Assembly: GCF_007751715.1 (NCBI RefSeq)
Contig: NZ_CP036292.1
Location: 2,108,001-2,172,000 of the forward strand
Source of the DNA: Rosistilla oblonga
GTDB taxonomy: Bacteria; Planctomycetota; Planctomycetia; Pirellulales; Pirellulaceae
DNA length: 64,000 bases
Direction of reading: 5' to 3'
Shown here: positions 1 through 64,000 of the stretch, in pieces
Numbering within the stretch: position 1 is the stretch's first letter
Layout of the letters: each line of letters begins with the position of its first letter
Position numbers and translations under genes: made by a program
The notes under the pieces: generated by a model
Seen by the model: the letters and a program-made list of their open reading frames with translations, nothing else
What the model was told of the DNA's origin: nothing
Databases searched by the model: none

Positions 1-145
1 GGAGGGCGTACGGGAATTCCCCTGGGCAACTTGGAAGCTTACCGCCAGAACAACTATCATGGGCGCAAGTCTCGGGCGACGCGGCGATCGCCCGACGTTG
101 GTCCCGCTGGCGCCGGTCCCTCATCTTCGACGGAGTTGCCCTTCT

Positions 146-1678
146 ATGGTTCGCATTCAAACTTCATTCGCTTTGGCGATCGGAACCTGTTTGCTGTCGG
201 CGGCGATCGCGGCCGGCGGTGACCGGCCCAACGTGTTGTTGATCTGTGTCGACGATCTGAAGCCGACGATTGGATGTTTTGGCGATCCCGTCGCAGTCAC
301 TCCCAACATCGACGCCTTGGCATCGCGAGGCGTTCGCTTTGACGCGGCCTACTGCAACCAAGCTGTCTGTTCGCCCAGCCGCAATTCGTTGATGACGGGA
401 CTGCGACCGCAGACGATCGGCGTCTACGATTTGGGAACCCACTTCCGGCTCGCAGTTCCCGATGCCGTCACGTTCAGCCAGTACTTCAAACAGCATGGCT
501 ATCGGGCGGAGGGACTTGGCAAGATCTACCACACCGGCCATGGCAATGTCAACGACAAGGCATCCTGGAGCGTGCCGTTGTGGCGTCCAAAGGCGGCTCA
601 ATATGTCCTGCCCGAGAGCTTGCAAAACCACCGCCCCGATTCGAAGGGCAGAAATCGCGGACCGGCGACCGAAGCGGCCGATGTTTCCGATGAGACCTAT
701 GCCGATGGCAAGATCGCCCGCGAAGCGATCGCTCGTTTAACAGCGGCCAGCAAGCGGCAAGACCAACCGTTTTTTATCGCGGTCGGTTTTCTGAAGCCCC
801 ACCTACCCTTCGTCGCTCCACAGAAATACTGGGACCTCTACCAACCCGATGCGTTACCGATGCCCGAGGTGGTCGTGCCGCCGACAGGTGCGCCAAGTTA
901 CGCTGCAGTCAAAGGTGGCGAACTGCGAAGCTACAGCGACATGCACGACAAAAAGGAGATCGATCCACAGACGACGCGGCATCTGATCCACGGCTACTAC
1001 GCCGCCACCAGTTATGCCGACGCGCAGATCGGTCGCGTGATCGATAAAGCCAAACAACTCGGGCTGCTCGACAACACGATCGTCGTGCTGTGGGGCGACC
1101 ACGGTTGGCATCTGGGCGATCACGGGATGTGGTGCAAACACACAAACTACGAACAGGCGGCGCGGATCCCCTTGATCGTTGCCGCACCGAAATCGCAACG
1201 GGACCTCGTCAGCAACTCGCTCGTTGAAACTGTCGACATCTATCCCACGGTCGCTGAACTGGCTGGGCTGCCTCAACCGAAAGGCCTCGATGGAATCAGC
1301 TTTGCAAATCTGATCGAGAAGCCCGATGCAGCGACTCGCGATCACGTAACCCATGTCTATCCCCGCGGCAGCCGCTTGGGGCGGGCGATCCGCGATTCAC
1401 GCTATCGGTTGGTCCAGTGGAAGTCGCCCGGCGGAAAAGATGCGACGGCGGAGCTGGAGCTGTACGACTACCAGACCGATCCACTGGAAACAAAAAACGT
1501 GGCGTCGGAAAATCCCGAGGTCGTCGCTCGGATGTTGGATCTGTTGGCGCAACAACCCGAAGCGAAACGTCAATGGAAAGCGAAGGGGAAGTCGGGATCG
1601 AATTCAAACGGAAAAGGGGCTAAGAAAACGCCGGGCAAACCTAAACCAGTCAGTACAGATGAAAAAACGGGAACTTAG
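146..1678 (+). CDS. Secreted sulfatase, iduronate-2-sulfatase-like
   Basis: This is a sulfatase of about 510 residues that should hydrolyse sulfate esters on sulfated polysaccharides outside the cytoplasm. The start at 146 was chosen over an in-frame ATG at 59 because it opens directly onto a signal peptide (residues 1-22). The formylglycine motif CSPSR lies at residues 75-79, where Cys75 would be oxidised to the catalytic aldehyde. Metal ligands are seen as VDD (35-37) and later as GDHGWHLGDHG. The KPHLPF segment and the WCKHTNYEQ stretch match the iduronate-2-sulfatase branch of the family. The last 30 residues are a Lys/Gly/Ser-rich low-complexity tail. Sulfatases are abundant in Rhodopirellula-like planctomycetes, which degrade marine sulfated glycans; the actual substrate here is not visible. 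Bases 1-145 upstream hold nothing I can assign. Confidence 0.9.
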   Translation: MVRIQTSFALAIGTCLLSAAIAAGGDRPNVLLICVDDLKPTIGCFGDPVAVTPNIDALASRGVRFDAAYCNQAVCSPSRNSLMTGLRPQTIGVYDLGTHFRLAVPDAVTFSQYFKQHGYRAEGLGKIYHTGHGNVNDKASWSVPLWRPKAAQYVLPESLQNHRPDSKGRNRGPATEAADVSDETYADGKIAREAIARLTAASKRQDQPFFIAVGFLKPHLPFVAPQKYWDLYQPDALPMPEVVVPPTGAPSYAAVKGGELRSYSDMHDKKEIDPQTTRHLIHGYYAATSYADAQIGRVIDKAKQLGLLDNTIVVLWGDHGWHLGDHGMWCKHTNYEQAARIPLIVAAPKSQRDLVSNSLVETVDIYPTVAELAGLPQPKGLDGISFANLIEKPDAATRDHVTHVYPRGSRLGRAIRDSRYRLVQWKSPGGKDATAELELYDYQTDPLETKNVASENPEVVARMLDLLAQQPEAKRQWKAKGKSGSNSNGKGAKKTPGKPKPVSTDEKTGT

Positions 1679-1722
1679 CAAAATGATTTTGCGACGCCCT
1701 AGTATCCCCACGGGAGTAAACG

Positions 1723-4700
1723 ATGTCCGCGGCAAGTCATAGAAACTTGTTGGTTGGTGCCTTGGCGGTTCAATTGCGGCTGATCGATGTCGGTGACGTC
1801 GCCGCGGCGATCGTCCGCTGGACGGAAGACAAGTCGCAGTCGCTGGAAGATTTGCTGCATGCGGAGAATCGCATCGATGCGCAGACCAAGCAACTGCTGA
1901 CCTCGCTTGTCGACAAACAGATCGAGTTGCATCAAGGTTCGACCGAAGCCGCACTGGGAACGATCTGCCCGCCGTCGGAACCCTCGCTGTCGACACTCTA
2001 CCAGTCGCTGCGACCGATCGAAGATGCCGATGTCACCGATTCACTGAACTCGGTTTCCGATATCGCTGCCGAATCGATCGACCCGTGGGCGACAAATTTT
2101 CATCCCACGACATCGGATGAGTTGCCAAGCGACGCGGCGGCGGCGAGCCACCGAACTCGATATCAAAAGCTGCGCGATCATGCCAAGGGAGGCCTCGGGC
2201 AGGTCTATGTCGCCCGCGACGAAGAGCTGAATCGACAGGTCGCGCTGAAACAAATTCAGGCGAGGTTCTCCGGTGACCAAGGGGCTCGGCAGCGATTCAT
2301 TCTTGAAGCCGAGATCACCGGCGGGCTGGAACATCCCGGCGTGGTCCCGGTTTATGGTTTGGGTGTGTACGAGGATGGCCAGCCCTATTATGCGATGCGA
2401 TTCATTCGCGGGCAGAGCATGGAAGCGGCGATCGCGTCGTTTCACCAGCGGTTCCCCAAAACCGGAGCGCCCGCGTGGCGCGATCCCGAGCGGACGTTGG
2501 AACTGCGAAAGCTGTTGAGTCGTGTGTTGGATGTCTGCCAAGCGATCGCGTACGCTCATTCTCGCGGCGTGTTGCACCGTGACATCAAACCCGACAACAT
2601 CATGCTGGGGAAATACGGCGAGACGTTGGTCGTCGATTGGGGCTTGGCGAAAGTCGCTGGATTAGACGATGTCGAATCAGAGGCGGTCGATGAACCGCAT
2701 CTGGCTCCCGCGTCGGGAAGCGATTCGGCGCCAACACGCTTTGGGAGCGTGATCGGAACGCCGGGCTACATGAGTCCCGAGCAGGCCAGCGGGGAGATCG
2801 ATGCGATTGGTCCTGCAAGCGATGTCTATTCGTTGGGGGCTTCGCTGTACTGTTTGTTGGTCGGCAAACCACCGTTTCAATCGCGCGACGCCGACGGCAA
2901 TCCGCTAACGATCACTCAGTTGTTAGAAAAGGTTCGCAACAGTGAATTCACCGCGCCGCGTCAAATCGATCCTGCGATTCCGAAACCACTGGCGGCGATC
3001 TGCGTTCGCGCGATGGCCAAAGATCCCGAAAATCGCTACGCCAATCCACTGGAACTAGCCGACGAACTGGAGCGTTGGATGGCCGACGAACCGGTCACAG
3101 CGTACCGCGAATCGGGCCTGCAACGACTGCGCCGTTGGGTCAAGCGGCACCAGACCTTGGCCGCTGCTAGCGCCGCGATCGTGCTGGTTTCCGTGTTGGG
3201 TTTGAGTTCGTTTTCGGTGGTGCTGGGAAAGAAGAACATCCAGTTGGCCGAGCTGGCTGATTCGCTGAGCACCAAGAACCAGCAGCTCGATCAACGCGGC
3301 CAGGAGCTCCAGAAATCGAACGAAGAGCTGCGGATCGCCGAAGCGGAGGCGACGGAAAAGGCGGCGATCGCAACGGCGGTCACCGAGTTCTTGAACGACG
3401 ACCTATTGTCTCAAGCATCACCTGCCAAAAATCCCGATCCGCAACTGCAAGTCCGCACGCTCTTTGAACAAGCACTCCAAGGCATGCAGGATCGCTTCAG
3501 CGACCAACCGTTAGTGAAAGCGAAGCTGTTGCATACGATTGGCGTCGCATCGGGCTATCTTGCTCAGTGGGGTGAAAGTGAGGCGGCGTTGGCCGAAGCG
3601 CTGCGTCTGCGGACAGAATTCTTGGGGCCCCAAGATGTCGAGACATTAAAGACCGAAGCGGCGTTGGGCCAGGTGGCTGCGTCGCGGGGGAAATATGCAA
3701 AGGCACGTACTCTGCTGACATCGACTCTGCAAACGCAGTTAAGTGAATTGGGGGACGAACATCCCGATGTCTTCGAGACGCAAAATGGTCTGGCGGGGTT
3801 GTACAGTTTGTTGGGAGAGTTTGACAAAGCGCATGAATTGAACGAACAAGCGATCGCGGGGTACACCAAATCGTTTGGGCCCGATGCCGCCGAGACGCTT
3901 GACTGTTTGATCACAAAAGTAGGCTTGCTGGCGGCAGCGGGACGATTCGCCGACGCATTGCAGCTATCGAGCGACGTACACACTCGGGCCGCTGCCGGTT
4001 TGGGGCCGATGCACTTCACAACCTACGACGCGTTGTTGTCGACAGCCCAGCAAATGTATTCGCTCGATCGTCCCGACGACGCCTACGACGTGTACACAAC
4101 CTTTCTGAAAGAGCTGATCGAAACGCAGGGCGAATCGCATCCCTATGTCGCCATCGTGCGAAACGATCTGGCGTTGATCGATTCAGATCAAGGAGACCCG
4201 GTGCAGGGGCTGGCAACGCTGCGTGAACTCGCTCGGGAATCGATCCAGACGCTTGGACCAGCCCATCGCGATTCGATCATGTCGCAGTTCAACGTGGGGA
4301 CGGCGCTGAATGCGTTGGGGCGGTTCGAAGAGTCTCAACCAATCTTTGAATCGGCGTTAAAAACGGCGGATGAGAGCCTTGGCCCGGTGAGTCCGTCCGC
4401 TCTGCAGACTCGCTTTCTACTGGCTCAAGTCCATTGGGAACTTGGTGATAGCGAGGCGGCACAACCTTTGTTGGAGGAAGTGATCGCGCTGGCGAAAACT
4501 CCGATGCAAGTGGAATCGAAAGTCGTTCTCGACGCAAAGACGTTGTTGGCGTCGATCTATGGGGCCGCTGCAAAGTACGACGAGGCTCGCGAATTACTGC
4601 TGGCGGTTCGCGCTGGGTATGCCAAGCTGGGACTTGGGAAATCGCGGGTCATGGTCTACCCAACGGAATACCTTATCGATGTCTTAGTCTACAGCGACCG

Positions 4701-6531
4701 GACCGATGAATTGGACGAACTGTTGCAGCAGCTGGACGACGATTTTGGTGCCGATTCGGTGCTCGCAAATCAGTTGAGGCTACGGATGGCGGAGAATTGG
4801 ATCGAGCGTGGGGAAATCGATCGAGCCGATGTGTCGATCCAGCAGGTGACGCAATGGCTGGCAGATCGCGATCCGTTGGAGCGGTCCGAATTTGGAGTGG
4901 CCTATTATCTGGCGGGCTTGATGAGCATGCTGAAACGCAGCCAGCAAGCGATCGACGTCTATGAACGCTTGGTCGTCCGGCAGTCGGAAGTGTTGGGCGC
5001 CAATCACGTCGATCGCTTGTTGACGCTGCACGACTTGGCTTTTGAATACAGCGAGTTCGGGCAGCACAAGGAGTCGGCCAAGCTGTATACCGAGGTCGTT
5101 CGCCGTCGAACCGAGGTCTATGGTTTGGAGAGCGATCAGACGTTGCAGTCGTTGTACAACTTGGCGATGGAGCAGTTTGCGTTGGAGGATCATCAGGGAA
5201 CGATCGAGTCGATGAAGCAATTGGTCAAGGCGGCGGAAGCTCGCGGCGAACCGATCGTCAACCGGATGGAATTGCACACGGGGCTCGCCCACGCGTTGAT
5301 GAAAACAAAGGACTACGCCGCCGCCGTGCCCCATTTCCAGGCCGGAGTCGAGGGGATGATCGAGACCTACGGCGAGGCGGACGATGACACGCTTCTGTTG
5401 ATGCACCAATTGGCCTATTGCATGGACGCCGCCGCGCAGCCCGAGGAATCGATCGCGATGTATCGCCGCGTCGTCGACGGACGATCCGAGGTGCTGGGCG
5501 CAGCTCACGGTCACACGCTGATGTCGCTGGGGAACATGGCTCAGGTCCAAGCGACTGCCGAACTGGAACAGGGAGCCGAGGAATCGATCGCCGACATGCA
5601 GCGGCGGATCGAATCGCTGGACGTCGGCGATGTGGTCGCGATCGATGCGAACTATGCGATCGCCGAGACCTATCGGAAGATGAACCGATTGGATGATGCG
5701 ATCACCTTTTACCGGAAGGTTGCCGACGGACGCCGGACGTCGCTGGGGGAAGAACACGAGCGGACGCTGTTGGCAATGCATCAGGTCGCCTACACGTGTG
5801 GCTTGGCGGGGAAACTGGATGATGCGGTCGTGATCTATGCCAAGGTCGTCGCGGGACGCAGCAAAACCTTGGGGCGAACGCACCCGCACACGATGTTGTC
5901 GCTGAACAACGCAGCCAAAATTGAAATGGGACGCCGCAAACCGGCCAAAGCCGCGGCGCTCTACGAGGACATCTTGAATCGGATCGTCGAAGACAAGGGG
6001 CTGCGGCACACCGATACGTTGCTTCCGCGGATGGAGCTAGCGAATTTGAAGTATCAGTTAAGGGAGTACGCGATGGCGACGGAGCTGTATTCGCTTTCGG
6101 TCGACGTGATGCGGAAAAGCTTAGGCAAGACGCCGACCGAGACGATGCGGGAAGGGTTCGCTGGCGTGTTGGTGATGTTGGCCGATGCCGAAGCCCACGA
6201 CGGCCAATTTCTCGCCGCGGGGAGGCACGCTCGCGAGGGACTGGAGATGTTGGAGATCGTTGCGCCGGAGAACTGGTTGCGCTATCGCAGTCTGAGTGTG
6301 ATCGGTGGATTGCAGGCCGCCGACGGACAGCATGCCGAAGCGCAAGCATCGCTGCAGCAAGCCTACGAGGGCTTGGCTGCTAGCGATTGGAAGGCGGTTG
6401 AACTGTTGAACCAAGTGCAAATCGAAACGGTCGACCGCTTGCTCGATTCTTATACGCAGACCAATAATGCGGATCAGGTCGCCAAGTGGAAACAGGTTAA
6501 GGAGAGCTTAACCGAGCAGCCGCAGCCATGA
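1723..6531 (+). CDS. Giant Ser/Thr protein kinase with TPR repeat array
   Basis: A 1602-residue Hanks-type kinase. Residues 1-145 are a variable N-terminal segment. The kinase domain spans about 147-455, with the glycine loop KGGLGQV (155-161), Lys176 in VALKQI, the catalytic HRDIKPDN with Asp287, and DWG (305-307) in place of DFG, followed by GTPGYMSPEQ. A single membrane segment lies near 478-501, then a Gln/Glu-rich coiled coil (505-560). The remaining ~1000 residues are tetratricopeptide repeats of the kinesin-light-chain type: units of about 42 residues with a recurring R-x-x-x-LG-x-x-H-x-x-TL pattern. The expected topology is an internal kinase and a large TPR domain on the other side of the membrane, which would bind partner proteins. 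GGGAG six bases before the ATG supports the start. It follows the sulfatase by 44 bases, but no functional link is evident. Confidence 0.92.
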   Translation: MSAASHRNLLVGALAVQLRLIDVGDVAAAIVRWTEDKSQSLEDLLHAENRIDAQTKQLLTSLVDKQIELHQGSTEAALGTICPPSEPSLSTLYQSLRPIEDADVTDSLNSVSDIAAESIDPWATNFHPTTSDELPSDAAAASHRTRYQKLRDHAKGGLGQVYVARDEELNRQVALKQIQARFSGDQGARQRFILEAEITGGLEHPGVVPVYGLGVYEDGQPYYAMRFIRGQSMEAAIASFHQRFPKTGAPAWRDPERTLELRKLLSRVLDVCQAIAYAHSRGVLHRDIKPDNIMLGKYGETLVVDWGLAKVAGLDDVESEAVDEPHLAPASGSDSAPTRFGSVIGTPGYMSPEQASGEIDAIGPASDVYSLGASLYCLLVGKPPFQSRDADGNPLTITQLLEKVRNSEFTAPRQIDPAIPKPLAAICVRAMAKDPENRYANPLELADELERWMADEPVTAYRESGLQRLRRWVKRHQTLAAASAAIVLVSVLGLSSFSVVLGKKNIQLAELADSLSTKNQQLDQRGQELQKSNEELRIAEAEATEKAAIATAVTEFLNDDLLSQASPAKNPDPQLQVRTLFEQALQGMQDRFSDQPLVKAKLLHTIGVASGYLAQWGESEAALAEALRLRTEFLGPQDVETLKTEAALGQVAASRGKYAKARTLLTSTLQTQLSELGDEHPDVFETQNGLAGLYSLLGEFDKAHELNEQAIAGYTKSFGPDAAETLDCLITKVGLLAAAGRFADALQLSSDVHTRAAAGLGPMHFTTYDALLSTAQQMYSLDRPDDAYDVYTTFLKELIETQGESHPYVAIVRNDLALIDSDQGDPVQGLATLRELARESIQTLGPAHRDSIMSQFNVGTALNALGRFEESQPIFESALKTADESLGPVSPSALQTRFLLAQVHWELGDSEAAQPLLEEVIALAKTPMQVESKVVLDAKTLLASIYGAAAKYDEARELLLAVRAGYAKLGLGKSRVMVYPTEYLIDVLVYSDRTDELDELLQQLDDDFGADSVLANQLRLRMAENWIERGEIDRADVSIQQVTQWLADRDPLERSEFGVAYYLAGLMSMLKRSQQAIDVYERLVVRQSEVLGANHVDRLLTLHDLAFEYSEFGQHKESAKLYTEVVRRRTEVYGLESDQTLQSLYNLAMEQFALEDHQGTIESMKQLVKAAEARGEPIVNRMELHTGLAHALMKTKDYAAAVPHFQAGVEGMIETYGEADDDTLLLMHQLAYCMDAAAQPEESIAMYRRVVDGRSEVLGAAHGHTLMSLGNMAQVQATAELEQGAEESIADMQRRIESLDVGDVVAIDANYAIAETYRKMNRLDDAITFYRKVADGRRTSLGEEHERTLLAMHQVAYTCGLAGKLDDAVVIYAKVVAGRSKTLGRTHPHTMLSLNNAAKIEMGRRKPAKAAALYEDILNRIVEDKGLRHTDTLLPRMELANLKYQLREYAMATELYSLSVDVMRKSLGKTPTETMREGFAGVLVMLADAEAHDGQFLAAGRHAREGLEMLEIVAPENWLRYRSLSVIGGLQAADGQHAEAQASLQQAYEGLAASDWKAVELLNQVQIETVDRLLDSYTQTNNADQVAKWKQVKESLTEQPQP

Positions 6532-6589
6532 CCGCGCCGGGCGTGTCGAGGCCGCGCGGATTTGCTGTCAGAAACCAGCGGCGTCCGCA

Positions 6590-8017
6590 GTGCCTTTGGA
6601 TTGCGAAGTGGTGTCGGATTCCGACCTTAGCTTGTTGGGCCGTGCTTCGCCGGTCATTGCGGAAGGGGTTTGCGACATTCAACCAAACGAGTTGCTCGCT
6701 TTGACAACGTCCATTCACACGCCAGCGCTTCGCGTCCCGCAGGGATTTTTCTACGGCTACTTGATGGTTCCTGTCGCCTCGTTGGCTCAGATCTGCACCG
6801 CGCCGGGGCAAACCTTCGCAATTTCTGCATTTATTCCGGCGATCCGCGACTCGTTGCAATTGAGCGAAATCTCGCTCACCTCCGCCTATATGATCGGCAC
6901 CTTGGTCGCCGCGTTTCCGTTGATGTTGGTTGGCCCGATCGCCGACCGGATCGGCAACCGGGCGACGATCACCGGGATCGTGTTGCTGTTGGCCGGTGCT
7001 TGCTTCTTCGCTTCGTTTGTCAATTCCTTTGCGACCCTGCTGCTCGCCTTCCTGGCCCTCCGGTTTCTGGGCCAAGGTTCCTTGTCGTTGCTCAGCAGCA
7101 ACACCACGTCGATGTGGTTTCGCACCAAGCTGGGCCGCGTTTCGGCGATCATGAGTATCGGCATGGCGGGCGCCTTCGCCGTCATCCCCGGTTGGTTGTT
7201 GTCGAGCATCGAGAGCTACGGTTGGCGAGAGACCTATCGCGGCTTGGGGCTGGTCGTGGCGGGGATCATGTTGCCGCTGCTGGCTATTGTCTATCGCAAC
7301 CGCCCCGAGGACGTCGGCCAACATTTGGATGGCAACCGCCCCGACGAACCGCTCCCTCACGCCGAGGGCTCTCGCGCGACCGGATCCCAGCGGACCGTCG
7401 CGATCGAAGAGCGTTCGCTGTCGCTGCGCGATGCGATGCGGCAGCCGACGTTTTGGATCCTGATGACGATCATGTCCGCTTGGGCGATGATCGGCACCGG
7501 CCTCGTCTTTTATCTGTTTGCGATTGGCGAAGCTCGCGGGATCGATAAAGACGCCACCGCCGCGGTCTTCAAAACGTTTGCGTTGAGCATGTTGGCGATG
7601 CAATTCAGCGGCGGCTTCTTGGCCGATCGGTTTGCGTTACACCATTTGTTGTTCGCCGGAGTGGGACTGTTGAGCTTGGGGACGCTGACGTTGTTCTTCG
7701 CCCAAACATCGCCTCAGTTGCATCTCTTTGGGCTGCTGTTTGGTGCCGGGCAAGGAATCACCGTAGCGGTCAACGCGACGGTCTGGGTACGTTATTACGG
7801 ACGTGCTCATCTGGGCAAGATTCGCGGGACGTCTTGGAGCGCGTCGGTCGCCGGCAGCGGCGCCGGACCGTTTCTGTTGGGCTGGGCCAAGGATCACTCG
7901 GGGCACTTCGAGCCCGCGATCATAGCCTTTTTATGTATTCTCATTCCGCTGGTGCTATTGGCGTTGTGGGTCCGTCCTCCGGCGCGACCCGATGTTTTGG
8001 CACCCGCCGCCTCGTGA
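6590..8017 (+). CDS. MFS transporter
   Basis: A 475-residue major facilitator superfamily permease with about 12 hydrophobic segments, carrying the family loop GPIADRIGNR between helices 2 and 3 and a related loop GGFLADRF in the second half. Long polar stretches at the N-terminus (1-50) and at mid-protein (about 240-285, between the two six-helix halves) are cytosolic in the usual fold. The overall pattern resembles monocarboxylate/oxalate-formate-type antiporters more than sugar symporters, but the substrate cannot be read from sequence. The GTG start at 6590 has no good ribosome site; the true start may be a later codon just before the first helix (around residue 36-50). The next gene, a hexose-6-phosphate mutarotase, begins 22 bases downstream and may be cotranscribed. 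Confidence 0.85.
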   Translation: MPLDCEVVSDSDLSLLGRASPVIAEGVCDIQPNELLALTTSIHTPALRVPQGFFYGYLMVPVASLAQICTAPGQTFAISAFIPAIRDSLQLSEISLTSAYMIGTLVAAFPLMLVGPIADRIGNRATITGIVLLLAGACFFASFVNSFATLLLAFLALRFLGQGSLSLLSSNTTSMWFRTKLGRVSAIMSIGMAGAFAVIPGWLLSSIESYGWRETYRGLGLVVAGIMLPLLAIVYRNRPEDVGQHLDGNRPDEPLPHAEGSRATGSQRTVAIEERSLSLRDAMRQPTFWILMTIMSAWAMIGTGLVFYLFAIGEARGIDKDATAAVFKTFALSMLAMQFSGGFLADRFALHHLLFAGVGLLSLGTLTLFFAQTSPQLHLFGLLFGAGQGITVAVNATVWVRYYGRAHLGKIRGTSWSASVAGSGAGPFLLGWAKDHSGHFEPAIIAFLCILIPLVLLALWVRPPARPDVLAPAAS

Positions 8018-8039
8018 CTTCCTTTCGATTGCAAGACCG

Positions 8040-8963
8040 ATGATTGACGACTTAAACCTGCAATTTGGTATCGATAAAAAAATCGCCTTCACCTTGGGCA
8101 ACGGCGATCTCCCCAAAGCGATCCTGTTGGCCGAAGACGCAACCGCCGAGATCTATCTGCACGGCGCGCACGTCAGTTCGTTCCATCGGCATGGCTGGGG
8201 CGAGATGTTGTGGATGAGCGACGAATCCAACTTTCGGACCGATCGTCCGATCCGCGGCGGCGTGCCGATCTGCTGGCCATGGTTTGGACAACCGCAGCCC
8301 GAATTGCCTCAGCACGGCTTTGCTCGCACGTCGCAGTGGGAGGTTATCGAGACGAAGACACACGCCGATCCCAGCTTGGAGATCGCGCTGCGTTTGACCG
8401 ACAGCGAGGCGACGCGGCAGTTGTGGCCGCATCCGTTTGAACTGACGATGCGCGTGATCGTCGGTCGCGATCTGACGATGCAATTGAGCTGTCTGAACAC
8501 CGGCGAGGAACCGCTGGATGCCGAGGCGGCGCTGCACACCTATTTCCACGTTCAAGATATCGATGCGGTGCGAGTCGCGGGACTCGACGGCCGACGCTAC
8601 ATCGACAAGCTCGATGCGCTGCTGGTCAAACCGCAGGCGGGGGAACTGTCGATCGATCGCGAGGTCGACCGGATCTATCTGGAAACGCCCGACGCGGTCA
8701 CGATCCACGACGGAGCCGAGCGACGGATCGAGATCCAAAAATCGGGCAGCTTGTCGACGGTGGTTTGGAATCCCTGGATCGATAAATCGGCGGCGATGGC
8801 TGATTTTCCCAACGACGGCTACCGGACGATGGTCTGTGTCGAAACGACCAACGCGGCCGAGGACATCCGCACGATCCAACCGGGCGAAGTCCACACGATC
8901 ACGCAATCGTGCCGCTGTGAACCGGCAACTGGCCCCGCCGATCCTGTGGAAGCTATATTGTAA
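8040..8963 (+). CDS. D-hexose-6-phosphate mutarotase (aldose-1-epimerase fold)
   Basis: A 307-residue protein of the glucose-6-phosphate 1-epimerase family (YeaD type), which interconverts the alpha and beta anomers of hexose 6-phosphates in the cytosol. Visible signatures are RGGVPICWPWFG (72-83), PQHGFAR with the first catalytic His (His92), a second His in HTYFHV, and the C-terminal YRTMVCVE, which provides the catalytic Glu. The start at 8040 was chosen because it gives the usual family N-terminus; an ATG at 7992 lies inside the preceding MFS gene. It sits in a run of same-strand genes (MFS, this gene, DUF1080-like, tadA, AstE-like) with short gaps, so a common transcript is likely. Confidence 0.9.
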   Translation: MIDDLNLQFGIDKKIAFTLGNGDLPKAILLAEDATAEIYLHGAHVSSFHRHGWGEMLWMSDESNFRTDRPIRGGVPICWPWFGQPQPELPQHGFARTSQWEVIETKTHADPSLEIALRLTDSEATRQLWPHPFELTMRVIVGRDLTMQLSCLNTGEEPLDAEAALHTYFHVQDIDAVRVAGLDGRRYIDKLDALLVKPQAGELSIDREVDRIYLETPDAVTIHDGAERRIEIQKSGSLSTVVWNPWIDKSAAMADFPNDGYRTMVCVETTNAAEDIRTIQPGEVHTITQSCRCEPATGPADPVEAIL

Positions 8964-9012
8964 GTCCCGATATTCCCGCTTGCCCCTCGAAACACCTCAC
9001 GGACTTCCTTCG

Positions 9013-9723
9013 ATGCGATATTCCCCTCTCCGCACGGTCGCTTCGCTACAACGACTCGCTCTTTTCGCTTGTATCTTCAGCCTATCGGCCGCGCTGGCGG
9101 TTGCCGACGAAGCGGCCAGCAGCGGTTGGATCGATCTGAAATTGCAGCGTGATACGGTCTGGGAGCCCTGCAATTTTGGAGGCGATGGAGAGGTCGAGTT
9201 CTCCGAGAACCAGGCGGTGCTAGAGATGGGCGATCCGCTGACTGGGATCCGTTTGGTCAAAGAGTTTCCCAAGGATGGCTACGAGATCCAGTTTGAAGCT
9301 TCGCGTTTGGAAGGCTTTGACTTTTTTGTCGGTCTGACTTTTCCCGTCGCCGAATCGCACTGCAGCTTGATCCTGGGCGGTTGGTCGGGAGCCGTGATCG
9401 GACTCTCGAACATCAACGGCGCCGACGCTTCGAACAACCCCACGACGCGCGAAGGGGATTTTGATAACAACCGTTGGTACCGTGTCCGCGTGCGTGTCGC
9501 CGCCGATCGGATCACCGCCTGGGTCGACGATAAGCAATGGGTCGATCAGCCGCGGCAGGGTGTTGAGTTTGGGATCCGGGGCGAGATGGATCCTTCGACG
9601 CCGCTGGGGATTGCGACGTATCAATGCAAAGTCGCCTACCGAAAGATTCAATATCGACGGCTGAACTCCGGCGAAGTAAAACCCTCCCACAAACCACAGC
9701 CGACCGAATCGAAGAGCAAGTAG
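9013..9723 (+). CDS. Exported DUF1080/concanavalin-like domain protein
   Basis: A 236-residue exported protein. It has a basic N-terminus and a hydrophobic signal segment (about residues 13-31, ending near ALAVADEA). The mature part has the features of the DUF1080 / laminin-G-like jelly-roll family: [30 protein letters not shown] and [11 protein letters not shown]. Members of this fold in planctomycetes are thought to act on or bind carbohydrates; DUF1080 proteins include 3-keto-disaccharide hydrolases. No catalytic residues can be assigned here, and it may be only a binding module. The stop codon is two bases before the tadA start, so the two genes are cotranscribed, which is probably a packing effect rather than a shared function. 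Confidence 0.75.
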
Positions 9724-9725
9724 GA

Positions 9726-10202
9726 ATGAACGACCCCGAATTTGATGAGCATTGGATGGGGCGAGCCCTGGAGCTTGCTTATGCCGCCGCAACCGCCGAC
9801 GAAGTGCCGGTCGGCGCGGTGATCCTGAACGAAAAGCGGCAGGTAATCGCCGCCGCGCACAATCAACGCCAGCAACTGCACGATCCGACGGCGCATGCGG
9901 AGATGATCGCGATCACGCAAGCTGCCGAAGCGATCGGCGATTGGCGGCTGGAGGGTTGCACGCTGTATGTGACGCTGGAACCGTGCCCGATGTGTGCCGG
10001 TGCGATCTTGCAAGCCCGCGTGCCACGGGTCGTCTACGGTGCCGACGATCCCAAGGCCGGCGCGGTCCGCAGTATGTACGAACTGCTCTCCGACGATCGA
10101 TTGAATCACCAATGTGCGGTCACCTCCGGCGTGCTTAGCTCGCGTTGTTCGGGAGCGTTGACCGATTTTTTTGCCGCGAAACGGGCGATGGGGAAGAAGT
10201 AG
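9726..10202 (+). CDS. tadA: tRNA adenosine(34) deaminase TadA
   Basis: A 158-residue zinc-dependent deaminase that converts the wobble adenosine of tRNA-Arg(ACG) to inosine. The zinc and proton-shuttle residues are visible as HAE (57-59) and PCPMC (86-90), so His57, Cys87 and Cys90 bind zinc and Glu59 acts as the general base. The segment ending [15 protein letters not shown] and the later GGxRS-like region (here [10 protein letters not shown]) are typical of TadA rather than of cytosine or guanine deaminases. Length is normal for the family. The ATG at 9726 lies two bases after the upstream stop, and an in-frame extension back to 9624 belongs to the overlapping upstream gene. Confidence 0.95.
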
Positions 10203-10211
10203 GAAACGAAC

Positions 10212-11234
10212 TTGAGCAACGAGTTACAAAAGCTGGACATCGGTCGTTGGGGTGATCAGGTCATCGGTCTGGGCGAAGATGCCGACGTGCATCTGACGAT
10301 CAGCGAGAGCTACAGCAGTAGCATGATCCAGGTGCCGATCCATGTTCGCCGCGCTAAAGCGGAAGGCCCCGTGGTTTTTGTCACCGCCGCGATCCATGGC
10401 GATGAACTCAACGGCACCGGTGCGATCCGTGAACTGATCCAAGAGGAATTGGAACTGACGCGTGGGTCGTTGATCCTGGTGCCGGTGCTGAACCTGCTGG
10501 CATTCGACCGGCACACCCGCTACACGCCCGATCGCCGCGATCTGAACCGCTCGTTTCCCGGATCGGCCAGCGGCAACATGGCCAGCCGAATGGCGCGGAC
10601 GCTGTTCGATCAGATCGTTGGCCGCGCCGACTTTGGCATCGACCTGCACACCGCCGCGATCCGCCGCACCAATTATCCGAACGTCCGCGGCGATCTTTCC
10701 AATCCAGCCGTGCGGCGGATCGCCACCGCGTTTGGATCGGAGATCGTGCTCAATGGCCAGGGCCCCGGCGGCGCCTTGCGCCGCGAAGCGTGCCAGGTCG
10801 GTTGTCCAACGATCATCATGGAAGGGGGCGAGATCTGGAAAGTCGAACCCGATGTCGTCGCCAACGCGGCGCGTGGTGTTCGCAACGTTTTGCGCGATCT
10901 CCAAATGTTGGGCGGTCCGCCTGAACAGGCTCCCTACCAAGTGATCGTCGAAACGTCGAAATGGGTGCGAGCCGAGAAGGGTGGCTTTTTGCAGTTCCAT
11001 GTCCAGCCGGGAGAGGTCATTGTCAAAGGCCAGCCGGTGGCGACGAACACCAACCTGCTGGGCCGCGAACGCTGCATCCTGGAAGCTCCCTTCGACGCCG
11101 TCGTGATCGGGATGACGACGCTGCCCGCGGGCAGCCCCGGCGAACCGGTCTGCCATCTAGGAATGTTGCCCGAGGGCTTCGATCCCGAGACGCTGCATCA
11201 GCTGAGAGGCGGGACGCAACGCGAGGCGACTTAA
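10212..11234 (+). CDS. Succinylglutamate desuccinylase/aspartoacylase-like amidohydrolase
   Basis: A 340-residue member of the AstE/ASPA zinc carboxypeptidase-like family. Zinc ligands are visible as HGDE (His62, Glu65) and His146 in IDLHTA; RRDLNRSFPG (108-117) matches the substrate-binding Arg/Asn stretch. The C-terminal 100 residues form the beta-rich domain typical of the family, ending in GEPVCHLG. The start is TTG at 10212, nine bases after the tadA stop, preceded by a weak AGGAAA. These enzymes cleave N-acyl amino acids or related amides; the substrate is unknown, and no arginine-succinyl pathway genes are nearby. It converges on the gene at 11348, with a perfect hairpin between them. 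Confidence 0.85.
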   Translation: MSNELQKLDIGRWGDQVIGLGEDADVHLTISESYSSSMIQVPIHVRRAKAEGPVVFVTAAIHGDELNGTGAIRELIQEELELTRGSLILVPVLNLLAFDRHTRYTPDRRDLNRSFPGSASGNMASRMARTLFDQIVGRADFGIDLHTAAIRRTNYPNVRGDLSNPAVRRIATAFGSEIVLNGQGPGGALRREACQVGCPTIIMEGGEIWKVEPDVVANAARGVRNVLRDLQMLGGPPEQAPYQVIVETSKWVRAEKGGFLQFHVQPGEVIVKGQPVATNTNLLGRERCILEAPFDAVVIGMTTLPAGSPGEPVCHLGMLPEGFDPETLHQLRGGTQREAT

Positions 11235-11290
11235 GCATCGGATGCGGTCCGATGCAGATGGCGTTTAAGATAAGCCGAGATCCAATGCCT

Positions 11291-11326
11291 TGCTCTCCCA
11301 GCCCGACGCGGCGTTCTGGGAGAGCA
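11291..11326. terminator. Perfect hairpin between convergent genes
   Basis: An 11-bp perfect inverted repeat, TGCTCTCCCAG at 11291-11301 and CTGGGAGAGCA at 11316-11326, with a 14-base loop. It sits in the 113-bp gap between the ends of two convergent genes. No U-tract follows on either strand, so it may stop transcription inefficiently or protect the 3' ends. Confidence 0.6.
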
Positions 11327-11347
11327 GCATAGTGGTGCATCGTCGGA

Positions 11348-13063
11348 TTAGAAGTAGCGGTTCCAGACGGCTCTCAACTGGCCGTCGAACATCTGGTCGG
11401 TTCCATCGCCCATCGGAACGGCGTAGCCCACAGAAATCGCTTCGTTATTGCAGACTTCAAATGTGCTGCCGAAGACCATGTTGAAGTTCGATTGGTAGTC
11501 GGCGTTGGGAGTTCCCAAAACAAAGATCCCATCGGACAAGGTGTTGCCGCGTTGCAATTGACGTTCGTAATGCATTTCGATCGTCGGGATGATCGCGTTG
11601 AAGATGGCATCGGGCTTTTCACCGCGACGTCGCAGGAAGTACCCTAACGCTCCATCGCTATACAGACGGGTCGTGTCGCGAAGACGACTCTCCATCCCGC
11701 TGTTTGTCACAACGTGGTTCCCCGTGACGTCGATGTCGACTTGGATGAATCCTTGGTAGAACATCCGTTCGGTCAGGTTCACGATGCTGGCGAAATAAGG
11801 CATCAGGTGGATCGCTTGGTTCTCGACCAGCAGGGCTGTCGATCCGTCGGCCATTTGGACGTTCAGGTCGTTTGTCGATGGCAGCGTCAGCGAAACACCT
11901 CCCGAAAAGACGACGTCGGTCGATTGATACAACACCTGTTTGTAGGCGAGGAACAGATCGCCGAATTCGACGTCGCCGGTTTGCGTTTGGCCATTGGCGA
12001 TCACGTCGGACGACAGGGTCGATGCGAAGGGAACGCGGAACTCGATCGATGCGCCATCGTTGCGACCAAACGCATACTCAAAGCCCGGAGTGAATCGGTT
12101 CACCGAAACTCCCGCATCGTTGAGCGGCACATTGTTCATCAAGTCGTAGTTGAAAAAGGTGCGAGTTCGCGGCATAGCGCTGTTGTTTGTCGCGATCTTC
12201 GACCGACCGACAACCGCCGCTCCCGCGTTGGCTGCGTCGGGGATGACAATGTTAAACGTTTGCAGTCCGTTGACCGAGATGTCCCACAGTTCTCCGTTGA
12301 CGATTCCGCCGCCGACCTGTTCGGTCGCCGTCGCGTTCAGGAATACGGTGTTTGGTGGCAGCCCCAGATTGGTCCCGCCGATGCTCTCGACGACTTGGAA
12401 CGTATAGCGTCCATCGCCACCTAACGTACCGGTCAGGATCGAAGCGAAGTCGGGATTGGCGACGTTGCCGGCGACGTCGTACAGCAGCGAACTGTTCGCT
12501 TGGTTGACCGGAATCGTTCCGGTGCCGGTGGCGACAAACGATGTTCCGCTAACGATCTGAGTTCCTCGCAGATTGGTCCGTCCGGATCCACCAAAGCCGC
12601 CGCCGATCATCACGGGGGCTTGGCTGATGTTTAACGCAGGTGACGGAGCACAATCGTTTAAGCAGGCGAGATTGCTGAAGGCGTTTAACAGCATCTCACA
12701 TCGGCTGGGCGCACACTCCGGTCCGCAGGATGCCGTTGGATTTCCGTAGTGCATCGGTTCGTCATACGCTAGCGGTTGCTCGTAGTAGGCCGAATCGTGG
12801 TGCTGGTGCGCGTCTTGATAGGCAACGGTAGCGATATCGCCGCCCTGACCTGTAGGCGGTTCGGGCATCGGTTGCCCACATTGGCTGCAACCTCGCGGCC
12901 CGCCAACGTAATTTTCGTTTACGTGACCGCAAACGCAGGTCACTTGCTCGGATAACACGTACGCTACCGGCCGCTGCGCAGGTGCGTTGGATGCAACCTG
13001 TGCCTGCAACTGTGCAGTTCCAACCAACAATGCGATCAAACCTAAAAGGCCCGCCCGAAACAT
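11348..13063 (-). CDS. Putative outer-membrane beta-barrel protein with N-terminal zinc-ribbon-like motif
   Basis: A 571-residue exported protein that I do not recognise as a named family. The chosen start (13063) opens on a signal peptide (residues 1-22, ending near LQAQ). Residues about 43-65 hold four cysteines in the arrangement C-x-C...C-x-x-C (CVCGHVNEN then CSQCGQP), resembling a zinc ribbon. A Cys-rich, His/Tyr-rich linker follows. From about residue 300 to the end the sequence alternates polar and hydrophobic residues in short strands (TPGFEYAFG, GDLFLAYKQVLY, GFIQVDIDV) and finishes WNRYF. A terminal aromatic residue of this sort is typical of outer-membrane barrels. It is probably a surface protein; an in-frame ATG at 13114 would disrupt the signal peptide. 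Confidence 0.55.
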   Translation of the reverse strand: MFRAGLLGLIALLVGTAQLQAQVASNAPAQRPVAYVLSEQVTCVCGHVNENYVGGPRGCSQCGQPMPEPPTGQGGDIATVAYQDAHQHHDSAYYEQPLAYDEPMHYGNPTASCGPECAPSRCEMLLNAFSNLACLNDCAPSPALNISQAPVMIGGGFGGSGRTNLRGTQIVSGTSFVATGTGTIPVNQANSSLLYDVAGNVANPDFASILTGTLGGDGRYTFQVVESIGGTNLGLPPNTVFLNATATEQVGGGIVNGELWDISVNGLQTFNIVIPDAANAGAAVVGRSKIATNNSAMPRTRTFFNYDLMNNVPLNDAGVSVNRFTPGFEYAFGRNDGASIEFRVPFASTLSSDVIANGQTQTGDVEFGDLFLAYKQVLYQSTDVVFSGGVSLTLPSTNDLNVQMADGSTALLVENQAIHLMPYFASIVNLTERMFYQGFIQVDIDVTGNHVVTNSGMESRLRDTTRLYSDGALGYFLRRRGEKPDAIFNAIIPTIEMHYERQLQRGNTLSDGIFVLGTPNADYQSNFNMVFGSTFEVCNNEAISVGYAVPMGDGTDQMFDGQLRAVWNRYF

Positions 13064-13364
13064 AAATGCATCCTTCCATATCGGCCAATGACGATTGCAG
13101 CCGGCGGCTTGCATGCCCCCCGCCTTCTAGCTACGAGTTCAGCATCGACCAACGGGATAATCGCAATAAAGAGATTATTCGCTAATGTCGTTGGAATTGG
13201 AAAAAGAGCGAATCGCCCTGCGACCCGAACAGCCCCAACGAACGCTAATCTTCGACATTAATGGCTCTCGCTGGACGATTCCTGATAGCATCGGGCCGAA
13301 AATAAAGCTTAGAATTCAAAGCACAGCAGGGGCGTCCCGGCCCGGTTCCAACGCAGCGTAGGCT
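13064..13364. other. Divergent intergenic region
   Basis: About 300 bases separate the divergent genes at 13063 and 13365 and should hold both promoters. The only structure I see is an imperfect AT-rich palindrome around 13158-13184 (GGATAATC and GATTATTC flanking a short spacer), which could be an operator. No convincing promoter boxes or RNA gene are visible. Confidence 0.3.
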
Positions 13365-15914
13365 ATGCCCGAGAATCCGACACCACGGCCGAAACTCGAT
13401 ATCACGCAAGACCTTGATGCGGCCAGCGCTCACGATCCGCGCGAATCCGATTTTTCGGTCGTCGACGACGATCGGGAACTGGCCCTGCCGACCGAGATCG
13501 GCGACTACACCGTCACCCGTTTGATTGGTTCGGGAGGAATGGGGCGGGTCTACCACGCGGTTCACCGTCCGATGGACCGCATCGTGGCGCTGAAGATGTT
13601 GCCGCCCAGCCGGATGCAAAACCACAAATCGGTCGACAGGTTTTATGCCGAAGTCCGCGCCGCGGCTCGCTTGATGCATCCCAATATCGTGACAGCGTTT
13701 GACGCCGGGCACAAAGGCGATCTGCACTATCTGGCGATGGAGTATCTCGAGGGGGCGACGCTCACCCAGATCGTCCGCGCGTCGGGGCCGCTGGAACTCT
13801 CCCGCGCCGTCGACCTGATTCGCCAAGCCGCCACCGGTTTGCAGCACGCGCATCGCGCCGGGATCGTCCATCGCGACGTCAAGCCAAGCAATCTGATGCT
13901 CACTCCCGAGGGGATCGTCAAAGTTCTCGACCTCGGGTTGGCGACGATCGGTTCGGAACCGGACAAGCAGCGGAAGCGAGGTCGGTTGGTCGGAACGATC
14001 GAATATATGGCTCCCGAGCAGATCGAAGACGCTTCGAATCCCGATCGCCGCAACGACATCTACAGCCTCGGTGCCACGTTTTTCTTCCTCCTCACCGGCC
14101 GCACGCTGTACCAAGGTGGAATCCTCGACCAGGCGCGGGCGCACCGCGATGAACCGCTCCCCGATCTCTTCGCTCTCCGCCCCGACGTCGACGTCCGCCT
14201 GGACCAAGTGATCCGGCGAATGTTGGCCAAGCGACTCGACGGTCGCTACAGTTCGTTGGCCGAAGTCTTGGAGGATCTCGACGAATGGTTAGCCGGCGCG
14301 ACGCTGTCGGATTGGACCGAAGCCGGTTCGCGGTTGACGCTCCCGGGAGAACAATTGACCGACGGCGTCGAAGCGACCACCGCGGTCGGGCGTTCGAGTG
14401 TGTTGGGGCTGGACGTGGGGATGTTTTACGTCGCCGCCGCGATGGCCGAAGCGGGGCATCCGGTTCGGACGGGCAACGCGGGGATCAACAATCAACCGCT
14501 GCTGCAGTCCGCCGTCGCCACGACTCGCGACGAACAGACGATCTTTGGCAGCGATGCGATTAAGTTGCGGACCAAGACGCCGCATCGCCTGGCTCACTGC
14601 GTGCAGTTGTATCTGGGGACGACGAAGTTGGATCGCCACATCGGCGACCGCCAGTGTCCGCCCGAAGTTGCAATCGGGATGATCATGCGTCACGCGGCGC
14701 GGAACGCTTGGGAATTAAATGGGCGTCCGGCGGTGGTGGCCGTCACCGTTCCCGCCTGTTACGACCAAGCGCGGCGACGCAGCACGATGCAAGCGGCTCA
14801 GGTCGCCGGATTCGATTCGATCCGCTTGATCGATCGGCCGCTGGCTGCCGCGCAAAGTCAGTTGATCGAAGAACATGCTGCCCTGCCACCGCCGAAGCCC
14901 TCGGAGGTCTGTTATTGGATGGTCGTCTCGTTGACCGGGTTGGCGATGGAGATCTCGGTGGTCCGGCATGTCGGCGGCCGATTGCAATTATTAGCCAGCG
15001 TCGGCGACTGGAATTTGGGCCTGCTGGCATGGCAACAGCGTGTCGTCGATCTGGCAGCTACCGATTGTCTGCGGCGGCTGCGACTCGATCCCCGCAAAGA
15101 CCTCAAGGATGCTGTCAGTCTGCAATTGGCGTGCGAGAAGGCGCTTCGCCAGCTGTCGATCAAACCGCAAGCCGATCTCGATTTCCGGCTGCAGGGCCGC
15201 GACGCGACAGTCACGCTCAAGCGGGCGACGTTGGGAGCGGCTTGCAGCGACCTGTTGGTCCATCTCAATGGCATGATCGGTCAAGCGCTCAAAGAATCGG
15301 GAGTCGACGCGAGCCAGTTGAGCAATTGTTTGACCGTCGGCATGTTGACGCGAATGCCTCAGGTCAGCGACGTGTTGCGAGGCCGAATCGGATCGCAGAT
15401 GCCGATCATCGCTGTCGATCGTCCCGCCTTGGCTGCGGGAGCTGCGTCGGCGGTGATGGGGGAATTGCCTGGGCAAACGCACGGCTTCCCGGCTCCCCAT
15501 TCGTGCAGCACGCACGACCTGGGGCTATTGATTCGCGACGGCAAGCAAAAGCGACCGCGGACGGTTCCGGTCTTGCCGCGAGCGACCAAGCTGCCCGCGC
15601 GCAAGTCGCGACGTCTGCTGCAACCCCAGCCGGGCCAACGCCCTTCGCTGACGCTGATCGAATCGGCTGGCTGGCAGGGAGACGCTTGGCGGTCGTTGGG
15701 AAACTTCCATCTACCCGAACACGACGCCGAAGCACCGTTGGAAGCGGTTTTAGAAGTCGATGCCAACGGCTTGTTGAAGGTTGGCGTTCACGACCCCAAC
15801 ACCGGCCACGTACAACGCGTCCCGCCTCTGCCGACGCCGATGATCGACGAAGCCGACTTGGCGACCTGGCGAGCCTGGATCGAAAAGACAACTCGCAACC
15901 AACCACCGTCATAA
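13365..15914 (+). CDS. Ser/Thr protein kinase fused to a degenerate Hsp70-like ATPase domain
   Basis: An 849-residue protein with two enzyme-like domains and no clear membrane helix. The kinase domain covers about 47-310: glycine loop IGSGGMGRV, Lys77, HRDVKPSN with Asp171, DLG (189-191) in place of DFG, and GTIEYMAPEQ. Residues about 345-700 match the Hsp70/DnaK nucleotide-binding fold in order: VLGLDVG (346-352), then VTVPACYDQARR with the following AGFDSIRLIDRPLAAA (near 460-496), a region equal to DnaK phosphate-2 (VSLTG), LLASVGDWNLG, a helical segment like DnaK's EKAK-ELS, and VGMLTRMPQV (658-667). Several nucleotide contacts are changed: the phosphate-1 TT is MF, the DLGGGT loop is VSLTG, and the adenosine-site GG is GM. 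It may therefore be a pseudo-ATPase that senses a ligand or client and controls the kinase. A basic tail with a small C-terminal domain follows. Confidence 0.85.
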   Translation: MPENPTPRPKLDITQDLDAASAHDPRESDFSVVDDDRELALPTEIGDYTVTRLIGSGGMGRVYHAVHRPMDRIVALKMLPPSRMQNHKSVDRFYAEVRAAARLMHPNIVTAFDAGHKGDLHYLAMEYLEGATLTQIVRASGPLELSRAVDLIRQAATGLQHAHRAGIVHRDVKPSNLMLTPEGIVKVLDLGLATIGSEPDKQRKRGRLVGTIEYMAPEQIEDASNPDRRNDIYSLGATFFFLLTGRTLYQGGILDQARAHRDEPLPDLFALRPDVDVRLDQVIRRMLAKRLDGRYSSLAEVLEDLDEWLAGATLSDWTEAGSRLTLPGEQLTDGVEATTAVGRSSVLGLDVGMFYVAAAMAEAGHPVRTGNAGINNQPLLQSAVATTRDEQTIFGSDAIKLRTKTPHRLAHCVQLYLGTTKLDRHIGDRQCPPEVAIGMIMRHAARNAWELNGRPAVVAVTVPACYDQARRRSTMQAAQVAGFDSIRLIDRPLAAAQSQLIEEHAALPPPKPSEVCYWMVVSLTGLAMEISVVRHVGGRLQLLASVGDWNLGLLAWQQRVVDLAATDCLRRLRLDPRKDLKDAVSLQLACEKALRQLSIKPQADLDFRLQGRDATVTLKRATLGAACSDLLVHLNGMIGQALKESGVDASQLSNCLTVGMLTRMPQVSDVLRGRIGSQMPIIAVDRPALAAGAASAVMGELPGQTHGFPAPHSCSTHDLGLLIRDGKQKRPRTVPVLPRATKLPARKSRRLLQPQPGQRPSLTLIESAGWQGDAWRSLGNFHLPEHDAEAPLEAVLEVDANGLLKVGVHDPNTGHVQRVPPLPTPMIDEADLATWRAWIEKTTRNQPPS

Positions 15915-16092
15915 CGAAAAGAAGTGCCGTCGCAGCAAGGAATTGCAGGCTTGGCGAGATTTGCGTTGGCGCAATCGGCGTTCGCAAGTTCGTCCCCGCA
16001 TCGGCTGGTTCTCAAATACGCTGCGTCTTACCTTCTGTCGGCCCCGCGATCGATAGCCTTCTTCACGCCGCCGGTTCGCTGAAATACAAGCG

Positions 16093-18402
16093 TTAAACAC
16101 CGGTTGTTGTGCGGCGTGTCCCGAACCAGGCGATAGCTAAAAAGATCGTGGCGTGCAGCAATATCACGAGGTACGACGTGGGAAGAGACGGCTCGAAATC
16201 GGCGGCGAGCCGTTCGGCTTCCGGCAGGCAACCCTCGATCGCTTTCTGCCCCCAAAATACCGTCGTGGTTGTTTTGGCGATCCATTCGGGCAACCCCGAC
16301 AGCGAAGCGACTACGCCACCGAGGATGATCTGAGGGATCACCACGACGGGGACGATCGCCACTGCGGTCTCTTCCGATTTCGAACAGGCCGAGATCGCTT
16401 GCCCTAATAATGATCCCGTTAGCGCCAGCAGACACAGGGTGCCAAGCATCGGCAACTTGTCGCCGGGAGGATCGTACCAAGCGATCGCGATCGCTCCCAA
16501 CAAAGCCGCTTGGCCGAGGGAGAGCAATGCAAAAAACAAGATCTTCGCGCCGAGATAGGCTTCGGGGATCAAGTTGAAATTGCGTTCGCGACCATAGATC
16601 ATCCGTTCCTGAACCAGTTCTTTGACGCTCGAATTGCATCCCAGCCAAAAACAGCTGACGCTCAACAGGAACAACAGATTACGTGTCGTGGCGATCCGTT
16701 CGGGCGGGAGACTTTCGCTCAAGTCCTCAAACCGCCCGAAGACGAGACACAGCAAGAGGCCCACCAGCAGCGGCTGTCCGATCAACGTGGCGACCGCTGG
16801 AAGGTCGCCTCGCCAAACGGCAACGGTGCGGCGAAAGATGGTGGCAAACTGCCGCCGGCCAATCGACGCCGACGTGCGGTAAGAAGATTGCGACGCCGCT
16901 GCCTCGGAGTCTTGTTTCTGAAGTGCGGGTTTTCGGTCGACGACATACCGGCGGTAGTGCGGACTTGTCAGGAAGGCAGCGGCCGATGCTTCCGCCGGCT
17001 GTTTGGCGAGCGCCGGATAGATTTCCGCCAATCGATTCACCTTGAAATATTCGAGCGCTTCAGCGGGAGTACCCAAAAAGGCGAGATGTCCGCCTGCGGT
17101 CAGCACCAGAATCAATCCGCAGTATTCGCTGACATGCGCCAGATTGTGGGTCACGCAGACAAGCGTCTTGCCACTGGCAGAGAGGCGTTGGAACAACTGC
17201 ATCATCTCTTGGTCGGCCTGTTCATCCAGCCCCGACGTCACCTCATCGAGGAACAGCAAGCTGGGGTCGGAGATCAGTTCGGTCCCCAGCCCGACGCGTT
17301 TCAGCTGTCCGCCGCTAAGTTGCGAAATCCGCACATCGCGACGCGTTTCCAAGCCCACTCTCTGGACGATCGTATCGACAGCCTGTTCCAGTTCGGCCGG
17401 TCGCAGATCGGGCGGCAGACGCAACGCCGCGGCAAATCGAAGTGTCTGCTGAACCGTCAGTGATTCGTGCAGCGTAAGCGATTGGGGGATCACGCACAGA
17501 TCGGTCTTGATCGCGTTGAAGTTGCGATGCAGATCGCGTCCGTTGACATACGCTCGGCCCTCGGTCGGATCGCCGCGACCGCTGAGCATTCGCAACAACG
17601 TCGACTTTCCCGACCCGCTGGGCCCGATGATGCAAGCAAACTCACCTGGATTGAGTACCAGTTCCACGTTGTTCAGCAACCGCAAGGCATCGCCACGACC
17701 GCCCGCTCGTATCTCCAGCCCCAATCGTTCGGCGACCAATTGGACGTTGTTCTTTCGCGAACGACTGACCAGTCGATGCGCTCGCAGTTCCAACGAAAAC
17801 GGCCCGATGTCGATCGTGTCGCCATCGTTTAATTGGCACCGCGTCGCGATCGGTTGTCCATTGACAAAGGTCCCGTTGGCGCTGCCAACATCTTCGATCG
17901 CGATCTGTTGGCCGTCGCGGGATAGTTGTGCGTGCGATCGCGAAACGTGCGGATGGTCGAGACAAAAGTCGGCGAGATCGGGATCGCGCCCGATCAACCC
18001 ACCGTTGCCAATATCGAAGGTCTCCAGGTTTTGCAACTGCTGGAGAATCTTAGGAACCTCAGCCGTCAGCAGAGTTCCCGCGGGAGCCGACCGCGCCTCT
18101 TCGAGACCGATCACTTGCACGATTGGACCGGTGAAGCCCAGTCGAATCGTATCGCCACTATTAATTCGATGCGACGAATCCACCGTCGCTCCATTGATCA
18201 AGGTCTGGTTCGATCGACTGTGATGCAGCAAACGCCAGCCATCGCCATCGAATTGCAGTTCCGCGTGCAGCGAACTGACTTTGGGGTAGCGTGCGTCGTC
18301 GAACCGCACTTCGCAATCCTTGGCTCTTCCCAAGCGGACCGCTTGGTTTCGGAAGTCGAAGACCTGAACCGATCCATCGGCGTGTTCGATGTGCAACCTC
18401 AT
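16093..18402 (-). CDS. FHA-FHA-ABC transporter (ABC-2/ABCG-type permease fused to ATPase)
   Basis: A 769-residue protein. Two forkhead-associated domains come first (about 5-95, VRLGRAKDCEVRF; about 130-205, GLIGRDPDLADF with SRSHAQLS and NGTFVNG), both keeping the phosphothreonine-binding Arg, Ser and Asn pattern. An ABC ATPase follows (about 225-445): Walker A GPSGSGKST, signature LSGGQLKR, Walker B LLFLDE and the switch His in CVTHN. The last 250 residues hold about six membrane helices of ABC-2 type. The layout matches mycobacterial Rv1747, an FHA-regulated exporter controlled by the adjacent kinase PknF. The start at 18402 overlaps the upstream stop as ATGA, implying translational coupling; an in-frame extension to 18498 would overlap the upstream gene and lacks support. 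The exported substrate is unknown, possibly lipid or a cell-envelope precursor. Confidence 0.9.
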   Translation of the reverse strand: MRLHIEHADGSVQVFDFRNQAVRLGRAKDCEVRFDDARYPKVSSLHAELQFDGDGWRLLHHSRSNQTLINGATVDSSHRINSGDTIRLGFTGPIVQVIGLEEARSAPAGTLLTAEVPKILQQLQNLETFDIGNGGLIGRDPDLADFCLDHPHVSRSHAQLSRDGQQIAIEDVGSANGTFVNGQPIATRCQLNDGDTIDIGPFSLELRAHRLVSRSRKNNVQLVAERLGLEIRAGGRGDALRLLNNVELVLNPGEFACIIGPSGSGKSTLLRMLSGRGDPTEGRAYVNGRDLHRNFNAIKTDLCVIPQSLTLHESLTVQQTLRFAAALRLPPDLRPAELEQAVDTIVQRVGLETRRDVRISQLSGGQLKRVGLGTELISDPSLLFLDEVTSGLDEQADQEMMQLFQRLSASGKTLVCVTHNLAHVSEYCGLILVLTAGGHLAFLGTPAEALEYFKVNRLAEIYPALAKQPAEASAAAFLTSPHYRRYVVDRKPALQKQDSEAAASQSSYRTSASIGRRQFATIFRRTVAVWRGDLPAVATLIGQPLLVGLLLCLVFGRFEDLSESLPPERIATTRNLLFLLSVSCFWLGCNSSVKELVQERMIYGRERNFNLIPEAYLGAKILFFALLSLGQAALLGAIAIAWYDPPGDKLPMLGTLCLLALTGSLLGQAISACSKSEETAVAIVPVVVIPQIILGGVVASLSGLPEWIAKTTTTVFWGQKAIEGCLPEAERLAADFEPSLPTSYLVILLHATIFLAIAWFGTRRTTTGV

Positions 18403-19247
18403 GTTCGCCTGCCAAACTTTAATCGGAAGCGTTGTTCCCCAATCCGAAACTCGCAAGACTTGCCTACGTTCAGCACAATCTGTGGCACTCGCAACCAAAT
18501 CCCATTGATCGTATTACCGCTTTCGATAACCCAGGTGCCTCGTTCGCTGCGAGTTAGCACGGCGTGTTGCATGCGTGTGAAGGGATCGCGGGGGCGTTGG
18601 ATGTCGCAACCTTCGCCGCGTCCGATCACATACCGTTGGCGATCGAGCATCGTACGCGCCTCGGCGCGCCCCGCAACGATCTCCGAAAAGATCACCGCTC
18701 CCGGCAGATGTTGCCCCTCCAACGCCTTGGTCGATGCCGGCAACAGATCCTCGACGCCTGCCATCGCGACGGTTTCGGGAACCTCTTCGCGAACAATATC
18801 CATCTTGTAGTGGCCGCCGCCGATCAAGACCTCTGCATCGTGCATCAGAGGAGCCTTGGTTACGCGAACGAACAATCCGTTGCGGCTCTGCAGATCGGTG
18901 ACGCACAACCGAGTTTGTCCGGCGACCGATTGGCGGTGGATCGCAAGATGCCGCGACGAAATCATTTCGTCGTGTGTGATCTGCAAGTCGCCTTCGGTCC
19001 GACCAATCGAAAACCGATCTCCGCGGATCCGGATCGCTTCGCCGGAATCCTTTCCATCGTCGCAGACGACCAGCAACGCAACAGGCGGCCGCGCGGTCGG
19101 ACGAAACATCTTTTCGTCATTGTCGGCTGTTGTTTTGGCGGACCCTTTCGCTTGGCGGCGAAGTTCAGCCTGCACGCGCTGCACCTCTTCGTCGGACTCG
19201 AGTTGGGTTGGTGGTGGCGCGTCGTCGTTCATGCTGTCATCGATCAA
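18399..19247 (-). CDS. Double FHA-domain protein
   Basis: A soluble protein of 282 residues with two FHA phosphopeptide-binding domains. The first lies at about 70-150 (FSIGRTEGDLQI, SSRHLAIH, LQSRNGLFV) and the second at about 195-275 (YVIGRGEGCDIQ, MQHAVLT, TINGIWL). The first 50 residues are charged and probably disordered. The gene lies between a transmembrane kinase (stop 17 bases upstream) and an FHA-ABC transporter (ATGA overlap), so it likely works as a phospho-dependent adaptor between the two. The start is uncertain: TTG at 19247 gives the longest form, while an ATG at 19232 would remove only five residues; neither has a strong ribosome site. Confidence 0.85.
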   Translation of the reverse strand: MIDDSMNDDAPPPTQLESDEEVQRVQAELRRQAKGSAKTTADNDEKMFRPTARPPVALLVVCDDGKDSGEAIRIRGDRFSIGRTEGDLQITHDEMISSRHLAIHRQSVAGQTRLCVTDLQSRNGLFVRVTKAPLMHDAEVLIGGGHYKMDIVREEVPETVAMAGVEDLLPASTKALEGQHLPGAVIFSEIVAGRAEARTMLDRQRYVIGRGEGCDIQRPRDPFTRMQHAVLTRSERGTWVIESGNTINGIWLRVPQIVLNVGKSCEFRIGEQRFRLKFGRRT

Positions 19248-19264
19248 TACGAACTTGTTTAATT

Positions 19265-22200
19265 TTAACCGGAGATAGGGCGGATGCTGATCGACCGGAA
19301 GGCGACCTCACCGTCGAGCGATTGCAAAAGTATGTGCCCGCTGCGTCGTACGTGGATCTCCGGCTGACCTCTGCGTCTAGATTCCGATAGTGTTTTTCGC
19401 CAGGACGGCGAAGAGGTGTCGTACTCAAGCAGCTTCTTGCCGTTGAGCCAGTGTTCCACCGTCGTCCCGTTGCAAACGATCCGAGTCGTATTCCATTGTC
19501 CAAGCCGCGTGTTGGTGGCACCTGCGGGGGCGATCACTCGCCAAAGCGAACCGGTCGACATTTTGGGGCTCATCACATTGGCGAATCCCACCTCGTCGAT
19601 GATTTGATATTCGGTCCCCGCGGAGGTTTGAGAGTTCAATTCGCGGTAATAGATCCCACTGTTTGCGTTGGGACCGATCTTCCATTCTGCGGCGAGTTCG
19701 AAGTCATCATATTCATCGCGCGAGATCGCAAGTCCCTCGCCGTCCTTCGCTACCAACATTCCATCCCGCACTTTAAACGGGCCCAGCGACTGCCAGGCAC
19801 TTGTGTCGGAACCATCGAACAGCTGCACAAACTCGTTGGTGCTTGGCTGGGGCTGGCTGATGCTGGAAGTGCTTCCCAGGTTTCCCGAATCAGAACCGTC
19901 AGCGTTGTTGTCTGGCTGTTCGCGCCCAAACCATTGGCAGAAATAACCAGGATTGTGCTGCACCGATTGATTGGGTTGGTCGGCCCAAAAACTCTGGACT
20001 CTCCGCACCTTTGTAAAGTTGGCGATCAATACCATGAAGTCTTCGCCGCCATCTTTGTTGTCGGGTTGGCTTCCAACCCAGTTGCGATATCTCAGCGGTT
20101 CCCCCGTTATCCACGTCCACTTGCCCTCTTGGTCTTCATCGCTGGCACCCACCCAAACCGCATCGAGCCCCGCTTTTTTGCTGATCTGGAAGAGGAAATC
20201 GTTTTCTTCCTGCGACTTGACGACCGCAAGATTGCCCCCCAGCAACGTGCAGCGATTTCGCGCTTCGTGCCAGGTAAGATTTTCTGTGAACAGTTTGTAA
20301 TGAGAACCTCGGAATTCGACCGCGTCCTGCGGAGGCACAAGTGGTCCCTGAGGTCGAACAGCAAAACTGCCCGATCGATCGCCAGGTCCCTGCCATTGGA
20401 AATCGATTCGCGGGCCGACTGCATCGTTCGAGATGGTTCCCGAGTTGTCTCCACCTACGTTTCCAGCAATCGCATGCACGTCGCTGGCAAGCCAACTCAT
20501 CTTGCCTTCTTTGATCTCACCTCGCACTTCGCGTTGGAACCCTTGCGCCATAGAAAACAACGCGCGAAACGAAGTCCCCGTGCGAGACAACATGGTCAAC
20601 GAGACTGGTTTGCCGTTATCGCTTCCGCCCCAGACCGCTCCCGGTGAAAACAGACGGTCGAGACTCGCTTCGCTAAGCGATTGGATCGTTCCGCCAGGCG
20701 GAAGTGTTGGCGAGACAGATGGTGCGACTTCTGGCGAGACGCTTGGCGTCGGTGGCGGCATTGGTGATGGCACCGTGGCGACCGCTTCCACGGCAGGGGG
20801 CGATTTGGTTGGCGGCACCGACTCGCTTGGCTCGACCGGTTGCACTTTTAAACGGATCGTTTCCTGGTCGCCTCGTTCGATCGTTACCGTTTCGCCCGCG
20901 ATCGCGATTCCGCCCGAACGGACTTCGACGTGGCGGGTTCCCGGTTTTACCCGAACACTGGCCAGCGATTCCCCTTCGTTCCAGCGGAGCTGAATCGTTT
21001 CTTGGTCGACCAAAACCTCCGCATCGTCGGGGAGATTTTCGATCACGATCGTCCCCTCGCCGGTGCGAAGCATCAACACCGCGGCGAGCAACAATGCGAG
21101 AAAGCCACCGCCGCTTGCGATTGCCAACGTCGGCGGCAGCTTGGACCGACCTCCGCCACTTTGCGTCCGCTTGGCAGGCTGAACCGATTTACCGACACGC
21201 CGATCGCTGACTTTCAAATCGGCAAGACTCGCCGCCACGCTCGGCTGGCGAGCGACAACCGGAGCGATTACGGGTTGTTCGATCGAGGTGTCGCGACTGG
21301 GAGATGGCAGGTCGACGTGAGTGTCGGTCTTGGCAGGATCGATTTGCGTTTGTGATTTGAAATTGGCTTTGCCCGCAAACGGCTTAAGCGCGTCGGCAAC
21401 TTGCTTTGGCGTGGAATACCTTTTCGACGGCTCCTTGGCCATCATTTTGGCGATGATCTTGGATAGCTCGACCGGAACGTCCAGCCGCGACAGACTGACA
21501 TAATCGGCTTCCTGTTGGGCATGTGCCATCAAGACGCTTTGGAATGTTCCGCTGAACGGCGGCTTTCCCATCAGCAAGTGATACAACGTGCACCCCAGGC
21601 TGTAGATGTCGGCTCGAATGTCCGCGGCGGCGGCATTCAAGGCTTGTTCGGGAGCCATGTATTCGGGCGTCCCCAGCATCGTTCCATCGGCAGTCAGCCC
21701 TTCGGTGTTGCGTTCACTGCTAGCCTTGGCGAGACCAAAGTCGAGAATTTTGATCCGCAGATTTCCATCCTCTTTAAAGACCATCACGTTGGATGGTTTG
21801 ATGTCGCGGTGCACCGTATGTTTCGAATTCGCATGCTGCAACGCGGCAGCGATCTGGAGTGCCAGCGTGCACGCGACGGGAATCGGAACGGGGTGATATT
21901 TGCGAATGAACCGATGCAGGTCGACTCCCGGAACATACTCCATCGAAAAGACTAACTGCGTCGGCAATGGAACCTGTTGGTAAGCTGTCGCGATCGCGGG
22001 GTGGTTCAATTTTCCGATCGCCCGCATCTCGTTGCGGAAGCGTTGTTTGGCGGAATCGTTGGTGACCAATTGATCGCTGAGTACCTTCAACACCTCGACC
22101 CGATCCATCGGGATATATTTGGCCAGATAAACAACTCCCATCCCGCCGCGACCAAGTTCCTTGAGAACGTGGTAGTCGGTGCAGGCGGTGAGTTCTTCGG

Positions 22201-22495
22201 GCAAGCCGGTCGGTTGCGGGGATGGTCTCGATTGCGAAACGCTCTGTTTGACGATGCTGGGATCTCCCGCGGCGAGACTCGGGTTGGCTGCCTTGGTCTC
22301 TTGAACACGCTTCAGAAATCCATCCCCCGACAACGCCGCAACCCGCGACTGCAGTTCCGGATTGCACTCGATCATCGCCGCAACGCGCAGTTCAGCCACC
22401 GAATCAAGCTTGCCGCTGACGAAGTCGTTCAGCACTGTATCGTCGACGATCGCGGGATTGGTGCGAGTTCGCTTCGTTGGGGATTTATCGGACAC
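19265..22495 (-). CDS. Receptor-like Ser/Thr kinase with C-type lectin and DUF1080 ectodomain
   Basis: A 1076-residue kinase with an extracellular part of unusual composition. The kinase domain (about 108-365) has LGRGGMGVV, Lys137, HRDIKPSN (Asp231), DFG (252-254) and GTPEYMAPEQ. One membrane helix lies near 453-476. Outside, in order: a PEGA-like beta domain (about 480-550), a Pro/Ser/Val linker, a C-type lectin domain (about 728-858, with WHEAR, WVGASDED, WTWITGEP, the galactose-type QPDN...GGEDF loop and a final CQW), and a DUF1080 / 3-keto-disaccharide-hydrolase-like domain (about 888-1074, FVQLFDGSD to the end). The start is GTG at 22495, chosen because a strong GGAGG lies four bases before it; in-frame ATGs at 22528 and 22513 lie upstream of that site. 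It heads an operon with FHA and FHA-ABC genes and may report a sugar signal to them. Confidence 0.9.
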   Translation of the reverse strand: MSDKSPTKRTRTNPAIVDDTVLNDFVSGKLDSVAELRVAAMIECNPELQSRVAALSGDGFLKRVQETKAANPSLAAGDPSIVKQSVSQSRPSPQPTGLPEELTACTDYHVLKELGRGGMGVVYLAKYIPMDRVEVLKVLSDQLVTNDSAKQRFRNEMRAIGKLNHPAIATAYQQVPLPTQLVFSMEYVPGVDLHRFIRKYHPVPIPVACTLALQIAAALQHANSKHTVHRDIKPSNVMVFKEDGNLRIKILDFGLAKASSERNTEGLTADGTMLGTPEYMAPEQALNAAAADIRADIYSLGCTLYHLLMGKPPFSGTFQSVLMAHAQQEADYVSLSRLDVPVELSKIIAKMMAKEPSKRYSTPKQVADALKPFAGKANFKSQTQIDPAKTDTHVDLPSPSRDTSIEQPVIAPVVARQPSVAASLADLKVSDRRVGKSVQPAKRTQSGGGRSKLPPTLAIASGGGFLALLLAAVLMLRTGEGTIVIENLPDDAEVLVDQETIQLRWNEGESLASVRVKPGTRHVEVRSGGIAIAGETVTIERGDQETIRLKVQPVEPSESVPPTKSPPAVEAVATVPSPMPPPTPSVSPEVAPSVSPTLPPGGTIQSLSEASLDRLFSPGAVWGGSDNGKPVSLTMLSRTGTSFRALFSMAQGFQREVRGEIKEGKMSWLASDVHAIAGNVGGDNSGTISNDAVGPRIDFQWQGPGDRSGSFAVRPQGPLVPPQDAVEFRGSHYKLFTENLTWHEARNRCTLLGGNLAVVKSQEENDFLFQISKKAGLDAVWVGASDEDQEGKWTWITGEPLRYRNWVGSQPDNKDGGEDFMVLIANFTKVRRVQSFWADQPNQSVQHNPGYFCQWFGREQPDNNADGSDSGNLGSTSSISQPQPSTNEFVQLFDGSDTSAWQSLGPFKVRDGMLVAKDGEGLAISRDEYDDFELAAEWKIGPNANSGIYYRELNSQTSAGTEYQIIDEVGFANVMSPKMSTGSLWRVIAPAGATNTRLGQWNTTRIVCNGTTVEHWLNGKKLLEYDTSSPSWRKTLSESRRRGQPEIHVRRSGHILLQSLDGEVAFRSISIRPISG

Positions 22496-22987
22496 TTTCC
22501 CTCCTTCAGGCATGTCGTGTCCCACCATGCTAGCGTTGTCTTCAGCCGTGAGCTATAGGCGGGTTCTAATACCGAAGGCAACCGATTCGCTTTCCCAGTC
22601 ACAGAAATTCTGAGTTCGCTTGAAATTGTTTGGAATTTGCAGATCAGCCGCGAGCATCTGCTTTTTGTTATCGGGTGTTTCGTCCCGGCCAAGGCTTCCT
22701 CGGGATCGGCGTGGGGGCGGAGGGGGACCTCGGAAATAACAGATCGGTTCGCTCTCACATTCAGGCAATCGTGGCATGATGAGTCGCACGGGGTGTTGCC
22801 GCGACAACGCCGGTGTGGCTCACGATTCCGAAGCAGACTTCAGGCCGAACGCTTTTCGTTCAACTGATGAAATTTGTTGACTGGCAACGAGTTCGTTCAT
22901 AGATTGCGAGGGTTCAAACGGGCATCAGCCTGGGGGCAACGTGTGACCGCGTCGAATATGACAACAGTTGGAGAGGCCGCCTTAATC
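22496..22987. other. Divergent intergenic region
   Basis: About 490 bases between the divergent receptor-kinase operon and the DUF4838 gene. It must contain both promoters. I see no RNA gene, no convincing repeat and no protein-coding pattern; short open frames here lack ribosome sites. Confidence 0.3.
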
Positions 22988-25006
22988 ATGATTCGAATTC
23001 GAAACCAGAAGTTACGAGCGGCCTTCCATCACGTTGCATTTAAGTTATCAATCGTTGCGGTTTTCGCATTGCTCGCATTGCCCAGTCGGGAAGCGTTAGG
23101 TCAGCAGACGTCGCCGGCAAGCATCGTGCTTGTCAAAGATGGCCATCCGGTTCACAACATGATCTGCCTGCAAAACGACGAAGCCGATCCGGCGGCAGTG
23201 ATGGCGTTGAAGGAGTATCGAGACTTGGTGGCAAAGGCGACGGGCGTGGAGCCGAAACGCGTTGCCGAACCGGTGCCGGGAACCCCAACCATCTTCTTCG
23301 GACGCAATCCCTGGTCGGAAAAGGCGGGCGTGACGGCGGCGGGGCTGGATTCGGAAGGCTTCCGTATTCGCACCGTGGGGCAGGACATCCATATCGTCGG
23401 GCGAGATACTCCCGGTGCCGGTGCGCATCGCGTTACCGGCAGCGTCGGGATGGAACCGGGAACGCTGTTTGGCACCTACGCGTTTCTCGAACGCGGCTAC
23501 GGAATGCTGTTCGCCTGGCACGATGATCTGGGGACGATCACGCCGCCTAAGAAGGACCTTGCAATCGAGCCGATCGATCTGACTGACGCTCCCGATTGCA
23601 TGTATCGGCAGTTCACAAAGTCTCCCGCCGGACTGGCGAACCAAATCTTTGGCCGCCGGCTGCGACTGGGGCATCCGATCGATGTTCGCCACGAGCACAA
23701 CTGGCATCGCGTCATGTCGCCCGACGTCTACGGCAAATCGCATCCGGAATGGTTTGCGGAAATCAATGGCAGGCGCTACCCGAAACACTACGCGGAGAAA
23801 CGCGGCGGGCAGGTTTGTACCAGCAACCCGCAAGTCGTCGAACACTTCGCAAACGCCGCGATCGAATACTTCGACAAGACGCCGAACTCCCAGATGTTTT
23901 CGATTGCCGCCAACGATGGGCGGAAATTTTGCGAGTGCAGAAAATGCCAAGCTCTGGACAGCGGCGACGTTCGCCCCGATGGTCGCAGGATCACAACTGA
24001 TCGCATCCTTACGTTCAGCAATCAGGTGGCCGAGCGAGTTGCGAAGGAACATCCGGACAAGCGGCTGGGCGTGATCATCTACCTCGACTACAAGTATCCG
24101 CCGAAGCGAGTGAAACCGCATCCGATGTTATTTCTGGTCCATCCGACCAACAGCGGTTTCAGCCAGGGAGCGTTCTACGAAGGCGACCAGTGGTCCGAAT
24201 CGGCGATGGAACGCGGCTGGCATCGGGCGGCCGGAACGTTCTACAAATACGACATCTGGCACTACGACCAAACGCCGCTGTACATGATTGCTCCGGTCAC
24301 GAAGCACTTGATCGAAAAGTGCCGCGCCCAGCAGACGCATGGAGTCGACGGCGGTTACCACTACATCGCCCGTTCGTACGAACTGCTCGGTGCCGGTCAC
24401 TATCTTCTTGCGCGGATGATGTGGGATCACGACTTTGATGCCGAAGCCGCCGAGCGCGACTACTATTCCGCCCTCTACGGAGTCGCTGGCGAATCGGTGA
24501 AGGCGTACTACGATCTGCTCGAGTCGCAGCTTGCGAAAACCTTCCGCGACGGACCGGGCAATGCCAACACGGAACCGATGATCGCTTCGTTCTTCAACCG
24601 CTATCCGGGAGCGAACAATCCCGGCATGTATCTCGCCGCCTACTGGCCCATCGCGGCGGAGATGAAAGAGCGGATGGACGGCATCTACTTCGAGCATCGC
24701 AAACAGATGTCGAAGGACGAACTCGATCGGCTGCACCGGCTGATCGATCACCATAACTACACGTTGCACACGGTCAACGCGATGGTCATGGCGGGGCGTG
24801 GACTTACGAAAACGGCAACCGTCGCCGACCGCAAGTCGTTTGAAAACTCCAAATCGAAACGAGACGCAGCCATCGCAAAGATCAAAGCCTACCGTCCCTT
24901 CTACGCCAAACTAATCGCCGACATGGATGCCACCAGCCATACCGGAGTCATCTACGGAAAGAAGCCGACGATCGAAGTCCGAGCCCCCTCGGACTTCAAT
25001 CAGTAG
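22988..25006 (+). CDS. Exported DUF4838 protein, putative glycoside-hydrolase-like
   Basis: A 672-residue exported protein of the DUF4838 family. A signal peptide covers about residues 1-38 (basic start, then LSIVAVFALLALPS, ending near ALGQ). An N-terminal domain with alternating helices and strands (to about 160; TIFFGRNPW, GTLFGTYAFLERGYGMLF) resembles the accessory domain of GH20/GH67 enzymes. A TIM-barrel-like region follows, with HEHNWHRVM, FSIAANDG and a Cys-containing CECRKCQALD segment. DUF4838 proteins are common in Planctomycetota and Bacteroidota near polysaccharide-degradation genes; no activity has been assigned that I can state. The start at 22988 was chosen for the signal peptide and the GGAGAGG upstream; an ATG 30 bases earlier is possible. 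Confidence 0.8.
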   Translation: MIRIRNQKLRAAFHHVAFKLSIVAVFALLALPSREALGQQTSPASIVLVKDGHPVHNMICLQNDEADPAAVMALKEYRDLVAKATGVEPKRVAEPVPGTPTIFFGRNPWSEKAGVTAAGLDSEGFRIRTVGQDIHIVGRDTPGAGAHRVTGSVGMEPGTLFGTYAFLERGYGMLFAWHDDLGTITPPKKDLAIEPIDLTDAPDCMYRQFTKSPAGLANQIFGRRLRLGHPIDVRHEHNWHRVMSPDVYGKSHPEWFAEINGRRYPKHYAEKRGGQVCTSNPQVVEHFANAAIEYFDKTPNSQMFSIAANDGRKFCECRKCQALDSGDVRPDGRRITTDRILTFSNQVAERVAKEHPDKRLGVIIYLDYKYPPKRVKPHPMLFLVHPTNSGFSQGAFYEGDQWSESAMERGWHRAAGTFYKYDIWHYDQTPLYMIAPVTKHLIEKCRAQQTHGVDGGYHYIARSYELLGAGHYLLARMMWDHDFDAEAAERDYYSALYGVAGESVKAYYDLLESQLAKTFRDGPGNANTEPMIASFFNRYPGANNPGMYLAAYWPIAAEMKERMDGIYFEHRKQMSKDELDRLHRLIDHHNYTLHTVNAMVMAGRGLTKTATVADRKSFENSKSKRDAAIAKIKAYRPFYAKLIADMDATSHTGVIYGKKPTIEVRAPSDFNQ

Positions 25007-25065
25007 TCATTAGAAAGTCGAACCGGAGCGGCTGAAAGCTTCACAAGCTCCATCTGGTAGAACGT

Positions 25066-26415
25066 TTAAGTGCAGGCGTTGACGATCTGTTCGGCTCGGT
25101 CGCAGAGCGCTTTCGCTTCGTCGAGCGTGGGGGCTTCGGCGATGAAGCGGACGATCGGTTCGGTGTTGCTGCCGCGGACCAACAGCCAGCGGTCGGACCA
25201 CGATAAGCGTAGACCATCGATCCGGCTGACCTCTGCATCGGGCAGCTCCGCCGCGATCTGGTCCATCGCCGCTGGCAACGCTTCGCGGCCGATCTCCGCT
25301 TTCGCTTTGTAGATCTCAAACCGCGGCAGCTCCGCCGCCAGTTCGGCGATCGATTTGCCGGTCGTTGCCATCAGTTCCAGGACGTGAGCCATGCCGACAA
25401 AGCTGTCGCGAACATAGCCTACGGCTGGATCGATCGGTCCGCCGTTCCCTTCGCCACCGTAGACCGCGGCGTTGGCGATCATCATGTCGGCAACGTTCGC
25501 TTCGCCGACGGCGCTGCGATAGGGAGTCGCCCCGGCGTCGATCGCCACTTGCTGCGACATGCTGCTGGTCGCCAGATTGATCACGATCGGGCCGGGCTGC
25601 TTCATCATCGCTCGCTGAACGCACATCGCGACGGTGTATTCTTCACCGATGAACTTGCCATCGGCATCGATCAACGCCAGTCGGTCGGCATCGGGATCTT
25701 GGCAGAAACCGACGTCGCAACCTCGGCTCTTGATCGTCTCGCAAACGCCTTGCAGATTTTCGGCCAGCGGTTCGGGAGGATGGGCGAACAGGCCGTTGGG
25801 CTCGTCTCCTAATACGATCACTCGGCAGCCGAGCGCTTCGAGCAGTCGTCGCCCCAGTGCGCTTCCCGATCCGTGGTTGCTGTCCAAGACAACGGAGAAG
25901 TTCTGTTTGCGGATCGCTTCGACATCGACAGTCGCCAACACCGCGTCCAGGTGCGATGCGTGCGGATCGTCGATATCGCAGCAGCTGCCCAAAGCGTCGG
26001 CCGCCTTCCACGAGATCGAATCGTTCAAGTACAGCTCGCGGACCTTGGCTCCGCTGGCAGCATCCAACACGCGGCCGGCGGCGGAGAAGAGTTTGATGCC
26101 ATTGTAGGCGGGAGGATTATGGGATGCGGAGATCTGGACCGCTCCGGCCGCCTTAAATTGTTTCACCAGCACGCCGACGGTCGGCGTGGCGGCGACGCCC
26201 GCGTCCAACACATCGCGGCCACAGGCGACGATCGCCGCGGCGGCCAGATCGCGCAACATCGGTCCGCTGGTCCGGCCGTCGTACGAGAGCACCACGGGGC
26301 CCGGTGCGGTCAATTGGTTGCAGAACGCTGCCAAATAGCGGGCCGCAACCGGAGGAGTCAACGTCTCCCCGACAATCCCTCGCAATCCGCTGACGCTAAT
26401 AATCAGTTCCGACAT
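25066..26415 (-). CDS. Phosphoglucosamine mutase-like phosphohexomutase
   Basis: A 449-residue alpha-D-phosphohexomutase. The phosphoserine loop is ISASHNPPAYNGIK with Ser98, the metal loop is DPDADR, and the phosphate-binding C-terminal loop is RGSNTEPIVR. The length and the N-terminal SGLRGIVGETL are like GlmM (glucosamine-6-phosphate to glucosamine-1-phosphate for peptidoglycan and other UDP-GlcNAc-dependent polymers), but archaeal-type phosphomannomutase/phosphoglucosamine mutases share these features, so I give no gene symbol. It is transcribed divergently from a second, longer phosphohexomutase at 26621, with only ~200 bases between them, suggesting joint control of hexose-phosphate supply. 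Confidence 0.88.
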   Translation of the reverse strand: MSELIISVSGLRGIVGETLTPPVAARYLAAFCNQLTAPGPVVLSYDGRTSGPMLRDLAAAAIVACGRDVLDAGVAATPTVGVLVKQFKAAGAVQISASHNPPAYNGIKLFSAAGRVLDAASGAKVRELYLNDSISWKAADALGSCCDIDDPHASHLDAVLATVDVEAIRKQNFSVVLDSNHGSGSALGRRLLEALGCRVIVLGDEPNGLFAHPPEPLAENLQGVCETIKSRGCDVGFCQDPDADRLALIDADGKFIGEEYTVAMCVQRAMMKQPGPIVINLATSSMSQQVAIDAGATPYRSAVGEANVADMMIANAAVYGGEGNGGPIDPAVGYVRDSFVGMAHVLELMATTGKSIAELAAELPRFEIYKAKAEIGREALPAAMDQIAAELPDAEVSRIDGLRLSWSDRWLLVRGSNTEPIVRFIAEAPTLDEAKALCDRAEQIVNACT

Positions 26416-26620
26416 CTTTTCGTTTTACCCTTTTACTAATCTCAGCTTACGAGTCCGCCCGGCTGCTGGTTGCCAGCCCCAATACCCAGGCTTTAGAATC
26501 TCAGCAGACTGAAGTTTTCAGCCTTTTTTCAGCTTGCAATCCATTGATTTTGCCACGGCCCGGCAATCGGACCGCTACCCCCATCGGGTCACCTAACAAA
26601 CGAAAGAATACGCGATCCCC

Positions 26621-28456
26621 ATGACACAAACAGCCCCCACGATCACGGTTGAAACGGCGCTTGCACAAATCGCAACAGCTCATACCGCGGGCAAATTGAC
26701 CGCCGGTGCCGTCGAGAATCTCCGCGCGTGGCTCAGCGAAGACCGGTATGCCGCTTATCGCAACGATATCGTGCGGCACATCGAAGACGAAAAGTGGCAG
26801 AAATTGGACGACGTCTTCTGGACGATCATCCCGTTCGGCACCGGTGGCCGCCGCGGACGGATGTACGATTTTGGATCCAACGCGATCAACGACCGCACGA
26901 TCGGCGAGAGCGCTCAGGGGCTGGCGACTTATGTCAAGCAACAGCACCAAGGTTCGGCCAGCGGGCTGTCGTGTGCGATCGCTTACGACACGCGGCACAA
27001 ATCGCGGCACTTCGCCGAATTGTGCGCCGGGATCATGGTCGCCAACGGCTTCAAGGTCTACTTCTTGGACGACTATCGCGCCACGCCGCAACTCTCCTTC
27101 GCCGTCCGCGAAAAGCACTGCAGCTGTGGCATCATGGTCACCGCCAGCCACAATCCACCAAGCGACAACGCGGTAAAGGTCTATTGGTCGACGGGCGGTC
27201 AAGTTCTGCCGCCGCACGACAAAGCGATCATCGACCGCGTGATGTCGACCGACGCGATCGAAGTCGTTGCGTTTGCTGACGCATTGGCCGACGGCCGCGT
27301 CGAGATCTGCACCGAAGAGATCGACAAGGCGTTCACCGATAACGTGACAGCTTGCAGTTTCAGTGGCCCGCGCGACGCGAAGATCTTGTTCACGCCACTG
27401 CACGGCGTAGGATCGGCTGCCGTCCTACCGGTTTTGGAACGCGTTGGATTCTCCGACGTCGAAGTCTTCCAACCGCACGCCGAACCAAGCGGCGATTTCC
27501 CCAACGTCCCCGGGCACGTTTCCAATCCCGAGAACAAACAAGTCTTCGACGCACCGATCGAACAAGCCAGCAAAGAAGGCTTCGATCTCGTGATGGCGAC
27601 CGATCCCGATTGCGATCGCTTGGGTTGTGCGGCGCCGTTGACGACCGAAGCGGGCAGCCCTTGGGCGACGCTGACCGGCAACCAGATCGGCGCGTTGCTG
27701 GCCGATTATGTGCTCAACAGCCGCAAGGCCGAAGGGAGCCTTTGCAGCGACGACTACATCGTCACCACGCTGGTCACCACCGCGATGGCCAGCCGGATCG
27801 CCGAACACTACGGCTGCCGCTGCGAGAACAATAACCTCGTCGGATTCAAATACATCGCCGGCGTGATGGATCGCGAAGGAGCCGACAAGTTCGCTTTCGG
27901 CTTCGAAGAATCGCACGGTTACCTGATCGGTAAATACGCTCGCGACAAAGACGCCGCGGCGGCCTGCATGTTGATGAGCGAATTGGTGGCGAAGCTGAAG
28001 AGCGAAGGAAAAACGATCCACCAGCAGATGGATTCGCTCTCGCAAACTCATGGCCTGCACGCCGAACATCTGATCAACGTGATGATGGAAGGTAGCGAGG
28101 GGATGGCGCTGATGACCAAGTTGATGGCCAAGTATCGCCAGGATCCGCCCAAGGAGATCGGCGGCATGAAGGTCGCTCAGGTCCGCGATTACACCGCCAA
28201 GACGATCACCACAGCCGATGGATCGACGTCGCCGTTGGACGGTCCCGACGGCGATCTGGTGATTTTGGATCTCGACCAGTCGGGGAACTACTTCGCCGTT
28301 CGCCCGAGCGGAACCGAGCCGAAGGTGAAATTCTACGTCTTTACCTATCTGCCACCTGAGGAGTCGCAAGATCTGCCAGCGGCCAAGGCCAAGCTGGCCG
28401 ATCGCTTGGCGGCGATGGAAGTCGACGTCCGCGCGTTCGCCAAGACCGTGTCGTAG
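26621..28456 (+). CDS. Phospho-sugar mutase (phosphoglucomutase/phosphomannomutase type)
   Basis: A 611-residue phosphohexomutase of the longer PgcA/PGM2-like class, which interconverts hexose 1- and 6-phosphates. The catalytic phosphoserine loop is TASHNPPSDNAVK with Ser176, the magnesium loop is TDPDCDR, the sugar-binding loop is GFEESHGYLIG, and the phosphate loop is RPSGTEPKVKFY near the C-terminus. An extra N-terminal helical segment of ~60 residues (ETALAQIATAH to WQKLDD) precedes the first domain, as is usual in this class. A strong terminator lies 43 bases downstream. Together with the divergent gene at 26415 it suggests a locus for sugar-nucleotide precursor metabolism. Confidence 0.9.
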   Translation: MTQTAPTITVETALAQIATAHTAGKLTAGAVENLRAWLSEDRYAAYRNDIVRHIEDEKWQKLDDVFWTIIPFGTGGRRGRMYDFGSNAINDRTIGESAQGLATYVKQQHQGSASGLSCAIAYDTRHKSRHFAELCAGIMVANGFKVYFLDDYRATPQLSFAVREKHCSCGIMVTASHNPPSDNAVKVYWSTGGQVLPPHDKAIIDRVMSTDAIEVVAFADALADGRVEICTEEIDKAFTDNVTACSFSGPRDAKILFTPLHGVGSAAVLPVLERVGFSDVEVFQPHAEPSGDFPNVPGHVSNPENKQVFDAPIEQASKEGFDLVMATDPDCDRLGCAAPLTTEAGSPWATLTGNQIGALLADYVLNSRKAEGSLCSDDYIVTTLVTTAMASRIAEHYGCRCENNNLVGFKYIAGVMDREGADKFAFGFEESHGYLIGKYARDKDAAAACMLMSELVAKLKSEGKTIHQQMDSLSQTHGLHAEHLINVMMEGSEGMALMTKLMAKYRQDPPKEIGGMKVAQVRDYTAKTITTADGSTSPLDGPDGDLVILDLDQSGNYFAVRPSGTEPKVKFYVFTYLPPEESQDLPAAKAKLADRLAAMEVDVRAFAKTVS

Positions 28457-28498
28457 TCGTCGCTCGCGTTGCCGACGTCAAACGATGGATCAACGATG

Positions 28499-28535
28499 GA
28501 GAGGTCGCTGCCCGACGCAGCGACCTCTCTTTATT
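28499..28535 (+). terminator. Intrinsic terminator after phospho-sugar mutase
   Basis: A 13-bp perfect stem, GAGAGGTCGCTGC (28499-28511) and GCAGCGACCTCTC (28517-28529), closes a five-base loop and is followed by a short T-rich stretch (TTTATT). It lies just after the phospho-sugar mutase stop and ends that transcript. The rest of the 305-base gap up to 28761 shows nothing else I can assign. Confidence 0.8.
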
Positions 28536-28761
28536 GGAGCGATCCGGTCCGGCAACTTGGCCTCAACGGTCAGCGGTTTCCCCAAAACGCATCGAAATCC
28601 GGGTTTGACCACGTCTCGCGTTCTCGACATCCGCCAAGTATTCTGCAACACTTGAACCCGCTCCCAGCGGGACTGCTACCGCATCCATTTAAAGTGACTC
28701 ACCTCCCGTCCGACCGGCAAGAATGCCTGTTGCACGTTTGAAAAACCCTCGAAAGAATCGA

Positions 28762-30549
28762 ATGAGCGAAACCGAAGTTGCGCCGCCGGCCGAATTTGGA
28801 AACCCTGTCGACAAAGTCCACACCGACCGCGAATTTCTGAAACAGGCTGCTGCTGAAGGCCGCCTGCTGTCGGCGTTCGTTCGACTCTCCGGCCCCGGTT
28901 GGTTGCAGAGTGCGATCACGTTGGGCGGTGGTTCGCTGGCCGGAGCGCTCTTCTTGGGCGTGCTGGGCGGAACCAGCATGATCTGGCTGCAATTGATGGC
29001 GATCACGATGGGTGTGATCATGCTTTCGGCGATCAGCTACGTCACGCTGTCGACCGGACGCCGCCCGTTTGAAGCGATCAACACCGAGATCAACCCGGCG
29101 CTCGGTTGGGGTTGGTTGATCGCGACGATGATGGCCAACATGATCTGGTGTATGCCTCAGTTCAGCCTCTGCTACGACGCGTTGGATAAGAACCTGATGC
29201 CGCTGGCAGGCCAGTCGTTGGGGGAAGACATGGGAGCGAAGCGAACCGTTTCGTTGATCCTTTTATTCGCCGCCGGATTTGTCGTGTTGCTGAACACGCG
29301 GCGCGGTGCCGCCGCAAAACTGTTCGACATCACGCTCAAAGCTCTCGTTGGAATGGTCGTTATCTGTTTCTTTGGCGTCGCGATTCTGTTGGGCGTCAAA
29401 GGGGAACTCGATTTCGGTGCGATCTTTTCCGGCCTGATTCCCAACTTGAACCAATGGACCCAACCGACAGGCGATCTGGCGGCGATGGTCGCCAGTCTTT
29501 CGGAGCAAGGCCAGTCGTTCTGGACCAACCGTTTGGTCACCGAACAACGAGCGGTGATGATCGCCGCGGCAGCGACCGCGGTTGGCATCAACATGACCTT
29601 TCTGTTGCCTTATTCGATGCTCGCTCGCGGCTGGGACAAACCGTTCCGCGGCCTGGCTCGCTTCGACTTGGCAACCGGCATGGCGATCCCCTACGTCTTG
29701 GTGACCAGCTGCGTAGTGATCGCTGCGGCGTCGACGTTCCACGGCAAGATCGACGACCAATTGGCCAGCAACGATCTATCGGTGATGCAGCAGAGCCCGA
29801 TGTTCGACGCGGTCAAGGATTCTTTGATGGCCCGCGTCGAGCTACAGTTGGGTGACGAAGAAGCTGAAACGGGATCTGAAACCGAAGCCGAAGCCGAGAA
29901 ACTGGAAGCCAAGAAACTGGCGATGATCGCCAATTTGGATGTTACCGAAAAGAAGCTCGCCGCGACGCTCGTCAAACGCGACGCATTCCAATTGGCCGAC
30001 ACGCTGGCACCGCTGTTGGGCGTTTCGCTCGCCAAGCTGGTCTTCGGTTTGGGCGTCTTCGGGATGGGATTCTCGACGATCATCATTTTGATGCTGATCA
30101 ACGGATACGCCTTCCGCGAAATGTTCAATCAGCCCGACGGAACGTTCCCGTTTGTCCTGGGTGTCGTCTTGGCGGGACTGTTCGGTTTCTCGTGGATGTA
30201 CTTCTGGGATAGTCCAGCGAAGTTCTGGTTGGCGATTTTCACATCTAGCTTCGGCTCGATGTTACTTCCGATCGCTTACATCACATTTTTCTTGATGATG
30301 AACAGCCGCCGGATCTTGGGAGACGAAAAGCCGACCGGCGGACGGATGTTGCTGTGGAATGTGTTGATGATCTTCTCGGTCTTGGGAGCCCTGGCGGCTG
30401 CCGGAACCGCGATCTACGACAAAGTGACCGACAAATCGAATCCAGTTGCGGGACAAGCCATCTTGGGCCTGTTGGTCGTATACTTAATTTTGATTGCGAT
30501 TGGTTTCTTTGTGCGTAAGAGCAAGCCGACTAGCCCAGGAATGGAATGA
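28762..30549 (+). CDS. Nramp-like metal transporter family protein
   Basis: A 595-residue membrane protein with about 11-12 helices and the overall fold pattern of Nramp/SLC11 transporters (SGPGWLQSAITLGGGSL in helix 1; NMTFLLPYSMLARGW in helix 6). The canonical metal-binding motifs DPGN of helix 1 and MPH of helix 6 are absent, so manganese/iron transport cannot be assumed. A charged Glu/Ala/Lys-rich insertion (about residues 360-415, with GDEEAETGSETEAEAE) sits between helices and probably forms a soluble coiled coil. The start at 28762 was preferred over an ATG 39 bases earlier because the earlier extension is highly basic and a weak GAAAGAA precedes 28762. The stop overlaps the uvrC start (ATGA), so the two are translationally coupled. 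Confidence 0.8.
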   Translation: MSETEVAPPAEFGNPVDKVHTDREFLKQAAAEGRLLSAFVRLSGPGWLQSAITLGGGSLAGALFLGVLGGTSMIWLQLMAITMGVIMLSAISYVTLSTGRRPFEAINTEINPALGWGWLIATMMANMIWCMPQFSLCYDALDKNLMPLAGQSLGEDMGAKRTVSLILLFAAGFVVLLNTRRGAAAKLFDITLKALVGMVVICFFGVAILLGVKGELDFGAIFSGLIPNLNQWTQPTGDLAAMVASLSEQGQSFWTNRLVTEQRAVMIAAAATAVGINMTFLLPYSMLARGWDKPFRGLARFDLATGMAIPYVLVTSCVVIAAASTFHGKIDDQLASNDLSVMQQSPMFDAVKDSLMARVELQLGDEEAETGSETEAEAEKLEAKKLAMIANLDVTEKKLAATLVKRDAFQLADTLAPLLGVSLAKLVFGLGVFGMGFSTIIILMLINGYAFREMFNQPDGTFPFVLGVVLAGLFGFSWMYFWDSPAKFWLAIFTSSFGSMLLPIAYITFFLMMNSRRILGDEKPTGGRMLLWNVLMIFSVLGALAAAGTAIYDKVTDKSNPVAGQAILGLLVVYLILIAIGFFVRKSKPTSPGME

Positions 30550-31904
30550 GCGAGAACTCAGAGTCTGCAAACAATGCTCCCGAATCGGGAGCCGAGCTCG
30601 GCTTTGAGTACGCGGCCGCCAAGGTCCGCACGTTCCCACAAACTCCCGGCGTCTATCTGATGAAAGATGCCGCCGGGCGGGTGATCTATATCGGCAAGGC
30701 GAAAAATCTCCGCAGCCGCGCCGGCAGCTACTTTCTGAAAGCGGCGGCCGAGGAGCAGCGGACGGCCGACTGGATCGGCGAGATCGCCGACATCGACTTC
30801 ATGGACTGCGATTCCGAAGTCGACGCGCTGCTGATGGAATCGCGGCTGATCAAAGACATCCAGCCCAAGAACAACAAAGACCTTAAAGACGACAAGACCT
30901 TCCCGTATCTAATGATCACGACGCGGGAGGAGTTTCCGCGGATCGAGGTCACGCGGGAACCGCGCGATCGCGGCGTCAAGCTGTACGGTCCCTTCCCCAG
31001 CGCCGGAGCGCTTCGCGGTGCGATCCAAGTGCTGCAGCGGATCTTTCGCTTCCGCACCTGTTCGCTGGACATCAACGAAGGGGACGAGCGTTGGAAGTGG
31101 TTCCGCCCCTGTCTGTTGGCCAGCATCGATCAATGCACGGCCCCCTGCAATCTACGGATTAGCAAGGAGGATTACCGCCAGGACATCCGTCGTTTGCAAA
31201 CCTTCCTCGACGGCGGCAGCAAGAAACTGCTGAACGAATTGCGCGGCGAGATGATGGAAGCGAGCAAGGCGTTGCAGTTTGAAAAGGCGGCGAAGCTGCG
31301 CGATGAGATTCGGATGCTTGAAAAACTGGACGAGCGCGGGGATCTGGAAACTCACGCGCAGCCGGAGGTCTTTTACGTCGATCCCAAGAAGGGACTGACC
31401 GGACTGCGGAAAGTGCTCTCGTTGAAAGAGACGCCGCGGGTGATCGAAGGAGTCGACATCGCGCATCTCAGCGGCGGCGAGACGGTCGCTAGCTTGGTTC
31501 AGTTCATCGATGGGCTGCCGTTTAAGCCGGGCTATCGCCGCTTCCGGATCAAAGACGTCAAAGGGATCGACGACTTTCGCAGCATCTATGAAGTCGTCTC
31601 GCGGCGTTTCCGCAGCCTGAGCGACAACCAGGAAAAGTTCCCCGACATCCTGTTGATCGACGGCGGCAAGGGGCAATTAAACTCCGCCATGGCCGCCTTC
31701 CGCGATCAAGAGATCACGCCGCCGACGGTGATCTCGTTGGCCAAGCGAGATGAAGAGATCTTCGTGCCGGGAGAGTCCGAACCGATTCGGCTGAGTCGCA
31801 ACGCGTTCGCGCTGCGGTTGCTGCAATACGTCCGCGACGAATCGCATCGTTTTGCCCAGCACTACCACCACATCCTGCGCAGCAAATCGACACTCGATCG
31901 CTAA
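30546..31904 (+). CDS. uvrC: UvrC-like excinuclease subunit, short form
   Basis: A 452-residue nucleotide-excision-repair nuclease that would make the incisions with UvrAB. The GIY-YIG domain covers 33-110 (GVYLMK, VIYIGKAKNLRSR). Four cysteines (about 172, 189, 197, 201) match the iron-sulfur ligands reported for UvrC. The UvrB-contact UVR motif is at about 226-262 (FEKAAKLRDEI). The RNase H-like nuclease domain follows (about 275-440) with Asp304 in EGVDIAHLSGG, LIDGGKGQL and His434 in DESHRFAQHYH. The protein stops soon after, so the usual C-terminal tandem helix-hairpin-helix DNA-binding domain (about 100-150 residues) is missing. A decayed copy of its last 145 bases lies at 40414-40560. 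Confidence 0.9.
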   Translation: MSENSESANNAPESGAELGFEYAAAKVRTFPQTPGVYLMKDAAGRVIYIGKAKNLRSRAGSYFLKAAAEEQRTADWIGEIADIDFMDCDSEVDALLMESRLIKDIQPKNNKDLKDDKTFPYLMITTREEFPRIEVTREPRDRGVKLYGPFPSAGALRGAIQVLQRIFRFRTCSLDINEGDERWKWFRPCLLASIDQCTAPCNLRISKEDYRQDIRRLQTFLDGGSKKLLNELRGEMMEASKALQFEKAAKLRDEIRMLEKLDERGDLETHAQPEVFYVDPKKGLTGLRKVLSLKETPRVIEGVDIAHLSGGETVASLVQFIDGLPFKPGYRRFRIKDVKGIDDFRSIYEVVSRRFRSLSDNQEKFPDILLIDGGKGQLNSAMAAFRDQEITPPTVISLAKRDEEIFVPGESEPIRLSRNAFALRLLQYVRDESHRFAQHYHHILRSKSTLDR

Positions 31905-31957
31905 ACGATCTAGAGCAACCCAGGGATGCGGTTTGCTGGGGGCCAGTATGTACGCAG

Positions 31958-32105
31958 TTTGGGCAGGCAGCTTGCTGCGCAGTTTGGGACAGGCATCTTT
32001 CAATGTGCACTGCCGCGCCTTTGGTAACGCTCTCTGGCGGGGCGGTACTACCACCCGTTGAGTTGCGCATGCAGCGTCGGAAACGTGCGTGTCCTTTTAA
32101 GCTCT
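31958..32105 (+). repeat. Dispersed repeat, copy A (transposase-end-like, non-autonomous)
   Basis: The core of 123 bases (31983-32105) runs from TTTGGGACAGGCATCTT to GTGCGTGTCCTTTTAAGCTC. It aligns along its full length with copy B at 35765-35886. A second head motif (TTTGGGCAGGCA, 31958-31969) precedes it. The inner ends are near-complementary: GGACAGGCA at the head and TGCGTGTCC at the tail. The same head occurs before, and related tails occur after, the Y1 transposase at 38916-39989, so this is probably a non-autonomous relative of that element. Confidence 0.7.
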
Positions 32106-32123
32106 ACTGACAACTGAAAACAA

Positions 32124-32214
32124 GTACTGGTCGTCTAGCGGCGAAGACTCCGCACCCCGGGCACCGCCCGAAGGGTGGTCGGCGGCGACGTCGGTTCGAG
32201 TCCGACCCGGTGCT
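32124..32214 (+). tRNA. tRNA-like gene with enlarged anticodon arm
   Basis: A seven-base acceptor stem pairs 32124-32130 with 32207-32213 (two G-U pairs), followed by discriminator T. A D-arm (GTC/GAC, 32133-32148) and a perfect T-arm with loop TTCGAGT (32190-32206) are in the right places. Where a 17-base anticodon arm should be there are 36 bases (32150-32185), which fold as nested helices (CCG/CGG, CACCC/GGGTG, CGGGC/GCCCG) with no seven-base loop and no U33-anticodon. The D-arm resembles tRNA-Glu and tRNA-Gly genes. It may be a tRNA gene carrying a ~19-base insertion, a pseudogene, or a tRNA-like RNA with another role. It does not fit a type II (long variable arm) tRNA. Confidence 0.4.
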
Positions 32215-32246
32215 CTGATGATCTTTGACAATTTGAAACGTAACAA

Positions 32247-32317
32247 GCGCCCATGATGTAGTGGCAGCCTACTGCCTTGCCATGGCGGAAGTGTGGGTTC
32301 GATTCCCGCTGGGCGCT
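32247..32317 (+). tRNA. tRNA-Gly(GCC)
   Basis: A 71-base tRNA. The acceptor stem is GCGCCCA with TGGGCGC and discriminator T, as expected for glycine. The anticodon stem CTGCC/GGCGG closes the loop TTGCCAT, giving anticodon GCC at 32279-32281. The T-arm GTGGG/CCCGC carries loop TTCGATT. CCA is not encoded. Confidence 0.93.
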
Positions 32318-32411
32318 CTCGGATTAGGCGTGAGGCTTGAGACGTGAGTGGTGAACAACAGATTCCCTTACTTCCCCTCAATCCTACAGTCTTCAGACTC
32401 AAGCCTCATTT

Positions 32412-32486
32412 TGCGGTGGGTCCTGTGCTGGTACGGGAGGGCGACTGTTAATCGCTTCGTCGCAGGTTCGATTCCTGCCGCCGCAG
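32412..32486 (+). tRNA. tRNA-Asn(GTT)
   Basis: A 75-base tRNA. The acceptor stem TGCGGTG pairs with CGCCGCA (U1-A72, as is usual for tRNA-Asn) and is followed by discriminator G. The anticodon stem GGCGA/TCGCT closes the loop CTGTTAA with anticodon GTT at 32447-32449. The T-arm GCAGG/CCTGC has loop TTCGATT. CCA is not encoded. Confidence 0.94.
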
Positions 32487-32576
32487 CGGGCACGTTCAGT
32501 GGGGGCAAGCAGAAGGGCAGAAGAAGTTTGAGGGTCCCTTTCGGCTCGGTCCAAATTCAGCTTGAGACAAGCAATG

Positions 32577-33346
32577 TCAGTCGGAATCGGCGATATACTC
32601 AACTCGACTGACAAACTCGTAGGCCGAGGGCGTTCGTGTGCTGTAGTCTTTCGCCATGCGTTGGAATTCCGCGTACGCGGGATGAGCCAGGCACGCGTCA
32701 CGCGCGCGAACACTTGCAAACGTGAAGAGTACACAGTATGAGCCATTACGAAAGTTCGGATCAATCGCTTGCGGGGCCGGGTCCGCCGGATCATAACCCG
32801 TGCTTGCACCCCACTCGAGCCGTGTGATCTCCGAGATCTGATCTGGTAATGCAACGATCTTGTCCTCAAACTCCTGCATCTGCTCGCGCGCGTGTCGGGG
32901 TTGAAATGAACTTGAACCACTCGACGCAACATTCCATGAGTCGATGTGCGCACATGTGGGGTCGCATCGTGAATGAAGAATGGAGTAGTGGCTGCTCCAG
33001 AGAAATACGGTCCCAGATCATCCAAGCCAACAACCTCCTGTGTTGCTTTGAAGAACTCCTCGTTGCGAAGCAACTGTTGATCTTCGAAGAGCACCAGGAC
33101 GTAATAACGCAAGGTAGACTCGCCTCTAATTCGCCCCCACTCAAGGCGCTCCATAATCGGCGCTTTCGATGGAATTGCGCGAATGGCGTCTTCGGCATGC
33201 CGAATCGCCTGGGGATTCACGTTCGGCCTTGTACGGTAGCTCAACAATCGCAGGACTTTTCCTTCGCTTGATATTTCGCGGCGGCCACATCCGAGCGTGC
33301 ATAAAAAGCCTACTATCACCAACGCGCAAACAATGTGTTTCATCAT
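32577..33346 (-). pseudogene. Frameshifted tandem Dabb-domain lipoprotein
   Basis: Two reading frames together describe one protein of about 256 residues. The first (from 33346) starts with a lipoprotein signal (hydrophobic stretch, then lipobox-like CTLGCG) and one alpha-beta-barrel-like domain (VLRLLSYRTRPN, ERLEWGRIRGE, YYVLVLFED). A second stretch begins MLRRVVQVHFNPDTRA. The frame then breaks in a CGCGCG run near 32885. Reading resumes in another frame from 32879 with a good stress-responsive A/B barrel (Dabb) pattern: LPDQISEITRLEWG, YCVLFTF, ACLAHPAYAEFQ. Adding one base to the CG run restores a continuous protein. It may be a genuine mutation or a sequencing error in the dinucleotide run. 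Function of Dabb lipoproteins is not established. Confidence 0.75.
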
Positions 33347-33676
33347 GACTGAGCCTACCTGCTTTCGAAGTTGAAAATGGCGGGTAGCGTCGGAATGACA
33401 GATCCCAACGCTACCCGCCTGCGATGTCGAAGCGTTCCAGCGTTGAAACTACCCGGCCCGCTATCTCCCCTTAGGCGTGAATTTGCAAATCCGAACATCC
33501 GTGACAAGAAATTGTCGATCTTTTTCCCCGCCAAGTAGCAAGGGGGGGCCGTACAGCTATAACGACACTCGGTCGGTCACATCAGAGGAGCGAAAAAGGG
33601 GGGGAGCTCATGTTCTCGTCAGGTTGTGGTGTCGATGTTGTGTCGCTCTACGTCCGCGCAAGAGGTATTGTCGAAA
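33347..33676. other. Intergenic stretch with a long palindrome
   Basis: About 330 bases between the Dabb gene start and the IS element. It contains a 12-bp perfect inverted repeat (GGCGGGTAGCGT at 33379-33390 and ACGCTACCCGCC at 33408-33419) and two poly-G runs. A short frame from ATG 33610, preceded by GGGGGGAG, runs into the IS end and might be a remnant of a gene interrupted by the insertion. Confidence 0.35.
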
Positions 33677-35089
33677 GTTGTGTTCTTGAGTGAATGAAAA
33701 AGGTGGCGCATCCTGTTGGAACTATCACCCTCCAACGGCCCGACGTGGGCAAAGGAATACGCCATGAATCAGACTAAAACAGATCGAACCGACGTGCCAG
33801 TGGACAACCAGATCGATCCCGAAGTGGTTTCCTTCCGGGCTCAGTTCGACCAGCGAAGTCCACTCGACGAAATTGTCCGCGAAGGAGCCAGGCGAATGCT
33901 GCAATCTGCGATCGACGCTGAAGTCGAAGCGTTCATCGGCATGCATTCCAGTCGAACCGACGAGCGAGGCAGACGACTCGTCGTCAAAAACGGAAGCTTG
34001 CCGGAGCGGGACATCCTCACCGGTGCTGGATCCATTCCCATCACCCAGGGGCGAGTTCGTGACAATGACCCCGATCGCAACCGACGGGTCACGTTTTCGC
34101 CCAGCGTGTTGCCAAGCTACCTGCGAAAGACCAAGGCCATCGAAGAATTGATTCCTTGGCTGTACCTCAAAGGGATCTCGACCGGTGATTTCGCGGAAGC
34201 CCTTCAGTCGCTTGTGGGCGCGCGTGCCGCAGGGCTGAGTCCCAACGTCGTCTGTCGGCTCAAGGAACAGTGGTGTAGCGAGTACGACGATTGGAGCAAG
34301 CGTGATTTATCCGACAAGCAATACGTTTACGTCTGGGCTGATGGAATTCACGCGAAGGTCCGTCTGGAAGACGATGCCAACAAAAAGCAGTGCTTGCTGG
34401 TGCTAATGGGAGCAACGCCCGATGGCAAAAAGGAACTGATCGCCGTCCTCGATGGCTACCGTGAAAGCGAACAAAGCTGGAGTGAACTGCTCATCGATCT
34501 CAAGCAACGAGGCCTGAAGATGGCTCCGAAGATCGCCATCGGTGACGGTGCGTTAGGCTTCTGGGCGGCGATTCGGAAAGTGTTTCCCGAGACCCGCGAA
34601 CAGCGCTGTTGGGTCCATAAGACGGCCAACGTTTTGAACAAGATGCCCAAGAGCGTGCAGCCCAAGGCGAAGGGAGACCTGCACGAAATCTGGCAAGCCG
34701 AGACGAAGGACGACGCGAACAAAGCGTTCGATCACTTCCTTGAAAAATACGGTGCGAAATACGCTCCTGCATGCGCGTGCTTAAAGAAGGACCGTGACGT
34801 GCTGCTGGCATTCTACGATTTCCCGGCGGAGCACTGGAGTCACCTCCGAACGACCAACCCGATCGAGTCCACGTTCGCGACGATCCGGCTTCGCCATCGA
34901 AAGACCAAAGGAAGTGGAACCCGGCGAGCAAGCTTGGCGATGATGTTCAAGCTCGCCCAATCAGCATCCAAGAAATGGAGACGCCTGAACTGCCACGAAA
35001 AGATCACTCTCGTCACCGAAGGGCGTTCCTTCAAAGACGGAATCATGCAGGATGAGATCGCCGCTTAATTCAATTTCTCAAAACACAAC
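33677..35089 (+). mobile_element. IS256-family insertion sequence
   Basis: The transposase gene is bounded by imperfect terminal inverted repeats: GTTGTGTTCTTGAG at 33677-33690 and, on the other strand, GTTGTGTTTTGAG ending at 35089. The similarity extends for about 30 bases with gaps. Element length is about 1.41 kb, normal for IS256. No exact target duplication is seen; flanking ATTGTCGA (33667-33674) and ATTGACAA (35091-35098) agree at 6 of 8 positions, which suggests either an old insertion or imprecise boundaries on my part. Confidence 0.8.
33764..35068 (+). CDS. IS256-family transposase (Transposase_mut)
   Basis: A 434-residue DDE transposase that appears intact. The catalytic acidic residues are seen in order: Asp in YVYVWADGIHAKVR, Asp in AIGDGALGFW and Glu in TTNPIESTFATIRLRH, with the RCWVHKTANVLNKMP segment between the last two, as in IS256/mutator transposases. 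The N-terminal part (about 40-150) is the helical DNA-binding region. The start at 33764 has AAAGGA eight bases upstream; an ATG 48 bases earlier is in frame but lacks a ribosome site. Confidence 0.93.
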   Translation: MNQTKTDRTDVPVDNQIDPEVVSFRAQFDQRSPLDEIVREGARRMLQSAIDAEVEAFIGMHSSRTDERGRRLVVKNGSLPERDILTGAGSIPITQGRVRDNDPDRNRRVTFSPSVLPSYLRKTKAIEELIPWLYLKGISTGDFAEALQSLVGARAAGLSPNVVCRLKEQWCSEYDDWSKRDLSDKQYVYVWADGIHAKVRLEDDANKKQCLLVLMGATPDGKKELIAVLDGYRESEQSWSELLIDLKQRGLKMAPKIAIGDGALGFWAAIRKVFPETREQRCWVHKTANVLNKMPKSVQPKAKGDLHEIWQAETKDDANKAFDHFLEKYGAKYAPACACLKKDRDVLLAFYDFPAEHWSHLRTTNPIESTFATIRLRHRKTKGSGTRRASLAMMFKLAQSASKKWRRLNCHEKITLVTEGRSFKDGIMQDEIAA

Positions 35090-35091
35090 AA

Positions 35092-35622
35092 TTGACAATT
35101 ACTCTCCGCGCAATTGCTGGAGACCTTGACGCACAGGGTCAACTGTGGTGTGTGCTGCGGTCTCACATGCATCGTATCATTCGCCTGAAGGCGGCCGACC
35201 TGGGTATGGAGTGGGCGATTGACGCCGACGATGTTTATGACGAGTTCATTGTGGAACGATTCGCTCTCAAACGGCCAAGAGAGTTTCAGAACGCGTATCA
35301 CTTCACCTGCTACGTTGAAAAGTGCTTGCGGCGAAAGACGAGCCGTGCGGCAGCGCTAACACGAACAAGCAACGCCTGGATTGAGGGCTTTCATGAACGA
35401 CTCGTCGCGTCGGTAACCACTGAAGACTTCATCTGGCGTGAGGAGTTGGCGGTCGCACGGGCCAGCCTCACGTTGCGCGAAGATCTGATTTGTCTTTTGG
35501 TACAAGAACAGCTGAGTTGGCACGAGATCGGCCGGAGGCTGGGATTGGCTCCCGATACTGCCCGTATGATCCACCAGCGCGCAATTAGCCGAGTCCGCAG
35601 TCAACTTTTCGGGGGGGCCTGA
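35092..35622 (+). CDS. ECF-like sigma-70 family factor, possibly 5'-truncated by the IS
   Basis: A 176-residue protein with the layout of a small sigma factor. Region 2 is recognisable near the start (AGDLDAQGQLW, then DADDVYDEFIVERFA). A helix-turn-helix of region 4 type is at about 130-172 (REDLICLLVQEQLSWHEIG, then LAPDTARMIHQRAISRVRSQL). The TTG start at 35092 lies three bases outside the right end of the IS256 element, and no ribosome site precedes it, so the real N-terminus was probably upstream of the insertion. Transcription may now come from the IS. No anti-sigma factor gene is next to it. Confidence 0.65.
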   Translation: MTITLRAIAGDLDAQGQLWCVLRSHMHRIIRLKAADLGMEWAIDADDVYDEFIVERFALKRPREFQNAYHFTCYVEKCLRRKTSRAAALTRTSNAWIEGFHERLVASVTTEDFIWREELAVARASLTLREDLICLLVQEQLSWHEIGRRLGLAPDTARMIHQRAISRVRSQLFGGA

Positions 35623-35764
35623 TATCTCGATTTTCCGAGTTGGTCTCGCTCTTCGTCTGCAAGAACGAGCGAGGTCACAAGCACGGAACTGAAGACTATA
35701 GGCACGTCTGCCTCGGGCACCGACGCGCAGCGTTGGTCGGCAGAAGGTGCCGTTTGGGATGCCG

Positions 35765-35886
35765 TTTGGGACAGGCATCTTGCAGTGTCCACTGTCGCGC
35801 TCTTGGTCACGCTCTATGGTGGGATGGTTCTACCACCCGTCGTGTTCAGCATTCAGGTGGAAAACGTGCGTGTCCTTTTAAGCTCT
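35765..35886 (+). repeat. Dispersed repeat, copy B (transposase-end-like, non-autonomous)
   Basis: 122 bases from TTTGGGACAGGCATCTT to GTGCGTGTCCTTTTAAGCTC, aligning end to end with copy A (31983-32105), with scattered substitutions and both ends conserved. A partial extra head (GTTTGGGATGCC) precedes it, and two further tail-like stretches (TGTCCTTTTAAACTC, CTTTTAAGCTC) follow up to about 35937. It occupies most of the 344-base gap between the sigma-like gene and the esterase fusion. Confidence 0.7.
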
Positions 35887-35966
35887 TTTAAGATAAGCCG
35901 GAGCCGTGGGTGTCCTTTTAAACTCCTTTTAAGCTCTGCACTAGCTCGCCGGGCCCTGCCTTGCGT

Positions 35967-38519
35967 TTACTTCAAGTCGGTCCGCTTCAGTTGTTTGGTG
36001 AGGAACTGCTGCATCGTGGAATCGCCGGTTTGAGAGTCCCCCGGATATCGCAAATCGGCTTCGACTCCTAGTGCCTGCAATTTTCGCTGTAACATGAGCC
36101 CCGACACTGCAGAATGCGTAGGGTCCGACTGGCGTTCTCCAGGAACGGGAGCTTTGTCCTGCGCGGGGAATTCCATGAAGATCCGAGGGTCGTCGTCGCT
36201 GGCGTGTTCGATCGGAGAATAACGCTGGATTTGTGGAAGCAGCGAGGCTCGCGCCGCGAGGAACGGTGCAAAGGAATCCGGGCGGGTCGCCCCCGCAAAT
36301 CCAAACGCCCTGCCCCCATATTCGTAGTTCGGTATCCACTCCCTCGCTTGCTGCGGATCGAGCGATGTTTGCGGCGCCTTTCCTGCGGCACACCACAGTC
36401 GGGTTGACTCACGGGAAATGAGGTCATCACTGTTCGGTTCAGCCATGTCGTCATGCATGGCTAACCACAGCGAGGAGCATCCGCCAGCGCTGACACCGCA
36501 AGCGCCAATCCGCGCCTTGTCGATCTTCCATTGGCTTGCCTTGGAACGCAGAAACTGCAGAGCACGCGCGGCATCGCTTAAAGGCCATTGCACAGGCGGC
36601 CCGATCTCTGCTGCATTGGCATCCTGCAGCAGGCGGTAGTTCACTGAAGCAACGGAAATGCCAGCGTCCAAGAAGCCGCGCACATCAAGGTGCTGATGGA
36701 TATCTGTTTTGTCCTGTGCCGACCAGCCACCGCCGTGGAGGTAAAGCACGAGCGGTGTCGGCTCTTCGCTCTCCGCTAACCAGACATCCATCGTTTGACG
36801 AAAATGGTCTCCGTAGGGGACGTCTGTGAAAGTGGCTGGCGATGCATCGGCGATCGCTGTTGCAAAGCGTTGCTGTACGGCTGCTGGAGGCATCCAACCC
36901 GTGGGCCGGAATTCGTCGGGTTCGTAGCCGCAGGTGATGAAATACAGCCCCGTCTTGCTGGCCTTCGCTGGTGGCACGTTCACATGCAATTGCGTGAAGC
37001 CATCAGCGAACCAGGCTTCATAGCCATCGGTGGCGCTGGGCTTCAGAGCTTGGCCGTTCAGCCGAACGTCGAGCTGAGTTGGCTTGCGGTAGGGCAGTCG
37101 CAGTCGGAAGCTGATACCGTTGTCGATATTCACATCATCGGAGTCTTTGGCGGTGAGCAGCTTCGAAGCAGGCGTCTCCATGGCCAATTTAATCTCCGGG
37201 CCCGCTTCGATGAACTTTGTGATGTTCCCTGCGTCATCACCGAACTGGTCGTGCAGGTTGAGCTGCAACTCGCGAAGATCCGTTGCGGCGACAGCCCGTT
37301 TCGCTGCAGCCGTGGTCGCACACACCAGGCTCGCACGTCCGTCTGTCTGCGGATACAGGAATCCAAGCGTAAATTGGCTTTGCTTCGACCACAGCTCAAC
37401 TCGGCTCCTCCGGCGGTCGGCCGCCGTGTTTCCGTATGCGGTCACAAAATGCCCGACGAAATTCTTAATCCGATTCACTGGATAGCTAGGTTGTCGCTCA
37501 TCGTTCCAGACTTTATTTCCAATTTTCAGCAGTCCTTTCATGCGTGCGACAATGCTCTGCTCCCACGCCACCTCATGTGTGGCGATCATCGTGTGGTATT
37601 TGGCATAAGAATAGTGCTGCGTGTAAAACATCGGCTTGCCTTGCCACAATTTCGTTCCCAATGGAGCGAGTTCCGCGCCCCAGAAGGTCCGTTGCGCATC
37701 CGCCTCAAAACGGTCCGATGGGAACCCAGCAGCGTTGCCCGCGTCGATCATTGCTTCGGTCACTCGCCAATCCCAAGGCCGCAGTGCGTTGTTCGAATAA
37801 GCGCTTCCCGTGATCTCCGTCATGATCTGACCGTGGTAGGTTCGCCGGCTGCTCAATTGTTCAGGTGGGTATTCCTGGAGCCCGGTGCCATGGAAATCAG
37901 CGTGAATTTCTGGCTGATATTGGTCGACCACCGAAAGCACTGCTACCAGTTCTGGCGCATCCTGTGGATTGCGAATCGTTAGAGACTTCACGTCCCAGAG
38001 TTTGCCCTTTCGGTCCAAGCCGGCATACATCTCGACACCATTTTCATTCCGCCAGCGATCTGTGTGGAACAACGCAAGAGGATTCACGACCGGCATGACG
38101 AGGATGATCTGTCGGCGGCGAGTCTCCGCCGCGAGTGGATCATCGCTCAACATCCACTCGATAAACGCCAGCGCTCCGGAGGAGCCCGTTCGCTCGGGGC
38201 CGCAATGTAAAGTGGTGACCAAGCAAATTTGTTTGTCAGTATCGGAGACCGAATTGTCCGTGATTTTCACCATATAGACAGGCATGTTCTGGCCGCTGAT
38301 CCCATGCGAATCGAGCGTGACCCACTGCGGGAACTTCGTTTCCCAGTATTGCAGTGTGCCTTCATATTCTTGCCACGTCAGGCGATGCATTGGGGCATAA
38401 CGCTGTTGCTTTTCCTGGGCATTAGCGGACGTCACGCAGAAAGCTCCGAGAAGCAGGAATCCGACAGTTAGCAATCGAGAGAACGATTGAAATTCTTGCT
38501 GGGATGAGTTCAGACTCAT
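35967..38519 (-). CDS. Exported M14-like peptidase domain fused to alpha/beta-hydrolase (esterase)
   Basis: An 850-residue exported protein with two hydrolase domains. A signal peptide covers 1-35 (ending SANAQ). Residues about 45-350 resemble zinc carboxypeptidases of family M14: LHCGPERTG (105-112) with candidate ligands His105 and Glu109, a substrate-Arg-like DRWRNENG, and EIHADFHG with a later His. The spacing His-x-x-x-Glu is one longer than the usual HxxE, so zinc binding is not certain. A linker with beta-strands follows. The C-terminal part (about 560-850) is an alpha/beta-hydrolase of the BD-FAE/esterase type: oxyanion HGGGW, nucleophile GVSAGG and a C-terminal His in DPTHSAVSG. It may release acyl or aminoacyl groups from a polymer. 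It lies inside the accessory block, between repeat copy B and the Y1 transposase. Confidence 0.8.
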   Translation of the reverse strand: MSLNSSQQEFQSFSRLLTVGFLLLGAFCVTSANAQEKQQRYAPMHRLTWQEYEGTLQYWETKFPQWVTLDSHGISGQNMPVYMVKITDNSVSDTDKQICLVTTLHCGPERTGSSGALAFIEWMLSDDPLAAETRRRQIILVMPVVNPLALFHTDRWRNENGVEMYAGLDRKGKLWDVKSLTIRNPQDAPELVAVLSVVDQYQPEIHADFHGTGLQEYPPEQLSSRRTYHGQIMTEITGSAYSNNALRPWDWRVTEAMIDAGNAAGFPSDRFEADAQRTFWGAELAPLGTKLWQGKPMFYTQHYSYAKYHTMIATHEVAWEQSIVARMKGLLKIGNKVWNDERQPSYPVNRIKNFVGHFVTAYGNTAADRRRSRVELWSKQSQFTLGFLYPQTDGRASLVCATTAAAKRAVAATDLRELQLNLHDQFGDDAGNITKFIEAGPEIKLAMETPASKLLTAKDSDDVNIDNGISFRLRLPYRKPTQLDVRLNGQALKPSATDGYEAWFADGFTQLHVNVPPAKASKTGLYFITCGYEPDEFRPTGWMPPAAVQQRFATAIADASPATFTDVPYGDHFRQTMDVWLAESEEPTPLVLYLHGGGWSAQDKTDIHQHLDVRGFLDAGISVASVNYRLLQDANAAEIGPPVQWPLSDAARALQFLRSKASQWKIDKARIGACGVSAGGCSSLWLAMHDDMAEPNSDDLISRESTRLWCAAGKAPQTSLDPQQAREWIPNYEYGGRAFGFAGATRPDSFAPFLAARASLLPQIQRYSPIEHASDDDPRIFMEFPAQDKAPVPGERQSDPTHSAVSGLMLQRKLQALGVEADLRYPGDSQTGDSTMQQFLTKQLKRTDLK

Positions 38520-38915
38520 GCTCGTTATTCCTTTCCTCGTGAATCTGGAGAACGCTCAACGCCTGCGAATATTGTCCGCCGCGGTGTCTGGATTGCTCGG
38601 CGGCAGCGCGGCTGGTTCCGCAAAGCCTTGCGGGATCGATAGTGCGATATAGCACCGAAACGTGGCGGTTGGCGGTGCGTCATTCTATTTGCCGCAACTG
38701 ACGCTTGCAATCTTTGCGAAATGTAGTGCTGTGTCGTTCCGCGTCGTTTCGATGGTTCAGGACATACCTCTCGTGGTGTTTAATGGTCTCGGTAATTGTT
38801 TGGGACAGGCATGTTGTATTGTTTGGACGTCGTTTGGGACAGGCATCTTTATTGTCCAGTAAGAACCGTAGTTATACAATTGCTTTACCGGGGCGTTTTG
38901 CGGAGGGAGTTTCTG
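38520..38915. other. Intergenic stretch with left-end motifs of the Y1 element
   Basis: About 396 bases upstream of the Y1 transposase gene. Two copies of the repeat head TTTGGGACAGGCAT occur at 38799-38812 and 38833-38846. I take these as the left end of the transposase element. The stretch nearer 38520 should hold the promoter of the divergent esterase fusion; no clear boxes are visible. Confidence 0.5.
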
Positions 38916-39989
38916 ATGACGATGGCTCGAAAGTATCTCGTCGATCCGGCGGTGACACGTTGGTATCACTGCATCTCACGCTGTGTTCGGCAAGCGTTTC
39001 TGTTTCACGACAAAGACAACCTTGATCGCCGCGACTGGCGTCAATGGATCGAAGATCGGCTGGAACTGCTCGATTCTAACTTCGCGATTTCAGTGGGCGG
39101 TTTTTCCGTGATGGACAGCCATCTGCACGTGCTCTGCAGGCTCGATCCCGAGGTGGCTGATCGCTGGAACCCCCGAGAGGTCATGCGGAGATGGATTGCC
39201 ATCTATCCACCGAAAACGCTCAAGTCGAACGACAAAAAGGTTGTCCGGCAATGGATCGAGACACAGGCAAAAGACCATCGGCGTGTGACTCTGTTGCGCG
39301 ACCGGCTCAAGAACCTTGGCTGGTTCATGAAATCTCTCAAAGAACCTTTGGCCAGGCTTGCGAACAGGGCGGATGGCTGCCACGGGACGTTTTGGGAAGC
39401 TCGGTACAAAAGCATTGCGATTCTCGATAATGATGCCCTGCTATCGACCAGCACCTACATCGACCTCAACCCTCTCGCGGCTGGAATCGCTTCGACTCCG
39501 GAGGAGGGTTTGCACACTTCGATACACCAACGTGTCGAACATGTTTGCCAGAAGGGCGAAAAAGAAATCGAGCGGTTGAAGGCGGCCCGCCGGGGGAGTG
39601 TCGCGGCGAGCGTCGCCGCTGGCGTGATGGAACAGGATCTTTGGCTCGTCCCAATCGAAGATCGCCGCGGCATCGTCCGGGACGAGGGGAGTGGAGCGAG
39701 TTGTCGCGAAGGGATGTTGGAATCGTTCCCGTTGGGAAGCTATCTCCTGCTGCTTGATTACACCGGGCGTCTGTTTCGCGATGGCAAAGCGAACATGGAA
39801 TCTGGAGTCAAAGAAATCTTTGACCGCTTGTCGTCAACGCTTCAATCCTGCCAAGCTCGGACTGACAAGATGCTTCGTTCAAAAAGCCTTCGTGGTAGCT
39901 TCTTTGCGTCGGACAATCAAACAGTCGCCGCGATCGCAACCGCCCCCGGTCATCACTTTCGAAACCTCTCTCCCCAACCGCCCGACTAG
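38916..39989 (+). CDS. Y1 transposase, REP-associated tyrosine transposase-like
   Basis: A 357-residue single-strand-type transposase of the Y1_Tnp (IS200-like) superfamily. The HUH metal motif is HLH (69-71) in VMDSHLHVL. The nucleophilic tyrosine candidate is Tyr181 in STYIDLNPLAAGI, preceded by the family segment GTFWEARYKS. Residues after about 200 form a charged C-terminal extension, as in REP-associated transposases. An ATG at 38916 with GGAGGG six bases upstream decides the start; the frame is open to 38796 but that part lies in the end repeats. The gene seems intact. Such enzymes normally act on short palindromic end sequences, and related repeats are scattered in this region. Confidence 0.85.
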   Translation: MTMARKYLVDPAVTRWYHCISRCVRQAFLFHDKDNLDRRDWRQWIEDRLELLDSNFAISVGGFSVMDSHLHVLCRLDPEVADRWNPREVMRRWIAIYPPKTLKSNDKKVVRQWIETQAKDHRRVTLLRDRLKNLGWFMKSLKEPLARLANRADGCHGTFWEARYKSIAILDNDALLSTSTYIDLNPLAAGIASTPEEGLHTSIHQRVEHVCQKGEKEIERLKAARRGSVAASVAAGVMEQDLWLVPIEDRRGIVRDEGSGASCREGMLESFPLGSYLLLLDYTGRLFRDGKANMESGVKEIFDRLSSTLQSCQARTDKMLRSKSLRGSFFASDNQTVAAIATAPGHHFRNLSPQPPD

Positions 39990-40131
39990 CCTTTCACTGC
40001 GGTATCACCACCACAGGTTCTCAAGCTACGAAGCTACCGGTACAGTCAGTGCCCGCAAATTCACCCCACCAGCAGGCTCGCTCTCTGCAAAAAACGCCAC
40101 GACACGCGGCCAACCTGCCCTGCAACCACAA

Positions 40132-40386
40132 CCTCACCCTCTGTCGCACTCTCCAGCGGGCCTGGCCCACCATCCGTTAGGATCAGCATGCAGAGTCTGA
40201 AACGAGCGTGTCCTTTTCGTCCCTCACCCTCTGTCGCACTCTCCAGCGGGCCCGTTCCACCACCCGTTAGGATCAGAACGAGAGTCTGAAACGAGCATGT
40301 CCTTTTCGTCGCCGCCACCGCGGCCCGAAACAAGCCTGTCCTTTTCGTCCTCTTTTCGTCTGTCAACGAGCGTGTCCTTTTCGTCC
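40132..40386 (+). repeat. Tandem 90-bp repeats and multiplied transposase right-end motifs
   Basis: Two successive units of about 90 bases (40132-40221 and 40222-40310) begin CCTCACCCTCTGTCGCACTC and end GTCCTTTTCGTC. They differ at a few positions. Two shorter copies of the tail alone (around 40329-40349 and 40363-40386) follow. The middle of the unit (CCACC-CCGTTAGGATCAG) resembles the CTACCACCCGT part of copies A and B, tying the array to the same repeat family. Confidence 0.75.
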
Positions 40387-40413
40387 GGGACGGGGAAGCT
40401 CATTGACCAACAT

Positions 40414-40560
40414 GAGATGAAGAGATAGTCGTTCGGGGAGAATCCGAACCGATTCAGATGAGTCGCAATACGTCCGCGACGAATCGCATCGCGTGGCCAT
40501 ACGTCTGCCGTCGGATAATGGCCCCAGCACTACACATTAGATAATGTGCAGCAAGTCGAC
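40414..40560 (+). pseudogene. Decayed copy of the uvrC 3' end
   Basis: This 147-base stretch aligns with 31747-31891 of uvrC in the same orientation. GAGATGAAGAGAT, TCCGAACCGATTC, TGAGTCGCA, ATACGTCCGCGACGAATCGC, CCAGCACTAC and GCAGCAA(A/G)TCGAC recur in order. It lacks 24 bases of uvrC (31801-31824) and carries an insertion of about 24 bases after GAATCGCATCG. It is non-coding and marks the far border of the accessory block. Confidence 0.8.
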
Positions 40561-40616
40561 GCTGCAACCTTGGCCGATCCAGCGAAGCGATCGCGTCGGT
40601 AGAAGAGTCCCCTGTC

Positions 40617-40645
40617 AGCGGGCCGCCTGGTCGCGACGGCCCGCT
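40617..40645. terminator. Hairpin downstream of MFS transporter
   Basis: A nine-base perfect inverted repeat, AGCGGGCCG (40617-40625) and CGGCCCGCT (40637-40645), lies 29 bases beyond the stop of the minus-strand MFS gene. There is no U-tract on that strand, so its terminator role is tentative. Confidence 0.5.
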
Positions 40646-40673
40646 TCGACAGAGTTTTCGCTGGCATTGGCGA

Positions 40674-42269
40674 CTAGGCTTCCATCGGTCCTTCGACGCC
40701 ACCGGTTAGCATTTCGGAGTCATCGATATGGATGGGTTTGTAACCGCCGACCGCCTTGAAGCCGATGATCAGCAATAGATACAACACGGCCATGATCGCT
40801 GGAATCGCAGCGGTCAACTTCAACGCCATCCGACCGCCAGCAAGAGTCGCCGCGCCAACGGGGGCTTTGTCCTCGCCCGCAAACGGCTTGGCCGATTCCC
40901 ACCACGCTGACAATTTGTTGTAGTTCTCGTCGGTCTCGCCATCGGCAGCCAGGGTTTCGCCAATCGCTGCCAATTCCTTGCCTTGGTCTGCCAAGACGCC
41001 AACTTTGGCACCGTCGAGCCCCTTGATCTTGGGCAGGAACAGGAAGCCTTCAGGCTTCTCCACCGAATAGCGTGCGTAGGTCGGTTCGGCGTTGTCGCGA
41101 AGGTCTTGCGAGGCGTAGTAGTCCTGCTTGTAACCGATCGCGGGACCGCCGAGCAAACCGGCCGACAACATCCCCATGCCGCCCATCAGTCCGATCGCCA
41201 CAGCACCACCCTTCGGGAAGCGTTCCGATCCGACAGCCAACATCGTCGGCCACAGGAACGTTTTTCCGCAGGCGTAAACCGTGGCGGCCACGACACACAT
41301 GATCAGCGACGTGGCGGTGCCCAACATGGTCAGTCCCAGAGCCCCCAGGATGCTACTGACAAACAACAGCCCCAGCGGCGAGATCCGATGCACGATCGGC
41401 CCGGCGACAAATCGCAAGGCGAACATCAGACTGGACGTATATACGAACAGCATCAAACCCTTTTGCGGGTCGTTCATGATCGAACCGGTGATCTTCGAGA
41501 TCCACGAATCGGTTCCCAGTTCGACGTAGCCGACCAGGGCGTGCAACACCAACAGGATGAAAAACAAAGGCGTGACGACCGAAGCCAACATCTGCCCGGT
41601 GGAAACTCCCGCCGCCGCAGCTTCCGATTTTGGAAACCGTTGGCCCAACAGCATCCCGCCGTACAGGATCACGGGGACCAGGAACAACGACATCTGGATC
41701 TTCCAGTCGACAGCAGCTTGCAAAACCGACCCGTCGGTGTCGACTTTGGCAGCCATGAAGGCCGACGCTAAACCGCCGATCACCAGACCAGCTGGCCAGC
41801 CCGCGTGCAGGATATTCAAATAGTGCGTTTTGGATTTCGGGAACAGCGTCGCGGTCAATGGATTGACGACAGCTTCGCAAACGCCGTTGCCCACGGCGAA
41901 GATGAACATGCCCCAGAACAGGCATTGGAAAGCAGCGTCTTTGCCTCCGGCGTCAAACGCCGCGGGAGCTGCTAGCGTGACCACGGCGGAGATGAAGTGC
42001 AGGACAAACGCTGCGGTCATCAATTTGCCGTAACCGATCGCATCGGCGAACAGGCTGGTCACGATGATCACGACGCCAAAACCTGTCAGACCACCGCCGG
42101 TGATCGTCCCCAGTTCGGTCATCGTAAAGCCAAAGTCTTCGGCCCATTGAACCAAGATGCCGCCGCGGACCGAAAAGCCCACACCGGCTGCGAGTATCGC
42201 CATGAAGCCTGCCCACAGCAGCCGTTTTGCGTTGGGGGCCGCCATCGCAGTGTCCGAATCATTCGACAT
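40674..42269 (-). CDS. MFS transporter
   Basis: A 531-residue major facilitator superfamily permease with about 12 helices. Helix 1 starts after a short polar N-terminus (LLWAGFMAILAAGVGFSVRGGIL). The loop after helix 2 (SLFADAIGYGKLM) takes the place of the usual G-x-x-x-D-R motif. LNILHAGWPAGLVIGG in helix 5 and GSERFPKGGAVAIGLMGG in the second half are sugar-permease-like. A polar insertion of about 90 residues before the last helix (about 400-490, with repeated Ala/Glu/Lys) is unusual and probably cytosolic or periplasmic. The substrate is unknown. AGGGA ten bases before the ATG supports the start. Confidence 0.85.
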   Translation of the reverse strand: MSNDSDTAMAAPNAKRLLWAGFMAILAAGVGFSVRGGILVQWAEDFGFTMTELGTITGGGLTGFGVVIIVTSLFADAIGYGKLMTAAFVLHFISAVVTLAAPAAFDAGGKDAAFQCLFWGMFIFAVGNGVCEAVVNPLTATLFPKSKTHYLNILHAGWPAGLVIGGLASAFMAAKVDTDGSVLQAAVDWKIQMSLFLVPVILYGGMLLGQRFPKSEAAAAGVSTGQMLASVVTPLFFILLVLHALVGYVELGTDSWISKITGSIMNDPQKGLMLFVYTSSLMFALRFVAGPIVHRISPLGLLFVSSILGALGLTMLGTATSLIMCVVAATVYACGKTFLWPTMLAVGSERFPKGGAVAIGLMGGMGMLSAGLLGGPAIGYKQDYYASQDLRDNAEPTYARYSVEKPEGFLFLPKIKGLDGAKVGVLADQGKELAAIGETLAADGETDENYNKLSAWWESAKPFAGEDKAPVGAATLAGGRMALKLTAAIPAIMAVLYLLLIIGFKAVGGYKPIHIDDSEMLTGGVEGPMEA

Positions 42270-42552
42270 TTGTTAAATTCCCTGGAAAGGAGGAATGCTC
42301 TAGAAGAAACCAATGGTTGTGGTGCAAATGCTGCCATTGTAAGGCCGCCGCGTCAAGTTGGCTGCTGGCATTGCCGGACCGATAATTTCCCCTAAATCGC
42401 ATCCCAACTCAGCTTCGGAGAATTTATCGCTTTGCGCACTCGCGATCGAAGCCTGCTATTATGCTTACAGCATCGCGTTTGCCAACGAATTTCCGCTCGC
42501 CCGTGGCGGAGGTTGGCCGTTTCCCACCCCCTCCTCGCTCTGGAGAAAAACC

Positions 42553-43113
42553 GTGTCGAAAATTTCGTTTTCAATGCTTGCTCTAAGCTTTTTGTTAGGT
42601 TTCGCTGTGAACACCGCCAACGCCCACGATCACCTTACCGATTTCAAGATGGAATCGATCGAAGGTAAAACCGTCGACCTCGCCCAGTTCAAAGGGAAAG
42701 CGATCCTGGTCGTCAACGTCGCCAGCGAATGTGGCTTGACTCCGCAATACGAAGGTTTGCAGGCGTTGTACGAAACGTACAAAGACAAAGGTTTGGTCGT
42801 CCTCGGTTTCCCCTGCAACCAATTTGGCAAGCAGGAACCTGGGACCTCGGCCGAGATTCAATCGTTCTGCAAATCGAATTACGACGTCAGCTTCCCGATG
42901 TTTGCCAAAGTCGAAGTCAACGGCGACGGCGCTTGCCCGCTGTACAAACATTTGACAGCCGCCGACACCAAGCCCAAGGGAGCGGGGAAGGTATCGTGGA
43001 ACTTTGAGAAGTTCTTGGTCGATGGGCACGGGCACGTGGTCGGCCGTTATGGCCCCCAGACCGAACCCGACGACGCTGCGTTGACCCAGCAGATCGAATC
43101 GCTACTTAAATAG
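42553..43113 (+). CDS. Exported glutathione peroxidase-like thiol peroxidase
   Basis: A 186-residue peroxidase that should reduce hydrogen peroxide or lipid hydroperoxides outside the cytoplasm, most likely with thioredoxin-like donors. The GTG start at 42553 has GGAG seven bases upstream and opens on a signal peptide (1-24, ending NTANA); an in-frame ATG far upstream at 42358 has no such support. The catalytic set is visible: Cys60 in NVASECGLT (Cys rather than selenocysteine), Gln in FPCNQFGKQEPG and Trp/Asn in VSWNFEKFLVD. Cys94 in FPCNQ lies where the resolving cysteine of some family members occurs. Length is normal for a monomeric GPx. Confidence 0.92.
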   Translation: MSKISFSMLALSFLLGFAVNTANAHDHLTDFKMESIEGKTVDLAQFKGKAILVVNVASECGLTPQYEGLQALYETYKDKGLVVLGFPCNQFGKQEPGTSAEIQSFCKSNYDVSFPMFAKVEVNGDGACPLYKHLTAADTKPKGAGKVSWNFEKFLVDGHGHVVGRYGPQTEPDDAALTQQIESLLK

Positions 43114-43398
43114 GCGATCGACAAATCGACGCTGCTCTGTTCGCGGGGCAGCGCACCACCAATCGACATCGCGTTGGCGGCTCCGATGCTCCGGCGCGAT
43201 GCACTTCTTGCAAGCTGCTTTTGCTGCCTGATTGGGGGCCATTTCGCAGCGGCTAGCATTTTTCTGGCCGCCGATTTTGTTCGGTCATTCCTTCCCTCGG
43301 CGTCCGACTGGTGTAAAGCGCGATCGCTTGGCTGCCGATATAACGGGCATAACCGATAAATTCTGCTTGCTTGCGACGGACGAACGGGAGTCGACCTG

Positions 43399-44268
43399 AT
43401 GACAATTCTGCGGCGCATCCGTCACGCCCTCTTTGCATCGATGGCCGCGTTCCTGCTGGCTATCTTGTTTGTCCCCACCGGCGAACCGCGAACCGTGTGG
43501 ACGATTAACGATGCCGACGCTCCGCCCCAGTTGGTGATCGCATCGGGAATCGCATCGGCTCCGATCCACTCTCCATCGCGACTCCCCAAACTGCTGACCG
43601 CGCGATTGCGTTGGCGTTTGCTGATGACGCAGCACTACGCCGACCAAGATATCAATCGCCAGTTCCGCCAGGCGGTCGATGCCGTCGAAGCCGCCGGCGA
43701 CGAAGCGTCGACATCTTCCGAAGCCGCGATGACGTTGACAAGTTTTCGGCAACCGGTCGAAGGCCAAGCCGAGGAAACGCAGTCCTCCGAATCGCCGGTC
43801 GACGACGACTCACCCGACGCCGAAGCCAGTCATTTTATGACCGGGCATCAGTTCTGGACGCGGCAGCACGAGCGTGCCGCAGCCGCCTACGACGAATTGC
43901 TTTCATTGGATAAACCGGCGGTCACCGCATCGCCGCTGACGACGCTGCCCGGTCTGCCGACGCGTGGTGGACTGTTGCTAGCGATCTGCTGTGGATTGCT
44001 CGGCGGTCTCACGATGGCTTCGGTCGACGCGTTTGCCTATCGCAAACAAACGCCTCCGGAATCGAACCTCGATGCGACGCTGCATCTGCCCGCTTCCTGG
44101 TTTCGCGTGCGACGAACGCCGCCGCAACGACTGGCGCATGGTCTGCGGACCGCCTGCATCGCCTGGATCGTTGTCGCCGGGCTGTTGCTAGCCACCTCGG
44201 CTCGCAAGGAAATGGGGCTGCAACGGCTGATGAACTGGCCGCTCGCGGAACTCGCCGACCTCGTGTAA
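43399..44268 (+). CDS. Hypothetical membrane protein
   Basis: A 289-residue protein I do not recognise. One hydrophobic segment near the N-terminus (about 11-27) is followed by about 165 residues of soluble, Glu/Asp/Ser-rich sequence in the middle, then two more membrane segments (about 193-212 and 252-270). The arrangement, two ends in the membrane with a soluble middle, is reminiscent of polysaccharide co-polymerases, but no family motif supports that. A gap of 237 bases separates it from the ExeA-like ATPase gene on the same strand; the two may be related. The ATG at 43399 is the only reasonable start. Confidence 0.55.
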   Translation: MTILRRIRHALFASMAAFLLAILFVPTGEPRTVWTINDADAPPQLVIASGIASAPIHSPSRLPKLLTARLRWRLLMTQHYADQDINRQFRQAVDAVEAAGDEASTSSEAAMTLTSFRQPVEGQAEETQSSESPVDDDSPDAEASHFMTGHQFWTRQHERAAAAYDELLSLDKPAVTASPLTTLPGLPTRGGLLLAICCGLLGGLTMASVDAFAYRKQTPPESNLDATLHLPASWFRVRRTPPQRLAHGLRTACIAWIVVAGLLLATSARKEMGLQRLMNWPLAELADLV

Positions 44269-44505
44269 CGCCGGATTCGTCGGGCCTGGCCGCTGACGGT
44301 GCCCGCAGTTTGCTCGGCGACTGTGCGCAATTGCTATCGCCCGATTCCTGTTACTTGCTTCGCCGTGGCTTCGGAATGCTTGGCTCGTCGCGATGCCATC
44401 GATGAATCGTCGCGATTCGCTTCAGTCGGCTGGCAAGATTTGCCGAACAAACCGATTAGCCCGTATGTTCGGATTTTATCTCCGCAATCAAACCAGTAGA
44501 CGACC

Positions 44506-46800
44506 ATGGCTGATAAGAACGATCTTCACGTTGACTCAAAGTTTTACTTCGCAGCCTCTCCGTTTCCTGCGACGCCGCAAGCCGAGTCGTACTGCGGGAT
44601 CGGTTCGGTCGAAGAAACACGACGTCGAATCAAACGTTCGATCGAACGAGCCGATGGCCCATCGATCGTGATCGGCGGCCCCGGGCTGGGCAAGTCGCTG
44701 CTGTGCAACATGATCGCTAACGATTACCGCAGCCTGTACAAAGTCGCTTTGCTCTCAGAGGGGCAGATCGATACCAGCCGCGAGCTGTTGCAAGCGATCA
44801 TGTTCCAATTGAACCTCCCCTACCGCGACCAAGAAGAAGGGGAATTGCGACTGGCGTTGATCGATTTCCTGCGTCCCAAAGAAAACTCGGGCGACAACGG
44901 GACGTTGCTGATCGTCGACGAAGCCCAGTCGCTGTCGTCGGACCTGCTGGAAGAGATCCGGATGATCAGCAGCATCGTCCGCGATGGCAAGCCGCGTGTC
45001 CGAACGCTGTTAGCCGGCGGTCTGCGGTTGGACGAAAACCTTGCCGATCCGCGACTCGCATCCTTCTCGCAACGCGTCGCGGCGCGATGTTATCTGCATG
45101 CGTTATCGGTTGGCGAAACCGCCCAATACATCCGCCAACAACTGGAACGTGTCGGCGCTGAACCGCAGGACCTGATCCGCGACGAAGCGATCTCCAGCGT
45201 GCACAGCGCATGCGACGGGATCCCGCGATTGATCAACCAATTGATGAATCATGTCCTCTACTTTGCCGAGCAGCAAGCTGTCGAAATGATCACGCCGGAT
45301 ATCGTCCAGGCTGCCTGGGCGGATCTACAGCAATTGCCAATGCCGACACGATCGGCCGCCAAAACGCCAGCCGCATCGGTCGTCGACTTTGGTCCGTTGG
45401 ATGACGATGGTGAAACGGGGGCGATCGAATTTGGTGAGCTCTCCGACTTTGATACCAATTGCGAAACCGCCGCCAGCGAAATCGAATCGCCACACGCCGC
45501 GTCCGATCAGCTTGCAAGCGACGCGGATGAGCTCGAACCGATCGACCGCGAAGAGGTTGTTAACGAGAGCTTCGAAATGATCGAAGCCTGCGTCCAGTTG
45601 GTTGCTGAATACGAACGAGATCACTTCGCCTTTGATGCCGGCAATAGCTCGGATTCGAATTTGGCAGATGCGTTTGCCAAAGCGTTTGGCGTCGAATCGG
45701 TGATCGCCGAAGGACACGAAGCCAGCGACGCCGATCGGCAGCCCGAATATGTCCTGGGCCGCTACGAAGAAGAGGGTGCGGTTGCAGCCGAATCGACCGA
45801 ATCTCCAACAGCAGAAGAGTCTGCGAAGTGCGACAGTGCGGATGTGAACGCCTCCACAACCGCTGGCAAACTTCCGATCTCCGACGACGCAACGTCGCCA
45901 TGTTTCCGCGACTTCCCCGTCGTCAACCTGTCGGCCAATGCGAGCGGAACGAAGAGCGAATGTAAGCAAGCGAGCATCGAGAGCTCCGCTGTCGGATCGC
46001 CCGTCGCTCCGCAGATCGATCCGGCGCAGGAAGCCAACGCTTCCGAAGCAGCAGCGTGTGCGAGCGAACTCGACGCGGAAACCGCGTGTTTCCGTGAGTC
46101 GATCGCGGTCATCGGCGACTCGCAGATCGCCGACCAGGTATCGACCGACGTCGAACTCAACAACGTCAGCGATGAACCGGTAACGAGCGAAGCCGCGTTT
46201 GGCACGATTGCTTACGAGTTGTGGACGGAACACGCCGAGGCGAATGACGTGGCCAAAAGTGATTGCAGCGAAGCTCAGCCGACGATCGATCAACCGAGCA
46301 GCACGCCTCAAGCGAGCCAGCCGAAACCATCGGATCCGTTTGGCGAAGGCTTTGACGATGAGATCGCGGTCGAGATCCACCGGCATGGCAATACCGACGC
46401 CCAACCCGTCAGCGTTGCTACCGGTTCGCCCACGCCCGATCCGGAGTCGAATCCTGTGTTGTGGATTGGTGGCGTTACCGAAGGGAACGACCCGCCAGAG
46501 GCCGAGCACGAAGATCTGTTGCGAGCCGAGGTGATCTCGATCAACCGAGCGGCGATCGATACGAATCCAGGTGTTGTTGCGGGGCATTTCCAAGGCCTGC
46601 AGACTCGCGGCCACGCGGCGCATGCCAATGCGAAGCCCAAGGCCGCTCGAGACATCGAAGTTGCCGACGATCGCGATCTGTTGTTCATCGAAGACGAAGT
46701 GCAGGAGATCGACGGGATCGTTCCGCGACCTGCGGTTCCCGCGGCGACCAAGACGCTCAACGACCTGACGACCTTGTTCAGCCGAATCCGCAAAGGGTGA
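44506..46800 (+). CDS. ExeA-like AAA ATPase with long acidic disordered tail
   Basis: A 764-residue protein. The first 280 residues are an AAA ATPase of the ExeA/GspA class: Walker A GGPGLGKS (57-64), Walker B LLIVDEAQ (134-141), a sensor-like LLAGGLRLDE, and the family C-terminal part PRLINQLMNHVLYFAE. Similar ATPases energise type II secretion assembly or accompany exopolysaccharide/exosortase loci. Residues 281-764 are Glu/Asp/Ala/Ser-rich, low in hydrophobic residues and probably disordered, with a short ordered C-terminus (TLNDLTTLFSRIRKG). The peptidoglycan-binding domain of ExeA is absent. A small gene follows after 8 bases. Confidence 0.8.
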   Translation: MADKNDLHVDSKFYFAASPFPATPQAESYCGIGSVEETRRRIKRSIERADGPSIVIGGPGLGKSLLCNMIANDYRSLYKVALLSEGQIDTSRELLQAIMFQLNLPYRDQEEGELRLALIDFLRPKENSGDNGTLLIVDEAQSLSSDLLEEIRMISSIVRDGKPRVRTLLAGGLRLDENLADPRLASFSQRVAARCYLHALSVGETAQYIRQQLERVGAEPQDLIRDEAISSVHSACDGIPRLINQLMNHVLYFAEQQAVEMITPDIVQAAWADLQQLPMPTRSAAKTPAASVVDFGPLDDDGETGAIEFGELSDFDTNCETAASEIESPHAASDQLASDADELEPIDREEVVNESFEMIEACVQLVAEYERDHFAFDAGNSSDSNLADAFAKAFGVESVIAEGHEASDADRQPEYVLGRYEEEGAVAAESTESPTAEESAKCDSADVNASTTAGKLPISDDATSPCFRDFPVVNLSANASGTKSECKQASIESSAVGSPVAPQIDPAQEANASEAAACASELDAETACFRESIAVIGDSQIADQVSTDVELNNVSDEPVTSEAAFGTIAYELWTEHAEANDVAKSDCSEAQPTIDQPSSTPQASQPKPSDPFGEGFDDEIAVEIHRHGNTDAQPVSVATGSPTPDPESNPVLWIGGVTEGNDPPEAEHEDLLRAEVISINRAAIDTNPGVVAGHFQGLQTRGHAAHANAKPKAARDIEVADDRDLLFIEDEVQEIDGIVPRPAVPAATKTLNDLTTLFSRIRKG

Positions 46801-46808
46801 GTAGTTCG

Positions 46809-47444
46809 ATGACTAGCCTGCCGACCAGCCCACGGATCCCCGCTTCGATGCGAGTGTCCACTCGACTGAAAGCACTGGCGACCGCGGACGAATCCGAACA
46901 ACCAGCGACCACGACGTGGATCGATCCCGCCCACGGGACTGCATCGGTTGCCGCGACTCCTCCGCTGCGCTGTCTCGCTCAATCGATCGTCAACGCTGCC
47001 GACCAAGCCGCGCAGACGCCGATTTTGGTGCCGGGGAAACGCGTTGTGTTGGAACCGGAGCTTTTTGTTGCACTCTCGAGCGAGCTGATCGATATCGCCC
47101 GCCGACCGATCCGTATCGAAGCGCTCTCTCCCGCGGCAGGCGGATGGGCTGCGATCCACTTGCTGCGCAGCTATCGCCGGATCGTCAATCAATTGGCTGC
47201 CGACGTTCCCTACGACGTCGATGTCGTGGAGATGAATCGGATCAGCCGCCCGGCAGGTCCCAATCGCCCGCTGTTCATCGGATTGGCAACCAGCAGTGCG
47301 ATGCTGCGTTGGCTGCCGACAGCATCCTGCTACCGATTCCTGATGCTCGAGTCGAACACGCGGACTCCGCTGCCCGAGGGAACGCAAGCCTCGGTCGAGC
47401 GTTTTCATCTGACCGCCATCAACGGCGGCAACGCGAAGCGCTAG
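46809..47444 (+). CDS. Hypothetical protein, partner of ExeA-like ATPase
   Basis: A 211-residue protein with no motif I recognise. It has a mixed alpha/beta character without signal peptide or membrane helices. Notable stretches are the central VLEPELFVALSSELIDIA, GWAAIHLLRSYRRIV and RPLFIGLATSSAMLRWLP. The ATG at 46809 lies eight bases after the stop of the ExeA-like ATPase gene, so the two are almost certainly translated from one message and probably act together. The frame is open upstream to 46461, but that part is the shadow of the ATPase gene. Confidence 0.6.
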   Translation: MTSLPTSPRIPASMRVSTRLKALATADESEQPATTTWIDPAHGTASVAATPPLRCLAQSIVNAADQAAQTPILVPGKRVVLEPELFVALSSELIDIARRPIRIEALSPAAGGWAAIHLLRSYRRIVNQLAADVPYDVDVVEMNRISRPAGPNRPLFIGLATSSAMLRWLPTASCYRFLMLESNTRTPLPEGTQASVERFHLTAINGGNAKR

Positions 47445-47460
47445 CGACAACCGGCAGGCA

Positions 47461-47484
47461 GCGAAGCGAATTCCTCCGCTTCGC
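47461..47484. terminator. Hairpin between convergent genes
   Basis: An eight-base perfect inverted repeat, GCGAAGCG (47461-47468) and CGCTTCGC (47477-47484), in the 56-base gap between the convergent genes ending at 47444 and 47501. It may serve both directions; no T-tract is present. Confidence 0.5.
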
Positions 47485-47500
47485 AAATGCTCATGGGACG

Positions 47501-48076
47501 CTATTTTCCCGCCTCTGCGGCTTGCAATTGTTGCACTGCTTCCTCGGTGGAAACAACCTGCGCATACCCGAAGGCCAGCGCCGCCATAAACGCACCGTGC
47601 ACGTAATTGGCTGGGATTTTTGTCCCTTGGAATTCCAATTCCAGTGTTGCACAAGCGTCGTGTGCGACGGTGCAGGCGTAACCGAAGTCGCCAGCGGCAC
47701 GCACGACCGCATCGATGCACATGTGGCTCATCGCTCCCACGACCAGCACGCTCTCGACGCCAGCTTTATCGAGGATCGCTTTGAGTTCGGTGTCTCGGAA
47801 GCTGTTGATCTGCTGCTTCACAACGACAGGTTCCCCCGCAGCCGGAAGTACCGAAGCGTGCGTTTCAGCGCCTTCGGATCCAGGGGCAAAAAATGGAGCG
47901 TCCTGCGTCGGGAATTCGTGACGCACGTGGACAACAAGCCCTCCCGCTTCTCGAACCGCAGCAACGATGCGAGCTGCGTTGACCGCTGCCGCCTCCACGC
48001 CGTCGAGTTCCCATTTGCCGCCGGGAAAGTAATCGTTCTGCAGATCGACGACGATCAGTGCTGTTCGCTGAGTCAT
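47501..48076 (-). CDS. Isochorismatase-family cysteine hydrolase
   Basis: A 191-residue cytosolic hydrolase of the isochorismatase/nicotinamidase superfamily. The catalytic triad is visible as Asp11 (VVDLQNDY), Lys87 (VVVKQQINSF) and Cys120 (SHMCIDAVVRAA), with the cis-peptide stretch VVGAMSHM before the Cys. The length is typical of the small YcaC/YwoC-like members. The substrate is not evident from sequence; lack of the metal-binding His pair speaks against a nicotinamidase. A deacetylase gene lies upstream on the same strand, 138 bases away. Confidence 0.88.
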   Translation of the reverse strand: MTQRTALIVVDLQNDYFPGGKWELDGVEAAAVNAARIVAAVREAGGLVVHVRHEFPTQDAPFFAPGSEGAETHASVLPAAGEPVVVKQQINSFRDTELKAILDKAGVESVLVVGAMSHMCIDAVVRAAGDFGYACTVAHDACATLELEFQGTKIPANYVHGAFMAALAFGYAQVVSTEEAVQQLQAAEAGK

Positions 48077-48214
48077 GTCTATTCCGTCAAAGGTTGTTTG
48101 ATAGTCACCGCGTTGTAGGAAACGCTCAAGCGGCTCATGATGACTCTTTCGATGCTCCCTGGCAAGTTCCGCTGTTTGGTTCGAACTTCATCGCGCCGGG
48201 GGCGCCCGTTTGCG

Positions 48215-49489
48215 TTAGGCGGGGCAACGCGTCGCCGCAAACAATTCGTCGATCGCAACCACGCGGCCACGCGGCGCCGCCGGGCCTTCGATCGAATCAT
48301 CGACCGCAGAGATCGTCGATTGGTCGCGTTGACGCCACCAGTTTGCTACGTCGCGTGGCAGCGCGTGCCACAGATCGGTCTGTTCCCGCAAATGCTCCAG
48401 GAACTGGCGATAGATGTTCAGCCGACGGGACGTGTCCAAATAATCGGGGTGCGTGATCAGCATCGCCATTCCGGCGATCTGGCGCAGGTATTGCAACTTG
48501 TCGATCCATACCTGCGGCGTCGTTTCACCCAACGCGACCAACAGCGTATGGTCTTGCGGAAGCGTGTAGGGGAGTTCGACAAACTTGCCCGCGATAAAGG
48601 GCCAGGGCGAACCGATTCCGCCGGGCATCGCTTGAAACGGATCGACGTCGAAACAACTGGCATCGTAATCGACGTCCAGCCCCTGCAACCAATCGAGGTT
48701 GCGATGGACCATCGGAGCACGGAATCCTGTCGACTTGAAATTGCCGATCGCTTCGTTGATCCGATCCTTCCGCCAATCAAACGTCCGCCGCGATTCGAAC
48801 AATCGGCCGTCGTGGTTGTAGCCATGGACGCCGATCTCGTGCCCGCGGGAACTCAAGTCGTCCAACAGACCTGCGTCGATCTTGTATTTGTAGGGAACAA
48901 AGTTCCAAGCCGAACGGAAACCGTACTCCTCTTCTAGGCTGGCTAATGCAGAGACCAGCTTTACGCCAGCCCGCGTTTCCACATCGTGCGTGAGAACCGT
49001 GGCGACTTCAAAACCATCGGGCCACGGATGCAGCGTCCGATGATTGGGCGTCGTCGCAACATCGTGCGAGACCGCCCGCTGCCAATCGCTGATGAACTCG
49101 TTGGGCAGGTACCAATCATCCGGTGCATCGAGCGAACGATTGCGGCCGCGCTGCAGCAGTTGACGCATCGCGATCGGGATCCAGGGCCGAAGACGGTAGT
49201 ATGCCTTGAACTTCCAGGTCAGTCGCGCCGCGGCGATGTCGTCCAAAGCATGCTGCTGCAACACGCGACCAAGCGGTCCATCAAACGCGAATCGGAACGA
49301 TAGATCGGGCTGGTTTACGTCGTCCATTGGCCAGGTAGGGATAGGAACTTGGAAGCGATGCTCGCTGTGGCGTGTGTTTGTGTAGCGATCTTTCACCCCG
49401 CCGGGCAGAGCTTGGATGACAGCATAGTCGAAATCCGGAGACCCACCAAAATAAGGGCGGGGATTTCCAGTCGCACACGCTCCGGTCAC
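48215..49489 (-). CDS. Polysaccharide deacetylase-family protein (NodB-like)
   Basis: A protein of up to 424 residues with a NodB-type deacetylase core. The metal motif LTHDVETRAG provides the catalytic and metal Asp, and GHEIGVHGYNHDGRLF provides the paired His. FRAPMVHRNLDWL and LITHPDYLD are the later family motifs. There is no signal peptide, so it probably acts on a cytosolic or lipid-linked sugar, as some exopolysaccharide-locus deacetylases do. The start is uncertain: GTG at 49489 has GGAGAG upstream and the extra 54 residues look protein-like (PDFDYAVIQALPGGV), while ATG at 49327 would give 370 residues but lacks a ribosome site. Confidence 0.82.
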   Translation of the reverse strand: MTGACATGNPRPYFGGSPDFDYAVIQALPGGVKDRYTNTRHSEHRFQVPIPTWPMDDVNQPDLSFRFAFDGPLGRVLQQHALDDIAAARLTWKFKAYYRLRPWIPIAMRQLLQRGRNRSLDAPDDWYLPNEFISDWQRAVSHDVATTPNHRTLHPWPDGFEVATVLTHDVETRAGVKLVSALASLEEEYGFRSAWNFVPYKYKIDAGLLDDLSSRGHEIGVHGYNHDGRLFESRRTFDWRKDRINEAIGNFKSTGFRAPMVHRNLDWLQGLDVDYDASCFDVDPFQAMPGGIGSPWPFIAGKFVELPYTLPQDHTLLVALGETTPQVWIDKLQYLRQIAGMAMLITHPDYLDTSRRLNIYRQFLEHLREQTDLWHALPRDVANWWRQRDQSTISAVDDSIEGPAAPRGRVVAIDELFAATRCPA

Positions 49490-49890
49490 CGATTCGCAAG
49501 CTCTCCAACCGTTGGCTTTCGCATAACTGCGCTATCCGATTCGCTGGTCTTGCTTCGGAGCTCGATTCGCTGCCGTCGCCGCGTGCGATACCGCTCGGAA
49601 AGAGCCGCAGAGATCGAGACGTGCAAAAAAATTCCGAGTCTGTTCGGGATTGCTAGCCCTCGTGTCCGGGGGGGCTGCGGATGCAACGCACAGTCCCTTT
49701 TCTCCCTAAAACCACAGTTTGATTTCCGGAAACCGGCAAATCCATTTGCTAGCATCGCCGCAGTTTATAGACTTCAGCCATCGATCGGTCCGGCAGAAAA
49801 CGATTCCATCTTTACGCATTCCTCTAGATTTCATAAGATTGCGGAAAATATGTTTCATGCTCGCGTGGAATGTGTCCTTTTTTAGGTTGG
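49490..49890. other. Divergent intergenic region
   Basis: About 400 bases between the divergent deacetylase and Asn/Gln-rich protein genes. It is more AT-rich toward 49860 and should contain the promoter for the latter. I see no RNA gene, repeat or convincing small protein. Confidence 0.3.
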
Positions 49891-51639
49891 ATGTATACAA
49901 GGATTGGTGCGATGGGCGGAGCCCCTCTACTTCTCGCGTTGGCTGCGATCACAGTCGATTATGGCTGGCAGCCCGATGATAAAGGTGGGATCGAATACAT
50001 CATTCAAATCCCCCCGGGACAGCTCGAACAATCCGGTGGTTTCACCAGTCGGATCGATCCGCGGGTTCGCGGTCTTGTCTCGCGGGTCGTCGTGCGCGTT
50101 GGCGATGGTCCGTTGCCGCAGGACTTCGGCGACCTCGCCCCCAATAGCGCTCCCGACGAACTGGGACCCGTGTTGGGAGCCATCCAACAGGTGACCGAGA
50201 CGCAGGTCTGGGAAGCGAGCGAACCGGACACCGTCGTGCGCGGACAAAGTGGAACATCCAACAGCGGCTTTACGCTGCCAGGTCAGATGGGAGCCACCGC
50301 GCAACCGAATCAGCAAACGCGGACGACCAATCCTCAATCGCCAGCCAATCCGGTCCGCAACGTGGGCAATTCGATGCCCAGCACCAGCACGTTCAGCGGT
50401 GACTCATCGAACCGAAATGCCGCCGCACCGCCGAGCACAAATCCTGCGATGCAAACGTATCGCAATGGCAGCGATCCGACGCGTCAGGACGTGACACAAC
50501 AAAATGCAGCGACGGCGCCAAGCAATGATCTGCGGAACTACAACGATCCGCGTTCCGCACAGGCTGCCACCGGTTCTTCGACCTACCGCGACAGTTCGTG
50601 GCAATCCAACGCCAACTCGAATCGCGGTGCCGCACCCTCGACGGCTCCCTATGGTCCGACGCGTGAAGAGATGACCAACGCAACGACTCAACAGCCCAAC
50701 TACAACGGCAATAATTACAACAGCAACAATCCCAACACGAATCCTAATTACGCCAACGACAACCGTAACAGCTCGCCGCTGTCGACTTTTGCCAATCCTA
50801 ACGTCGGCGGAAACACCGCGGCGAATGGAAACACCGGCAACACGGGCTATGGTGCACAGGGATCGTCGAACCAATATGGGAACAACCTCTACGCACAGCA
50901 GCAGCACAGCGACACCAATCTGCAGACTGTCAACAACAACGCAAATCAACCGGGCTATAACGCTCAGCAGACGCCTCAGAACGGGTTCCCAAACAATCAG
51001 AACCTGGGGCCGCTGCGGAACGGTTACGCCACTGACAACGCAGCCAACCAAGGGCAATATCCCAACGGGAATTACCCCGCGCCCAACCCCGGTTTCGCCA
51101 ACAATGGCAATCCGAACAATGGGCTCGGTCAGTCTGCCAATCCGAACCAGGGGTATCAGAACCCGAACTACAATCCGGCGATTGGGTATCCTCAATCGCA
51201 GACTGGGATCGGCCTGCCACCATACGCCCAAGGCGTGTACGGCCAGCAAACCGATCCTCGGCTGTTGATCGCAGCCAACGGCGGGATGTTCAACGGATCG
51301 ATTCGCGATCAATTGGCGAAGGGCGATTCGGAAGAGAAGACCTCGGCGCTGCTGCTGGCAGAGCGTGAGCGGTTGTCGACCAAGGCGTTGGAACTCGAAC
51401 GCGAGAACGACACGCTTGCCAAAGCGAAAGATGCGTTGCTGTACGACAACAACACTTTGATCGCCGAAAGCCGCGTCACCAAAGACCGGCTGCAAAGCAT
51501 GAGTGTCTTTCAGTTCTTCCTGATGATCTCGTTCCTGGCCAATCTGTATTTGGGCGTCCACCTGAGCAAGCTGTACCAACGCTATCGCGACCTCGTCACG
51601 ACAGTGCGTGCGTCGACCGCATCGGCTCAGCCGAGCTGA
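49891..51639 (+). CDS. Membrane-anchored Asn/Gln-rich low-complexity protein
   Basis: A protein of about 582 residues with no family I recognise. A short hydrophobic N-terminal stretch (about 9-22) may be a signal or anchor. A small ordered region follows (about 25-105: IEYIIQIPPGQLEQ, VRGLVSRVVVRVGDGPLP). The middle (about 125-465) is extremely rich in Asn, Gln, Gly, Ser, Thr, Pro and Tyr with few charges. The C-terminal ~110 residues form a coiled coil (LLLAERERLSTKALELERENDTLAKAKDAL) and then one membrane helix (FQFFLMISFLANLYLGVHL) before a short tail. It may be a cell-surface spacer or scaffold. The start is uncertain among ATGs at 49870, 49891 and 49912. Confidence 0.6.
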   Translation: MYTRIGAMGGAPLLLALAAITVDYGWQPDDKGGIEYIIQIPPGQLEQSGGFTSRIDPRVRGLVSRVVVRVGDGPLPQDFGDLAPNSAPDELGPVLGAIQQVTETQVWEASEPDTVVRGQSGTSNSGFTLPGQMGATAQPNQQTRTTNPQSPANPVRNVGNSMPSTSTFSGDSSNRNAAAPPSTNPAMQTYRNGSDPTRQDVTQQNAATAPSNDLRNYNDPRSAQAATGSSTYRDSSWQSNANSNRGAAPSTAPYGPTREEMTNATTQQPNYNGNNYNSNNPNTNPNYANDNRNSSPLSTFANPNVGGNTAANGNTGNTGYGAQGSSNQYGNNLYAQQQHSDTNLQTVNNNANQPGYNAQQTPQNGFPNNQNLGPLRNGYATDNAANQGQYPNGNYPAPNPGFANNGNPNNGLGQSANPNQGYQNPNYNPAIGYPQSQTGIGLPPYAQGVYGQQTDPRLLIAANGGMFNGSIRDQLAKGDSEEKTSALLLAERERLSTKALELERENDTLAKAKDALLYDNNTLIAESRVTKDRLQSMSVFQFFLMISFLANLYLGVHLSKLYQRYRDLVTTVRASTASAQPS

Positions 51640-51674
51640 TCGCCGCACCGCACGAAGGTTCGTTCAGGCGAACG

Positions 51675-54173
51675 TTAAGTTGTCGGTTGCACCAGAAATG
51701 CAATCAGATCGCGTAGTTCTTCCACACTCATCGTCCCCTCCAACCCCGTCGGCATGATCGATTGCTCGATCGGCAACTGGGTGTCGATATCGGCCAGCGG
51801 GACTTCAAAGATCAGCCCATCGGCACCTTGCAAACGCAAGCTGTTCCCCGCGCCGGCTTTATCTAACTTCAGACCGGTCAGGACGCGACCGTCGATCGTG
51901 ACGACCTGCCAGGGAACGTAAAGCGGTCCCACTTCTTTGCTCGGATGCAGAATCGACTCGAGCACTCGGCGTGGCGTCATCTGCCCAGACAAGCTGGTTA
52001 AATCGGGGCCAGTCGTTGCGCCGCGGCCGCGGTGCGAATGGCAATTCACACAGGCTGTGCGAAAGAAAACTCGCCGCCCCGCTTCGGGATCGCCTCCGCT
52101 GCCAACCAATTCGTTCCAGCGATCGAGATCGTCGCGGTTGGGCAACGCAGCCCCATAGTCTTGTCGCGTTTGTTTCAGCACGCGTAGCGCTTCGCGGCGC
52201 AACACTTCCGGCTGACGCGGCAACGACATCTTGTTTAAGACCACGGCGTGTGGGCCCGCATTTCTCGCCAGCCCCGCGATCGCATCGGCGCGAGTTTCCT
52301 GGTCGACGCTCTCGGTTGTGGCCAATTTCGCCAGTTGGTCAAAGTCGTCGTCACCGCCGCGAGCTGCCAACATTCTGACACCCTGACGCCCGAAGTCGCG
52401 ATCGTCGGTTGCAACGATCCAGCCGCCCAGTTGTTCCGCCTCCGGCTGCTTCGACTCGCTTGGCAACATCTCGATCGCCATCGCTCGCAGCGTCGCCGGG
52501 GCGTTGGAATCGCCAGCGAACTCCAGCAATAACTTTTCGCGTGCGGGATCGCGAACGCCGCGCGCCGCCGAGCCGTTTTCGAGATAGGCGATCGATGCAA
52601 CCACGGCAGAAAACAGCTGCGGCGAGATCGCGTCGCGTCGCAGCAATTGGCGGATCGCTGGCAAGTGATGCTTGCACTGTTGTTCAGTCGCCCATCGCAA
52701 CGCGGTGTTGGCAACATCCGTCGATGTGTCGCTTAATCCCCATGTCAGAAGTGCGTCGCGCTGCTGTGGCGTTACGCTGGCGGGTTCAGTCAGTTGCTGC
52801 CAACGCCAAGCGGTGAGCAACCCTTCACGCTGCTTGGGCGAAGCCAACGCTTCGCGATCGATATCAGCTAATTGTCCCGATCGAACTAGCCCAAACATCG
52901 CCGCCTGGCGAAGGAACGCGTCGTCGCTTTCGAGAGCTTTCAAGCGGTCGGCAACGGTTGTCTCATCGCCCTTTTCGATCCGTTTCGCCTCGGTTTCGGC
53001 AGCGGTCAGCGCGGGAAACGATACGGCGCTGCCTGCATCGTCTGCCTTGCGGCTCAGCCGCCACACGCGTCCTTTGCCGTGCACCGGGTAGCTCCGGTCG
53101 GCCCAATCGGTGACGTAGACCGATCCATCGGCAGCGGCTGCCATGGCGACGGGACGAAAGCTTGCGTCGCCTTGAACAAACACCTCGGTTTCGCTTTTCC
53201 AAGTCGCTCCTTGCGGCTGAGGTCGATAGCGTTCGATGCGATTGTCGCCCCAGCTGGTTACCCACAATCGGTCACCGTGAGCGATCAGGTCGCACGGTGC
53301 CTCACCCGTCCTCGCGGCCATCGGCAGCGTGCCGGGCAGTTCGCCATTCCAGGCTTGCAGCGGATGAGTACCGGCACGGCCGAAGCGGAACTGGAATCCA
53401 TAATCCGCTCCTGCAACCACGTGGATCAAACGGCAGGGAGGCATGGCGTCGGGATCGTTGCCGACGGTCCACAGTCGCCCAGCGGGATCCAACGCGATCC
53501 CAAACGGATTCCAAAACCCGGTGGCGACGCGCTGTAAATCGCTTCCATCGAAAGTGCAGCGAAATATGTTCCCGCCTTCGCCATCGCCGCTTTGTTGCGA
53601 ACCATCTGCAGCGACCAAGGTGTACGGTTCGCCGAGGTTCTCACCCTGGCCGACGTACAGCCAACCATCGCCGCCAACCGTCAGGCCCGAGAGTCCGTTG
53701 TGCGGATAGGTTGCCGTTGTTTTTAGCGTCAGCAAGACCTCGCGTTGGTCGGCAACGCCATCGCCATCGCTGTCGCGAATTCGGACCAGTTCGCTGCGCG
53801 TCGCGACAGCAAACCAACCGCCGCCGAGCGGTGCGATCGCCATCGTCGCTTCCCCTTGCTCGTAGAAGATCCGCTTGCGATCGGGCCGCCCGTCGCCGTC
53901 GCTATCCTCGAACCGGTAGATCCGATCGGTCTTGGGGCCCGCGTAATCTTCGGGTGGAAAATGCGTGTGACACTCGATCACCATCAAGTTTCCGGCGTCG
54001 TCGATACAACAACCTGTTGGTGTAACAATCTCGGGCTCCGACGTGATTAGCTCAATCTGCCACGCGGGATCGAGCACTTGCGGCGGCTTGACTGCAAACG
54101 CCGACTGATTGCCGGTAATCAGCAGTGCCAGGAAAAACAATCGAGAACAAAATCGAAGGGCACGGTGCAGCAT
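51675..54173 (-). CDS. PVC-type membrane-bound dehydrogenase/cytochrome c fusion
   Basis: An 832-residue exported protein typical of Planctomycetes and Verrucomicrobia. The start at 54173 opens on a signal peptide (1-27, ending SAFA); an upstream in-frame start at 54278 would bury it. A six-bladed propeller of the sugar/sorbosone dehydrogenase type comes first (about 30-390), with two Ca-binding-like DSDGDG loops. HEAT-like helical repeats follow (about 420-660). The C-terminal domain is a cytochrome c: heme motif CVNCH at 708-712 and axial Met near 807 (SIMPTGLEG). It probably oxidises a sugar or alcohol in the periplasm and passes electrons to the respiratory chain. No partner gene is adjacent. 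Confidence 0.92.
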   Translation of the reverse strand: MLHRALRFCSRLFFLALLITGNQSAFAVKPPQVLDPAWQIELITSEPEIVTPTGCCIDDAGNLMVIECHTHFPPEDYAGPKTDRIYRFEDSDGDGRPDRKRIFYEQGEATMAIAPLGGGWFAVATRSELVRIRDSDGDGVADQREVLLTLKTTATYPHNGLSGLTVGGDGWLYVGQGENLGEPYTLVAADGSQQSGDGEGGNIFRCTFDGSDLQRVATGFWNPFGIALDPAGRLWTVGNDPDAMPPCRLIHVVAGADYGFQFRFGRAGTHPLQAWNGELPGTLPMAARTGEAPCDLIAHGDRLWVTSWGDNRIERYRPQPQGATWKSETEVFVQGDASFRPVAMAAAADGSVYVTDWADRSYPVHGKGRVWRLSRKADDAGSAVSFPALTAAETEAKRIEKGDETTVADRLKALESDDAFLRQAAMFGLVRSGQLADIDREALASPKQREGLLTAWRWQQLTEPASVTPQQRDALLTWGLSDTSTDVANTALRWATEQQCKHHLPAIRQLLRRDAISPQLFSAVVASIAYLENGSAARGVRDPAREKLLLEFAGDSNAPATLRAMAIEMLPSESKQPEAEQLGGWIVATDDRDFGRQGVRMLAARGGDDDFDQLAKLATTESVDQETRADAIAGLARNAGPHAVVLNKMSLPRQPEVLRREALRVLKQTRQDYGAALPNRDDLDRWNELVGSGGDPEAGRRVFFRTACVNCHSHRGRGATTGPDLTSLSGQMTPRRVLESILHPSKEVGPLYVPWQVVTIDGRVLTGLKLDKAGAGNSLRLQGADGLIFEVPLADIDTQLPIEQSIMPTGLEGTMSVEELRDLIAFLVQPTT

Positions 54174-54688
54174 GGTTCGTCGCTTGTAGGTTGGCAGGAA
54201 AGAGCGGAGGTGCGCGTAGGAAATCGCTAGTTTAAGCTGTCGATTGCTGGCTGTCTTGCTTTTTGCCGCGGCTCCCAATCACGCTCGATCGGTGACGTTG
54301 AGCGGCGTCGGATTGTGAGGGGGGCGCGATCGAAAAGGTCCCGGATCGACGAATCGTGAACATTGCGATTGACTTTGCCTGCAGATGTCTGATACAGTGG
54401 GCTTTGAAATTGGTAGCGAACGCAAACTAGATGTTCGCCGATTTGCTTGAAACGACGCTGGCTTTGTCCCTTTACTTTCTTGCTGCGGCCCACACGTTTT
54501 GATTTGGCCCTTCGATTGAGTGATCGTGACAACGACCCCTTCTTCGACAGCTGACTCATACTCTTTTAGTTCAGCAAGCTCCCTATTTTGTCGGTCCTTC
54601 GGGGCCAACTGTAACTTGGCCTGCGCGTGATGCATGGCGTGCCGGTCGCGTATATCTACGTTTTCGTGCAACCTGGGAGAATTGCGAA
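54174..54688. other. Long divergent intergenic region upstream of cold-shock gene
   Basis: About 515 bases between the PVC cytochrome gene and the cold-shock gene. Minus-strand open frames here (such as 54279-54671) have no ribosome site and no family resemblance, so I leave them out. The part next to the cold-shock gene may form a structured leader, as cold-shock mRNAs often do, but I cannot fold it reliably by eye. Confidence 0.3.
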
Positions 54689-54886
54689 GTGTCGCAAGGA
54701 ACGATTAAGAAAATTACGGACAAGGGTTTTGGCTTCATCGATGGCGAGCGTGGAGATATCTTCTTCCACCACTCGGCTGTTGTCGAAGGCAGTTTTGAAA
54801 GCCTCCGTGAAGGGCAAAATGTTGAATACACCGAAGGCAGTGGTCCTAAGGGACCGCGTGCTGAGAATGTTCGCGCCAGCGAATAA
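54689..54886 (+). CDS. Cold-shock domain protein (CspA family)
   Basis: A 65-residue single-domain RNA chaperone. The two RNA-binding motifs are KGFGFIDG (RNP1) and DIFFHHSAVV (RNP2), with the usual GTIKKITD start and a VEYTEGSGPKGPRAENV ending. The start is GTG at 54689, with GGGAGA eight bases upstream. A strong intrinsic terminator begins 26 bases after the stop, so it is a single-gene transcript. Expression is probably controlled in its long leader. Confidence 0.95.
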   Translation: MSQGTIKKITDKGFGFIDGERGDIFFHHSAVVEGSFESLREGQNVEYTEGSGPKGPRAENVRASE

Positions 54887-54911
54887 TTCCGCTTCGCTCT
54901 AGATGAACAAC

Positions 54912-54951
54912 AAATCGTTCGGTCAAACTTGTTTGGCCGAGCGATTTTTTT
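54912..54951 (+). terminator. Intrinsic terminator of the cold-shock gene
   Basis: A near-perfect 16-base stem (AATCGTTCGGTCAAAC with GTTTGGCCGAGCGATT, two G-U pairs) with a two- to three-base loop is followed by seven T residues ending at 54951. This is the clearest rho-independent terminator in the window. Confidence 0.9.
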
Positions 54952-55132
54952 ATGCGCCAACGATAACTTCGCCGCGATCGCTAACGCATTCCGCCGGCGA
55001 CGGCAACATCCGCTTGCGACGATCCGCTCGACAGGACATTCTAAATGGAATGGTAGATACCGCCGCGTGGCCTGCTGAGTTTGCATTTGTCGAACTGTCA
55101 GCGATTCCACGCCTGGCGATCGATTATTCGAA

Positions 55133-56305
55133 ATGAAATGGAGCTGCGGCGTGACAAGCCAGTGGATGACAGGCTATTGCACCAACGTGCATGCCGGTAC
55201 CGATATCGCTCAGATTCGCAACAACCTCGATCAAGTCGCCGTCTCGGTCCGCGAGAAATTGGGGGCGTCGTCGATGGGAGTTGGGTTGTGGATCCCCGCT
55301 GAAGCGGCTTCTGAATTAGCAGCTCCCAACGCGTCGGCGGAGTTTGCCTCCTGGTTGGCCGATCGCCACCTGATCCCGTTCACGATCAATGGCTTCCCCT
55401 ACGGCAATTTCCATCAGCCCGTGGTCAAGCACCGTGTCTATCTTCCAACATGGTGGGAAGCGGCTCGCCGCGACTACACGCTTCAATTGGTGGAGATCTT
55501 GCACCAGATTCTCCCCGCCGGTCAAAGCGGTTCGATCAGTACCTTGCCATTGGGCTGGGGAGAACCGCATCCCAGCGGCGAGCAAATGCAACAAGCCGCC
55601 GCAAATCTGAAGCAGGTTGCCGAGCGATTGGCGCAGATCGAACAGGAATCGGGCCGCCGGATCGTGATCGCGCTCGAACCCGAACCGGGCTGCGCGATCG
55701 ATACCACCGACGACATGATCAAGTTCTTCGACGAATATCTTCCCGGCGCGAACCTGCGGCGGTACCTGACGGTCTGTCACGACATCTGCCACGCGGCGGT
55801 CATGTGCGAAGATCAATCGGTCGTGTTACGACGCTACGCCGACGCGGGGATCGGGATTGGCAAGGTGCAGGTTTCCAGTGCGATCGAAGTCCCCTGGCAC
55901 GCGATGCAGCCCGATGCCCAGCGAGCGGCGATCGATCAGTTGGCTGGGTTCGCCGAAGATCGCTACCTGCACCAAACGATGGTTGTTTCGAAAACTGGCC
56001 AACAGCGGCTGGTGGAGGATCTGCCGGAACTGCTCGCATCGAGTGATCCAACGCAAGACCGCAGCTGGCGGATCCATTTCCATGTGCCGATCTACTTGGA
56101 TCGGTTTGGCCAATTAAACGCGACTCAGCCGGCGGTGGTCGAGTGCATCGGAGCTCTTTCGGCAACCGAGGGGCTCGATTTTTCTGGGCACATGGAAGCG
56201 GAAACCTACGCATGGGGCGTTCTCCCCAGCGAACTGAAGGTGGATAATCTGGCCGACGGCATTGCCGAAGAAATGCGTTGGCTTCAATTACAAATCGGGA
56301 GATAA
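55133..56305 (+). CDS. eboE: EboE-like metabolite traffic protein (xylose-isomerase-like TIM barrel)
   Basis: A 390-residue protein matching EboE, one of the six proteins of the ebo cluster, which is linked to export or trafficking of a precursor metabolite to the periplasm (first seen with eustigmatophyte/cyanobacterial and pseudomonad secondary metabolites). The recognisable family stretches are [20 protein letters not shown] with [23 protein letters not shown] and [10 protein letters not shown]. Putative metal ligands (His, Glu, Asp) follow the AP endonuclease-2/xylose isomerase TIM-barrel pattern. None of eboA-D or eboF is next to it here. It begins an operon with pdxJ (7-base gap) and queG (5-base gap). 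The start at 55133 was preferred; a Met at 55166 is possible. Confidence 0.82.
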
Positions 56306-56312
56306 AAGGGTC

Positions 56313-57047
56313 GTGGTAGAACTAGGCGTAAACATCGATCACGTGGCAACCGTACGGCAGGCTCGCAGGACCTACGAACCCGATCCGGTCGCAGCTGCCT
56401 ATCTCGCCGAGCTGGGCGGTGCCGATGGAATCACGTTTCACTTGCGTGAAGACCGCCGGCATATTCAGGATCGCGATGTTCGGATCTTGAAGGAAACGAT
56501 CTCGGTTCACGTCAACATGGAGTTTGGTTGCGTTCGCGAGATCGTCGACATCGCTTGCGACGTGAAGCCCGATTGGGCGCTGTTGGTTCCCGAGAGTCGC
56601 GAAGAGGTGACGACCGAAGGTGGTCTGAATGTTGCCGAAGATTCGTCGCGAGCCGCCGATGCGATCAAGCAGCTGCACGATGCAGGGATCGCCGTCAGCC
56701 TGTTTTTGGATCCCGACCTGCGACAGATCGAAAGCGCTGCCGCGTTGGGCGTCGGCGCCGTCGAACTGCACACCGGCCCCTACGCCCTGGCCAAGGGAGA
56801 GGCGGTGGAACGTGAACTGCAGCGTCTGAAAACTTGTGGCCAGGCGGTGTTGGACGCCGGGATGCGGCTGCACGCCGGCCACGGTCTGACTTATAAAAAC
56901 GTTCACCCCGTCGCTGCGATCCCGCACATTCGCGAACTGAATATCGGGCATTCGATCATCGCGCGAGCCGTGATGGTTGGAATCCAAAAAGCTGTCGCCG
57001 ACATGAAGCACGAGATCGAAGTCGCCACGCGAGCCAAATCGGTTTAA
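56313..57047 (+). CDS. pdxJ: Pyridoxine 5'-phosphate synthase PdxJ
   Basis: A 244-residue TIM-barrel enzyme that condenses 3-amino-2-oxopropyl phosphate (1-amino-acetone-3-phosphate) with deoxyxylulose 5-phosphate to make pyridoxine 5'-phosphate. The family motifs are all present: [15 protein letters not shown] at the start, [48 protein letters not shown] and HAGHGLTY near the end, including the catalytic Glu and His residues. The start is GTG at 56313, seven bases after the eboE stop and preceded by AAAAGGG; a longer frame back to 56262 lies inside eboE. Length is normal. Confidence 0.96.
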
Positions 57048-57052
57048 AACGC

Positions 57053-58204
57053 GTGAGCTCGAATTCCGAAGCACCTGCCGATTTCACCCAGCTGCTTAAA
57101 TCGCAAGCGAATCAGCTGGGCTTTCATCTCTCGGGCGCTTGCCCGGCGGTGGAACCCAGCGGTTATCATCGGCTGCTGGATTGGATCGATTCGGGCAAGG
57201 CGGGCGAGATGGACTATCTCGACGCCCGCCGCGATGCCTATCGCGATCCGCAGCATGTGATGCCGGGCGTGCAGAGTCTGCTGGTATTGGGCTTGCCCTA
57301 CCGGACCGCTCAGCCAGAGGAGGTCGGTCCGATGCAGGGCCGCTTCGCTCGCTACGCTTGGGGATCGATCGATTACCACGATCTTGTGCATCGCAAACTG
57401 AAGCAGTTGAAACGCTGGGTGCTGCAGGAACGCCCTGGCGCCACGGTTCGCGGCGTCGTCGATACCGCGCCGCTGCTGGAGCGTGAGTTTGCTCAGCTGG
57501 CCGGCATCGGCTGGACCGGCAAAAACACGCTGCTGATCAACAAGTGGCAGGGGAGCTATTTTTTTCTGGCGGCGTTGCTAGTCGACTTTCCATTGACGTA
57601 CGACGCACCGCACGAATCCGATCACTGCGGCAAGTGCCGGGCCTGCTTGGACGCTTGCCCGACGGCGGCCTTTCCCGAACCGGGCGTCCTCGACGCGACG
57701 CGTTGCATCAGCTATCTGACGATCGAACATCGCTCGGCGATCCCGCAAGAACTCCGCCGACCGATCGGGAATTGGGTTTTTGGGTGCGATGTCTGCCAAG
57801 ACGTCTGCCCTTGGAATCGCCGTGGCAGCGAAGCTCAAGAAGCTGAATTTCAGCCGCTTGCGACGCAGAACCCCGCCGAACTGATCTTGCTGTTTTCGCT
57901 GACCGACGACGAATTCCGCAGCCGTTATCGCAAGACGCCGCTGTGGCGAACACGTCGCCGAGGTCTGCTGCGGAACGCTGCGATCGTGCTCGGCAATGCC
58001 GGCGATCCGGCGGCGATCGATGCCCTGAATCAAGGGCTTCAAGATTCGGAGCCGTTGGTTCGAGGAGCGAGCGCTTGGGCGTTGGGCCAGATCGGAACCT
58101 CCGCCGCCGTCGATCGGCTGCGCGAGCGTTGCGATCGAGAGACCGACGCGATGGTCCAGCAAGAGATTGCCGAAGCGCTCCGTAGGGCTCAGCCCGCGGC
58201 TTAG
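57053..58204 (+). CDS. queG: Epoxyqueuosine reductase QueG
   Basis: A 383-residue cobalamin- and iron-sulfur-dependent enzyme that makes the last step of queuosine synthesis in tRNA. The N-terminal domain has LGLPYRTA, RYAWGSIDYHDLVH and the catalytic Asp region GVVDTAPLLER, followed by IGWTGKNTLLI. Two 4Fe-4S clusters are bound by the motifs CGKCRACLDACPTAAF and CISYLTIEH...CDVCQDVCPWN. The C-terminal 110 residues contain HEAT-like repeats (LVRGASAWALGQIG), as in the B. subtilis-type QueG. The start is GTG at 57053, five bases after the pdxJ stop, and the neighbouring ORFs make longer forms unlikely. Confidence 0.95.
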   Translation: MSSNSEAPADFTQLLKSQANQLGFHLSGACPAVEPSGYHRLLDWIDSGKAGEMDYLDARRDAYRDPQHVMPGVQSLLVLGLPYRTAQPEEVGPMQGRFARYAWGSIDYHDLVHRKLKQLKRWVLQERPGATVRGVVDTAPLLEREFAQLAGIGWTGKNTLLINKWQGSYFFLAALLVDFPLTYDAPHESDHCGKCRACLDACPTAAFPEPGVLDATRCISYLTIEHRSAIPQELRRPIGNWVFGCDVCQDVCPWNRRGSEAQEAEFQPLATQNPAELILLFSLTDDEFRSRYRKTPLWRTRRRGLLRNAAIVLGNAGDPAAIDALNQGLQDSEPLVRGASAWALGQIGTSAAVDRLRERCDRETDAMVQQEIAEALRRAQPAA

Positions 58205-58271
58205 CTGACTGAATCATTGAGTGAACGATCGGACGGACGCCTGTGCGTTGCCGGCGCAACCAGATGTTGTG

Positions 58272-58931
58272 TTATCCGTCGCTGGGAAGCTTGGCTCGGA
58301 CCAGAGATTCCAATTTGTCGACGACTTGTGCTTCGTCCATTCCATCGGTGCTAACCGTGATCGCATCGTCAGCCGCTACCAATCGGCCGACATCGCGGTT
58401 TTGATCCTGAGCGTCGCGGAGATTTTGTTCAGCCAGCAATTGCTCGACAGCGATCTCTTGGCCGTTTGCCAATAATTGACGCTGGCGTCGCCGCGCTCGC
58501 TCCTCGGGCGACGCTGTCAAGAAGATCTTGCAAGTCGCATCGGGAAAGACTTCGGTCCCTTGGTCGCGACCCTCGGTGACGTAGTCGTTGCTGACGACCA
58601 GCGACCGCTGTTTGTGGTTGAGGATCTGGCGGACGCTGGCGATGTCGGCGACATAACGAATGTTGCGAGTCACCTCGGGAGTGCGAATCGACACGCTGAC
58701 GTCGCACCCGTCGGCCCAAACCCGATCGTTTTCCAGGCGGATCTCAAGCGCGGCGGCCAGAGTTTCGACCGCGGCCGAATCGCCTAGATCCACTCCCTTC
58801 TGCATCGCGACGTGAGTGACGGTGCGGTACATCGCGCCGGTATCGAGAAAGTGGAATCCGAGTCGCGACGCGAGCTTCCTCGCGACGCTGCTTTTTCCCG
58901 CTCCCGCAGGGCCGTCAATCGTTATTACCAT
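58272..58931 (-). CDS. cmk: Cytidylate kinase
   Basis: A 219-residue nucleoside monophosphate kinase that phosphorylates CMP and dCMP. The P-loop is IDGPAGAGKSS at 5-15, followed by the CMP-specific DTGAMYR and RNIRYVADIASVRQIL; the RDQGTEVFPDATCKIFLTAS segment contains the RD-G-T-VFP motif of the family. The lid and C-terminal helix (EERARRRQRQLL; RLVAADDAITVSTDGM) are as expected. Length matches E. coli Cmk (227). The start at 58931 is the only reasonable one. It converges on queG. Confidence 0.95.
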   Translation of the reverse strand: MVITIDGPAGAGKSSVARKLASRLGFHFLDTGAMYRTVTHVAMQKGVDLGDSAAVETLAAALEIRLENDRVWADGCDVSVSIRTPEVTRNIRYVADIASVRQILNHKQRSLVVSNDYVTEGRDQGTEVFPDATCKIFLTASPEERARRRQRQLLANGQEIAVEQLLAEQNLRDAQDQNRDVGRLVAADDAITVSTDGMDEAQVVDKLESLVRAKLPSDG

Positions 58932-58970
58932 AGATCCGAATATGTTTCTTGGGGCGCGATGTCGAAGCGT

Positions 58971-61274
58971 TTACCGAAGCATCGATTCGATTCGACGCAA
59001 CGCTTGATCGAGTTCTTGTTGTTGGGCTGCGTCGAGTTCTTGCGACGATCCAAACCGCTGTTCGTAGAGCCGCGTGACGATCCGATGCAAATCGGCAGCT
59101 TGCTGATCATCGCAACTTAGTTCGGTTTGAGCAACGCGGGCAAATTCACGCGGCGTTTGGAAACGCTTGCGATACAGCCCCATTCTCGATAACAGGAAAC
59201 ACATCTGGTCGAAAAAGGCGACTCCCGAAAGCCCAGCCGTTTCGTTGTTGGTTCTGCGAAGCGAGAACAGGTTCGACGCGCGATAGCTGTTTCGCCAAAC
59301 CAAGACAGCTCCCAGGCAGACAAACACGCTGACGACGGTCACTCGCCACGAGAAGATCTCGTGGATCGCGACGGCTCCTTCTCCCAGTTCGCCCGCCTTC
59401 AACCGCTGCACCCACTGATCGATCTGTTCGAAGTAGGCGCTGTATGCGGAGATTTCGCCAACGCCCTGCCCCAGATCCTGCAGCGTTCCCTGTTGGCGTT
59501 GATTGCTCATATCGAGGACGTAGTCGTCCCACAAGATCTGGGCAAAATCCATCATGTGCGACATCCTGCCCGATCCTTGTTCCTCCCCGAGCGCGGGCGT
59601 TGGGTCGAGACGCATCCAGACGCCGCCGCCCGGTGCCTGCCCGTACAAGTCGACCCCCGCCGGCAATTGATCCCGGTCGATATAAGCTTCCACCCAGGCG
59701 TGGGCGTGCAGTTGCCGCACGATGTAATACTCGCCAAAACTGTTGAATTCGTCGGTCTTGTAGCCGACGACCAAGCGAGCGGGGATCCCTTGGCTGCGTA
59801 GCATCAGCGTCAACGCACCGGCGTAATATTGGCAGTGGCCACTCTTTTTTGTCGAGATGAAATAGTCCATCGGGTCGACGTTTCGAGGCCGCTGGTCGCT
59901 GAGGTCCAACGAATACGTGAACTCCGGATTTTGCCCGAGGTAGGTTTCCAGACCCGCTGCGATTTCGGTGATCCCTTTCGAATTGGCTCGCAAGTCGTCG
60001 GCGACGCGATCGGCGGCGTCGATCAAATTCGGCAGCCGTTTGCGATCGATCTGCAACAGCATCTGTCGCTCCCAAGCACCGATCGTGCTGGAGTAGTGTC
60101 GTTCGCTGGTCAAGTCGACGTACCGCAGCCACTGCGTCTGCTGGCCGCGAGAAAACGCATGCGTGAGAAAGGAGTACTCCATTCGCTGGTGCCGCGCTTC
60201 GTTGCCGCTGCGTTTCAGCAGCCAATGCCGAGGCCAGTGCCGAATCGAATCAAACGGCTCGGTTTCAAAGTAGGGTGGGATCGAAAAGATCGCCATCGTG
60301 TTGGAGGGTTCGATCCGCAGCGTGGCTTCGACGCGATCGAATTTCTCCCGCCGCTCCGCCTCCTCTTCGACGTATTCGCGCGGCAGACGATGGTTGCCGA
60401 CAAAGTCGCGACGCCGCACGGTCTCCCATTCGCCAAGGTCGTTGACCGGATCCCAGTGATAACCGTCCAGCACTTGGCCGCGCAGATAAGCCGGCTCGCG
60501 GAGCGTGTAGGCACGCCCCGACTCTTTGTTCCGCAATTCCAGCCGCATCACTTTTTGTGGGTTCTGCAGCAACCTGCCCATCTGTTCAAATCGTACGCTC
60601 TCACTGTACCCGGTTGTCCCTTGGCCAAACGCCGTCGACTGCAGCCCGTTGCCGCTGGAACGAGGCAATGCATAGAAGAACGTCGCTGCAAAAAACAGCA
60701 CCGCAGGCCCTAGCACAAACAAGCCGACTCGCGACAACTTGACGTTGCGAACATCAAACGAAAACGGTTCGGGTTCGATCTGCCCGCTGCGACTGGCAGT
60801 GCTGGTCATCGTCTGGCAAACATACGACTGCAGTTGAACCATCGTGCTGAGTCCGACGATCGAAAATGGGATCAACAGCATTCCAAAGTAGAGCGCGTCG
60901 TTGAGGACGGCGGCGACAATCAGTTCCAGCAGCGCAAACACGCTCAGCTGCTCAAACACGCGGCGGCTCTTCTTCTGCAAGTGCAGCACCGCCTGGACCA
61001 GCACCAACAATCGAGCCACCGCCGCGATCTGCCGCTCATCGACGCCGCTCCAGAACCCGCCGACGCAATAGATGCTGGCGATGCCCATCAGGATGTACGC
61101 GATCGACGGAGGCAGGTAGACGATCTGCAACCAGTCGACGAAGACCAGCGAGAACAGCCCCGCGGCCAACGCGATCGTCGCCAAGCTCTCGGTCCCCGAG
61201 ACGCCGCCCAGCAGGCAGCCACCGAGGATTGTCAGAGCGACAAAATGAATCTTCAACAAAGCTTCAGTCTTCAT
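58971..61274 (-). CDS. Transglutaminase-like membrane protein (TgpA/DUF3488 type)
   Basis: A 767-residue membrane protein. About six hydrophobic segments occupy the first ~210 residues. A soluble domain follows, with a papain-like transglutaminase core: Cys in KSGHCQYYAGALTLMLRSQG, His in QLHAHAWVEAYI and an Asp in WMRLDPTPA. One more membrane helix (VTVVSVFVCLGAVLVW) precedes a cytosolic C-terminal helix rich in Gln and Leu. The start at 61274 overlaps the DUF58 stop by 11 bases, so both are translated together; an ATG at 61310 would overlap by 47 bases. DUF58/transglutaminase pairs usually follow a MoxR ATPase, which is not visible here. Confidence 0.85.
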   Translation of the reverse strand: MKTEALLKIHFVALTILGGCLLGGVSGTESLATIALAAGLFSLVFVDWLQIVYLPPSIAYILMGIASIYCVGGFWSGVDERQIAAVARLLVLVQAVLHLQKKSRRVFEQLSVFALLELIVAAVLNDALYFGMLLIPFSIVGLSTMVQLQSYVCQTMTSTASRSGQIEPEPFSFDVRNVKLSRVGLFVLGPAVLFFAATFFYALPRSSGNGLQSTAFGQGTTGYSESVRFEQMGRLLQNPQKVMRLELRNKESGRAYTLREPAYLRGQVLDGYHWDPVNDLGEWETVRRRDFVGNHRLPREYVEEEAERREKFDRVEATLRIEPSNTMAIFSIPPYFETEPFDSIRHWPRHWLLKRSGNEARHQRMEYSFLTHAFSRGQQTQWLRYVDLTSERHYSSTIGAWERQMLLQIDRKRLPNLIDAADRVADDLRANSKGITEIAAGLETYLGQNPEFTYSLDLSDQRPRNVDPMDYFISTKKSGHCQYYAGALTLMLRSQGIPARLVVGYKTDEFNSFGEYYIVRQLHAHAWVEAYIDRDQLPAGVDLYGQAPGGGVWMRLDPTPALGEEQGSGRMSHMMDFAQILWDDYVLDMSNQRQQGTLQDLGQGVGEISAYSAYFEQIDQWVQRLKAGELGEGAVAIHEIFSWRVTVVSVFVCLGAVLVWRNSYRASNLFSLRRTNNETAGLSGVAFFDQMCFLLSRMGLYRKRFQTPREFARVAQTELSCDDQQAADLHRIVTRLYEQRFGSSQELDAAQQQELDQALRRIESMLR

Positions 61275-62454
61275 GTGCGGTCTCCATAAAGATCTGTTGC
61301 GACGATTCATCGGCCAAGTTCAACCAGCGTAGATCCAATCGCCCCGCGACCGTCGCCGCGGAATCCTGGGAGTCCAGCACCTGGTGGTTCATCGGCCGCG
61401 TGCTGGCAACAACCAGGGGCCAATTCGTGTCCGATACACCGACTAATTCGCGCAGCTTGTCGTGCAGCAGCGGTCCCGGGCGACGCGATGCCATCGCCAA
61501 ACTGCTCATCACCCGCCGCCGGAATTCGAGCCCGCGGCAGTTTCGATTCGAGATCACCAGCCCGTCGGTGATCGCAAACGCAACTTGAGTCTCCGGATTG
61601 CGAAGCACCTCGTTCATCAGCGTGGCGGCAAACCCAACCAACCGCTCCAGGCTCTCGTCCGACGGAACCTCCTGGTACAGATCGACCAGCAACGCGATCT
61701 GTTGCCGCTGCTGTTGCTCGAACTGCCGGACTGCCAGTTCACCGATCCGGGCCGTGGTTCGCCAGTGGATCCAACGTCGGCTGTCGCCATTTTGCCAATC
61801 GCGGAGCCCGTAGAAATCGCCTTCGTTGACCCCGGCGCGGCGACGCGATGCGACCAATCCGGTTTGGTCCGACAGCATCCAACCTCGCCAACCTTTTCTC
61901 AGTCGGCCCAATCTCGGATAGACGACAAACTCTTCGCGGCGATCGATCAGCCGCGACGCGCGAGTCAGGCCAAAGGGGAACTCGGTGCTAAACCGCAACG
62001 GCCCCAAAAGGTACCGGCCGCGTTGGGCGATGCGACACTGGAAGGCCGCGGTTTGTTCGTCCTGGCTGCCGATATAGGCCAGCGCCGCCCGGCCGCTAGC
62101 GGTTTCGCGGCGTTGCGATTCGCTGTGGATCCGTTCGTCCAGCTGCAGGAACCAAGCGGGCAGCATTTTTCGCAGATTGCGAATTCTATAGCGGATCGAA
62201 AACAGATCGCCCGCAAAAACCTCGACCGGTAATTGCCGCGCGATCGTCAGGCCGTGCAGAGTACCACGCGAGAACCGCCACTGCATGACCAGTGTGCCGA
62301 TCAGCAGTCCCGCCAGGATCGCCAGCAGGTTCAGGTCGCGAACGACAGCGCCGACGATCGTGAACAACGCAACAAAGCCAAAGTGGTAGCCGCTGCGCGT
62401 TAGTCGCACTTTGATGCGGTGCAGTTTGTCTGCTGGCGTTGCGCTCAAACCCAA
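61264..62454 (-). CDS. DUF58 domain protein
   Basis: A 396-residue protein with two membrane helices near the N-terminus (about 22-60) and the DUF58 domain after that. The signature stretch EGDFYGLRDWQNGDSRRWIHWRTTARIGELAVRQFE-like (around residues 210-245) is the family hallmark, followed by a von Willebrand A-like region (IALLVDLYQEVPSDESLE). Genes of this type lie in MoxR-DUF58-transglutaminase clusters, which are thought to help fold or process periplasmic proteins. The start is TTG at 62454; alternative codons inside the N-terminal helix cannot be excluded. It overlaps the transglutaminase gene by 11 bases. Confidence 0.85.
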   Translation of the reverse strand: MGLSATPADKLHRIKVRLTRSGYHFGFVALFTIVGAVVRDLNLLAILAGLLIGTLVMQWRFSRGTLHGLTIARQLPVEVFAGDLFSIRYRIRNLRKMLPAWFLQLDERIHSESQRRETASGRAALAYIGSQDEQTAAFQCRIAQRGRYLLGPLRFSTEFPFGLTRASRLIDRREEFVVYPRLGRLRKGWRGWMLSDQTGLVASRRRAGVNEGDFYGLRDWQNGDSRRWIHWRTTARIGELAVRQFEQQQRQQIALLVDLYQEVPSDESLERLVGFAATLMNEVLRNPETQVAFAITDGLVISNRNCRGLEFRRRVMSSLAMASRRPGPLLHDKLRELVGVSDTNWPLVVASTRPMNHQVLDSQDSAATVAGRLDLRWLNLADESSQQIFMETAHED

Positions 62455-62625
62455 CCCCTAACACCTTCGTCGCGAAGCGATGCAGCCGATCGGAGCGTCC
62501 CCCAGCGGAACGCTTCGACACAATCGGGCCTTATGCGTCAATTATCTTCACTGCCCTTATCGACGGCAACACCGCGCGGACGATTCTCGATCGAACCGGT
62601 GGCGAAATCATCCGCTGCTGGGCGA

Positions 62626-64000
62626 TTAGGGTCGTTTCGTCTCTTTTCGCTCGGGACGGTATCCCTTGCTTGTCGTATTGCGGCTCTGCTTCTTGTTCCG
62701 CTTTTTCGACTTGTTGGCGTTGGGGATCGTGTGGACATATTCCCCCTTCACTGCGGCGTTGGCGTTTTTGCGACGCTGGATCAACGCTTCCTTCGGCGGT
62801 TTGCTTGGGATCAGACAGTCGCAGCCGTCGCCGATCAGATCGTGCCGTCCCGTCTCCTGTAGTGCCCGTCGGACCTCAAAATAGTTAGCCGGTTTGAAGA
62901 ACTGCATCAGCGCCCGCTGCATCTTGCGATCGCGGAGCTTTCGCGCGGTGAAGACCGGCTTTTTTGTAAACGGATCGAGCCCGGTGTAATACATTGTTGT
63001 GGCGACGTCCAATGGCGCGGGGATAAAGTCCTGCACCTGATCGGGCCGGTATCCATTGCGTTTCAGGAAGACCGCTAGATCGATCATCGCGTCGAGATCG
63101 CTGCCCGGATGGCTAGCGATGTAATACGGCACCAAGTACTGCTTCTTGCCCGCCTTTTTGCTCGACTTGTTGAACTGCTCGGTGAACGCTTCGAAATCGT
63201 CTCCCGACGGCTTTCGCATGTAGTTCAATACGCCTGGATCGGAATGCTCCGGAGCGACCTTCAGCAAGCCGCCGACGTGATGTTCGGCTAGTTCTTTGAT
63301 GTACGTTGGGCTCAACCGCGCCAGGTCCATTCGGATCCCGCTGGCAACCAAGACCTTCTTGACGCCGGGGATGTCTCGCGAATCTCGCATCAACTGGATC
63401 AGCGGACCATGGTCGGTCCCCAGCAGTTTGCAGACCTTGGGGTGGACGCACGATTGCCGTCGACAGACAGCTTCGACTTCCGGGCGCGAACACTGCATCT
63501 GATACATGTTCGCCGTCGGACCACCGATATCGCTGACGGTTCCCTTGAACTTGGGGTCGGCACCGAGTTCCTTCAGTTCGCCGAGGATCGATTTTTGGCT
63601 GCGCGATTGAATCACACGTCCCTGGTGGGCGGTGATCGAACAGAAGGTGCAGCCGCCGAAACAGCCGCGCATGATCGTGACCGAGTTCTTGATCATTTCG
63701 AACGCAGGGATCGGTTCGCGATACAAAGGATGCGGCTTCCGCGTGTAAGGCAGCCCGTAGATCCGATCCATTGATTCTTGCGTGATCGCCAGCGGCGGCG
63801 GATTGACGACCACCGCTTGGTTACCGTGATACTGAATCAACCGCCTGGCGTTGAGCGGATTGGTTTCGTTGTGGATGATTCGCGTCGCTTCGGCAAAGGC
63901 AACTTTGTCGGCTGTGACATCGGCAAAGCTGGGCAACGTGATCGCATCTTCAGGCGGCGTTTCCGAAGCCCCGGTGACGTACGCGATCCCGCGCATGTCC
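62626..64000 (-). CDS. YgiQ-family radical SAM protein, truncated by window end
   Basis: The last ~457 residues of a YgiQ-type radical SAM protein; the N-terminal part lies beyond base 64000. The iron-sulfur motif CFGGCTFCSI (C-x3-C-x2-C) binds the SAM-cleaving cluster. Further family stretches are VSDIGGPTANMYQM, CVHPKVCKLL, KVAPEHSDPGVL, VPYYIASHPG and DFIPAPLDVATTMYYTG. YgiQ proteins have a cobalamin-binding-like N-terminal region, and their function is not established. The C-terminus is Lys/Arg/Asn-rich and likely disordered. The in-frame Met at 63996 is not a start but internal. Confidence 0.93.
   Translation of the reverse strand, partial: DMRGIAYVTGASETPPEDAITLPSFADVTADKVAFAEATRIIHNETNPLNARRLIQYHGNQAVVVNPPPLAITQESMDRIYGLPYTRKPHPLYREPIPAFEMIKNSVTIMRGCFGGCTFCSITAHQGRVIQSRSQKSILGELKELGADPKFKGTVSDIGGPTANMYQMQCSRPEVEAVCRRQSCVHPKVCKLLGTDHGPLIQLMRDSRDIPGVKKVLVASGIRMDLARLSPTYIKELAEHHVGGLLKVAPEHSDPGVLNYMRKPSGDDFEAFTEQFNKSSKKAGKKQYLVPYYIASHPGSDLDAMIDLAVFLKRNGYRPDQVQDFIPAPLDVATTMYYTGLDPFTKKPVFTARKLRDRKMQRALMQFFKPANYFEVRRALQETGRHDLIGDGCDCLIPSKPPKEALIQRRKNANAAVKGEYVHTIPNANKSKKRNKKQSRNTTSKGYRPERKETKRP

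Follow-up and report, generated by a model that had tools for sequence, protein, structure and literature searches.

What use can a Ser/Thr kinase make of an attached Hsp70 whose ATP site has been lost? The question is raised by an ATG-initiated open reading frame, read directly from the window (the whole stretch of 64,000 nucleotides of Rosistilla oblonga DNA that was analysed), which lies at positions 13365-15914 of the forward strand and encodes a kinase/Hsp70 fusion of 849 residues. An earlier note on this DNA had described a complete Hanks kinase followed by a degenerate Hsp70-like fold, without a substrate-binding beta domain, and had regarded the arrangement as unusual.

Domains and predicted fold

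Pfam identifies both halves of the protein, with PF00069 (Pkinase) at residues 48-296 (4.6e-48, 164.3 bits against a cut-off of 31.7) and PF00012 (HSP70) at residues 413-819 (1.7e-34, 119.5 bits against a cut-off of 20.6), the latter extending to position 494 of the 599 in the profile. The more specific equivalog models score below their cut-offs, both for DnaK (TIGR02350, 104.5 bits against 822.55) and for the PASTA kinase PknB (NF033483, 268.2 bits against 450). A phmmer search of the PDB aligned the bacterial DnaK 4rtf_D over residues 346-816 (4e-27), and this alignment passes the nucleotide-binding domain (NBD) and continues through the beta part of the DnaK substrate-binding domain (SBD-beta). 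Given this match and the full-length Foldseek matches described below, the resemblance to Hsp70 reflects homology and not chance.

The catalytic residues of the kinase are present (K77, E96, H169-R170-D171, N176 and D189), in line with the complete kinase of the earlier note, whose five quoted motif words (including VLGLDVG, RPLAAA, SVGDWNLG and VGMLTRMPQV) all occur in the reading frame. The three changes that it had pointed out in the Hsp70 half were also recovered: the phosphate-1 TT is M353-F354, the phosphate-2 DLGGGT is S522-LTGLA, and the adenosine-site GG is G659-M660. In E. coli DnaK numbering, which we assigned by motif on the DnaK of the source genome, the positions T11, K70, E171, D194 and T199, involved in Mg-ATP binding and hydrolysis, are M, Q, R, S and A in the window protein. 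The helix E591..S598 presumably belongs to the adenosine site. The features of the gene are the following (all on the forward strand):

13365..15914 (+): coding sequence of the kinase/pseudo-Hsp70 fusion, 849 residues (open reading frame, Pfam)
13365..13478 (+): predicted disordered N-terminus, residues 1-38 (AlphaFold pLDDT < 50)
13506..14252 (+): Ser/Thr kinase domain with its catalytic residues, residues 48-296 (PF00069; 13 positions each 90/90)
14295..14396 (+): predicted flexible linker, residues 311-344 (pLDDT < 50 for 315-341)
14397..15488 (+): putative pseudo nucleotide-binding domain, residues 345-708 (phmmer, AlphaFold, Foldseek)
14412..14426 (+): phosphate-1 loop remnant D350-V-G-M-F354, at DnaK D8..T12, both Thr lost (class alignment)
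14604..14606 (+): Q414 in place of the catalytic K70, Lys kept in 0/90 (class alignment)
14751..14777 (+): putative interdomain relay P463..R471, at DnaK P143..R151, each kept in 90/90 (class alignment; roles from the passages of PMC12406271 on DnaK)
14835..14837 (+): R491 in place of E171, a charge reversal (R in 53, K in 37 of 90; class alignment)
14928..14951 (+): phosphate-2 loop S522-LTGLAM-E529, against DLGGGTFD (class alignment)
15135..15158 (+): presumed adenosine-site helix E591..S598, K270 lost (L594), E267 kept in 90/90 (class alignment)
15339..15353 (+): G659-MLTR663, against GG-STR (class alignment)
15519..15818 (+): substrate-binding beta domain, residues ~719-818 (Pfam, phmmer, AlphaFold)
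15849..15896 (+): predicted C-terminal helix 829-844, the sole remainder at the position of the lid (AlphaFold)

AlphaFold models were confident for the full-length protein (53 sequences; pLDDT 85.1, pTM 0.83) and for the Hsp70 half (48 sequences; pLDDT 93.0, pTM 0.93). The latter shows the actin-like fold of Hsp70, as the earlier note had proposed, and its Foldseek matches are full-length Hsp70s with a TM-score near 0.85 of the query. However, the substrate-binding beta domain that had been thought missing is there: the model has a beta-sandwich at residues 719-818, within both the PDB alignment and the Pfam span, and the alpha-helical lid alone is absent, as the protein ends after the single helix 829-844.

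The best PDB matches of the Hsp70-half model are docked Hsp70s, mostly in the ATP state. The structures 4b9q, 5nro, 5tky and lidless AMPylated BiP superpose with an rmsd of 3.1-3.9 Å over about 540 columns (TMq 0.84-0.87), whereas the undocked 2kho, 2v7y, 1yuw and 5obu give 12.8-26.5 Å, and the full-length model shows the same trend. The association between docking and nucleotide is not strict among these matches, since 6eof (AMPylated, ADP) fits and 5obu (AMPPNP) does not. In the model, which is of the degenerate fusion alone, the SBD-beta is thus predicted to be docked against the NBD in the manner of ATP-bound Hsp70, with no need for a nucleotide. The peptide cleft is partly preserved among the fusions of this kind: positions I401, F426, I438 and V440 are hydrophobic in 89-90 of 90, V436 in 40 and I472 in 53. 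We also considered a membrane-anchored receptor and rejected it. The most hydrophobic 19 residues (515-533, peak 1.73) correspond to a pair of modelled core strands, which makes a membrane anchor unlikely.

The ATP site across the fusions

We built a search profile from 15 fusions and ran it over 241 genomes of the family Pirellulaceae. The 145 matching reading frames that spanned both domains were reduced to 121 by removing same-gene duplicates and one truncated copy (L035), a number that is a lower bound, as fusions cut by contig ends are mostly uncounted and the matches listed reach down to about 600 bits. The family therefore has at least 121 distinct fusions of full length, and these come from 33 genera and at least 118 of the 241 genomes. 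In a sample of the order (396 genomes) 67 match at 1e-190, one of them (G040) outside the family, and in a sample of the phylum (392 genomes) there are four, of which one (G560) is outside; this threshold is strict, so weaker fusions may exist outside the family. The fusions of G040 and G560 carry the intact motif GIDLGTTYS. A search of named genomes with a single peptide pattern characteristic of the degenerate class (defined below) gave 63 loci from 72 matches, all in planctomycetes, including Rhodopirellula, Rubripirellula, Roseimaritima, Aporhodopirellula, Pirellula and Laterigemmans. Rhodopirellula is itself a member of Pirellulaceae.

The fusions were classified by the number of ATP-site residues retained out of 11: intact (10-11), intermediate (6-9) and degenerate (5 or fewer). 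This resulted in 19 intact, 11 intermediate and 90 degenerate fusions, plus an odd one (L165, end branch 2.49) that scores 5 and was set apart by hand, so that the strict rule would give 91 degenerate. The window gene belongs to the degenerate class, whose 90 full-length copies are spread across 14 genera. Two classes were never found within one genus among the 121 fusions and 33 genera.

In the passages of PMC12406271 on DnaK, K70 touches the gamma-phosphate. The water molecules around the Mg ion are bound to D8, E171 and D194, P143 acts as a switch stabilising the ATP state, and R151 is an interface residue in contact with the SBD in ATP-driven docking; roles are also given there for T11 and D393. 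The loss of such residues in the degenerate class is extensive: K70, E171, D194, K270 and D366 are kept in 0/90, T11 in 1/90, G342 in 2/90 and T199 in 3/90. Here we take K270, D366, E267 and G342 to be ATP-site residues of DnaK. Outside the pocket, P143 and R151 are each kept in 90/90, and all 13 kinase positions that we checked are likewise kept in 90/90, including the VAIK Lys, the αC Glu, the HRD motif, the Asn and the DFG Asp. The engine thus appears to have been lost and those relay residues retained. A named set made of the window and 52 loci, largely from the same species as the class set, has Arg or Lys at E171, P143 and R151 kept, and three kinase positions kept, each in 53/53 (of 55 usable loci, the long L216, L237 and L238 were left out).

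The other classes retain more of the site. In the intact class the positions listed for the degenerate class, among them K70, E171, D194, T199, K270 and G342 as well as T11, D8, G10, G197, G341, P143 and R151, are each present in 19/19, with exceptions at E267 (18), D366 (17), R345 (17) and S274 (16). The intermediate class has K70, E171 and D194 in 11/11, Lys at T199 in 10/11, and Thr at T12 in none. Other residues of the domain interface have not survived, so the coupling is only partly retained: Y145 is kept in 0/90 degenerate against 19/19 intact fusions. The original residues at N147, D148 and D393 are gone from 90/90 degenerate and also from 19/19 intact ones.

The reading that we consider reasonably probable, from sequence comparison and modelling, is that of an active-looking, soluble Ser/Thr kinase joined to a lidless, non-hydrolysing pseudo-Hsp70 that would regulate it through protein binding. 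The C-terminal half would be a lidless Hsp70 for which ATP hydrolysis is no longer possible, with its SBD-beta held docked on the NBD without nucleotide, and would bind proteins or serve as a scaffold independently of nucleotide. When an unfolded segment or a partner protein attaches to this module, kinase domains could be brought together or released, and phosphorylation switched on or off in this way. As a fusion with a dead ATP site has been kept in many related species, a chaperone engine that no longer runs has probably been taken over as the control part of a signalling enzyme.

It is less likely, and in our opinion unlikely, that the former ATP pocket was repurposed for another small ligand, such as an anionic metabolite or a Mg-free signalling nucleotide, whose presence would be signalled via the P143-R151 relay. 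Part of the pocket does persist in the degenerate class, as position D8 is acidic in 90/90 (Asp in 70, Glu in 20), E267 and G341 are kept in 90/90, G197 in 89/90 and G10 in 87/90, which suggests that some ligand could still bind. Position E171 is moreover Arg (53/90) or Lys (37/90) throughout, as if a basic group had been selected, and the class has a conserved signature of its own, YDQ and R471 after the TVP loop. However, positions D194, G198, G229 and G342 vary widely, unlike what a uniform new pocket would show.

Likeness to known Hsp70s

For the pseudo-Hsp70 as a protein-binding regulator of its kinase, the nearest likeness in function is, by analogy, Ssz1 of the yeast ribosome-associated complex (RAC). 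The likeness would be one of function and not of shape, since the RAC chain 6sr6_C, which we assume to be Ssz1, matches the Hsp70-half model poorly (rmsd 16.4, TMq 0.60). In the passages of PMC8476630 on atypical Hsp70s, Ssz1 has an SBD-beta-like part and lacks the SBD-alpha, hydrolyses ATP little or not at all and stays in the ATP-bound conformation, and Hsp110/Sse1 has a marginal ATPase. Unlike the fusion, which lacks the Mg-ATP residues and has the fused kinase as its partner, Ssz1 is able to bind ATP, and its partner at the ribosome is Zuo1. Sse1 also binds ATP, and its rmsd to the Hsp70-half model is 5.6-5.8.

In the source genome (7.25 Mb, one contig) there are 7 PF00012 matches in six genes: DnaK (L001), the lidless or lid-poor L002 and L003, the fusion, and the divergent L005 and L006. 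In the five others the phosphate-1 (DLGTT) and phosphate-2 (D-x-GGGT) motifs are intact. One could imagine an ordinary chaperone, either DnaK or a lidless Hsp70, being recruited or regulated by the Hsp70 half through a heterodimer such as Ssz1 or Hsp110 form, whereby the kinase would be brought to chaperone clients. The candidate partners L001-L003 are present in the same genome, and the outline of the Hsp70 half is Ssz1-like (SBD-beta, no SBD-alpha, no hydrolysis expected; PMC8476630, same passages), but the model is less like Sse1 and 6sr6_C than it is like docked DnaK and BiP, and we find this explanation quite improbable. The stand-alone lidless Hsp70s of the family (L002 and L170-L181, with L003 similar) resemble the fusion in having an NBD, an SBD-beta, no full lid and a related sequence, but differ from it in having no kinase and, where read, intact phosphate motifs.

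The architecture itself is not new. A survey of prokaryotic Ser/Thr kinase architectures (BMC Genomics 2005, PMC1262709) lists a kinase+HSP70 protein of Pirellula sp. (gi|32474490), from the same bacterial group, with the same order of the two domains and a C-terminal domain homologous to HSP70; with this and the at least 118 of 241 family genomes that have fusions, to call the arrangement unusual was too strong. The passage of PMC1262709 on this protein is silent on the ATP site, the classes and the SBD. The 2005 protein presumably belongs to the degenerate class, judging from the Rhodopirellula europaea fusion (L198), which has Met at K70, Arg at E171 and Gly at D194. As for the conserved loss of the ATP site and the three classes, we found no description of them in the main texts of the open-access papers searched, including the available parts of PMC1262709, PMC7159879, PMC8195603 and PMC5587647, and the main text of a 2024 survey of planctomycete kinases (PMC11032199) does not mention Hsp70, DnaK or heat shock.

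Selection, origin and genomic surroundings

Between three congeners, dN/dS is 0.037-0.057 in the pseudo-NBD, 0.053-0.077 in the SBD-beta and 0.044-0.077 in the kinase, ratios that are rough because dS is high (0.7-1.4). On this evidence the Hsp70 half is maintained by purifying selection and is not decaying. A functionless, decaying remnant would fit the eroded ATP site and the several positions that are free to vary, but it is scarcely credible with a dN/dS of 0.04-0.08, as low as that of the kinase, which rejects neutral decay, with 90 full-length copies in 14 genera, with 33 positions in the Hsp70 half conserved at ≥95% in the degenerate class, and with a confident fold. The conservation reaches W835 and W838 of the C-terminal helix (≥95%). 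It is just as improbable that the fusion is still an ATP-hydrolysing chaperone joined to a kinase: the same family does have fusions with an intact site (19/121), but the class alignment, against which we checked the earlier note's alternative of an ordinary chaperone, shows that the catalytic nucleotide residues are not conserved (K70, E171, D194, K270 and D366 in 0/90).

The trees included 45 of the 121 fusions, picked below 60% identity, in 62 rows for the Hsp70 part and in 88 rows for the kinase (for which the support is SH-aLRT only). In the Hsp70 tree the degenerate parts group in a single clade (100/100), whose branch is long. At the next fork with support (97/83) four intermediate rows and L165 are added, and L155 joins this group at 86/77. 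The G040 and G560 fusions lie outside both the degenerate and the intermediate classes. Intact fusions are placed among the stand-alone lidless Hsp70s, or apart from them (L060), and this scatter suggests that fusion or fission occurred more than once. In the kinase tree the kinases of the degenerate class also form one clade (96), joined by the same four intermediate fusions (95), and L155, L165 and the intact fusions fall elsewhere. The degenerate class is, as far as these trees go, of single origin; their deeper forks are weakly supported. In the simplest picture, one fusion gave rise to the degenerate class and the four intermediates, and the ATP site would have been lost after the fusion. 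L155 and L165 are harder to reconcile with this picture.

A more specific version of the reading of a regulatory pseudo-Hsp70 is a tentative possibility. The chaperone-kinase fusion would have lost hydrolysis first, a stage represented by the intermediate class (T199K; K70, E171 and D194 still present), and later the entire Mg-ATP site, with the P143-R151 relay kept, and a permanently docked, nucleotide-free Hsp70 would read protein clients and gate the kinase. If true, a signalling enzyme would have a pseudo-Hsp70 built in as its sensor. Pseudokinases are well known, and the fusion reverses that theme, since its kinase looks alive and the dead partner would be the chaperone. The intact, intermediate and dead ATP sites of living relatives offer a natural series on which functions of Hsp70 need the nucleotide cycle, and on whether the body of an Hsp70 can read a ligand without it. 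The signals of bacterial kinases are often unknown, and the pseudo-Hsp70 is a concrete candidate for an input domain.

The fusion is one kinase among many in its genome, which has 65 Pkinase matches. A conserved operon was rejected, as the commonest neighbour family occurs at only 15 of 66 loci, many of which are cut by contig ends, and no conserved gene partner was found among them. Downstream of the window gene lie an FHA-ABC transporter (16093-18498, reverse strand) and an adjoining protein with two FHA domains. FHA domains bind phosphothreonine. We rejected a link with the transporter: in BLAST (1e-5) over the neighbouring reading frames of the 66 loci, the FHA parts of both proteins match the window alone, so the ~7 kb that follow the gene in the two congeners contain no counterpart to them. 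A CIRCE heat-shock element was also rejected, with 0 matches to its consensus within the window at up to 3 mismatches. Finally, a passage of PMC2754498 lists RB12942 of R. baltica as a heat-shock-induced Ser/Thr kinase, and this protein is a candidate counterpart of the fusion.

Intermediate and intact fusions

In ten loci of the intermediate class (L020, L047, L056, L058, L061, L064, L065, L072, L075 and L097), G197 is replaced by Ala or Thr and T199 by Lys (E. coli DnaK numbering), and K70, E171 and D194 are kept. Judged by sequence, this class looks as if it had lost hydrolysis and retained nucleotide binding. Another type of intact-site fusion, represented by L060 and L063 (genomes G015 and G230), carries Tyr in place of R345 and Ile in place of D366, and the Hsp70 tree places L060 apart from the remaining intact fusions. 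Kinase-Hsp70 fusions were also found beyond the Pirellulaceae, in L275 (G040) and L276 (G560), both with an intact phosphate-1 motif, and these two probably represent independent fusion events.

Long degenerate fusions

Two genomes (G134 and G145) encode long degenerate fusions, L162 and L163 (2867-6421, plus strand), and each of these genomes also holds a second degenerate fusion. In L163, the domain scan identified two kinase domains preceding the Hsp70 half.

Genes around the Rosistilla oblonga fusion

Genes close to the fusion gene in the window include:

11348-13114, minus strand: 588-aa protein, upstream of and divergent to the fusion gene
16093-18498, minus strand: ABC transporter with two FHA domains at its N-terminus
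18399-19247, minus strand: protein with two FHA domains, adjoining the FHA-ABC transporter

The FHA parts of the last two had no match near the fusion gene at the other loci examined (BLAST at 1e-5 against the neighbouring ORFs of 66 loci, two congeners included). The 588-aa protein had no Pfam match at 0.001; both congeners carry it at the same position, with 75% identity.

Further kinase matches in the window include:

19265-22528, minus strand: another kinase gene, whose 1087-aa product has an unusual tail: a Pkinase domain is combined with a C-type lectin domain and a 3-keto-disaccharide hydrolase domain in a single protein
about 2185-3042 (G000:C1:2110185-2111042), plus strand: kinase match inside a 1603-aa frame
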